Positions 1 through 37,267 of a stretch of DNA of 37,267 nucleotides are shown piece after piece. The stretch lies in assembly GCA_014381725.1 (NCBI GenBank), contig JACNLC010000080.1:1-37267 (forward strand), in the 5' to 3' direction. The stretch's first letter is position 1; every line of letters begins with the position of its first letter. Below the pieces are notes generated by a model. The model saw only the letters and a program-made list of their open reading frames with translations. It did no database searches and was not told where the DNA came from. The stretch is from Fidelibacterota bacterium. Lineage in GTDB: Bacteria > Fidelibacterota > Marinisomatia > SCGC-AAA003-L08 > JACNLC01. The position numbers were made by a program, and so were the translations under genes.

Positions 1-249
1 AATTGTCTGCGTGCCACAAATAAACCGCACAGACGAAAGCCCAAATCCCCATTTTCCCATACCATCTTGTGCGGCTTTGATGAGTTCAGGATGATTAGAT
101 AATCCAAGATAATTGTTTGCGCAAAAATTTAACACTGTGTTATCGCCAACACGGATTTCTGCACTCTGTTGTGAGTTGATAATCCGCTCGGATTTATACA
201 AACCTGCCTCTTTGATTGCGGATAATTCTTTGTTTAGTCTGGTTTTCAT
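1..249 (-). CDS. kbl: Glycine C-acetyltransferase (2-amino-3-ketobutyrate CoA ligase), N-terminal part, cut by window edge
   Basis: The first 83 residues of a minus-strand gene lie here; the rest is beyond base 1. The product is a PLP enzyme of the alpha-oxoamine synthase family. It cleaves 2-amino-3-ketobutyrate with CoA to give glycine and acetyl-CoA, the second step of threonine breakdown. The visible part contains [15 protein letters not shown] and [14 protein letters not shown], both strongly typical of Kbl N-termini. The ATG at 249 has a GGAG ribosome binding site about 6 bases upstream. The partner threonine dehydrogenase lies upstream on the same strand (1587-2606), separated by a TPR protein gene. 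The PLP lysine and C-terminal domain cannot be seen. The family call is secure; the completeness of the gene is unknown. Confidence 0.9.
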
Positions 250-263
250 TTTTTCTCCATTTT

Positions 264-284
264 AGCCACAGATTACGCGGATTA
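264..284. repeat. Possible copy of a dispersed intergenic short repeat (CCACAGATTACGCGGATTA)
   Basis: The 76-base gap between kbl and the TPR gene contains CCACAGATTACGCGGATTA. On the minus strand it reads TAATCCGCGTAATCTGTGG, two similar half-units (AATCCGCG and AATCTGTGG). From memory, very similar sequences recur between genes in many bacterial genomes, including FCB bacteria. Only one copy was noticed in this window, so the repeat status is recollection and not something seen here. Confidence 0.3.
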
Positions 285-325
285 AACCGATGCTAATTTT
301 GTATTTCTGTGTTCGATTTTGATAT

Positions 326-1522
326 TTATTGGCAATATTTCTTTATCATCACCAACGCATTTGAATGTCCCAACTCTCCTGCTTTATGCCAATCTTTGCA
401 TCCTCCAGCTTCATCACTACTTAAATATTTCGCAACCCCGCGATTGAAGTAAGCAGACGCATAGTTTGGATTGATTTCTATTACTTTGGTGTAATCGTCT
501 ATCGCACCGGAATAATTACCTAAATCATATTTCGCAATCCCGCGATTGTAGTAAGCATCCACATCGTTTGGATCGATTTCAATTACTTTGTTGTAATCTG
601 CTATGGCACCGGAAATATCACCTAATCTCCTTTTTGCTATCCCGCGATTGTAGTAAGCACTCACATAGTTTGGATTGATATCAATTGCTTTAGTGTAATC
701 CGCTATCGCACCGGAAATATCACCAAAATTGTATTTCGCATTCCCGCGATTGTAGTAAGCACCTGCATCGTTTGGATTGATTTCAATTACTTTGTTGTAA
801 TCGGTTATCGCACCGGAAATATCACCTAATCTCCTTTTTGCTATCCCGCGATTGTAGTAAGTAAGCGTATAGTTTGGATCGATTTCAATTGCTTTGGTCC
901 AATCCGCTATCGCCTGTTCATAATCTTCATTTTCAGCCGCATCGTAAGCACGGTTGAAATACTCTTGTGCTGTTAGTTTTTCTGTTTCTCTTGTGTAAGT
1001 TTTTGCAAGTTTAAGTGCTTCTTTTTCGTCTTTCACTTTTGTCAATTCTTCTCGCAGTCTTTTCAACTCTGCAATTACTTTTTCGTGTTCCTCTCGCATC
1101 TTTTGTAATTCTTGCGTTTTTTCACGGCTGGCCAGTATTTTATCCAATTTCCTGCGTATGTCATCTTTATCAATTGTGATTGTTGCTTTTAGGTAATATT
1201 CTTTTCCGTTCCAAGTTTCTTCAAGAATTTCGGTTTTTGTAATTCCAGCCGAAACAGATTGGATTGTTTCTTTCACTGTCATACCACTTTCAGTATGTTT
1301 ACCAATTTGGTTTTCCCATTCTTCCATTTCAAACTCGCTCATAATGAAAACGGAAACCTCTTCCAATAGGATCTGTTTGCATTGGTCTAATGCGTTAGCG
1401 CGAGATGTTACTTTGCTGTCATAATCACTTGCAATGTATGTGTATTCTCGCACAAATGTTTCTTCTTTAGCAAAAATAAAGCCACCACACATTATTAAGA
1501 TTGCAATTATTTTTGTTTTCAT
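326..1522 (-). CDS. Exported coiled-coil and TPR repeat protein
   Basis: This is a 398-residue protein of unknown specific function. Residues 1-18 form a signal peptide, so it is probably periplasmic. Residues 20-130 are a compact alpha/beta-looking region. Residues 130-175 are rich in Glu, Lys and Leu with heptad-like spacing, suggesting a coiled coil. From about 184 to 387 there are six 34-residue TPR units with the pattern AYYNRGxAKxxLGDxSGAIxDYxKxIEINPN. TPR arrays usually bind proteins, so a scaffold or assembly role is likely, but no partner can be named. The gene has a good ribosome site (AAAGGAG, 8 bases before ATG). It sits between tdh and kbl on the same strand, an odd position for a protein with no evident link to threonine breakdown. 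Confidence 0.88.
   Translation of the reverse strand: MKTKIIAILIMCGGFIFAKEETFVREYTYIASDYDSKVTSRANALDQCKQILLEEVSVFIMSEFEMEEWENQIGKHTESGMTVKETIQSVSAGITKTEILEETWNGKEYYLKATITIDKDDIRRKLDKILASREKTQELQKMREEHEKVIAELKRLREELTKVKDEKEALKLAKTYTRETEKLTAQEYFNRAYDAAENEDYEQAIADWTKAIEIDPNYTLTYYNRGIAKRRLGDISGAITDYNKVIEINPNDAGAYYNRGNAKYNFGDISGAIADYTKAIDINPNYVSAYYNRGIAKRRLGDISGAIADYNKVIEIDPNDVDAYYNRGIAKYDLGNYSGAIDDYTKVIEINPNYASAYFNRGVAKYLSSDEAGGCKDWHKAGELGHSNALVMIKKYCQ
464..973 (-). repeat. Tandem 102-base repeats encoding TPR units
   Basis: Five successive 102-base units inside the TPR gene encode 34-residue repeats. Units 2 and 4 are nearly the same at DNA level (both carry a stretch encoding YYNRGIAKRRLGDISGAI), which suggests recent duplication or recombination between units. 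The reading frame is kept throughout, so unit number could change without breaking the gene. Confidence 0.75.
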
Positions 1523-1586
1523 ATTACTATCTCCTTTGTGGCCTTACCACTGTTTATTGTCATGTTAAATATCAAATGGTGCTTTA

Positions 1587-2606
1587 CTACACATTGTAAA
1601 TTGCTGTTATATTCGGTATTAAATATGTGTTAAATGCTTTTTCAAAATCGTGTTTTGGGTTCCAATTCCAGTCCGTTTTTGCTGATGAGTCATCGCAATC
1701 TGCTGGCCAGCTATCCACAATTGCTTGTCGTTTTTCGCTAATTTCTGTACCGATTATCGCATCTGGGAAAAACGAAAGCGTTTTTTCGCGAAGCTCTGTT
1801 GCAGTTGGTGCAAATGCACGGATATTGTAAACAGATTGTGTTAGATTTTCTTTGTTAGCACGCATCAAATGGGAAATTGCATCAATTGCATCAGGCATTG
1901 TCATAAATGGGATTTGTGTGTCATCACGGACGAAGCAATTATAATTTTCACCTTTCGCGGCTGAGTGTAGCATTTCTGGTGCAAAATCTGATGTCCCGCC
2001 TGTCGGGATTGTCATAGCCGAAATTATGCCTGGGAATCGGATCGAGCGAAAATCCACGAAACCGCTCAAATTTTGTGCGGCGAGTCGTTGGTAATTTTTC
2101 TCAAAATACGCACCCAGTAATTCTGCATAAATTTTGTTGCAACCATACATTGTTTCTGGTGTGCAGAACTGTGCTTCTGTAATGGCACCTGCGGTTTTTT
2201 TTGTTTCTAAATCTGGCAAACCATAAACAGCAATCGAACTTGGGAAGAAAAACGGGATTGCCTTGCCCTGCGAGCGACCTTGTTCAACGGCGAGTGTGAG
2301 CAAATTCAGTGTTCCACCAACATTCACATCGTGTGCCGATTGTGGGGAAAATTCTGCTCTCGTCGATAGCAATGCCGCGAGATGGTAAATCGCGGAAATT
2401 TCGTATTCACCATTTATTTGTTCCATCAGCGATTTATCAAGCACATTGCCTATGATTGGTTCCATAACTTTATTCGAAATTGATGCATCTAAAGTTTGCA
2501 AATCCATCGCGATGATGCTTGAAGTTCCGTTTCTATAAAGGTCAGCGATTAAACCTCGTCCCATTTCGCCGTTTGCACCGGTGATTAAAATTACTTTTTT
2601 TCTCAT
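1587..2606 (-). CDS. tdh: L-threonine 3-dehydrogenase, short-chain dehydrogenase (epimerase-like) type
   Basis: This 339-residue NAD-dependent enzyme of the extended SDR family oxidises L-threonine to 2-amino-3-ketobutyrate. It has the Rossmann glycine motif TGANGEMG (residues 9-16), the conserved SSIAVYG strand near residue 123, and the catalytic pair Y154/K158 in MYGCNK. The segment RSIRFPGIISAMTIPTGGTS followed by DFAPEM is the signature that separates SDR-type threonine dehydrogenases from sugar epimerases. The start has an AGGGA ribosome site. Kbl, which uses the unstable product, is encoded downstream on the same strand after the TPR gene. A generic sugar-nucleotide epimerase is the alternative, but the substrate-loop motif and the kbl neighbour argue against it. 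Confidence 0.88.
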   Translation of the reverse strand: MRKKVILITGANGEMGRGLIADLYRNGTSSIIAMDLQTLDASISNKVMEPIIGNVLDKSLMEQINGEYEISAIYHLAALLSTRAEFSPQSAHDVNVGGTLNLLTLAVEQGRSQGKAIPFFFPSSIAVYGLPDLETKKTAGAITEAQFCTPETMYGCNKIYAELLGAYFEKNYQRLAAQNLSGFVDFRSIRFPGIISAMTIPTGGTSDFAPEMLHSAAKGENYNCFVRDDTQIPFMTMPDAIDAISHLMRANKENLTQSVYNIRAFAPTATELREKTLSFFPDAIIGTEISEKRQAIVDSWPADCDDSSAKTDWNWNPKHDFEKAFNTYLIPNITAIYNV

Positions 2607-2758
2607 TTATTCCCTACTTTATAAGAAAGATATAAAAATATTACTCCTAAATTTACGATAAATCAACATTTACTAAATATTAATCTTGATATTTCTTTAT
2701 TCTTGTAAGAAATTTAATAGGCAGTCAGACAGTAATTTTACAATCTATCGGAGCACCA

Positions 2759-3271
2759 ATGGAAATAAATGCACAAAAAATAGTTAGTTGGATAATTTTA
2801 GGAATAGGATTTTTTGGGTTTATAATTGCACTTTCGCAAAACGAATTTACAATTGCTATCATTATTTTAATTAGCAGCTTAATATTTTGGATAGGATATT
2901 CCTTATTAATGAAAGAAACACACGATTCCAAATTATTCAGTTTAGTAATTGCTGGAGCTGGTCTGTTAGTTAGCTTGGCAATATTCACACATTTTGGAGT
3001 TGAGAAGATTTCATTTCCGCAAGGAGCTATTATATTCCATAGTGATGGAATTGCAAAAGCTCTTGCCGTTGTTTTATTTACGCTTATTCCAATTGTAATG
3101 TTCAAAGCTACGCTGGGCACAAAATCAATTCCATCTATTCAAAATCATTTTCATACTACACAAGCTCAAGTTACACCAAAGCCTGTTGAAGATAAAATTT
3201 ATATTGATGACGATGTATGGGAAGAAGCCACCGAAGAAGATTTATTCTCCGGAGAATATATAGAGGAGTAA
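2759..3271 (+). CDS. Small membrane protein of unknown function with acidic C-terminal tail
   Basis: I do not recognise this 170-residue protein. It has four likely membrane segments at about residues 8-26, 29-50, 60-77 and 95-115. A soluble tail follows, ending in a strongly acidic stretch (DDDVWEEATEEDLFSGEYIEE, residues 150-170). The ATG at 2759 has GGAG at 2750-2753. The gene stands alone on the plus strand between minus-strand operons, with 152 bases upstream and its own terminator-like hairpin just downstream at 3296-3321. An antisense frame at 2725-3120 covers the same bases but lacks the membrane-protein pattern and looks like a shadow. Confidence 0.7.
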   Translation: MEINAQKIVSWIILGIGFFGFIIALSQNEFTIAIIILISSLIFWIGYSLLMKETHDSKLFSLVIAGAGLLVSLAIFTHFGVEKISFPQGAIIFHSDGIAKALAVVLFTLIPIVMFKATLGTKSIPSIQNHFHTTQAQVTPKPVEDKIYIDDDVWEEATEEDLFSGEYIEE

Positions 3272-3285
3272 CATTTAGTTGAATT

Positions 3286-4212
3286 TTATTCTTTTACGGG
3301 TGGGATAGATTTTCCGCCCGTTTTATTTTGCATAAATCCCAAAACTGCATGAATTTTTAGAAATATACGGATTGCTGCAACTGGCAAAAACCGATAAAAC
3401 TTATCGCCAATCTTACCACAGAATTTCAACAAAATTGTTGCAGGCAACAAAAACCCGAGCCAACGAATTTGGTTTTGGAAATACAACGGATGTTTTTTGA
3501 AAATTATTGGCAAAACAAAGCGCCCAAATTCTTCCAATCGTTTGCAGTGCGTTTGAAAGTCGGGGTGATTTTCACGCAAAACAGAAACACCACCACAAAA
3601 TTGCACTTGAGGAAAACTTTCATTAATTCGGAGCATCAAATCTAATTCCTGTCCACCGTATGATTTAAAATTTTCATCGAATACTCCTGATTTTTTCAAA
3701 ACATCTAGCCGAATCGCTGCATTGGCAAAAAGCACATTTTCTGGTGGAACTAAATCACCATTTTTGAACCGATGCAAACCACGCAATTTACGATTTAGAT
3801 AATTTTCAAATTTCTTGTCAGAACTTGTATAATTTATCAATCCACAAGCACCAGTTGTTTTTTTGTTTTCGGTAAAAAAATCCAAATATCCCTGAACCCA
3901 GTTTTTAGGAAGAACAATATTCGCATTTGTAAAGAGACAATATTCACCTTTTGCTTGAGAGATACCCGAATTTCTTGATGCCGAACGCCCTCGATTATTG
4001 TTATGTTGAATGAGTTTAAACTTACTCTCAAATTTGGCAGAGTTCCAAAGGTTTGCAGAGTCATCATTTGAGCCATCATCCACGAAAATAATTTCAAACA
4101 AATTTGGATTTGCTATTTGGTTATTCAAAGATTCGATGAGTTTCGGAAAAGATTGTTCTGAATTATAGCCGATGATGATGACAGAGATTTTAAGATTTCC
4201 TGTAGAGGTCAT
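3286..4212 (-). CDS. Glycosyltransferase family 2 protein with altered DxD motif
   Basis: This 308-residue GT-A-fold protein is the last gene of the glycan cluster. It opens with ISVIIIGYNSE and has VDDGSNDD at about residues 44-51, the usual nucleotide-sugar binding start. Where family 2 enzymes normally have a metal-binding DxD, it reads FTNANIVLP (N96-A97-N98). A hydrophobic segment near residues 250-270 may anchor it to the membrane. I chose the start at 4212 over an ATG 14 codons upstream because it gives an ATGA overlap with the preceding gene and begins just before the first beta strand. It probably transfers a sugar to a lipid-linked glycan, but the NAN motif may mean low activity, a metal-independent mechanism or no catalysis. 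Confidence 0.82.
   Translation of the reverse strand: MTSTGNLKISVIIIGYNSEQSFPKLIESLNNQIANPNLFEIIFVDDGSNDDSANLWNSAKFESKFKLIQHNNNRGRSASRNSGISQAKGEYCLFTNANIVLPKNWVQGYLDFFTENKKTTGACGLINYTSSDKKFENYLNRKLRGLHRFKNGDLVPPENVLFANAAIRLDVLKKSGVFDENFKSYGGQELDLMLRINESFPQVQFCGGVSVLRENHPDFQTHCKRLEEFGRFVLPIIFKKHPLYFQNQIRWLGFLLPATILLKFCGKIGDKFYRFLPVAAIRIFLKIHAVLGFMQNKTGGKSIPPVKE
3296..3321 (+). terminator. Rho-independent terminator for the small membrane protein, inside the 3' end of the opposing gene
   Basis: ACGGGTGG (3296-3303) pairs with CCGCCCGT (3314-3321), with one G-U pair and a 10-base loop. It is followed by TTTTATTTT on the plus strand. It begins 24 bases after the stop of the plus-strand gene at 2759-3271. 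It lies within the last codons of the convergent glycosyltransferase, where the minus-strand side is followed by A residues, so it should act only on plus-strand transcription. Confidence 0.6.
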
Positions 4213-5315
4213 AATCCTAAAGTTTCCAATAAAATTTGATCCTGTATTTCCCATACAAAATTTTGCAGTGCAATTTGCTGGTTGTTTTCACGATTGTAAT
4301 CTTGCTCCAAAAGGTTCGAAACAGTTTCTACAATTTTCGGAAAATCATTTGGTGAAACAACTGCTCCAGATGAATAATTTTCAATCGCCTTTGTCATTTC
4401 CGGGAAATCGCTTGCTATAGTTGGAATTCCCGCTAAAAAATATTCATACAATTTATTTGGCAATGCGTGAATATAACTTTTGCTAATCGGCTCAATCAAA
4501 GAAAATCCTATATCGGCTTCTACTGTATAGGAAAGCAACTCGAGATATGGAACTGCACCTACAAAAAACACTCTATTTTCGCATTTCTTTTGTTTCGCAT
4601 AATTTTTGACTTCTTCGGTAAAATCACCTTTACCAATAAACACACAAACGCCATCTGGAAAATGTTCTAATAAATCAACCATTATTTTAAGCCCACGACC
4701 ATGCTGAATCACCCCTTGATACAAAAACATCTTTTGTTTGTCAGTGATGTCTAGTTGTCTTCGTAGATCAATAGTTGAAAATTTTAACATTTTTGACGGA
4801 GGTAAGTTTTTAATTACAATCGGCTCAGGAATTTTTGGATAAATAGATTTTAGATATGTCCCATCACTTTCTGCAGTAACAATAATTGAATTGCATTTCC
4901 GAATAAAATACTTTTCAAAGTTAGTCCAAAAAAATTGATAATGTGGTTTGTTAGAAAGCGCCGCAAGTTCCGAATAAATTTCACGAGAATCATAAACGAT
5001 TCGTGCAGATTGTTGAAATTTAGATGTTGCACCTAATGAAAATAAATCTGCAGAAATCAATGTGTCAAATTTTAAAGTGTGCAATATTTTGACGATACCT
5101 TTATGAAATTTCCAATATCTAACCACGCCTTTTTGCCGATTTTGTAAATCAATATGATGAATTATGGCATTGCGATATTTGTTTTTTCCAGTTGGATTTG
5201 CATCAATTATAAAAAGTTTAGCACCAGAATCTAAAATACTATTCGCCATATTGACGCATCGTCCATCAGTAAAAAAATCTCCGAGAAATATTATTCCGAT
5301 AGTTTTATCCATCAT
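4209..5315 (-). CDS. Glycosyltransferase, GT-B fold (family 4-like)
   Basis: This 368-residue protein has the two-domain layout of GT-B enzymes. The C-terminal half carries the nucleotide-sugar site: FLYQGVIQHGRG near residue 197, FIGKGDF near 226, and LPNKLYEYFLAGIPTIASD near 286-304, with the conserved Glu in KLYEY. It likely adds a sugar to the undecaprenyl-linked unit of the surface glycan; donor and linkage cannot be read from sequence. Two adjacent ATG codons (5315 and 5312) are possible starts, and both overlap the end of the preceding glycosyltransferase gene. Its own TGA overlaps the ATG of the next gene. This places it in a translationally coupled cluster. Confidence 0.87.
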   Translation of the reverse strand: MMDKTIGIIFLGDFFTDGRCVNMANSILDSGAKLFIIDANPTGKNKYRNAIIHHIDLQNRQKGVVRYWKFHKGIVKILHTLKFDTLISADLFSLGATSKFQQSARIVYDSREIYSELAALSNKPHYQFFWTNFEKYFIRKCNSIIVTAESDGTYLKSIYPKIPEPIVIKNLPPSKMLKFSTIDLRRQLDITDKQKMFLYQGVIQHGRGLKIMVDLLEHFPDGVCVFIGKGDFTEEVKNYAKQKKCENRVFFVGAVPYLELLSYTVEADIGFSLIEPISKSYIHALPNKLYEYFLAGIPTIASDFPEMTKAIENYSSGAVVSPNDFPKIVETVSNLLEQDYNRENNQQIALQNFVWEIQDQILLETLGL

Positions 5316-6225
5316 TCAGTCCGCGTATTTTTCTAATTTGAGTCAACAATTTATAAATTATTTTAGGATAAGCAAACCAAGTTAGAAGAAAGTGGATAAC
5401 ATTCTTTAGATTAATTGACGATCTAATAAATGCTTTTCTGTAGAATAATCTTGCTTTCTTTAAATTATTTGCTGACTCCCAAAGACGAGCAATCCTGCGA
5501 TAATGATCTGATAAATACTTTTTGCCAACTGTTGTTTGTATTAATTGTTTATGAGTTTCAACAACAAGTTGGAATGTCTCTGCTTCCTTTGTAGCATTTG
5601 CAGAAATTGAATTTTCGTGAACTATCCAATCGGCAAGATATTCATCCACAGTGGAAAATACAGCCCCTTCATTGGCTAAACGAATCAAAAAATCCCATTC
5701 GTGGTCAAAAGTATCGTTCATAAATTGTGTAATACAGGTAAATCTTTTGAGATTGATTAACATTGTGTGGAATACTGGACCGGATGAAATTAATAATTCA
5801 CTCAAACAATTACCGTAATAATTCGACAAATTATGAGGTATCTTTTTCTTCTCTCTGATTTCGTAATAATTACAAAGGACAACATCGATTGATTGATTTG
5901 ATTGAAATTCAGAAAGTTGTTTTTCGAACTTTTCTATATGAATTGTATCATCTGAATCCAAAAATGTGAGATAATCGCCATCACATAAATTTACTCCATA
6001 TTTCCTAGCATAATGGCATCCATAATTTTTATCCAATTTATGGTGTTTTAATCGCTCGTCATTGAAATTATCTACAACTATTTTTGTGTCGTCTGTTGAC
6101 CCATCATCCACGATTATCAATTCCCAATTTTTGTGCGTTTGTTGTACCACACTTTTAATTGATTTTTTGATTGTATGTGCCCTGTTAAAAGTTGGCATTA
6201 CTATGGAAATTAATGGTTCTTTCAT
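5305..6225 (-). CDS. Glycosyltransferase family 2
   Basis: This is a 306-residue GT-A enzyme with complete motifs: ISIVMPTFNRAHTI at the N-terminus, IIVDDGSTDDT at residues 37-47, and the metal-binding FLDSDD at 88-93. The acceptor side includes DHEWDFLIRLANEG near residue 175, a common pattern in O-antigen and capsule glycosyltransferases. A basic C-terminal segment with hydrophobic stretches may touch the membrane. The ATG forms a 4-base ATGA overlap with the stop of the flippase gene (6222-6225), and the stop overlaps the next glycosyltransferase. Of the two family 2 enzymes in this cluster, this is the one with an intact metal site. Confidence 0.88.
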   Translation of the reverse strand: MKEPLISIVMPTFNRAHTIKKSIKSVVQQTHKNWELIIVDDGSTDDTKIVVDNFNDERLKHHKLDKNYGCHYARKYGVNLCDGDYLTFLDSDDTIHIEKFEKQLSEFQSNQSIDVVLCNYYEIREKKKIPHNLSNYYGNCLSELLISSGPVFHTMLINLKRFTCITQFMNDTFDHEWDFLIRLANEGAVFSTVDEYLADWIVHENSISANATKEAETFQLVVETHKQLIQTTVGKKYLSDHYRRIARLWESANNLKKARLFYRKAFIRSSINLKNVIHFLLTWFAYPKIIYKLLTQIRKIRGLNDG

Positions 6226-7622
6226 TGAACTTTACGGATTAGAATAATTCCAATTATAGCAAACCACAAAAATACAAATATAGATTGTAAAATTGAAAAG
6301 TGAAACAAAATATTTGATATATAAATTAGCATTGCCACTATAAAATATCCGATTATTGACTTCCAGAAAAACGGAATGTGAAATAGTTTGTTTGCTTTAA
6401 AATATAGCGGAATTATCATCAATCCAAATGATAGTGCAGTTGCAATTGCTGCACCCATTGCGCCAAATTTTGGAATGAGAAAAATATTAAGTCCGACATT
6501 TGAAAATGCACCAAGTCCGCGAAATACTGGTAATAATTTAGTTTTATTAGAATAGAATATCCCCGGCATTAGCAAATGATAAAATCCGAGAAAAATATAA
6601 CCCAGCATAACAATCGGAATAATTTGCGAACTACTCCAAAATTCTTCACCAATTAGATTAATACCAAAGAGTTTAATTTGTATCAACTTATCAATGAACA
6701 AAACAGAAAATACCCAAACCAACATTAAAAAAGAGGAGAAATATAAAGCGATTTTAGCGAACATTTTTGGAGCATCTTTGTTGTGCTCATTTTTTAGAAA
6801 AAATGGGTCCCAGCCAAGTTGAAATCCGGTAATTAAAAACAACATCAAACTGCCAATTTTATAACCAGCACTGTAAACACCTACAGTTGCAACATCACTC
6901 ATCCACAGTAAAATATATCTATCTGACATATCCATCATAATTTGGAAAATAATTGCCGGGAAAATTGGAAGTCCAAACCTAAGAAGCATTTTTAACTTTT
7001 CGGTAGAATATTTAGAAAAATTGATGTTCTTAACAAGCGTTGGCATTACAAGTAAAAAAGTAACCGCAGAAGCAGAAAGTGTTCCATAAAGCGCACCTGT
7101 AACACCCATTTTGTATTTTGCTACTAAAATTAAATTTACACAAAAAGTTATGATGACATTTGTCATTGTGATAAATAAATATCTAAACGGCTGATTGTTG
7201 GAACGAATAATAATAATAGACCGAAAAGAAAATGTGTCAAAAAATAAAATTAATGCCGCAATTCTAAAGAAGATTGGATGTGGAGAATTGAGAAGAACTT
7301 CAGAAATTGGTGATGCAAAAATCCAAAGGAACCCGGAGAATAAAATTGCCGTTACTGTAATCGAAGCGAAAATAGTTGTGCAAACGGTCTGTTTATCTTC
7401 TCCGCTTTTTACATAGTATTTCATCAAGGCGGAATCGAGACCATAACTGTAAAGCACCTGTGAAAAAGCAATAAAAGTAAAAATTAAGGCATAAATTCCA
7501 AATTCTTCTTTTGTGAGAATATTGGTAAAAAGTGGTAATAATAAAAATGAAACAGCACGGATAGCCACATATCCAATTCCGTAGACTAAAGATTCTTTAC
7601 CAAATTGTCGTATTGTTGACAA
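6222..7622 (-). CDS. Polysaccharide flippase, Wzx/MATE-like (oligosaccharide flippase family)
   Basis: This is a 466-residue protein made almost entirely of membrane helices, about 12-14. Its N-terminus, FGKESLVYGIGYVAIRAVSF, followed by LLPLFTNILTKEEFGIYAL, is the usual opening of the Wzx family. These proteins move undecaprenyl-linked repeat units across the inner membrane. The start codon is TTG, placed only 2 bases after the preceding stop, with no clear ribosome site, so translation likely depends on coupling. The neighbouring glycosyltransferases fit the assignment. No Wzy polymerase or chain-length regulator is encoded in the cluster, so they must be elsewhere or the glycan is a single unit. 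Confidence 0.88.
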   Translation of the reverse strand: MSTIRQFGKESLVYGIGYVAIRAVSFLLLPLFTNILTKEEFGIYALIFTFIAFSQVLYSYGLDSALMKYYVKSGEDKQTVCTTIFASITVTAILFSGFLWIFASPISEVLLNSPHPIFFRIAALILFFDTFSFRSIIIIRSNNQPFRYLFITMTNVIITFCVNLILVAKYKMGVTGALYGTLSASAVTFLLVMPTLVKNINFSKYSTEKLKMLLRFGLPIFPAIIFQIMMDMSDRYILLWMSDVATVGVYSAGYKIGSLMLFLITGFQLGWDPFFLKNEHNKDAPKMFAKIALYFSSFLMLVWVFSVLFIDKLIQIKLFGINLIGEEFWSSSQIIPIVMLGYIFLGFYHLLMPGIFYSNKTKLLPVFRGLGAFSNVGLNIFLIPKFGAMGAAIATALSFGLMIIPLYFKANKLFHIPFFWKSIIGYFIVAMLIYISNILFHFSILQSIFVFLWFAIIGIILIRKVQ

Positions 7623-7624
7623 GA

Positions 7625-8614
7625 TTAAAACGACTTTCGCATTGCTTTTCTAATCATTCCCTTAGAGCCGAATTGTTCTTTAAATCGAATTAAAGAAGGG
7701 CTTGGAGATAGTGGGTTTTCTGCTTTGGGATTTTGCGAAACTCCAAAATCTAAATACTCAAAACCAGATTGATTTGCCCATCGAATTGTTTCATATATTT
7801 GTAGAGCGGCTGGCTGAAACGATTCGTATTTATAATCGATCATATTGTAAAAAATTACTGCTGTTTTGGAATTTGCAACAAAATTTAGAGTTCCGCCTAC
7901 GGGTTTATTTTTGTAATACATTATCAGCAAATGAAATTTATCAGGGAATAAAGAATCTAATTTCTTTAGCTCTTCCAAGGTATGTGTTGGCTTCACCCCG
8001 TGCCGAGATTTGTTTTCCATCAATATTGGATAATACTCTTCATAATTTTTGTTCCACTCAAAACGAAAATCCTGATTTGATAAAGTATTTTTGATATATC
8101 GTTGTTTTCGTTTCTGAACTTGTTGCAAAGTATCTTCCAGTGAACCTGCTGTCTTGATCGCACTAGAAATATAATATTCGGCTGTTTCAAAATTATTCCA
8201 GTGGAGAGCATAATCAAAAGTTTCGCAATAATCTTTGTAATAAATTCTTGGGGTAGGGACAAAAAACATCTCATCAAAATTATTTTGTTTGCAATATTCT
8301 GTTGTTAACTTAATTATTTCATCTGCAATTTGATACGATATTTTGTTAATTACAAATCCGCCAAAACTAGCCCCTGGGTGGGAATATAAAATTTTTCTAT
8401 TATTTTGGAAAATCTCGGATGCAGAAAAAACTGCTATGATGGTTCCATTTTTTTCAAAAATCAGCGAATGGTCAATAAATTCTCGACCAATATGATAATT
8501 TAAGAAATCTCTTAGATGGAAAAGTGTGCCATTATTTGATTGGTTGACAAACAAATCCCAAATATTTTTATCAAAATGTTGATATTTTCTTACTGATATT
8601 CCCATAAAACCCAT
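7625..8614 (-). CDS. FemAB/GNAT-like acyl- or aminoacyl-transferase in glycan cluster
   Basis: This 329-residue protein belongs, by pattern, to the tandem-GNAT group that includes FemA/FemB-like proteins. Features are an N-terminal half starting WDLFVNQSNNGTLFHLRDFL and a C-terminal GNAT domain. The latter carries KFHLLIMYYKNKPVGGTLNF (near residue 225), a YNMIDYKYESFQPAALQIYE-type helix, and EYLDFGVSQ near residue 292. FemAB proteins transfer amino acids from aminoacyl-tRNA to peptidoglycan precursors; relatives in polysaccharide clusters acylate or aminoacylate sugars. The gene is first in the five-gene cluster, so modifying the surface glycan is the best guess. The start may be M1 or M4. 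The exact substrate is unknown. Confidence 0.72.
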   Translation of the reverse strand: MGFMGISVRKYQHFDKNIWDLFVNQSNNGTLFHLRDFLNYHIGREFIDHSLIFEKNGTIIAVFSASEIFQNNRKILYSHPGASFGGFVINKISYQIADEIIKLTTEYCKQNNFDEMFFVPTPRIYYKDYCETFDYALHWNNFETAEYYISSAIKTAGSLEDTLQQVQKRKQRYIKNTLSNQDFRFEWNKNYEEYYPILMENKSRHGVKPTHTLEELKKLDSLFPDKFHLLIMYYKNKPVGGTLNFVANSKTAVIFYNMIDYKYESFQPAALQIYETIRWANQSGFEYLDFGVSQNPKAENPLSPSPSLIRFKEQFGSKGMIRKAMRKSF

Positions 8615-8715
8615 AAATTAGCCCGAAGCTTTAGCTTATAAAACAGAGTAATTTACGGCATCATTGCTTTCTTTTGGAAAACGAAGTTTTAATAATTTAA
8701 AAAATAGGGAAAAAT

Positions 8716-9990
8716 ATGAGCAATTTAAAAAAAGTATTTGCAAGGCAAATTTTTGATTCACGAGGGAATCCAACAGTAGAAGTTGATATTACTTTAGAAG
8801 ATGGAAGTTTTGGAAGGGCAGCCGTTCCAAGCGGAGCATCTACAGGTGAACACGAAGCTGTAGAACTTAGAGATGGCAAAAAAGACTTCCTCGGGAAAAG
8901 CGTCTATACTGCAGTCAATAATGTAAATAATGAATTGGCAAAAGCTGTTATTGGAATGGATGCTTATGATATTCGATCTATTGATGAAAAAATGATAGCG
9001 GTTGACGGAACGGAAAATAAATCGAACCTTGGAGCAAATGCTATTTTAGGAATTTCTATGGCAACTGTTCGTTCAGCAGCTAAATCTGCAAAAAAACAGT
9101 TATTTGAATATTTGCATTTAGGTGGAGATTTTGTAATGCCGGCCCCGATGATGAATATCTTAAACGGTGGTAGTCACGCTGACAATAATGTTGATATACA
9201 AGAATTTATGATTTTCCCTCTTGGAGCCAAATCCTTTTCAGAAGCACTGCAAATGGGAGTGGAAACATTTCATCATCTAAAATCTGTGCTAAAGAAAAAA
9301 GGATTAAATACTTCTGTAGGCGATGAAGGTGGATTCGCTCCAAATTTGCGATCTAACGAAGAAGCTATTGAGGTAATTTTGGAAGCATCAGAAAAAACAG
9401 GTTACCAAATTGGTAAAGAATTATTTTTAGCACTAGATGTGGCCGCAAGTGAGATTTATACAGATGATAAAACTTACCATTTAGCTTCAGAAAACAGACA
9501 TCTCTCATCAGATGAAATGATTGATTTCTACGAATCGCTGATTTCTAAATATCCAATTATTTCACTTGAAGATGGACTTGCCGAAGATGATTGGACTGGT
9601 TGGCAAAAGTTACAATCACGATTGGGTGATAAAATTCAGATTGTTGGAGACGATTTAACAGTAACTAATCCAAAGCGGTTACAACGAGCTATTGACGAGA
9701 AATCTATGAATGCAATTTTGATTAAACTCAATCAAATTGGGACAGTAACTGAAACACTTGATACTATTAAAATGGCTCGTGATAATGGTTTTGGAGCTGT
9801 GGTTTCTCACAGATCCGGAGAAACAGAAGATACCACAATCGCAGATTTTACAGTTGCTGTTGGGGTTGGACAAATTAAAACAGGATCAGCATCTCGGACA
9901 GATAGAGTTGCAAAATACAATCAACTTCTACGAATTGAAGAAAAATTAGGAAGTAAAGCAATATTCTCAAATAAAGAATTTTTAGGTTGA
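8716..9990 (+). CDS. eno: Enolase
   Basis: This is a 424-residue enzyme converting 2-phosphoglycerate to phosphoenolpyruvate in glycolysis, of full family length. Key residues are visible: H154 in [10 protein letters not shown]204 in [10 protein letters not shown], metal ligands D241, E285 and D312, catalytic K337 in ILIKLNQIG, and the [10 protein letters not shown] loop at 364-373. The ATG has an AGGGA ribosome site at about 6-bp spacing. The FtsB-like gene begins inside its stop codon. The 101-base gap upstream must hold promoters for this gene and for the divergent glycan cluster; I see no clear consensus boxes there. Confidence 0.98.
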
Positions 9991-10307
9991 AGAAGCAACG
10001 AAAATATCAAACCAGAAAAAAGAACGAAAATAAATTTAAACTTCCTTTAATTATTTTTGTTGTTGGAATTATAATTTTAATGATTAGCGACCTTGGGTTA
10101 TTAGATTATTTTTCATTAAGAAGAACTGAAAAAGCTCTTTTGTCTGAAATACAATATATGAAAAATCATCTAGATACACTTGAAACAGAGTATGAAAAAC
10201 TTAAAACTGACGATGATTATTTAATTCAAATTGCTAGAGAAAAATTTAGGATGGTAAAGCCAGGTGAAAAAGTGTTTAAAGTTATTGATAAACGAAAAGT
10301 AGAATAA
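9987..10307 (+). CDS. FtsB/DivIC-family septum formation initiator
   Basis: This 106-residue protein has the FtsB/DivIC plan. A basic cytoplasmic tail (residues 1-17) precedes one membrane helix (about 18-38). A periplasmic coiled coil (about 45-78) follows, then [20 protein letters not shown], which matches the conserved ARE-x-hydrophobic-x-M-x-KPGE end of the family. FtsB-like proteins form the FtsQ-FtsL-FtsB complex that activates septal peptidoglycan synthesis. The start is TTG in a TTGA overlap with the eno stop, so it is translationally coupled to enolase. An eno-ftsB neighbourhood is known in other bacteria, which supports the call. Confidence 0.85.
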
Positions 10308-10507
10308 CGAATAAAATATACTTGGTAAATACTGTCGCTACAAGTCACGATTGTCCAATGTAAGTAAGTTTTTGTCAGTGTATTACCTTTTCAACCAGAA
10401 CCTAACTTCATCAGCAAAACAAGAAATTCCTTTTTACTCTAATATTTGTATCGAAACGAGATAATACTGTAAATTAACCGTCTAAATTTAAATAAGGATA
10501 TACACGA

Positions 10508-11800
10508 GTGACTGATATTAACACCAATATTAAAGAAATAAACAACTTTACCCGTCAAATAAGCGTAAATGTTCCATGGGAAGAACTCAAAGAGGAATTT
10601 CAAAATAATGTAAACGAAGTTAGAAAATCGTTTAGTTTTCCCGGGTATCGCAAGGGAAAAGTTCCTATGAATATCGTAAAGAAAAATATCGGACCAAAAA
10701 TTGAATTTGAGTTTGGTGATAAAATGATAAATAAATATTATTATAAATCGTTAACTGATCTAAAACTAATTCCAATTAATCAAGCAAAAATCGAAGATTT
10801 ATCATTTTCTGAAGGTAATAATTTAGTATTTACGGCAACTTTCGAAATCACACCTAAAGTAACCTTACCAGGTTATGAAAAGAAATTTAAAATAAATTCT
10901 ACAAAATATACTTCAACTGATGTTGATATTGAAAACGAGTTAAAAAAATACCAAGAACAATTTTCTACAGTCAAAGAAGTAGAGACAGGTGCTAAAAAAG
11001 GACATTATGTTCAGGGTGATTTTCAAGAATTGGATGAAAATGGTATTGCTATTATTGGTAAGAAACTTGAAAATAGATACATTCAACTTGGAGATGGTGC
11101 TTTTGGCGGAGATGTTTTAACTGCTTTAAAAGGCACAAAAGCTGGAGAAACTGTAAAAATATCTCCAAAATATGATGATAGTGAAATCTGTTATGAAGTT
11201 ACAATTCACAAAATTGAAGAACAGATATTACCTAAGCTTGATGATGATTTTGCCAAAACAGTTGATGCTTCGCTAAAAACACTAAATGAACTAAAAGATA
11301 AAGTAAAAGCTAATATTGATCAAGAGCTAGATAATGAATACAAAAAACAAATTCGTCAATTAATTTCTGATTATTTTGTCACAAAATCCACAGCAGATGT
11401 TCCTGTATCCATGAAAGAACATTATTTAAACGGTGTCATAGATGATGTAAAAAAACAAAACCATAATCAAGAAAAACTGGATGACACAGAAATAAGGAAA
11501 GCTTACGATAAAATTGCAGATTGGAATATTAAATGGCATTTGATTCGTGAAGAATTACTTAAAAAAGAAGCAATTGAAATTACCGAAAATGACATTAAGA
11601 ATATGATAGACGAAGTGGCTGAAAAAAATCCTGACCAAGCAGTTAATATAAAGAAATTTTATAAAAGTGCAGAAAATAAAAATCGGATAAAAGAGGATTT
11701 ATCTGATGATAAACTTTATGAAAAACTTATAACTTTCGCTACAATCAAAACTAATACCAAAACTATGGATGAATTACGTAAGGAACAGAAAAAATCGTGA
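10508..11800 (+). CDS. tig: Trigger factor, ribosome-associated chaperone
   Basis: This 430-residue protein shields nascent chains at the ribosome exit. The N-terminal ribosome-binding domain has [10 protein letters not shown] at residues 44-53, the family signature with Tyr in place of Phe. A shortened FKBP-like domain spans about 150-240. The C-terminal helical arms follow, starting near [13 protein letters not shown], a well-conserved joint. The start is GTG with AAGGA at 10494-10498. Order tig-clpP-clpX is the classic arrangement, and all three overlap or abut, so they form one operon. The 200-base gap upstream should contain the promoter; TAATACTG at about 10462 may be part of it, but this is weak. 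Confidence 0.96.
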
Positions 11801-11814
11801 AGGAGAAATCCAAT

Positions 11815-12396
11815 ATGTTAATACCAATGGTAGTTGAACAAACAGCTCAAGGTGAGCGAGCTTATGATATTTATTCTAGGTTGCTTAAGGATCGTATTAT
11901 ATTTTTAGGTATGCCAATTGATGATCATGTAGCGAGCTTAACCATCGCCCAACTTTTATTTTTGGAAGCTGAAGATCCGGAAAAAGATATTTTTATGTAC
12001 ATCAATTCACCAGGTGGGATTATTACATCAGGATTTGGGGTAATTGATACTATGAACTACATTAAACCTGATGTTGCTACAATTTGTATGGGGCAGGCTG
12101 CAAGCATGGCTGCAATAATTTTGAGTAGTGGAACAAAAGGTAAACGCTCAGCTTTGTCAAATTCACGGATCATGATTCATCAACCATTAGGTGGAGTTGA
12201 AGGACAAGCGACTGATATAGAAATTCATACAAAAGAAATATTATTTCTTAGAGAAAAATTAAACAAGATACTTGGAAGTAATACAGGAAAGTCGATCAAA
12301 ACAATCCAAAAAGATACAAATCGGGATAATTTTATGTCTGCAGAAAATGCTTTAGAATATGGAATTATTGATCAGATAGTAACTCAAAAAAAATGA
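11815..12396 (+). CDS. clpP: ATP-dependent Clp protease proteolytic subunit
   Basis: This is the serine peptidase core of the Clp machine, 193 residues. The catalytic triad is S97 (GQAASMA), H122 (IHQPLGG) and D171 (DTNRDNF), at the same numbers as E. coli ClpP. I chose ATG at 11815 over an in-frame GTG at 11797. AGGAG lies at 11801-11805 with 9-base spacing, and the resulting N-terminus [10 protein letters not shown] is the usual mature-type start. The tig stop lies 14 bases upstream, and the clpX ATG overlaps the clpP stop. It pairs with ClpX for regulated proteolysis. Confidence 0.97.
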
Positions 12397-13634
12397 AAAA
12401 GAACTCAAACAATTCTGTAAACGGGCATCGTTGTTCATTTTGCGGTAGTCATGAAAATGAAGTTGAAATGCTTATTGAAGGTATCAATGGATTTATTTGT
12501 GATAGATGTATTTTTACTGCATCAGATATTATAAATCGAGATATAGATAAAAAACAGGAAATCCCTAGTTTCAAAATACAGAAACCTCGTGGAATAAAAA
12601 AAGAATTAGATAAATACATTATTGACCAAGATAATGCCAAGCGGTCAGTTGCTGTAGCTGTATATAATCACTATAAACGAATCAATAACCAAATCTCAGA
12701 CGATGATTCCATCGAGTTAGAAAAAAGTAATATTTTGTTAGTTGGTTCAACGGGAACAGGAAAAACACTCATCGCAAGAACGCTTGCAAGATTTTTGAAT
12801 GTCCCATTTGCTATGGCTGATGCGACTGTATTAACTGAAGCTGGATATGTTGGCGAAGATGTAGAAAATATTTTAGTAAGACTTTTTCAATCTGCCGACT
12901 ATGATGTAGCAAAAGCAGAACGGGGTATTATTTATATTGACGAGATTGATAAAATTGCGAAACGAGACAATAATGTGTCAATTACAAGAGATGTTTCTGG
13001 AGAAGGAGTTCAACAATCATTATTAAAAATTCTTGAAGGAACAAAAGCTAATATACCTCCAAAAGGTGGTAGAAAGCATCCAGAACAGCCCTTAGTTACA
13101 ATCAATACAACTAACATTTTGTTTATTTGTGGTGGTGCTTTTACTGGATTAGAAAACAATATCAAGAAACGGCTTTCTGGTGGTGGTATGGGATTTGGTA
13201 GAGAAACTAAAACTGCTCTAAACGATAATCAAGCGCTGGCACAACTGCAAGCGGAAGATTTAATTCAGTATGGATTTATCCCTGAACTTGTAGGACGAAT
13301 TCCTGTTATTACACATTTGGAAACTTTAACTGAAAAAGCACTTCATTCTATATTGACGCAACCACAAAATGCATTGATTAAACAATATTCCAAATTATTT
13401 GAAATGGAAGGTCTTCATTTAGAGTTTACTCCAGAAGCTTTAAAAAAAGTAGTCCAACTTTCTATGGAAAGAAAAACAGGTGCGAGGGCGCTACGGGCTA
13501 TTTTAGAGAAAGCAATGACGGATATTATGTTTGAGTCTCCCTCTATGAAAAATGTAGATGTTTGTATTATTACAGAAGATGTAATTGAAAAAGGTAAAAA
13601 ACCTATATACAAAAAGTTACGAAAAAGTGCGTAA
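12393..13634 (+). CDS. clpX: ClpX, ATP-dependent unfoldase of the Clp protease
   Basis: This 413-residue AAA+ unfoldase feeds substrates to ClpP. The N-terminal zinc domain has C14-x2-C17 and C36-x2-C39. The Walker A is GSTGTGKT (118-125), the pore loop GYVG (151-154), the Walker [10 protein letters not shown] (179-187), and the RKH loop GGRKHPEQP lies near 228. The sensor-2 end has [13 protein letters not shown]. The first Walker A residues are GST where most ClpX have GPT, a mild change. It starts in an ATGA overlap with clpP. tRNA-Leu follows 20 bases after the stop. Confidence 0.98.
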
Positions 13635-13654
13635 TTTATATATGTAGTTCAAAC

Positions 13655-13736
13655 GCCGCAATGGTGGAATTGGTAGACACGCTGGTCTTAGGAACCAGTG
13701 CTTCACGGCGTGGGGGTTCGAGCCCCTCTTGCGGCA
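13655..13736 (+). tRNA. tRNA-Leu, anticodon UAG
   Basis: An 82-base cloverleaf with a type II variable arm. The acceptor stem is GCCGCAA with TTGCGGC, followed by discriminator A. The D-arm is GTGGAATTGGTAGACAC. The anticodon stem is CTGGT/ACCAG with loop CTTAGGA, giving anticodon TAG (13689-13691), which reads CUA-type leucine codons. A long variable arm runs from 13699. The T-arm is GGGG-TTCGAGC-CCC. The 3' CCA is not encoded (the next bases are CAAA), so the organism must add it. It is probably cotranscribed with clpX upstream or csp downstream. Confidence 0.97.
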
Positions 13737-13771
13737 CAAAGCATAAGGCAATTAAGCAGAAAGGATAACTT

Positions 13772-13981
13772 ATGGCTGATAAAGAAAAAGGAACCGTAAA
13801 ATGGTTCAATGAAAAAAAAGGATTTGGATTTCTTACTAGAGAAGATGGCACAGATATTTTTGTACATTTTTCAGATATTCAAACTGAAGGATTTAAATCT
13901 CTTCAAGATGGTCAAGCAGTAGAATTTTCCGTTGTTGATGGAGAAAAAGGCTTGCAAGCAAAAGAGGTTACAGCAGAATAA
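13772..13981 (+). CDS. Cold-shock domain protein
   Basis: This 69-residue single cold-shock domain protein has both nucleic-acid-binding motifs: KGFGFL (RNP1, residues 16-21) and DIFVHFS (RNP2, 28-34). It opens with [14 protein letters not shown], essentially the family consensus. It binds single-stranded RNA or DNA and likely acts as an RNA chaperone; whether it is cold-induced cannot be judged. AAAGGA lies 8 bases before the ATG. It follows tRNA-Leu by 35 bases and is closed by a strong terminator at 14011-14043. Confidence 0.96.
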
Positions 13982-14010
13982 TTCTTTAATTTACATCTAC
14001 AACTGACACA

Positions 14011-14043
14011 AAAAAGGGATAGCGAAATGCTATCCCTTTTTTT
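14011..14043. terminator. Bidirectional Rho-independent terminator
   Basis: AAAAAGGGATAGC (14011-14023) pairs perfectly with GCTATCCCTTTTT (14029-14041) around a 5-base loop GAAAT. A T-run follows on the plus strand, and the matching A-run gives a U-run on the minus strand. It lies between the convergent csp gene and the secreted protease gene and should stop both. Confidence 0.92.
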
Positions 14044-14061
14044 ATTGCCATTAATTTGTCC

Positions 14062-17000
14062 TTATTTTATCAACAATAATTTTTGAGTCTCTGTAAAACT
14101 GCTCACTTGTAATTTTGCAAAATAAATTCCACTTGAGTATTCACTTGCATCCCAAACTACTTCGTGATAACCTGCTTCTTGAATACTTCCTGTACTAACT
14201 AGCTTATCAACAAGTTGCCCATTCATATTGTAAATAGAAAGAAGCACAGAGCTTGGAGCTTGGAGTTGATAACTGATAGTTGTACTCGGATTGAAAGGAT
14301 TCGGATAATTTCCAATTAAACTGAAATTATCTACTATTACTTCACTATCAGAACGAAGTAATATTGGTTCTAAATCATTTCCAAGATTAGCATTAACTTC
14401 AAATTGGATATTTTCAGAAATCACATATTCTTCTTCAGAATCTGCATTGAAATATCTAAAATTGAGTTCGTCTCCATTTTCACCATAAATCATAAGGTTG
14501 AAAGTGTATTTACCTGAAAGAGGAAATTTTGTTGCCTGAACAACTCCTCGGCATTCTTCCCCAGAAAATATCCCCAACACATCACCATCTGAAATGGAAT
14601 TTACAGTAGCAGTCGCTGTCATATTGTGCTCATAATTGTGAGGATTTACAAACCAGTGCAAATCAGATTCATTTGGCAAGCTGATTTTCATTAATTCAGG
14701 TGTACCATAAATTAATGTAGATCCAGTTAGCATATCAAGCATATAGCCATCACCTGGATTCATGAAATCTAAACCATACCAGCCAAAACCTTCATAGTAA
14801 GTAGCAAATCCAGTTTGATTTTTTATCATCTCTCCATTAGCTCCTATACTTTCTAAAGCAGAATTCAGATTATTTGCTTGTTGTGGAAGGTAACCGATCC
14901 AATTCCAACCACCAACTAATTCTATTGGTAAATTTATGTAATCGGCTGGAGAACCTTCAAAATCTAGCGAACCATCTACAATCATTTGTATCATATACAT
15001 ACTTGTCACGTCAATAAAATCTAAACCATACCAACCGAAATCTGCATAGTAAGTAGCAAATCCAGTTTGATTTTTTATCATCTCTGCATTTGTGCCCAAT
15101 GAAGCCAGAACTGTATTTAAACTCATATCGTCTCCACTTACATTAACAGAAAACCAGTTCCAACCAGCTGCAAATGATAATGAAATCTGTACTGATGAAG
15201 TTGTAGAAAATTCTAAAGGATCTATATCATTACCAATAATATCATTTGCTACAAAAGTGATACTCTGATTAATGTTTTCGTAAACTAAATCATCTGAATA
15301 ATCATAAATTTTGAATGCCACAGTTTCCCCTGAAGACTGATTGCTATAAATCATCATATTTACAGTATATCGTCCAGTTACTGGGAAGTAGCTTGGATTT
15401 GCAATACCACGACATTCGGTACCAACAAATGCCCCAAGCAAATCATTTTCATCTATGGATTCTTCGCCTTCAATAGACAACAATCCTGCTAGAGTTAAAT
15501 TAAATTCATATAGTGGTACATCTACGCTCCAGTTAGGATAATTTGGGTTTAGAATAGCATGCACATCGAAGGGTTCTATATCGTTACCAATAATATCATT
15601 TGCTGTAAATTCGATTGTTTCTGTAACTTGAGTGTACACAAAATCTTCTGAATAGTCATAGGCTTTGAATGACATCTCTTCCCCAGAAGACTGATTGCTA
15701 TAAATCATCATATTTACAGTATATCGTCCAGTTACAGGGAAGTAACTTGGACTTGCAACCCCCCGACATTCGTTACCAACAAATGCCCCAAGCAAATCAT
15801 TTTCATCTACGGATTCTTCACCTTCAATAAACAACAACCCTGCTAGAGTTAAATTAAATTCATATTGTGGTACATCTACGATCCAGTCAGGATAATTTGG
15901 GGGTTGAGCTCCGCCTTCAACGGTAAGAGTTACAGGAACGGATATTGTTGCTCCTGCATTATGAGCAATTTCAATGCTTGAAGAATATGTTCCTTCAGCT
16001 AAACTCCCCGAATCAAATGCCACAGAGATATTATCTATTTCACCGGCATTACAAGAACCAGACGATGGATTAACTGATAACCAATTTCCACTAGAAACCG
16101 ACAAACTATAAGACAAAGTTGAACCAGAACCACCTGAGTTTGTAATCTGTAAAGTTTGGTTAGCAGTTTCATTAGTTGATAGCAATTGAGTAAAAGACAC
16201 AGGATCAACTGTAATGTCTGCAACTGGTACAGCAGTTAAACTAAAATAGCTATCACTATAATCGTAAACTGATGAAGTGTTCGAATCAAGAATTTTTACT
16301 CTATAATTATCAGCTATATCATAATCAGATGGAATTACCCATGGATAACTACCATCATTAGTAGTATTACTTACGATTGTTGCATAATAACTTGTTCCTT
16401 GGTAAAGTTGGATTTTAATATTGCTACTTAAATTAACACTTGTCCAGCTAATATTATTAGATGTTCCAACTTCCCAGTCTTCACCTCCGTTCGGTGCTGT
16501 AACTGTAAGTGATGGAGGTGCAGATAGTGTAAAATTACTATTACTATAATCATAAGTTGCAGTATTTCCAGTATCAGAAATTTTGATTTTGTAATAACTT
16601 GATAACTCATAACTTTCTGGGATTGTCCAAGAATAACTACCATCATCGGATGTACTATTAGTTATGATCGCATAAAAACTACTGTTTTTATAGAGTTGAA
16701 TTTTTACATAGTTTCCAGTATTCGAGCTTGTCCAAGTAATTGGATGAGAAGTTCCCAATTCCCAATCTTCCCCTCCATTTGGATCTGTTACAGTTATAAC
16801 AGGTTCTACTATTCCGTTATAAGTTCCGTCTAATGTTGTTGCACCACTATTAGTCGGATCTAGCCAGTCTTTAAGTCGAGTTGATGAACTACTTCCATCC
16901 CATCCATAAGAGAATTTCCCATATAAATCATAAGTGTTTGGATCTTCACATGGTAAATCTGGACCTCCAGATAATTGTCCGACAACTCGTCCAGCACTAT

Positions 17001-18138
17001 TAAAAACTGGTGAGCCAGATGAACCTCCAGCGGTTCCACCGCTATCCCATTCTAACATCCAGTGAGTACCCCATGGTCCTCCGTTCCAATTAGAACTCGA
17101 TGCATAATCATTGTCAAAATTGATTTTTTTAGGATCACCGCCTGGATGATGAACACCTACCGAAATCTGAGGAGTTGAGCCAGAATTATCCCAACCAGCA
17201 TAAAACACATTCCAAGAATCAGGAATATTGTCATTAATTTCTAATAATGCAAAATCTGGACTCATATCATACGATCTTGCTTTTGTTGATGAACTATATG
17301 CATATGATCCATAACTTGCATAAGTTCCGCTACAAGAAGTTGTTTCGTAATTAAAATAGAACCTAAATGTACCTGGATTTTCTCCATCGACACAGTGATC
17401 GGCTGTTAGAAAATATGGGGTAAGGTCTTGTGATGTATTGTTTACCATTGAGCCACTACAAATGTATCCACCCATATCTAACCAAGAAGCTGCATCAATT
17501 TGTTCTTGGTATGGACTAGCCTCAGAGCAAACTACATTTATGCCACAAGCTCGATCTCTATCCGAATTGCTAAAATTCATAATATCGCGATAATCGTGAA
17601 TTATTTCTGATATATTGATAGTTGCACTTCTGTTGGAATTAGCTGGATGATAATATTCCAAAATCGTCATATCACCTGCTACTAATGGCGTAGCAAAAAT
17701 ACGGTCTTCAGAATTATTTAATTCGGTATAAGCTCCATAAACCATTTCATAATCTTCGTTGTAAACAAAAAACGAGCTTCCATTAGGTAAATAAAAGTCC
17801 TTATACTCTAGGGAAATTGCATAAGCATTTTCGCTAATAATTGCTAGCCTCCAAATTTTATCACCATTCTTTAATGTTTCCCAAGTTCCGCTATTATCCA
17901 TAGAATAATCGACAAGGAATTTATGCCCATAACGGAATGGAGTTCCTACCGGACGCACTTCATCTTCTGCAAATAGCTTTTCTGTATCAATAGGTGGCAT
18001 CGTTATCAATTGAATTTCCGAGCGTACTTCGAACTGAGAACTATATGGTTCTCCACCCTGATTTAATTGAGACCACCCGAATGAACCAATCATAAAAAAC
18101 AATATCATTGCCATTATCAATCTATACTTCGTTTTCAT
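14062..18138 (-). CDS. Large secreted trypsin-like serine protease with repeat modules and FCB-type C-terminal sorting domain
   Basis: A 1358-residue extracellular protein. Residues 1-23 are a signal peptide. About 195-440 is an S1-family protease close in pattern to lysyl endopeptidases: H248 (LTADHCVDG), D295 (SPDFALLEI) and S374 (GGSSGSPVF), with paired cysteines. Two modules at about 446-540 and 542-636 start with PNGGEDWE-[LV]GTS. A BACON-like beta domain (about 640-740) follows. Then come two near-identical 118-residue units (748-862, 866-980), two 84-residue GWNW units (from 992 and 1077), a third, diverged copy of the 118-type unit (1160-1262), and a C-terminal sorting-like domain (1270-1358) with GNYPNPFNPSTTISYQL. 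The end resembles type IX secretion domains, so outer-membrane export and surface attachment or release are likely. No secretion-machinery gene is in the window. Substrate preference is unknown. Confidence 0.9.
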   Translation of the reverse strand: MKTKYRLIMAMILFFMIGSFGWSQLNQGGEPYSSQFEVRSEIQLITMPPIDTEKLFAEDEVRPVGTPFRYGHKFLVDYSMDNSGTWETLKNGDKIWRLAIISENAYAISLEYKDFYLPNGSSFFVYNEDYEMVYGAYTELNNSEDRIFATPLVAGDMTILEYYHPANSNRSATINISEIIHDYRDIMNFSNSDRDRACGINVVCSEASPYQEQIDAASWLDMGGYICSGSMVNNTSQDLTPYFLTADHCVDGENPGTFRFYFNYETTSCSGTYASYGSYAYSSSTKARSYDMSPDFALLEINDNIPDSWNVFYAGWDNSGSTPQISVGVHHPGGDPKKINFDNDYASSSNWNGGPWGTHWMLEWDSGGTAGGSSGSPVFNSAGRVVGQLSGGPDLPCEDPNTYDLYGKFSYGWDGSSSSTRLKDWLDPTNSGATTLDGTYNGIVEPVITVTDPNGGEDWELGTSHPITWTSSNTGNYVKIQLYKNSSFYAIITNSTSDDGSYSWTIPESYELSSYYKIKISDTGNTATYDYSNSNFTLSAPPSLTVTAPNGGEDWEVGTSNNISWTSVNLSSNIKIQLYQGTSYYATIVSNTTNDGSYPWVIPSDYDIADNYRVKILDSNTSSVYDYSDSYFSLTAVPVADITVDPVSFTQLLSTNETANQTLQITNSGGSGSTLSYSLSVSSGNWLSVNPSSGSCNAGEIDNISVAFDSGSLAEGTYSSSIEIAHNAGATISVPVTLTVEGGAQPPNYPDWIVDVPQYEFNLTLAGLLFIEGEESVDENDLLGAFVGNECRGVASPSYFPVTGRYTVNMMIYSNQSSGEEMSFKAYDYSEDFVYTQVTETIEFTANDIIGNDIEPFDVHAILNPNYPNWSVDVPLYEFNLTLAGLLSIEGEESIDENDLLGAFVGTECRGIANPSYFPVTGRYTVNMMIYSNQSSGETVAFKIYDYSDDLVYENINQSITFVANDIIGNDIDPLEFSTTSSVQISLSFAAGWNWFSVNVSGDDMSLNTVLASLGTNAEMIKNQTGFATYYADFGWYGLDFIDVTSMYMIQMIVDGSLDFEGSPADYINLPIELVGGWNWIGYLPQQANNLNSALESIGANGEMIKNQTGFATYYEGFGWYGLDFMNPGDGYMLDMLTGSTLIYGTPELMKISLPNESDLHWFVNPHNYEHNMTATATVNSISDGDVLGIFSGEECRGVVQATKFPLSGKYTFNLMIYGENGDELNFRYFNADSEEEYVISENIQFEVNANLGNDLEPILLRSDSEVIVDNFSLIGNYPNPFNPSTTISYQLQAPSSVLLSIYNMNGQLVDKLVSTGSIQEAGYHEVVWDASEYSSGIYFAKLQVSSFTETQKLLLIK
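14698..15165 (-). repeat. Second tandem duplication, 84-residue GWNW modules, in the secreted protease
   Basis: Two units beginning GWNW (residues 992 and 1077) share the run EMIKNQTGFATYY followed by xxFGWYGLDF, with an 84-codon offset. The DNA around the TTTTTTATCATCTC stretch is shared too. They sit between the second and third copies of the larger module. Confidence 0.75.
15199..15897 (-). repeat. Tandem 354-base duplication in the secreted protease
   Basis: Codons 748-862 (15553-15897) and 866-980 (15199-15543) encode nearly identical modules sharing EFNLTLAGLL, DENDLLGAFVG and SYFPVTGRYTVNMMIYSNQS. The DNA is also highly alike, for instance around TACCAATAATATCATTTGCT, so the copy is recent or is being homogenised. 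The offset is 118 codons. Confidence 0.85.
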
Positions 18139-18485
18139 TATTTACCTTCTCTTTCTTTTTCAATTAAAATTTATAGTGATAAATTACCTACACTAATTCT
18201 ATTACTTTGTAATGTAAATCACAAGTATTGAAATATGTTGTTACAATTTGATTAATTTATCAGATTTAGAGTTATCCGAGCATCTTTGTCACTATAATTC
18301 ATTATCGGGATGATTTTGGTGAATAATCTACTTAACAAAATATTAAATTTCGCCTTACAAAATTTCTGTTGTCATTTTGGATATTAATATCTTAATTTAC
18401 CCTTTAGTAATTCATTGTAAGTTGGTGATTATATTACCAGTTTACTATATAACTTTTTAAAATAATACCAAAAAGGAAATCTTTT
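18139..18485. promoter_or_regulatory. 347-base divergent intergenic region between the secreted protease and the Rrf2 operon
   Basis: There is no gene here. The region must carry promoters for both directions. It holds a perfect 12-base palindrome GATATTAATATC (18380-18391) and, nearer the Rrf2 gene, a 29-base dyad (18417-18445, listed separately). TTGGTGA occurs twice (18316-18322 and 18423-18428 region). Ribosome sites are AAGGT before the protease ATG and AAAGGA before the Rrf2 ATG. I could not assign a convincing -35/-10 pair. Confidence 0.55.
18417..18445 (+). promoter_or_regulatory. 29-base dyad upstream of Rrf2 gene: candidate operator or 5' UTR hairpin
   Basis: The arm GTAAGTTGGTGAT (18417-18429) faces ATTACCAGTTTAC (18433-18445) across a 3-base centre. 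As DNA, 10 of 13 positions are symmetric. As RNA, the other three become G-U pairs, so all 13 can pair. It lies 40 bases before the Rrf2 start. Rrf2-family regulators bind dyads of similar length, so autoregulation is plausible but untested. No U-run follows, which argues against a terminator. Confidence 0.5.
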
Positions 18486-18929
18486 ATGATATATTCAAAA
18501 TCTGCAGAATATGCAATTCAAGCAATGATATATCTTGCTGAACATCAAGATGAGCCAAAAACTATGGTTAGTAAAATAGCAGAAGAATATAATATCCCTG
18601 TTCATTTTTTATCAAAGTTAGTACAAACCTTAGCTAAACATCATCTAATTAAATCGTATCGCGGAAGAAATGGTGGCATAAAACTAAACAAACCTGCACG
18701 GGACATTCGCGTTATTGATATTGTTTATGCAATTGATGGACCTCCTCCTGAAATTGAAATGTGTGTTATAGGTTTAGATGAATGCACAGACAATGTTGCT
18801 TGTCCTCTTCATAATAATTGGAAGATTATCAAGGAAAATATTCGAGTTTTACTAGGACACGAAAATCTAGAACATTTAGCGGAAGAAATTATTAAGAAAC
18901 GGGAAGATCTTCGTGGAGAAACTATCTAA
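18486..18929 (+). CDS. Rrf2-family transcriptional regulator with iron-sulfur-type cysteines
   Basis: A 147-residue winged-helix regulator beginning MIYSKSAEYAIQAMIYLAEH, the family opening. The recognition region is IPVHFLSKLVQTLAKHHLIK (38-57), and the wing RGRNGGIKL. Three cysteines, C93-x6-C100-x5-C106, match the cluster-binding set of IscR, NsrR and RsrR, so it probably senses iron-sulfur status, nitric oxide or redox. It heads a short operon with a hemerythrin-like gene 14 bases on and pcm after that. A nitrosative-stress (NsrR-like) role is the best fit because di-iron RIC-type proteins are common NsrR targets. Its sensed signal cannot be read from sequence. Confidence 0.92.
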   Translation: MIYSKSAEYAIQAMIYLAEHQDEPKTMVSKIAEEYNIPVHFLSKLVQTLAKHHLIKSYRGRNGGIKLNKPARDIRVIDIVYAIDGPPPEIEMCVIGLDECTDNVACPLHNNWKIIKENIRVLLGHENLEHLAEEIIKKREDLRGETI

Positions 18930-18943
18930 TCTGGTTTTAACTA

Positions 18944-19543
18944 ATGAGCAACATACACGCAAAGAAACACTACGGAGAACCAAACTACGAATGTGATATT
19001 TGTAAAGAATATATTAATTTACTTCCAAAAGAGCATTTAATACATAGATTCTATAGTGAACACGAAATCATTTTGAAATATCTATCCGATTTAAATGAAG
19101 TTCGAAAGAATATTGATAAACTTGATACTCCGCTAGACCACCCTGAGTTATTTGTTCAACTTATCAAACTTGCTGAACAATTATTGGAGGTTGAGAAACA
19201 CCATCTACGAGAAGAAACAATATTATTCCCAGAGCTTCAAAAACGAAACATTAACCAATATCATTTTGTTTTGAAATCTGAACACTCATTCCTAAAAGAT
19301 TATAAAGAGAACTTTCTCGAATTTGTCAAAAATTTAGAAGCAACAGATTTCATCTCATACAAGACTCAGATGAATTATATGTCGAACGGCATAATCGGAT
19401 TGCTTCGCGAACATATCTACAAGGAAAACAAATTCGTTTTCCCAATGGCTCTTGAAGTAATTAAAGATGAAAATGATTGGAAATTACTCAAAGAGAAAAG
19501 TGATACTGTCGGGTATTCTTTCTACATTCCTGATGTAAAATAG
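18944..19543 (+). CDS. Hemerythrin-like di-iron protein
   Basis: A 199-residue protein with a four-helix hemerythrin-type domain. Candidate iron ligands are H40 (FYSEHEII), H86/H87 with E90/E91 (EVEKHHLREETILFPEL), H114 (KSEHSFLKDY) and H157 with E161 (LREHIYKENKFVFP). The HHLREETILFPEL block resembles the hemerythrin part of DUF438 proteins and the iron-sulfur repair proteins RIC/YtfE/ScdA. An N-terminal CDIC (C17, C20) could be a redox pair or metal site. It likely handles oxygen, nitric oxide or iron release during cluster repair. The Rrf2 gene directly upstream supports an iron-sulfur or nitrosative-stress role. No clear ribosome site precedes it, suggesting coupling to the upstream gene. 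Confidence 0.83.
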   Translation: MSNIHAKKHYGEPNYECDICKEYINLLPKEHLIHRFYSEHEIILKYLSDLNEVRKNIDKLDTPLDHPELFVQLIKLAEQLLEVEKHHLREETILFPELQKRNINQYHFVLKSEHSFLKDYKENFLEFVKNLEATDFISYKTQMNYMSNGIIGLLREHIYKENKFVFPMALEVIKDENDWKLLKEKSDTVGYSFYIPDVK

Positions 19544-19565
19544 TATTCAACCCAAGTTCGTTAAA

Positions 19566-20165
19566 ATGAGCGACCCATATAATCTTAAAGATAAGAAAAT
19601 CACTAATCAAGCTGTATTGAAAGCATTTTCTAAAACTACTAGAAAGTTGTTTATTCCAAAGGGCTTTAAATCATTTGCAGATAATGACGAACCGCTCCCA
19701 ATTAGTGAAGGGCAGACCATAAGTCAACCCAGTTTGGTAGCTTATATGACTCAACTGTTAGATGTTAATAGAAATCACACAGTACTTGAAATTGGCACGG
19801 GCTCAGGATTCCAAACAGCTATTTTATCTCACTTAGCAAAACATATAACAACTGTAGAAATAATATCATCCCTGTTTCATAAAGCAAAGATTCTGTTGCT
19901 CAAACTCGGATATACAAATATCACTTGTTTGTTAGCTGACGACCACCAGCATAAATCACAAAAGTTTGATAGAATTATGGTTACTGCAGCAGCCAAAGAC
20001 ATCCCAAATAAGTTGATTGAACAGTTAAAGTCTCCCGGCAAAATGGTCATCCCAATTGGCAAAGAACATCAAATCCAAATCCTTATGCTGATAGAAAAAG
20101 ACCGGTCTGGAAATGTTAACGAAACATCTTCTATACCAGTAAGATTTGTACCATTGAAATCATAA
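19566..20165 (+). CDS. pcm: Protein-L-isoaspartate O-methyltransferase
   Basis: A 199-residue SAM-dependent methyltransferase that starts repair of isoaspartyl damage in aged proteins. It has the substrate-site motif PISEGQTISQPSLVAYMTQL (45-64), SAM motif I VLEIGTGSGFQTAIL (73-87) and the FDRIMVTAAA strand (134-143). The usual GDG turn between these reads ADDHQHK, a local deviation. The length is slightly shorter than the common 205-220. It lies 22 bases after the hemerythrin-like gene and meets the minus-strand kinase gene tail to tail 36 bases later. Its place in an Rrf2-led set suggests stress-linked expression of protein repair. Confidence 0.92.
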   Translation: MSDPYNLKDKKITNQAVLKAFSKTTRKLFIPKGFKSFADNDEPLPISEGQTISQPSLVAYMTQLLDVNRNHTVLEIGTGSGFQTAILSHLAKHITTVEIISSLFHKAKILLLKLGYTNITCLLADDHQHKSQKFDRIMVTAAAKDIPNKLIEQLKSPGKMVIPIGKEHQIQILMLIEKDRSGNVNETSSIPVRFVPLKS

Positions 20166-20201
20166 TGATTTACAATTTATTCAAATTAGTTGGTTTCACA
20201 A

Positions 20202-21680
20202 TCAATAATTGAATTCACTACTGCCAATAAACTCGCGAAGAATTGAAATTCCAGGTACAATTTCTCCATTTAGTGGTTCGAAAAACTCTAAAAGTGTTTT
20301 CAATCTCTCAACATCTTTGAATAAACTAAAATCAGACGAGACACTTTTCAATAATGGAAGTGCGTAACTAGAAAGAACTGGGAGCTCATAAGCTAGAGCA
20401 GAATTAAATAAAAAGTCAGCTTTTTCTTGAAATGGAAAAATATTTTGTTCTTCGCCAATTCTTACAGAATTCCAGCGCTCAAGAGTTTCTTCTGGAGAAT
20501 AACCACGGAATTGAATATCACGCACCATTCGCCTTAATAAGCGATTATCGGATGTTGAAACTCTATGATCTGAATCAATAATTAACTGAGTAATAGCACT
20601 CACATAAATTCGCTGAACTTGCCCATCGGCAATCAAAGAAGTTAGTTTTGGATTAAGTCCGTGAATTCCCTCTAAAATTACAAAATCATTTTCTCCGATT
20701 TCAATAAACTTATCTGTATCCGAACCCCCACCAACATCATAATTAAATTTGCGTACAGGTATTCTATCTCCGCCTAGAAGTAGATTAATTCGTTCACTTA
20801 ACAATTTCTTATCAAGTACACTAAATGCTTCAAAATCCTGGAAACCATTTTCATCAACAGGAATTTCCTCTCTGCTTAAGAAATAGTCATCCATTGAAAT
20901 TTGATGAGTTTTAAATCCATTAACTTTAAGTTGAATATTTAGTCTTTTTGCAAATGTGGTTTTACCGGAAGATGAAGGACCTGCTATAATAACAACTCGT
21001 TTTTTTGGAAATCCTATAGCTAAACGGTCAGCAATATGACTAATTTTCTTCTCGTGGAGCCCTTCAGAAATCCAGACTAATTCTTTAATTCCATTTTTGT
21101 TAATATGATCGTTTAGATTGGGGATGCTTTCTATACCAAGTATATTCCCCCATTGTTCAAACTCTTCTATAATTGAAAATAAATTTGGGCAATCCTTGAA
21201 TTTAGGAATGTTAATTGGGTTCGCAATTGTAGGAAATCTTAACAAAAGCCCATTATTATATTTGCGGATTTCAAATTCTTGTAATGCATTTTTATCAGTT
21301 GCCATTGGCTGTATGCGATAATCTAGTTTGTCCCCAAATTTTATTACAGGAACAGGATCAACCTGCCATTTCTTCAGGTTTTTTGATTTGTTTTGGAATC
21401 CTGTTTTAGTAAAAAAAGATAAAATCTCAGCTAATGGTAGAGAAGTCAATTCAATAGCTTGGCTATTATTTAAATATTCTCTGATTTTGAGTGATAGAGC
21501 TGATACATCTTGTTCTGATATTGGGTCCCAAGAATTACTATGGCAAAACAACCCATCAGCGAAAGAGTGCTCAATTATAAGAAAACTAGGCGAAAACAAT
21601 TCTCTGTAAGCAGATGATAGCAAAAATGCTAGCGTTGCCTGATTTTCTGATAATTTAGATATATTTCTTATATTTTTCAT
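20202..21680 (-). CDS. Nucleoside (uridine) kinase-like protein fused to a ThrRS-like second additional domain
   Basis: A 492-residue protein from the start at 21680. The N-terminal half resembles the editing-associated region of threonyl-tRNA synthetase (IIEHSFADGLFCH; LDYRIQPMATDKNALQEFEI; LLLRFP). The C-terminal half is a uridine kinase/phosphoribulokinase P-loop domain, with GPSSSGKT at 234-241, then ISMDDYFLSREEIPVDENG, LEGIHGLNP and DNRLLRRMVRD. This architecture is a known family usually called nucleoside or uridine kinase. Many members carry a TGS domain first; none is evident here. Upstream ATG codons exist (21827, 21737), but that extension is hydrophobic, overlaps the divergent gene's start and fits no family. 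The phosphate acceptor is uncertain. Confidence 0.87.
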   Translation of the reverse strand: MKNIRNISKLSENQATLAFLLSSAYRELFSPSFLIIEHSFADGLFCHSNSWDPISEQDVSALSLKIREYLNNSQAIELTSLPLAEILSFFTKTGFQNKSKNLKKWQVDPVPVIKFGDKLDYRIQPMATDKNALQEFEIRKYNNGLLLRFPTIANPINIPKFKDCPNLFSIIEEFEQWGNILGIESIPNLNDHINKNGIKELVWISEGLHEKKISHIADRLAIGFPKKRVVIIAGPSSSGKTTFAKRLNIQLKVNGFKTHQISMDDYFLSREEIPVDENGFQDFEAFSVLDKKLLSERINLLLGGDRIPVRKFNYDVGGGSDTDKFIEIGENDFVILEGIHGLNPKLTSLIADGQVQRIYVSAITQLIIDSDHRVSTSDNRLLRRMVRDIQFRGYSPEETLERWNSVRIGEEQNIFPFQEKADFLFNSALAYELPVLSSYALPLLKSVSSDFSLFKDVERLKTLLEFFEPLNGEIVPGISILREFIGSSEFNY

Positions 21681-21767
21681 TTTTGCTAATTTAAATCGTC
21701 GTATTTTTTGTCTTATACAGCAGAATAACAAACTCATAATTTGAGGCAAGATAAAGGAATAAGTCAA

Positions 21768-23003
21768 ATGATATTTAGAAATTATAATGCTAAAAATGAT
21801 AATAAGAAAGCTCTTAGAATTTGGCAAGAATGCGGTTGGTTAGACGATGATAAAAACGATAAAGCCGGATTTGATGCTTTTATGAATTCAGTAGTTTGTC
21901 GCATTATTGACATAAATGATTCTCCTGAATGTATGGTTACAAGTACTGAATGTACACTCCAATATCAAAACGAAATTCTTCCACTTTCTTGTGTTACTAG
22001 CGTAAATACTAGCAGAATTGCTCGCAAAAAAGGTTTTGCCCTTCAACTTACCGCTCAAGTTATTGCAGAAGATGCTAAAAATGGTGCAGATGTTTCAACG
22101 CTGGGAATGTTTGAGCAAGGATTTTACAACAAACTTGGTTATGGAACAGGAGGCTATGAACATATTATTTCATTTGACCCAAGCCATTTAAGAATTAATG
22201 TAAACCACAGAACTCCAACTCGTTTGTCAGCTGATGATTGGGAGAAAATTCACCATTCTCGAATTAATAGATTAAGTAAACACGGATATGTAAATCCAAA
22301 ATCATCTAAGATTACAAAAGCTGAAACTCTGTGGAGTCCTAACGGTTTTGGATTAGGATATTTTGATAAATCGAATATTCTCACTCATCATTTATGGTTT
22401 TCTGTTGATAAAAATATGGAAAGTGGACCATATCGAATCGCCTGGATGTCTTATCAAAATTATGAACAATTTTTGGAATTAATGGCAGTAGTAAAAAGCC
22501 TTGGCGACCAAATTAGGTTGGTTTCAATGCACGAACCATCTGGAATACAAATGCAAGATTTATTGGATAAACCGTTCAGAAATCGAATAATCACTAAAAA
22601 ATCTGATTACGAACACGGAATGAAAGCTGTAGCATATTGGCAAATGAGAATTTGTAATTTGGTAAATTGTTTACAGAAAACTCATCTTAATTGCACAGAA
22701 TTTCAATTTAATCTCAAATTAACTGACCCAATAGAAAAGTTTCTTACAAACAAAACCCAATGGAGAGGAATTAGCGGAAATTACATTATCAATTTAGGTG
22801 AAAGTTCTAATGCAGAAAAAGGTCATAATTCTTCATTGCCAACATTAACAACTACAGTAAACGCATTTACTCGCTTATGGTTGGGAGTTGTTCCAGCTTC
22901 AGGTTTAGTTGTTACTGATGATATTTCTGCACCTAAAGAGTTAATTGAAAAACTGGATTTAGCACTTAGGTTACCTCGGCCAACACCAGATTGGGAATAT
23001 TAG
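21768..23003 (+). CDS. Eis-like GNAT N-acetyltransferase
   Basis: A 411-residue protein with a GNAT domain at the N-terminus: LSCVTSVNTSRIARKKGFA (73-91) contains the acetyl-CoA-loop pattern R-x2-x-G-x-A. FEQGFYNKLGYGTGGYE follows (115-131), like the EGPFYRRFGYG region of the Eis family. The length, a second GNAT-like segment and an SCP2-like end (LKLTDPIEKFLTNKTQW... AFTRLWLGVVPASGL) fit Eis. Eis enzymes acetylate amines on aminoglycosides or proteins; the substrate here is unknown. I chose ATG 21768 over an upstream TTG because AAAGGA sits at 21753-21758 with 9-base spacing. It is divergent from the kinase gene, with 87 bases between them. Confidence 0.78.
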   Translation: MIFRNYNAKNDNKKALRIWQECGWLDDDKNDKAGFDAFMNSVVCRIIDINDSPECMVTSTECTLQYQNEILPLSCVTSVNTSRIARKKGFALQLTAQVIAEDAKNGADVSTLGMFEQGFYNKLGYGTGGYEHIISFDPSHLRINVNHRTPTRLSADDWEKIHHSRINRLSKHGYVNPKSSKITKAETLWSPNGFGLGYFDKSNILTHHLWFSVDKNMESGPYRIAWMSYQNYEQFLELMAVVKSLGDQIRLVSMHEPSGIQMQDLLDKPFRNRIITKKSDYEHGMKAVAYWQMRICNLVNCLQKTHLNCTEFQFNLKLTDPIEKFLTNKTQWRGISGNYIINLGESSNAEKGHNSSLPTLTTTVNAFTRLWLGVVPASGLVVTDDISAPKELIEKLDLALRLPRPTPDWEY

Positions 23004-23016
23004 ATCCCAAAGGTGC

Positions 23017-23047
23017 AAAGTGAATTGGCAACCCATCCAATCACTTT
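23017..23047 (+). terminator. Candidate hairpin after the Eis-like gene
   Basis: AAAGTGA-A-TTGG (23017-23028) pairs with CCAATCACTTT (23037-23047) with one bulged A and an 8-base loop, starting 13 bases after the stop. The bases after it are TCTCAAG, not a U-run, so it may be a weak terminator or an mRNA-end hairpin. Confidence 0.35.
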
Positions 23048-23132
23048 TCTCAAGTTCATTCAATAAAGTCCTTTGTTTTTTCCTGTTTAGATAGTGAAAT
23101 TTTGCTTTAGAAATTAACCAAAGAATACACTA

Positions 23133-24419
23133 ATGAAGAAATTTCAATCAATAAAAGGAACTAAAGACCTTCTACCAGAGGATACAATTTTGTGGCGAGA
23201 GGTAGAAATGGCAATTCATAATTTTATGCAGTTGTACGGATATGGGGAAATTCGAACTCCTGTTTTTGAGCAAACTGAATTATTTGCTCGAGGAATTGGT
23301 GAGGGAACGGATATTGTCTCCAAAGAAATGTATTCGTGGATAGACCAAGGTGGAACCAATTTAACCTTAAAACCTGAGCTTACTGCACCGGTGGTTCGAT
23401 CCTATATTCAACACAATCTAAGTGGGAAATCTCCAATAAATCGTTTGTATTACATTGATTCTTTATTCCGTCGGGAACGCCCTCAAAAAGGACGGCTTCG
23501 TCAATTTCATCAGTTTGGAATTGAGGCGATTGGTTCGGAATATCCTGAACAGGATGCTGAAGTAATTTCAATGGCATATAAAATTTATGAAATGTTTGGC
23601 GTTGATGAATTAGTTGTGAAAATTAATTCAATTGGAAGTCCCGAAATTAGGCAACCATATTTGCAGGCGCTTAGAGAATCTCTTGAATCTCATTCCGATA
23701 AATTATGTAAAACTTGTCAATCGCGATTAGGCAAAAATGCTCTTCGTTTATTCGATTGCAAAAGTGAATCTTGCAAGGGTGTTTTGGATAAATTTGCAGT
23801 TACTATTGACACGCTTCTAACAGAAGAAGATAAAAAGCATTTCCAATCTGTTTTAAAGTATCTTGATGCAATGAAAATACCTTACATTCACGATATAAAA
23901 TTAGTTCGAGGTTTGGATTATTATACTAGGACTACTTTTGAGATTGCATCGAGAAAGTTGGGAGCTCAAGATGCGCTGTGCGGTGGTGGTCGTTATGATA
24001 AATTGGTAGAAGAGTTTGGAGGAAAACCCACGCCAGCGATTGGTTTTGCTGCAGGTATTGAAAGACTATTTATTGCTTTAGATATTGACGATACTAACAA
24101 ACCATTACCATTAACTGATGTTTATTTTGTTGCACTTGGGGATGAGGCTGTAAAGGTTGCTTTTGAGATTGCAGAAAAATTAAGATTAGAAAAAGGTATT
24201 GCTGTAACCGTAGAAACACTTCAGCGAAGCATGAAAGCACAAATGCGAGAAGCAAATCGCAACAATGCTCAATTTGCTTTTATAATTGGTGATAATGAAA
24301 TTGCAGCAAATAAAATTATTGTCAAAACGATGAAATCCGGAGAGCAACAAGAAGTTCCTATTGATAAAATTGACGAGTTGTTTTCAACTGAACACGATTG
24401 CAATTGCTCGGATTGTTAA
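23133..24419 (+). CDS. hisS: Histidyl-tRNA synthetase
   Basis: A 428-residue class II synthetase charging tRNA-His. The start IKGTKDLLPED is the family N-terminus. Motif 2 is LFRRERPQKGRLRQFHQFGIEAIG. The histidine loops are LVRGLDYYTRTTFEI and ALCGGGRYDKLVEEFGG. Motif 3 includes AIGFAAGIERL. The anticodon-binding domain begins near DVYFVALGDEA. The end is unusual: the last residues are EHDCNCSDC, with C423, C425 and C428 after the normal C-terminus. The thiI ATG overlaps the stop by one base (TAATG), so the two are coupled. Confidence 0.97.
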   Translation: MKKFQSIKGTKDLLPEDTILWREVEMAIHNFMQLYGYGEIRTPVFEQTELFARGIGEGTDIVSKEMYSWIDQGGTNLTLKPELTAPVVRSYIQHNLSGKSPINRLYYIDSLFRRERPQKGRLRQFHQFGIEAIGSEYPEQDAEVISMAYKIYEMFGVDELVVKINSIGSPEIRQPYLQALRESLESHSDKLCKTCQSRLGKNALRLFDCKSESCKGVLDKFAVTIDTLLTEEDKKHFQSVLKYLDAMKIPYIHDIKLVRGLDYYTRTTFEIASRKLGAQDALCGGGRYDKLVEEFGGKPTPAIGFAAGIERLFIALDIDDTNKPLPLTDVYFVALGDEAVKVAFEIAEKLRLEKGIAVTVETLQRSMKAQMREANRNNAQFAFIIGDNEIAANKIIVKTMKSGEQQEVPIDKIDELFSTEHDCNCSDC

Positions 24420-25645
24420 TGCAGAATAGTTATTGTATATTAGTACATTACCACGAAATTTCTATAAAGGGCGGAAATAGAGCGTGGTTTGAGAAAACTT
24501 TTCAACGGAATCTAAAAAAACATATATCAGACCTACCATATACTTCAATCAATACCGCAAATGCACGAGTGTTTGTTTTTGGCATAGACGAATTACGCTG
24601 GGATGAATATGCTGAACGACTCAAATGTGTAATGGGATTAATGAATGCAACTTTAATGACACAAATTCCTGCTGAGATCGAGAAAATAAGAGAGTTATCC
24701 GCAGAATTAATAAAAGATGAAAATTTCAGCTCATTTAGAGTTTCTGCTAAAAGACAATATAAGAATTATCCACTTACTTCTACTGAAATTAACATTGATG
24801 TAGGGGCACACATCCAAAGTATTTATAAAAAACCGGTAAAACTAAAAGGTGCTGACCTAAATATTATTATCGAAATTGTTAAGGGTATGGCGTATGTTGG
24901 TGTGGATAAGATTGTTGGTTACGGCGGATTACCCGTTGGGACTGGTGAAAAAGCAGTAAGCTTATTGTCATCAGGAATTGATTCACCTGTCTCATCGTTT
25001 GAAATGCTGAAGAGAGGAGTTAATTTAGTTTATGTCCATTTTCACAGCGCACCTGCTACAAGCAGACAGTCATTAAGAAATGTAGAGGAATTATTATTAA
25101 CTTTAGCAAAATATCAACTTCGTTGTGAACTTTATCACATTCCGTTATTGGAAATCCAGCAGAAAATTATGGCAGAAGCTCCCAATAAATTTTGGGTTTT
25201 GCTTTTTAGAAGAGCTATGGTGCGATTAGCAGAACACATAGCAGATTCAATTGGAGCAGTAGCACTAATAACCGGTGAAAACATAGGACAAGTTGCATCG
25301 CAAACTCTCTCAAACATTAGGGCTACTTCAGATGCTGTTGAAATTCCAATTATCCGACCACTGGCTGGGCATAATAAAGAAGATATTATCAATCGTGCGA
25401 TCAAAATTGGCACTTATGAAACATCTATCGAACCATATCAGGATTGTTGTTCTTTCTTTGTTCCAAAGCATCCGGAAACTAAAGCAAATCTAGAAGAAAT
25501 CCGACAAATTGAAGCGAAGATTGAATTAGAACCACTCCTACAATTTGCTATAGAAAATTCTGAAAAGCAAATTATTAAGTTTGACCCGACAACCAAAGTG
25601 AAAATCAAATCCACTAAAATTCAAACAAAGAAATTAGTATTATGA
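24419..25645 (+). CDS. thiI: tRNA 4-thiouridine synthase ThiI, without rhodanese domain
   Basis: A 408-residue enzyme that adenylates U8 of tRNA and exchanges it for sulfur; in some bacteria it also serves thiamine thiazole synthesis. The NFLD and THUMP regions cover about 1-165 (VHYHEISIKGGNRAWFE; SFRVSAKRQYKNYPLTS). The PP-loop is SLLSSGIDSPVSSF (181-194), where most ThiI have SGGIDSP. The cysteine at 343/344 in YQDCCSFFVPKHPETK matches Cys344 of E. coli ThiI. The C-terminal rhodanese domain is absent, as in many non-enterobacterial ThiI. I chose ATG 24419, which overlaps the hisS stop, over an upstream TTG inside hisS. The stop overlaps the xth ATG. Confidence 0.93.
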   Translation: MQNSYCILVHYHEISIKGGNRAWFEKTFQRNLKKHISDLPYTSINTANARVFVFGIDELRWDEYAERLKCVMGLMNATLMTQIPAEIEKIRELSAELIKDENFSSFRVSAKRQYKNYPLTSTEINIDVGAHIQSIYKKPVKLKGADLNIIIEIVKGMAYVGVDKIVGYGGLPVGTGEKAVSLLSSGIDSPVSSFEMLKRGVNLVYVHFHSAPATSRQSLRNVEELLLTLAKYQLRCELYHIPLLEIQQKIMAEAPNKFWVLLFRRAMVRLAEHIADSIGAVALITGENIGQVASQTLSNIRATSDAVEIPIIRPLAGHNKEDIINRAIKIGTYETSIEPYQDCCSFFVPKHPETKANLEEIRQIEAKIELEPLLQFAIENSEKQIIKFDPTTKVKIKSTKIQTKKLVL

Positions 25646-26409
25646 GAATGATTTCGTGGAATGTAAACGGTATTCGAGCGGTGTTGAAAAAGGGATTTAT
25701 GGACTTTTTCAATTTCATTGATGCAGATATATTTTGTATCCAAGAAATCAAAGCAATGAAAGAACAAGTTGATTTTGAATTTCCACCAGACTATCATCAA
25801 TATTGGAATTCCGCAGTGCGTAAAGGATATTCAGGCACACTTGTTTTTTCCAAAGCAAAACCATTGGATGTTGTTTATGGGATAGGAATTGATAAACACG
25901 ATAATGAAGGGAGAGTTATTACACTCGAATTTCCTCAATATTTTTTTGTAACTGTCTATACTCCAAACTCAAAACGAGGATTAGAACGCCTAGATTATCG
26001 AACGCAAGAATGGGATACCGATTTTCTAGAATATGTAAAATCGTTAGAAAAATCAAAACCAGTTGTTTTCTGCGGGGATCTAAATGTTGCACATAAAGAA
26101 ATTGATTTAACCAATCCCAAATCCAATAAACACAATGCAGGATTTACAAACGAAGAACGACATAGTTTTGATAACATAGTTAAAGCCGGATTTATTGACA
26201 CTTTCAGGGAGTTTACCGAAGACTCTGGTCATTATACTTGGTGGAGTTATATGCATAATTCTCGTGCTAAAAATATTGGTTGGAGGATCGACTATTTCTG
26301 CATTTCTGAATTGTTAAAACCTTACTTAACCATTGCAAATATTTATCCTGAAATTATGGGCTCAGACCATTGTCCAATTGGAATTGAAATGGATTTTGAT
26401 GATATCTAA
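25642..26409 (+). CDS. xth: Exodeoxyribonuclease III / AP endonuclease
   Basis: A 255-residue Mg-dependent nuclease that cuts at abasic sites in base excision repair. The family motifs are complete: ISWNVNGIRAVLKKG (N8), FCIQEIKAM (E35), VTVYTPNSKRGLERLDYR, VVFCGDLNVAHKEIDL, NIGWRIDYF and GSDHCPIGIEM (D242, H243). The ATG lies in an ATGA overlap with thiI. The downstream methyltransferase starts inside its last codons. The length is typical. Confidence 0.96.
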   Translation: MRMISWNVNGIRAVLKKGFMDFFNFIDADIFCIQEIKAMKEQVDFEFPPDYHQYWNSAVRKGYSGTLVFSKAKPLDVVYGIGIDKHDNEGRVITLEFPQYFFVTVYTPNSKRGLERLDYRTQEWDTDFLEYVKSLEKSKPVVFCGDLNVAHKEIDLTNPKSNKHNAGFTNEERHSFDNIVKAGFIDTFREFTEDSGHYTWWSYMHNSRAKNIGWRIDYFCISELLKPYLTIANIYPEIMGSDHCPIGIEMDFDDI

Positions 26410-27163
26410 ATCAACTATTAAACTTTTGCGTTCACTTTCTGTTAAGAAATACCGATTGAAAGAAAAACTATTTCTAATTGAAGGGACAAGACTATTTTCA
26501 GAAGCACTTAAATCCAATTATCCTATAAAACATATTTGGGTTTTAGAGGAGACAATTGAAAATTCGAGTATTCAAAAATTACTAACAGAATTTCGTACTA
26601 GCAAAACTCCAATTGATATTGTATCACAGATAGAAATCAAGCAAATTTCTGAAACTATACAAAGTCAAGGAATTGTAGGAATTGCACAAATTCCTGAAAT
26701 ATCAACTCATAAAGATTGGAATCAAAATTTATTAATTCTCGATCGAATTTCAGACCCGGGGAATTTGGGAACCTTACTTCGGACAGCAGAATGGTTTGGA
26801 ATCAAAACTGTAATTTTATCCGAAAATTGTGCAGATCTTTTTAATCCAAAGGTTGTTCGTTCAGCAATGGGTGCTCATTTTTATCAGCGAATATTTCAGA
26901 CGAATTTATTTGACCTTTGTGATGATTTGTTAAAATCAAATTACTCAATTATCGGCGGACTAATGGATGGAGAAAGTTTGGAATCATTAGATATTTCTGA
27001 TAATAATTGGGCATTGATTTTGGGTAGTGAAGCTCACGGAATTGATGAGAATTTAGTATCGAAATGCACGCATAAGGTTACAATACCAAAATTTGGAAAT
27101 TTAGAAAGTTTGAATGTAACATCTGCGGGTGGGATATTGTTACACGAGTTAAAAAACAGATAA
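26399..27163 (+). CDS. SPOUT-class RNA methyltransferase, TrmH/SpoU family
   Basis: A 254-residue protein. The N-terminal substrate-binding domain begins SLSVKKYRLKEKLFLIEGTR, typical of TrmH-family rRNA methyltransferases. The knotted catalytic domain has motif 1 ISDPGNLGTLLRTAEWFG, motif 2 WALILGSEAHGI and motif 3 IPKFGNLESLNVTSAGGI. It likely 2'-O-methylates a ribose in rRNA or tRNA; the site cannot be named. The start at 26399 overlaps the xth stop by 11 bases and removes a 22-residue extension that would lie in xth coding sequence. In motif 3, most members have MxG where this has KFG. Confidence 0.9.
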   Translation: MISKSTIKLLRSLSVKKYRLKEKLFLIEGTRLFSEALKSNYPIKHIWVLEETIENSSIQKLLTEFRTSKTPIDIVSQIEIKQISETIQSQGIVGIAQIPEISTHKDWNQNLLILDRISDPGNLGTLLRTAEWFGIKTVILSENCADLFNPKVVRSAMGAHFYQRIFQTNLFDLCDDLLKSNYSIIGGLMDGESLESLDISDNNWALILGSEAHGIDENLVSKCTHKVTIPKFGNLESLNVTSAGGILLHELKNR

Positions 27164-27223
27164 TTTCTATTCATAAAACACACTTACTACCCCTAAATTT
27201 CACAATCAATTTAGAGAAATAAT

Positions 27224-28174
27224 ATGATAAATAACATTTTAGGTGCAATAGGAAATTCACCGATAGTAAAATTCAATCGAGTTGGAAGTGAATTATCTTG
27301 TCAGCTTTATGGTAAATGCGAATTTTTAAACGCTGGTGGTTCGGTTAAAGACAGAATTGGTTGGTATATGGTTGACCAAGCTGAAAAAGAAGGTAGAATA
27401 AAACCTGGCGATACTCTCATAGAACCAACTTCTGGGAATACTGGTATTGGATTAGCTCTTGCTGCGTCTGTAAAGGGATACAAAATAATTATCACAATGC
27501 CAGAAAAAATGAGCAAAGAAAAGCAAGTCGTTTTGGAAGCTCTCGGAGCGGAAATTGTTCGCACACCAACTGAAGCTGCTTGGGACGCTCCAGAAAGCCA
27601 TATTGGAGTAGCAAAAAAATTAAACCAAGAAATTCCAAACTCTCATATTTTAGACCAATATTCAAATTTAGCAAATCCGAATGTTCATTATAAATTTACC
27701 GCTCAAGAAATATTGGACGAAATGGGTACTGATTTAGCAATGGTGGTTATCGGCGTTGGAACTGGCGGAACTATCACTGGTGTTGCAAAAAAATTGAAAG
27801 AAGAAATTCCAAATATTAAAGTAGTTGGAGTTGACCCTTATGGCTCAATTCTCGGAGGAGGTGATGAAATATATCCATATCAAGTAGAAGGAATCGGCTA
27901 TGATTTTTTCCCCGATGTGCTTAATAATACACTAGTTGATGAATATGTAAAAACTGCTGATAAAGAATCACTTTTAATGGCAAGACGATTGATAAAAGAA
28001 GAAGGATTATTAGTTGGAGGTTCTTCTGGTTCGGCAGTTTGGGGTGCGTTGCAAGTAGCCCAAAATTTATCTGAAGATGAAAAGTGTCTAGTGATTCTAC
28101 CTGATTCCATACGAAATTACTTATCCAAATTTGTTGATGATAATTGGATGAAAGAACAGGGATTTATCGAATAA
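27224..28174 (+). CDS. PLP-dependent cystathionine beta-synthase / cysteine synthase family enzyme
   Basis: A 316-residue fold-type II PLP enzyme. The PLP lysine is K42 in [11 protein letters not shown], the phosphate/substrate loop [10 protein letters not shown] (69-78), and a later GGSSGSAV loop contacts PLP. Two segments point to cystathionine beta-synthase rather than Cys[16 protein letters not shown] and the end [17 protein letters not shown], both close in pattern to eukaryotic CBS. It has neither the heme-binding N-terminus nor C-terminal CBS domains, so it would be a minimal catalytic core. The reaction is probably serine (or O-acetylserine) plus homocysteine or sulfide. It is the first gene before mgtE, 9 bases apart. 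I leave the symbol blank because the two activities cannot be separated safely. Confidence 0.88.
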
Positions 28175-28183
28175 AATTATAAC

Positions 28184-29569
28184 ATGCGCAAACAGCTATC
28201 AGAAAATGAAGTAGGTTTAATTCTAAAAACTTTACAGCGTTTATATCGCCGTAACGCTAGCGTAGCGATGTATAAATTGGTGTATAAGACTCACCCCGCA
28301 GATATGGCGTGGGTTTATCGGCATCTAAATTCTATCGAGCGAAAGGATATTTTCCAGTTCATTGAGAGAATGGAAGGACTTGGAGATTTTCTAAATGAGT
28401 TAGATGATGCTATTATTATCGAATTGTTTGGTTCCCTATCACCAAATCATATCGCTGAAGTATTGGGAAATATTGATGCTGATGATATTGTTGGTATTTT
28501 GGATGTTTTGCCGAATGAAACATCTACAGAAATCCGCGAATTGTTAAATCTAGAAGAACGCAAAGAAGTTGAAGAGTTGCTCCAGTATGATGATGAATCT
28601 GCCGGTAGGATTATGTCCACACATTTTGTTGCATTTCAGGAAATACTTACTGTTCAGGAAGCGATTGTTAAATTTCAAGAACTTAAAAACAAAGATACCG
28701 ATGCACCGTTTTATATTTATGTAATCAATGAAAAAAATCAAATGGCAGGAGTTTTATCATTACGCCAATTACTATTAAACAAACCGAAAACTGCTCTTAA
28801 AGATATAATTGATGACGATTTTATAGCTGTTTCTCCAGATACCGATCAAGAAGAAGTCGCAAAACTAGTTTCTCAATATAATTATTTGGCCTTACCTGTT
28901 GTTGAAAAGAATAATGAGCTCGTAGGTGTTATTACTGTTGACGATGTGATAGACATTTTGCGAGAAGAAGCAACTGAAGATATTTTGAAAATGGCTGGTG
29001 CAGGACAGGATAGAGAAATTCTGTTAAAATCTACTTTTGATAATGCAAAAACTCGTTTCCCTTGGCTGATGGCAAGCTGGATTGGAGGAGTAATTGCCTT
29101 GATGATTATCGGCGCTTTCGAAACTTTACTAGAAAAAACAGTTGCACTTGTTGCATTTATTCCAGTTATTATCGGGATGGGTGGTAATGTTGGCACTCAA
29201 ACTAGTACTATTATTGTTCGCGGTATTGCGACAGGCAGAGTAAATGTTAACGAAGTTTATAAAATTATCTTTAAGGAAATTAGAGTAGGAATGTTACTTG
29301 GTATTATCTACGGAGCATTTTTGGGTGTTTTGGCTTATTTCCGATTTGTTGATTTTACTAGTCCTGTGGAATTGGGTTTTATTGTTGGAATTTCAATCTT
29401 TTTCGCGATGACGATAGCGTGTACAATAGGCTCTCTGTTCCCTATTGTATTGGATAAACTAAACTTTGACCCGGCCATATCGACAGGTCCGTTTGTTACT
29501 ACAGCTATTGATATTGTTGGTGTACTAATTTACTTTTACATTGCCACTTTTTTCTTGGGTTTTAAATGA
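28184..29569 (+). CDS. mgtE: Magnesium transporter MgtE
   Basis: A 461-residue channel-like Mg2+ transporter. The N domain covers about 1-130, the CBS-domain pair about 138-262 (AGRIMSTHFVAF; ALPVVEKNNELVGVITVDDVID) and the membrane domain about 290-460 with five helices. The pore signatures are GMGGNVGTQTSTIIVRGIATG (331-351) and TAIDIVGVLIYF, where D443 matches the Mg-coordinating Asp of known MgtE. The N and CBS domains normally gate the pore by sensing cytosolic Mg2+. No clear ribosome site precedes it. The stop overlaps the ATG of a membrane glycosyltransferase (ATGA). Confidence 0.94.
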   Translation: MRKQLSENEVGLILKTLQRLYRRNASVAMYKLVYKTHPADMAWVYRHLNSIERKDIFQFIERMEGLGDFLNELDDAIIIELFGSLSPNHIAEVLGNIDADDIVGILDVLPNETSTEIRELLNLEERKEVEELLQYDDESAGRIMSTHFVAFQEILTVQEAIVKFQELKNKDTDAPFYIYVINEKNQMAGVLSLRQLLLNKPKTALKDIIDDDFIAVSPDTDQEEVAKLVSQYNYLALPVVEKNNELVGVITVDDVIDILREEATEDILKMAGAGQDREILLKSTFDNAKTRFPWLMASWIGGVIALMIIGAFETLLEKTVALVAFIPVIIGMGGNVGTQTSTIIVRGIATGRVNVNEVYKIIFKEIRVGMLLGIIYGAFLGVLAYFRFVDFTSPVELGFIVGISIFFAMTIACTIGSLFPIVLDKLNFDPAISTGPFVTTAIDIVGVLIYFYIATFFLGFK

Positions 29570-30705
29570 TTTTTGTAAAAATAATATTGTGGGGAGTTTC
29601 GCTCTATTATTTAGGAACTTTAATTTGGTTTATTACCGGTTTGAAAAAGTATAAATTACCTGTGTTCGATTTTAAAAATCCACTTTCTGTTTCAGTTATT
29701 GTTGCTGTCAGAAATGGAGAAATATCTCTCCAAAATCTGTTTTCTGATTTGGAATATCAGGATTATCCAGGGCAAGTTGAATTTATTTTTGTAGATGATG
29801 AATCAACTGATGATACTGCCTTGCTAATTCAAAATCAGTCAAAAAAAGATAGTCGTTTTCGTTTTTCATCATCAAAAGTTGGCTCATCATTACTGTCACA
29901 TAAAAAGAAAGCATTAGATGCTGGAATTTCTACAAGTACTGGAGAAGTTATTCTTTTTACTGATGTGGATTGCAAAGTTAAATCTGGCTGGGTTTCTGCA
30001 ATGGTTTCATACTTTCAAAATGGAGCTGATTATGTTATAGGTTATTCTGAAACTCTGACTGACAGCTCAATGGTTTCAAGTTTTCAATCTACTGATTTTT
30101 TGATGCTGATGTTAGCTTCTCTTGGAAGTACAAATAACGGAAATGCGTGGGCTTCAACTGGACAAAATCAAGGTTTCACTAGAAAATTGTTTGATGAAGT
30201 TGGCGGTTATGATTCTATTTGTGAATGCTTACAAGGTGACGATTCACTTTTTCTTCAAGTTTGTAGAAATATAAAGAAACCGAGAGTAGCATTTTCTTTA
30301 TTATCTGATAGTTTTGTTGTTGGCAGAACTGAAAATTGTTGGAATAGTTTCATAAAACAACGAATGCGTTGGGCTGGAGATGCTCGACTTATGTGGAAAT
30401 ATAATCCTGTTTTCTTTCTCTCAATCCTATCCACATTTTCGTATAATCTACTTTTAATCCTATTCCTTTTATTGTCTGTTAAAGCACCTTATTTTTTTGG
30501 TGTGTTTTTTATTTTATTTAGTTTAAAGTTTGTATTAGAGTATATTTTGTTTAGAAATGGTTCTACTATTTTTATTCAAAGAGCTGGAATACACAAATTT
30601 GTTTTATGGTTTCTAATTCAAATACCGTATATTATTTATATGGGGATAGGTAGTTTTTGGTCTTCACAATTATCATGGAGAGGGAGGAAGAGATCCTTCA
30701 AATAA
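29566..30705 (+). CDS. Membrane glycosyltransferase family 2, first of a tandem pair
   Basis: A 379-residue protein with an N-terminal membrane helix (about 3-26), a GT-A domain and three to four C-terminal helices. Catalytic motifs are VDDESTDD (76-83), FTDVDC (131-136), QGDDSL (223-228) and QRMRW (265-269), the QxxRW seen in processive and ceramide-glucosyltransferase-like enzymes. It ends with SWRGRKRSFK, like the WKGR tail of CrtQ/ceramide-type enzymes. It likely acts at the inner membrane on a lipid or polyprenyl acceptor. It starts in an ATGA overlap with mgtE and is followed 3 bases later by a paralogue. Confidence 0.87.
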   Translation: MIFVKIILWGVSLYYLGTLIWFITGLKKYKLPVFDFKNPLSVSVIVAVRNGEISLQNLFSDLEYQDYPGQVEFIFVDDESTDDTALLIQNQSKKDSRFRFSSSKVGSSLLSHKKKALDAGISTSTGEVILFTDVDCKVKSGWVSAMVSYFQNGADYVIGYSETLTDSSMVSSFQSTDFLMLMLASLGSTNNGNAWASTGQNQGFTRKLFDEVGGYDSICECLQGDDSLFLQVCRNIKKPRVAFSLLSDSFVVGRTENCWNSFIKQRMRWAGDARLMWKYNPVFFLSILSTFSYNLLLILFLLLSVKAPYFFGVFFILFSLKFVLEYILFRNGSTIFIQRAGIHKFVLWFLIQIPYIIYMGIGSFWSSQLSWRGRKRSFK

Positions 30706-30708
30706 TTT

Positions 30709-31830
30709 ATGTTATTTCTAATTTTACTAATTATTGTAGTTTATGGTATTCTTATTTTATGGTTCGCTGATGGGTTACAGCATCACGATAAAAAAGAAGA
30801 ACAACTAAACATAGATGCAATGCCTTTAGTATCTGTGATAGTATCTGCAAGAAATGAAGAAAAGAACATTCCACAACTTATTTCTGCACTTAATCAACAA
30901 AGTTATCCACATCACTTATACGAAATATTAGTTGCTAACGACCGCTCTTCTGATGGTACTGCTAAACTACTACAGAAACTTGCACATCATCAATCAAACT
31001 TGACTGTTGAAACAATCAAAGAAACACCACTTGGGTGGTCTCCTAAAAAATGGGCATTAAGTCAAATTATAGAAAGAGCAAGGGGAGAAATACTAATACA
31101 AACAGATGCTGATTGCATACCAACAAGCAAATGGATTGAAACAATTGTACAAGAATTTGATGATCCTTCTGTTGGATTTGTTTCCGGACCAGCGCCACTG
31201 ACAAATCATAAAGGATATATTGATAATCTCTTCGAGATGGAAAGTCTTGCACAAGATGTATTTTCTGCTGGTGCCCTATCACACGGATTTGCATTATCTT
31301 GTACAGGTCGAAATATAGCATTTCGGAAATCAGTTTATGAAGAAATTTCAGGATACGAGGATATCCAAAACTTTCAATCAGGCGATGATGATTTATTATT
31401 ACAAAAAGTAGCTACACAAACTAAATGGAAAGTAAAGTTCTCACTAGAAAAAAACAGTATCGTCGAATCTCCGCCACCTAAATCAATCGTGCAATTTGTC
31501 CGACAACGCCTGAGGTTTGCTTCAAAAGGACTATCGTATTATCAAATGCAATCGAGTACTGGTTTAAAATTGATTTTGCCATTTCTTTACCTCGCTAATT
31601 TTGTAGTTGTTATTTCTCTGTTGAATTTTGCACAACTTGCTTCTTTTTTATGGCTTGTTCCTCTTCTTTTAAAAGCTATTTTTGATGGAGTTATCACTTA
31701 TATATTTTATTCTCGGCTAAAGTTAAATTGGTCTTTATCGGTTTTCGCAGTGCTTACACTACTCCATCCATTTTATGTAGTTATTTTTGGTGCTTTAGGT
31801 CCATTTACAACGATTAATTGGAAGAGATAA
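30709..31830 (+). CDS. Membrane glycosyltransferase family 2, second of a tandem pair
   Basis: A 373-residue paralogue of the preceding gene with the same layout: an N-terminal helix (2-20), GT-A domain and C-terminal helices. The motifs are ANDRSSDGT (76-84), QTDADC (131-136), SGDDDL (224-229) and QRLRF (266-270). In the last one, Trp of QxxRW is replaced by Phe, and the first Asp pair (DD) is ND. It ends INWKR. These changes suggest a different donor or acceptor from its neighbour, not loss of function, since the DxD is intact. The DUF3108-like gene starts immediately after the stop. Confidence 0.86.
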   Translation: MLFLILLIIVVYGILILWFADGLQHHDKKEEQLNIDAMPLVSVIVSARNEEKNIPQLISALNQQSYPHHLYEILVANDRSSDGTAKLLQKLAHHQSNLTVETIKETPLGWSPKKWALSQIIERARGEILIQTDADCIPTSKWIETIVQEFDDPSVGFVSGPAPLTNHKGYIDNLFEMESLAQDVFSAGALSHGFALSCTGRNIAFRKSVYEEISGYEDIQNFQSGDDDLLLQKVATQTKWKVKFSLEKNSIVESPPPKSIVQFVRQRLRFASKGLSYYQMQSSTGLKLILPFLYLANFVVVISLLNFAQLASFLWLVPLLLKAIFDGVITYIFYSRLKLNWSLSVFAVLTLLHPFYVVIFGALGPFTTINWKR

Positions 31831-32526
31831 TTGAGAATATTCTTAATTATATTATTTGGTGTTGGATTATTAACTGCAAAAACTCTCCATTACGAAATTG
31901 ATTTGTGGGGAATCCATGTTGCTGATGTTGAAATGGAAACTTCTGACACATTATTTGAAAATATCCCGTCAAAAGTAATACTATTTACTACGAAAACCAC
32001 CCCTTTTACATCTAAATTATTCAGAGTTAATAATCATTACAAGACCATTGTAAGTAAAATTGATAATAGAGTTCTTTATTTTAGTAAAAGCACTTTTCAA
32101 CCTGGAGTAGAAAACAAAATATCAACACAATTAATTGGCGGTAATATTTGTTACACTAATTCTGATATTTGTATCCCAGACAGTACTTTCAACATATTCT
32201 CATTTCTTGAGTATTTATGCCATTTTGCAGAAAAGGGGTCGCAAAATAAATTTCTAATTGAACGCGAAGGATTGTTGTATAACGCTAATTATAAATGTCA
32301 AAATATTGATAATTCTACAACATTAATAGAATTGAAAATGACTCAAAAGAATAATGTTTCACAATACCAAGTATTTGAACACACGGATATATTTACTTGG
32401 GCAATATTCAAGGAAAACACTACTAAGAATATTTGGATGAATACTGAGCTTAATGAAATTCTTCGCTGTGAGTTTAAATCAGGATTGGTTAGATTAACTG
32501 CCAAGAAAACTGTTAAAAATGAATAA
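31831..32526 (+). CDS. Exported protein, DUF3108-like
   Basis: A 231-residue protein with a short signal peptide (1-16, ending LLTAKT) and a beta-rich body. The opening LHYEIDLWGIHVADVEMET, the mid-protein FSFLEYLCHFAEKG and the later KNIWMNTELNEILRCEF fit my memory of DUF3108 proteins. These are periplasmic and resemble lipid- or glycan-linked outer-membrane factors of unknown mechanism. The start is TTG directly after the stop of the glycosyltransferase gene, so it is coupled. It has internal cysteines that could pair in the periplasm. The family call is tentative; export is well supported. Confidence 0.68.
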   Translation: MRIFLIILFGVGLLTAKTLHYEIDLWGIHVADVEMETSDTLFENIPSKVILFTTKTTPFTSKLFRVNNHYKTIVSKIDNRVLYFSKSTFQPGVENKISTQLIGGNICYTNSDICIPDSTFNIFSFLEYLCHFAEKGSQNKFLIEREGLLYNANYKCQNIDNSTTLIELKMTQKNNVSQYQVFEHTDIFTWAIFKENTTKNIWMNTELNEILRCEFKSGLVRLTAKKTVKNE

Positions 32527-32905
32527 ATTAATCAAATTTATAAAAGAAAATCCTAGATTTTTGATGACAATGCTAATTATAATGATTGGTATTGCGTTAA
32601 TGTTATACTTCGGTATCGACACAAAAGCAGTAGCTATCGTAGCTATTGTTGTAGGTTACATAACGAATGCTTTTGCTGGTTTATCAGCATTAATTTCTCT
32701 AGTTCCTTTTATTGGTCCATTAATAGTAAAAGTGTTTACTATTCCATTTTTTTGGCTACTAAATGGATTGGGATATTTCACATCTGCTTATGCTATTAAA
32801 AAGGGTTACGCGAAAGATGTAGTCAACCATCGTATTATTACTTTTGTTTTATTGATTGGAATTGTAATCGGTTATATTCTAGGGCATTTAGTTCCGTTAA
32901 GATAA
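32519..32905 (+). CDS. Small membrane protein of unknown function
   Basis: I do not recognise this 128-residue protein. Hydrophobic segments lie at about 14-31, 37-56 (GxVVGYITNAFAGLSAL), 58-85 and 106-124, so three or four helices. A basic N-terminus (MNKLIKFIKENPR) suggests it faces the cytoplasm. It overlaps the DUF3108-like gene by 8 bases and ends the mgtE gene train. Coupling implies a role with the two membrane glycosyltransferases, but nothing in the sequence says what. Confidence 0.72.
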   Translation: MNKLIKFIKENPRFLMTMLIIMIGIALMLYFGIDTKAVAIVAIVVGYITNAFAGLSALISLVPFIGPLIVKVFTIPFFWLLNGLGYFTSAYAIKKGYAKDVVNHRIITFVLLIGIVIGYILGHLVPLR

Positions 32906-33180
32906 AACCACAAATAATTTAAAAAAATATATATTTACCCTATTTGGATAATGATATCTGATATCTAGTTGTAGCGATTTAGATACACCCAAACTTATCT
33001 ATAAAGCTACAAAGTGTATTATGTAAAAAAGACAAACTAAATTCTATCTTATTTATTGGTGAAACTATTTACAAATTATAAGTTTGCAACTTTTCGTAAA
33101 GTCTATAAAAAATCCTAATAATAAATTGTTGTGTATTCCCAAATCCTTGTAAATTTATAAATGGATATGGGTGTCCAATT
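32906..33180 (+). promoter_or_regulatory. 275-base region upstream of the second Rrf2 gene with several symmetric elements
   Basis: No gene was seen. It holds GATATCTGATATC (32953-32965), a two-part stem-loop at 32969-33012, and smaller dyads AAGTT-TGC-AACTT (33080-33092) and ACTTT-TCGT-AAAGT (33089-33102). A possible promoter is TTGTGT near 33128 with TATAAAT near 33158, which is weak. TTGGTGA at 33056-33062 also occurs upstream of the first Rrf2 gene. Confidence 0.45.
32969..33012 (+). promoter_or_regulatory. Two-part stem-loop upstream of Rrf2/OFA/acs
   Basis: TTGTAGC (32969-32975) pairs with GCTACAA (33006-33012), and inside it TAGATA (32980-32985) pairs with TATCTA (32996-33001) around the 10-base loop CACCCAAACT. 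A small internal loop separates the stems. No U-run follows, so it is not a standard terminator of the upstream operon. It may be an operator or a structured leader. Confidence 0.42.
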
Positions 33181-33603
33181 ATGCTATTAGCGTTGTATTC
33201 AAAATCGGTAAAATATGCCATTAGTGCAATGGCATGTTTGGCATTGATTTATGGAAAAGAGTTAAAGAAAGTAAAAGATATTGCAAGAGAATGTAGAATC
33301 CCAAATCAATATCTTGCAAAATTAATTAGTGATTTGCGACAAGCTCATCTAGTAAAAGCAGTGCGTGGTCCCACAGGAGGAGTCAAACTCTCAAGAAACC
33401 CGTCCGATATTAAAATATTTGAAGTTATTTCTGCAGTAAACGAACCTCCTATCAATGATATGGAATGTCTTTTAGGACTTGGTTGTTGTGGCGATGACGA
33501 TGAATGTCCGTTTCATGAAACTTGGGCAGAAATAAGAAACAAAATTCATTTAGATATTGAAAAAAAAACATTAGCAGATTTTGTTAAAATGAAAAATAAG
33601 TAA
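33181..33603 (+). CDS. Second Rrf2-family transcriptional regulator
   Basis: A 140-residue winged-helix regulator, paralogous to that at 18486-18929. It opens LYSKSVKYAISAMACLALIY, with recognition region IPNQYLAKLISDLRQAHLVK and wing RGPTGGVKL. The cysteine cluster is C96, C102/C103 and C109, so an iron-sulfur cluster is likely. The ATG gives MLLALYSKSV; a TTG four codons on would give the usual family start, but the GGATATGGG before the ATG makes the ATG more likely. The OFA transporter starts 20 bases downstream and acs follows, so it probably controls them. The sensed signal is unknown. Confidence 0.9.
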   Translation: MLLALYSKSVKYAISAMACLALIYGKELKKVKDIARECRIPNQYLAKLISDLRQAHLVKAVRGPTGGVKLSRNPSDIKIFEVISAVNEPPINDMECLLGLGCCGDDDECPFHETWAEIRNKIHLDIEKKTLADFVKMKNK

Positions 33604-33623
33604 AATAATGAGAAAGGAAGTAA

Positions 33624-34889
33624 ATGAAAATTAATAATAGATGGCTCGTAGTTGTTGGAGCAATATTGATTCAATTGTGCTTAGGTGCAATTTATGCATG
33701 GTCTGTATTTACGCCAGCACTGAAAGATGCCGGATGGACAAAAGTAGATACGCAAGTTGTGTTTTCTGTCGGACTAGCATTTTTTGCAATTGTAATGGTC
33801 TGGGCTGGGAAAAAACTTGGTGTTTGGGGGCCACGAAAACTTGCTACGATAAGTGCAATTGTTCTTGGCTTGGGTTATACACTTGCTGGATTATTCGGAG
33901 GGACTAATTTCTGGGCTTTGGTAATCCTAATTGGAGTCATTGGCGGTGCAGGAATCGGTATCGGATATGTGGTTCCTATTGCTGTTGGTATGCGATGGTT
34001 CCCCGATAAAAAAGGGATGATTACAGGACTAGCAGTTGCCGGATTTGGTTTTGGCGCGATGCTTTGGGTTAAACTAGCAGGTGCATGGGGGCATTTAATT
34101 TCAAATGTAGGGCTATCCAACACATTTACAATTTACGGAATTGCTTTCGCTGCATTAGTTTTAATTGGTGGAATTTGGATGGTATTTCCACCCGAAGGAT
34201 ATAAACCAGAAGGATGGGAACCACCAAAAGCAAATGATGATGGTTCTGCTGTTGCTGGTTCAGTTGACTATCACAGCAGTGATATGTTAAGTACTCCTCA
34301 GTTCTTTATGATTTTCTTAACATTTGTATTTAGTGCAGGTGCTGGTTTAATGTCAATTGGTTTAATGAAACTCTACCCAATGGAAGCACTGCAGGGAGCT
34401 GGATATTCTATGGCAGAAGCAAGTGCGATTGCTGGAACTGCAATGGCAGTATTTTTCAGTTTAGCAAATGGATTTGGTAGAATTATCTGGGGAACTTTAA
34501 GCGATAAGCTTGGAAGAAAACAATCTATAATTATAATGACAGCGACTCAAGGTGTAATTGTAATTTTATTCACATCTATGGCAAGTACTCCAGCTTTACT
34601 TTATTTGGGCGCAACTTTAATAGGATTTAACTTTGGCGGAAATTTTGCACTGTTCCCGACCATCACTGCCGATACATTCGGTGCAAAAAATATTGGTGAA
34701 AATTATCCATTTGTTTTCTTGGCATACGGAGTTGGCGGAATATTCGGGCCTATACTTGGCGGAAGACTGGGTGATATAGGTAATTTTCCGTTAGCATTTA
34801 CAATTTGTGGTGTTGCTTGTCTTGTAGGTGCAATTCTAATTGCGACTGTTAAACCAGCAAAAAATAATAAAACAATAGATAAAAAATAG
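33624..34889 (+). CDS. OFA-family major facilitator transporter
   Basis: A 421-residue, 12-helix MFS protein. The start [29 protein letters not shown] is the classic opening of the oxalate/formate antiporter (OFA) group. [18 protein letters not shown] near the middle is the MFS loop motif. Many OFA proteins carry small carboxylates such as formate, oxalate or acetate-like acids. The acetyl-CoA synthetase gene 16 bases downstream makes acetate (or another short acid) the likely substrate. A strong AAAGGAAG ribosome site precedes the ATG. It is part of the Rrf2-OFA-acs set. Confidence 0.9.
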
Positions 34890-34905
34890 AAAGGAAAGTA
34901 CAATA

Positions 34906-36840
34906 ATGTCAAAAGTATATAAAGCAGATTACAGAGATGCAAAAATTGCACATATCCCAGATATGGAAACATACAATGCTCTCTATCAAAAATCAATTAA
35001 TGATCCAGATGCGTTTTGGGCTGAACAAGCTGAACGATTAACTTGGAGCAAAAAATGGGATAAGGTATCAGATGTTGATTTGAAAGATGCAAAAATCAAA
35101 TGGTTTGAAGGCGGAAAATTAAATGTAGCTTACAACTGTTTGGATCGCCATGTTGAAGCAGGTCATGGGGACCAAGTTGCTTTAATTTGGGAAGGAAATA
35201 ATCCAGAAGAAGATAAAACTTTTACATATAAAGAATTGACTGACGAAGTTTCAAAATTCGCTAATGCACTTAAACTAAATGGTGTTGTAAAGGGTGACAG
35301 AGTTTGTTTGTATATGCAAATGATTCCTGAACTTGCTATTGCTATGTTAGCTTGTGCGAGAATTGGTGCAGTACATTCAATCGTTTTTGGTGCATTTTCA
35401 CCTGATTCACTTCGCGACAGAATCAATGATTCTGACTGTAAAATTTTAGTAACACAAGATACAGGTGTTCGTGGTAAAAAATTGAATATCCCGATGAAAG
35501 CAAATGCAGACAAAGCAGTTGCTGATACTCCATCTATTCAAAATGTATTTGTTGTAAAACGAACCGGTGCAGAAGTTGAAATGTCTGATGGCCGTGACCT
35601 TTGGTGGCACGATGAAATGGCAAAAGTGGATGCAAACTGTCCACCTGAAGAAATGGATGCAGAAGATCCACTATTCATTCTTTATACTTCAGGTTCTACA
35701 GGAAAACCAAAAGGAATATTACATACAACAGGTGGTTATCTGACTTTTGCATCATTTACTCACGAACTAATTTTTGATTATCAAAAAGATGATGTTTACT
35801 GGTGTACCGCTGATATCGGTTGGGTAACAGGTCACTCTTATATTGTGTATGGACCTCTTGCAAATAGAGCTAAAACAATGATGTTTGAAGGTGTCCCAAA
35901 TTATCCTGATTTTGGTCGATTCTGGCAAATTGTAGAAAAACATAAAGTTAATAGTTTTTATACAGCACCTACAGCTCTCCGTGCGTTAATGGCACAAGGA
36001 GATGAGTTTGTAACTCCACACGATCGTTCAAGCTTAAAACTATTAGGTACAGTCGGTGAACCAATTAAAGAACCAGAATGGTTATGGTATTACAATCTTG
36101 TTGGAGAGGGTAGATGCCCTGTTGTTGATACTTGGTGGCAAACAGAAACTGGTGGAATTTTGATTACTCCATTGCCAGCAGTAACACCATTAAAACCGGG
36201 TTCAGCAACACTTCCGTTTTTTGGAGTTAAACCTGTCATCTTAGATCAAGAAGGTAACGAAAAGGATGGTAATGGTGTTGAAGGATTATTGGCAATTAAA
36301 ACCAGTTGGCCTGGACAGATGCGAACTTTGTATGGTGACCATAAACGATTCTTCGAAACATATTTCCAAATGTATCCTGGATATTACTTCACAGGCGATG
36401 GAGCAAAACGAGATGAAGACGGTTATTATTGGATTACTGGCCGAGTAGATGATGTGCTGAATGTTTCAGGTCACAGAATTGGTACAGCTGAAGTTGAAGG
36501 TGGAATTGGAAAAGCTGATGGTGTAGCAGAAGCGGCTGTTGTTGGTTATCCTCACGATATTAAAGGACAAGGTATTTATGCTTATGTTACTTTAATGAGA
36601 GGAATTGAACCAAGCGATGATATCAAAAGAGATATACTCAAAACAGTCACAGTGGATATTGGTCCACACGCAAAACCTGACAAAATCCAGTTTACTCCAG
36701 CATTACCAAAAACTCGTTCAGGTAAAATTATGCGCAGAATTTTGCGTAAGATTGCAGAGAATGAGATTGATTCACTTGGTGATATTTCAACATTAGCTGA
36801 TCCGTCAGTTGTTGATTCACTAGTGGAAGGAAGACAGTAA
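34906..36840 (+). CDS. acs: Acetyl-CoA synthetase (AMP-forming)
   Basis: A 644-residue enzyme converting acetate, ATP and CoA to acetyl-CoA, AMP and pyrophosphate, of full length. Motifs are [20 protein letters not shown] (P-loop), [10 protein letters not shown] (acyl and adenylate site), [20 protein letters not shown] (hinge) and [11 protein letters not shown] with K607, the lysine acetylated in known Acs. AAGGAAAG lies before the ATG. It is downstream of the OFA transporter, so uptake and activation of acetate look linked. It ends at a strong terminator. Propionyl-CoA synthetase is a less likely alternative, since the WWQTETGG motif and overall N-terminus fit Acs. Confidence 0.96.
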
Positions 36841-36875
36841 AACTAGTTTTTTGCCTAGGGCAATTAGCTGTTAGT

Positions 36876-36904
36876 AAGAGAGCCGTTCAACGAACGGCTC
36901 TCTT
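36876..36904 (+). terminator. Rho-independent terminator after acs
   Basis: AAGAGAGCCGTTC (36876-36888) pairs perfectly, 13 bases, with GAACGGCTCTCTT (36892-36904) around a 3-base loop AAC. TTTGTTTTATT follows. On the minus strand the bases after the stem are not U-rich, so it mainly serves acs transcription. Confidence 0.93.
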
Positions 36905-36908
36905 TGTT

Positions 36909-37267
36909 TTATTCTTCACCTAAAGATTCTTTTGGAGAGGCACCATATTTATTTTCATAAGGGTCGCTATCTAAAACAGTTAGAACGAACAACCAAACTG
37001 CTCCAATAAATGGAATAACAGCAATCAAAAACCACCAACCAGTTCTACCTGTATCATGTAATCTTCTGACAAAGACAGCAAATCCAGGTATAAAAATAGC
37101 TATTGAATAAAGCAAATAAATCCAACCATAATTAAATAAAACAGGTTCACCACCAAAGTAAAATGTTGTACCAGCTATATTGTCTAAAATAGCTGCAACC
37201 AAAGAAAAAAACATATTAACAAGAAGAAACATCCAATATTCAATTCTTTGTGCTCGTCCAGTGAAGT
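36909..37267 (-). CDS. DUF805 family membrane protein, 5' end beyond window edge
   Basis: At least 119 residues of a minus-strand gene lie here; the start is outside the window. Reading upstream of the first internal ATG (37232) without a stop gives FTGRAQRIEYW before MFLLVN, which matches the DUF805 opening F[ST]GRAxRxEYW. So the ATG at 37232 is not the start. Further family marks are FVRRLHDTGRTGWW and DSDPYENKYGASP. Three or four membrane helices are expected. The function is unknown; DUF805 proteins are small inner-membrane proteins. It converges on acs with the terminator between them. Confidence 0.88.
   Translation of the reverse strand, partial: FTGRAQRIEYWMFLLVNMFFSLVAAILDNIAGTTFYFGGEPVLFNYGWIYLLYSIAIFIPGFAVFVRRLHDTGRTGWWFLIAVIPFIGAVWLFVLTVLDSDPYENKYGASPKESLGEE

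Follow-up and report, generated by a model that had tools for sequence, protein, structure and literature searches.

A conserved Rrf2-hemerythrin gene pair with a PCMT gene behind it in one Fidelibacterota lineage

Introduction

The closest described systems to the locus considered here pair Rrf2-type regulators with hemerythrin-type proteins. In proteobacteria, the NsrR regulon includes dnrN/ytfE (PMC1274295). The denitrification region of Thermus scotoductus has both Rrf2 and hemerythrin genes (PMC3235269), and the Thermus nsrR-nsrS-nsrT system adds to its regulator a ScdA-domain protein (NsrS) and a cupin (NsrT), with the operator CTTGACCNNGGTCATGG (PMC5748679). A hemerythrin-PAS protein, Ddes_1165, is induced by NO (PMC5701242).

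We have analysed a stretch of 37,267 nucleotides (contig JACNLC010000080.1, hereafter the window) from the genome of a Fidelibacterota bacterium (2.18 Mb, 88 contigs, 98% complete). It carries an Rrf2-family regulator gene (rrf2), a hemerythrin-domain gene (hhe) and a protein-L-isoaspartate O-methyltransferase gene (PCMT) in close succession, and we have compared this arrangement with that in related genomes.

Results

The three genes and the other features discussed below are located in Table 1. The gap between rrf2 and hhe is exactly 14 nt and that between hhe and PCMT exactly 22 nt. A scan of both gaps recognised no terminator-like site and found no RNA structure beyond that of shuffled sequences, and sigma-70 promoter-like matches across the trio region are no more frequent than chance (10 found, 11.4 expected). 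Judged by this spacing, the three genes are probably read as one transcript. On the other side of rrf2, the minus strand encodes a secreted-looking protein in which the sequence suggests a serine-protease-like region, repeats and a C-terminal sorting-type domain.

Table 1. Positions of the features within the window.
Feature	Position	Strand	Remarks
Secreted-looking protein	14062..18138	-	1358 aa; upstream of rrf2
Predicted Rrf2 operator GGATATTAATATCT, palindrome GATATTAATATC	18379..18392	+	94 nt upstream of rrf2
rrf2, Rrf2-family Fe-S-type regulator	18486..18929	+	147 aa; Pfam, TIGR00738
hhe, hemerythrin-domain (HHE) di-iron-type protein, PF0695-like	18944..19543	+	199 aa; Pfam, 3cax match
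PCMT, protein-L-isoaspartate O-methyltransferase	19566..20165	+	199 aa; PF01135, PRK00312
Uridine-kinase-like gene (UK; PRK family), flank	20202..21680	-	PF00485; convergent with PCMT
Operator-like palindrome (GGATA-type)	32946..32959		just upstream of rrf2b
Operator-like palindrome (GGATA-type)	33163..33176		just upstream of rrf2b
rrf2b, second Rrf2 gene	33181..33603	+	about 38% identical to rrf2
rrf2b and the two genes after it	33181..36840		MFS (OFA-like) transporter, then acetyl-CoA synthetase-like gene

The regulator has a clear Rrf2 domain (PF02082: E 1.8e-32, 112.7 bits, cut-off 30) and passes the family model TIGR00738 (109.9 bits, cut-off 73.3). Every one of 53 Rrf2 homologues has C93, C100 and C106, H109 is kept in 52 and E8 in 46, and this complete ligand set makes it probable that the protein carries an Fe-S cluster. 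It could not be assigned to a named regulator: the NsrR model (NF008240) gives 60.4 bits where 182 are required and the IscR model (TIGR02010) 69.8 where 207.6 are required, RirA and CymR also fall below their NCBIfam cut-offs, and the sub-cut-off scores for the SUF regulator, IscR, RirA and NsrR are similar. We therefore regard it as an Fe-S-type Rrf2 protein outside these named ones. The CxxH arrangement (C106-H109) resembles the ligand set of IscR. The acidic residue at position 8 resembles Asp8 of Streptomyces NsrR (PMC5411485). The window genome has three Rrf2 genes in all; the four other genomes of the family carry an extra Rrf2 paralogue (69-80% identical to that of the window) adjoining a DegP/HtrA-like protease gene, and none of the three is a copy of it.

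The hhe product matches the hemerythrin domain (PF01814: E 2e-12, 48.1 bits, cut-off 25.3), which is the sole Pfam match. Its AlphaFold model is all-helical (mean pLDDT 82), a helix bundle whose only strong fold match is 3cax (PF0695; E 3.7e-7, query TM-score 0.78), also the strongest sequence match in the PDB. Seven candidate ligands, H31, H40, H86, E90, H114, H157 and E161, are invariant in 25 of 25 proteins, and the protein probably has a di-iron site. We considered whether it is a YtfE/RIC protein and rejected this: the two NCBIfam models score 24.7 bits against 254 (YtfE) and 21.3 against 204.7, the Pfam search finds no ScdA_N domain, and YtfE ranks only 50th among the fold matches (query TM-score 0.32). 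The N-terminal CxxC (C17/C20) was likewise discarded as an analogue of YtfE Cys30/31, its residues not being conserved. With the 3cax fold and the invariant ligands on one side and the missing ScdA_N and failed cut-offs on the other, the product belongs to the hemerythrin group and not to RIC.

The third product is a Pcm protein. It matches PF01135 (E 5.2e-49), exceeds the cut-offs of the equivalog PRK00312 (205.7 bits, cut-off 188) and of TIGR00080 (163.1 bits, cut-off 159.05), and aligns over its full length with E. coli Pcm (3lbf), SAM motif EIGTGSGFQTAIL included. It is the sole match to an isoaspartate-repair enzyme in the window genome; PIMT is a housekeeping enzyme. Much of the preliminary description of this DNA is thus borne out: the ORF coordinates agree exactly with the three plus-strand genes and the 14- and 22-base gaps that it gave, and the three regulator cysteines, the hemerythrin-type His/Glu ligands of the second product and the PCMT motifs of the third are all present as it had them. 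Its pairing of an NsrR/IscR-type regulator with a 'RIC/YtfE-like' partner holds in part, in that a di-iron-type protein does adjoin the Rrf2 gene, but the RIC/YtfE label is too strong for a PF0695-like protein.

Five genomes of the family were compared, among them the window genome, which is the sole representative of its genus. Its wider relatives include two Candidatus Neomarinimicrobiota MAGs, and one of these shares an identical hemerythrin protein with G195, a genome of the same order, which makes that phylum the most likely source of the window. Each of the other four has an orthologue of rrf2 (79-83% identical) and of hhe (48-53%), and the two genes are adjacent in all five. In a tree, the five family hemerythrins form a single clade with support of 100/98, as do the five linked Rrf2 proteins with 80/83. 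The order rrf2-hhe-PCMT is found in the window genome alone, and among 30 other PCMT loci of the phylum, compared with up to 1.5 kb of flanking sequence, there is none with a gene for an Rrf2 or hemerythrin protein nearby. The three genes are accordingly not a conserved unit: rrf2-hhe is an old conserved pair, and PCMT lies outside it.

The relatives also show where PCMT otherwise resides. In two of them (G122 and G075), the closest PCMT (51%) lies on a contig other than that of rrf2-hhe, directly behind a gene that we call mobA-like from a sequence motif rather than a family search; the two genes overlap by 8 nt in G122 and are 1 nt apart in G075. In the window genome, the mobA-like gene sits on another contig. 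Behind PCMT in G122, the convergent UK-GNAT block of the window recurs, so that UK marks a PCMT-UK-GNAT synteny block. In G117 and G167, the same convergent order stands directly behind hhe: the ends of hhe and UK overlap, and there is no PCMT between them. Elsewhere in its genome, G117 carries a more distant PCMT; a search of G167 (77% complete) found none. These separate placements identify the PCMT-UK-GNAT block and the rrf2-hhe pair as separately conserved modules, which appear to have been joined by a rearrangement in the window lineage. Perhaps the joining extended to the G117/G167 lineage, with PCMT lost later.

Upstream of rrf2, we predict an operator with the consensus GGATAnnnnTATCY. 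A GATAnnnnTATC-like site, degenerate in one case, occupies the corresponding position in all five family genomes, whose Rrf2 upstream regions have little else in common. Of the 53 regions upstream of Rrf2 genes, eight contain the strict palindrome, against an expectation of 0.11 from shuffled sequences; four of these come from beyond the family that first drew attention to the motif. Among 887 other upstream regions, 13 contain it. In the window genome, where sites were judged by pattern search and short loci, we counted 17 distinct exact sites, almost all of them within ORFs, and therefore dismissed a large genome-wide regulon; the only clearly intergenic ones precede the two Rrf2 genes of the window, which points to autoregulation and a narrow regulon. 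A search upstream of cydA in this genome, allowing up to one mismatch, found no operator-like site. The rrf2b locus, with its two palindromes, is possibly a second self-regulated operon. Elsewhere, the same palindrome precedes a HemN-like gene (L120, 3558-3571) and a gene in the vicinity of one for a cytochrome c-like protein (L124, 12501-12514), a hint that the regulon may be wider in other families.

Beyond the family, seven relatives in the class have an orthologous Rrf2 gene (55-58% identity) within about 5 kb of a hemerythrin gene; the selection required both genes to match one contig, so that the loci attest linkage but not how frequent it is. Cytochrome c oxidase subunits are encoded between the two genes in five of them, and NarJ- and NarH-like genes are close by in two. 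A further locus (L089) has, in order, an Rrf2 gene, a true RIC gene (ScdA_N plus hemerythrin), a hemerythrin gene and genes that by sequence resemble those of Moco synthesis; the same Moco-type genes stand beside the rrf2-hhe pair in G122. An uncharacterised 150-residue membrane-type protein adjoins the hemerythrin gene in four of the class loci. The window genome encodes cytochrome bd instead, and neither COX1/NorB-type proteins nor Hcp were found in it, so that the respiratory context of the relatives cannot be transferred to it directly. The conservation of the pair and its association, in relatives, with genes of respiration and nitrate genes make a role in NO, O2 or Fe-S stress reasonable.

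Discussion

The explanation that we favour, and hold to be fairly probable, is that a self-repressing Fe-S Rrf2 regulator and its hemerythrin partner form an ancestral unit to which PCMT is a recent passenger. The regulator, NsrR/IscR-like in design, would bind GGATAnnnnTATCY and repress its own short operon. Loss of the predicted cluster, or its nitrosylation or oxidation by NO or O2, would lift repression, and the hemerythrin-like protein so induced could use its putative di-iron site to bind or reduce the gas, or could supply iron, protecting Fe-S and respiratory enzymes. The rearrangement in the window lineage would have set the only PCMT of the genome behind the pair, where it is probably co-transcribed. 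We count against this explanation the presence of the strict palindrome in just eight of 53 Rrf2 upstream regions, the position of most exact sites of the genome inside ORFs and the respiratory equipment of the window genome, which differs from that around the pair in relatives.

The signal could be a different one: in the manner of IscR or RirA, the regulator may respond to the supply of iron or Fe-S and not to NO or O2, while the hemerythrin-like protein may donate or store iron. The likeness of the CxxH to the IscR ligands and the similar sub-cut-off scores across the named regulators would fit such a sensor, but those class-level neighbours that Pfam names serve respiration, and not one is a gene of Fe-S assembly; we regard iron sensing as a tentative possibility. 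The passenger status of PCMT could also go further than we propose, with PCMT a mere neighbour that owes most of its transcription to a promoter of its own or to an internal one, and rrf2-hhe a two-gene operon. This would suit a housekeeping enzyme that holds its synteny with UK-GNAT while its upstream partner switches between mobA and rrf2-hhe from genus to genus. We nevertheless think it unlikely, given the narrow space between hhe and PCMT and the promoter-like matches at chance level.

The preliminary description had gone the other way and proposed that isoaspartate repair has become a functional part of an NO or Fe-S stress response, one signal inducing both cluster protection and protein repair, and had made conservation of the three-gene order in related genomes the test of the idea. 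The 22-nt gap, in which no terminator was found, is compatible with it, the control of a sole repair enzyme would matter, and the Rrf2 paralogue near a DegP/HtrA-like protease in four family genomes places another protein-quality gene beside such a regulator. However, just one of the five family genomes has this order, and none of the 30 other loci does, which weakens the proposal; moreover, G117 and G167 have rrf2-hhe with no PCMT behind it, and our literature search found no paper linking the three genes, nor PCMT to Rrf2, hemerythrin or nitrosative stress. We now judge it improbable. A version confined to the window genus, in which the sole repair enzyme has recently come under the control of a self-regulated Rrf2 promoter that senses through an Fe-S cluster, a capture still at an early stage, and in which gas or redox stress would induce repair along with di-iron protection, seems to us quite unlikely.

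Returning to the ancestral pair with its passenger, proximity in a single genome is easily taken as function, and here the relatives split the trio into an old pair and a recent neighbour. What usefully remains is an Rrf2-hemerythrin pair of Neomarinimicrobiota-type bacteria, tied to respiration genes and with a concrete predicted operator. We conclude that rrf2-hhe makes a meaningful and conserved module for stress or respiration, of which analogues have been described (PMC1274295, PMC3235269, PMC5748679, PMC5701242). Like NsrR with dnrN/ytfE, it joins an Rrf2 protein with the three-cysteine Fe-S layout to a di-iron, hemerythrin-type target, and the tie of the NsrR regulon to nitrogen-oxide metabolism is matched by the nitrate genes near the pair in relatives; unlike NsrR, the regulator falls far below the equivalog cut-off, its predicted operator is GGATAnnnnTATCY and its partner is a hemerythrin, not RIC. 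The Thermus systems also group Rrf2 with hemerythrin or RIC-type genes, with oxidase or denitrification genes alongside, but they differ in the ScdA-domain NsrS, the cupin NsrT, the operator CTTGACCNNGGTCATGG and the lack of PCMT. Ddes_1165 / DVU2590 and PF0695 (3cax) are hemerythrin-domain proteins as is the hhe product, Ddes_1165 being likened by domain alone; the hhe product is a short stand-alone form without the PAS domain of Ddes_1165 / DVU2590. PCMT corresponds to E. coli Pcm from end to end, and it is the neighbourhood that differs, rrf2-hhe here and mobA in two relatives. The three-gene unit is thus mostly ordinary, with one lineage-specific twist, the PCMT gene behind the pair.
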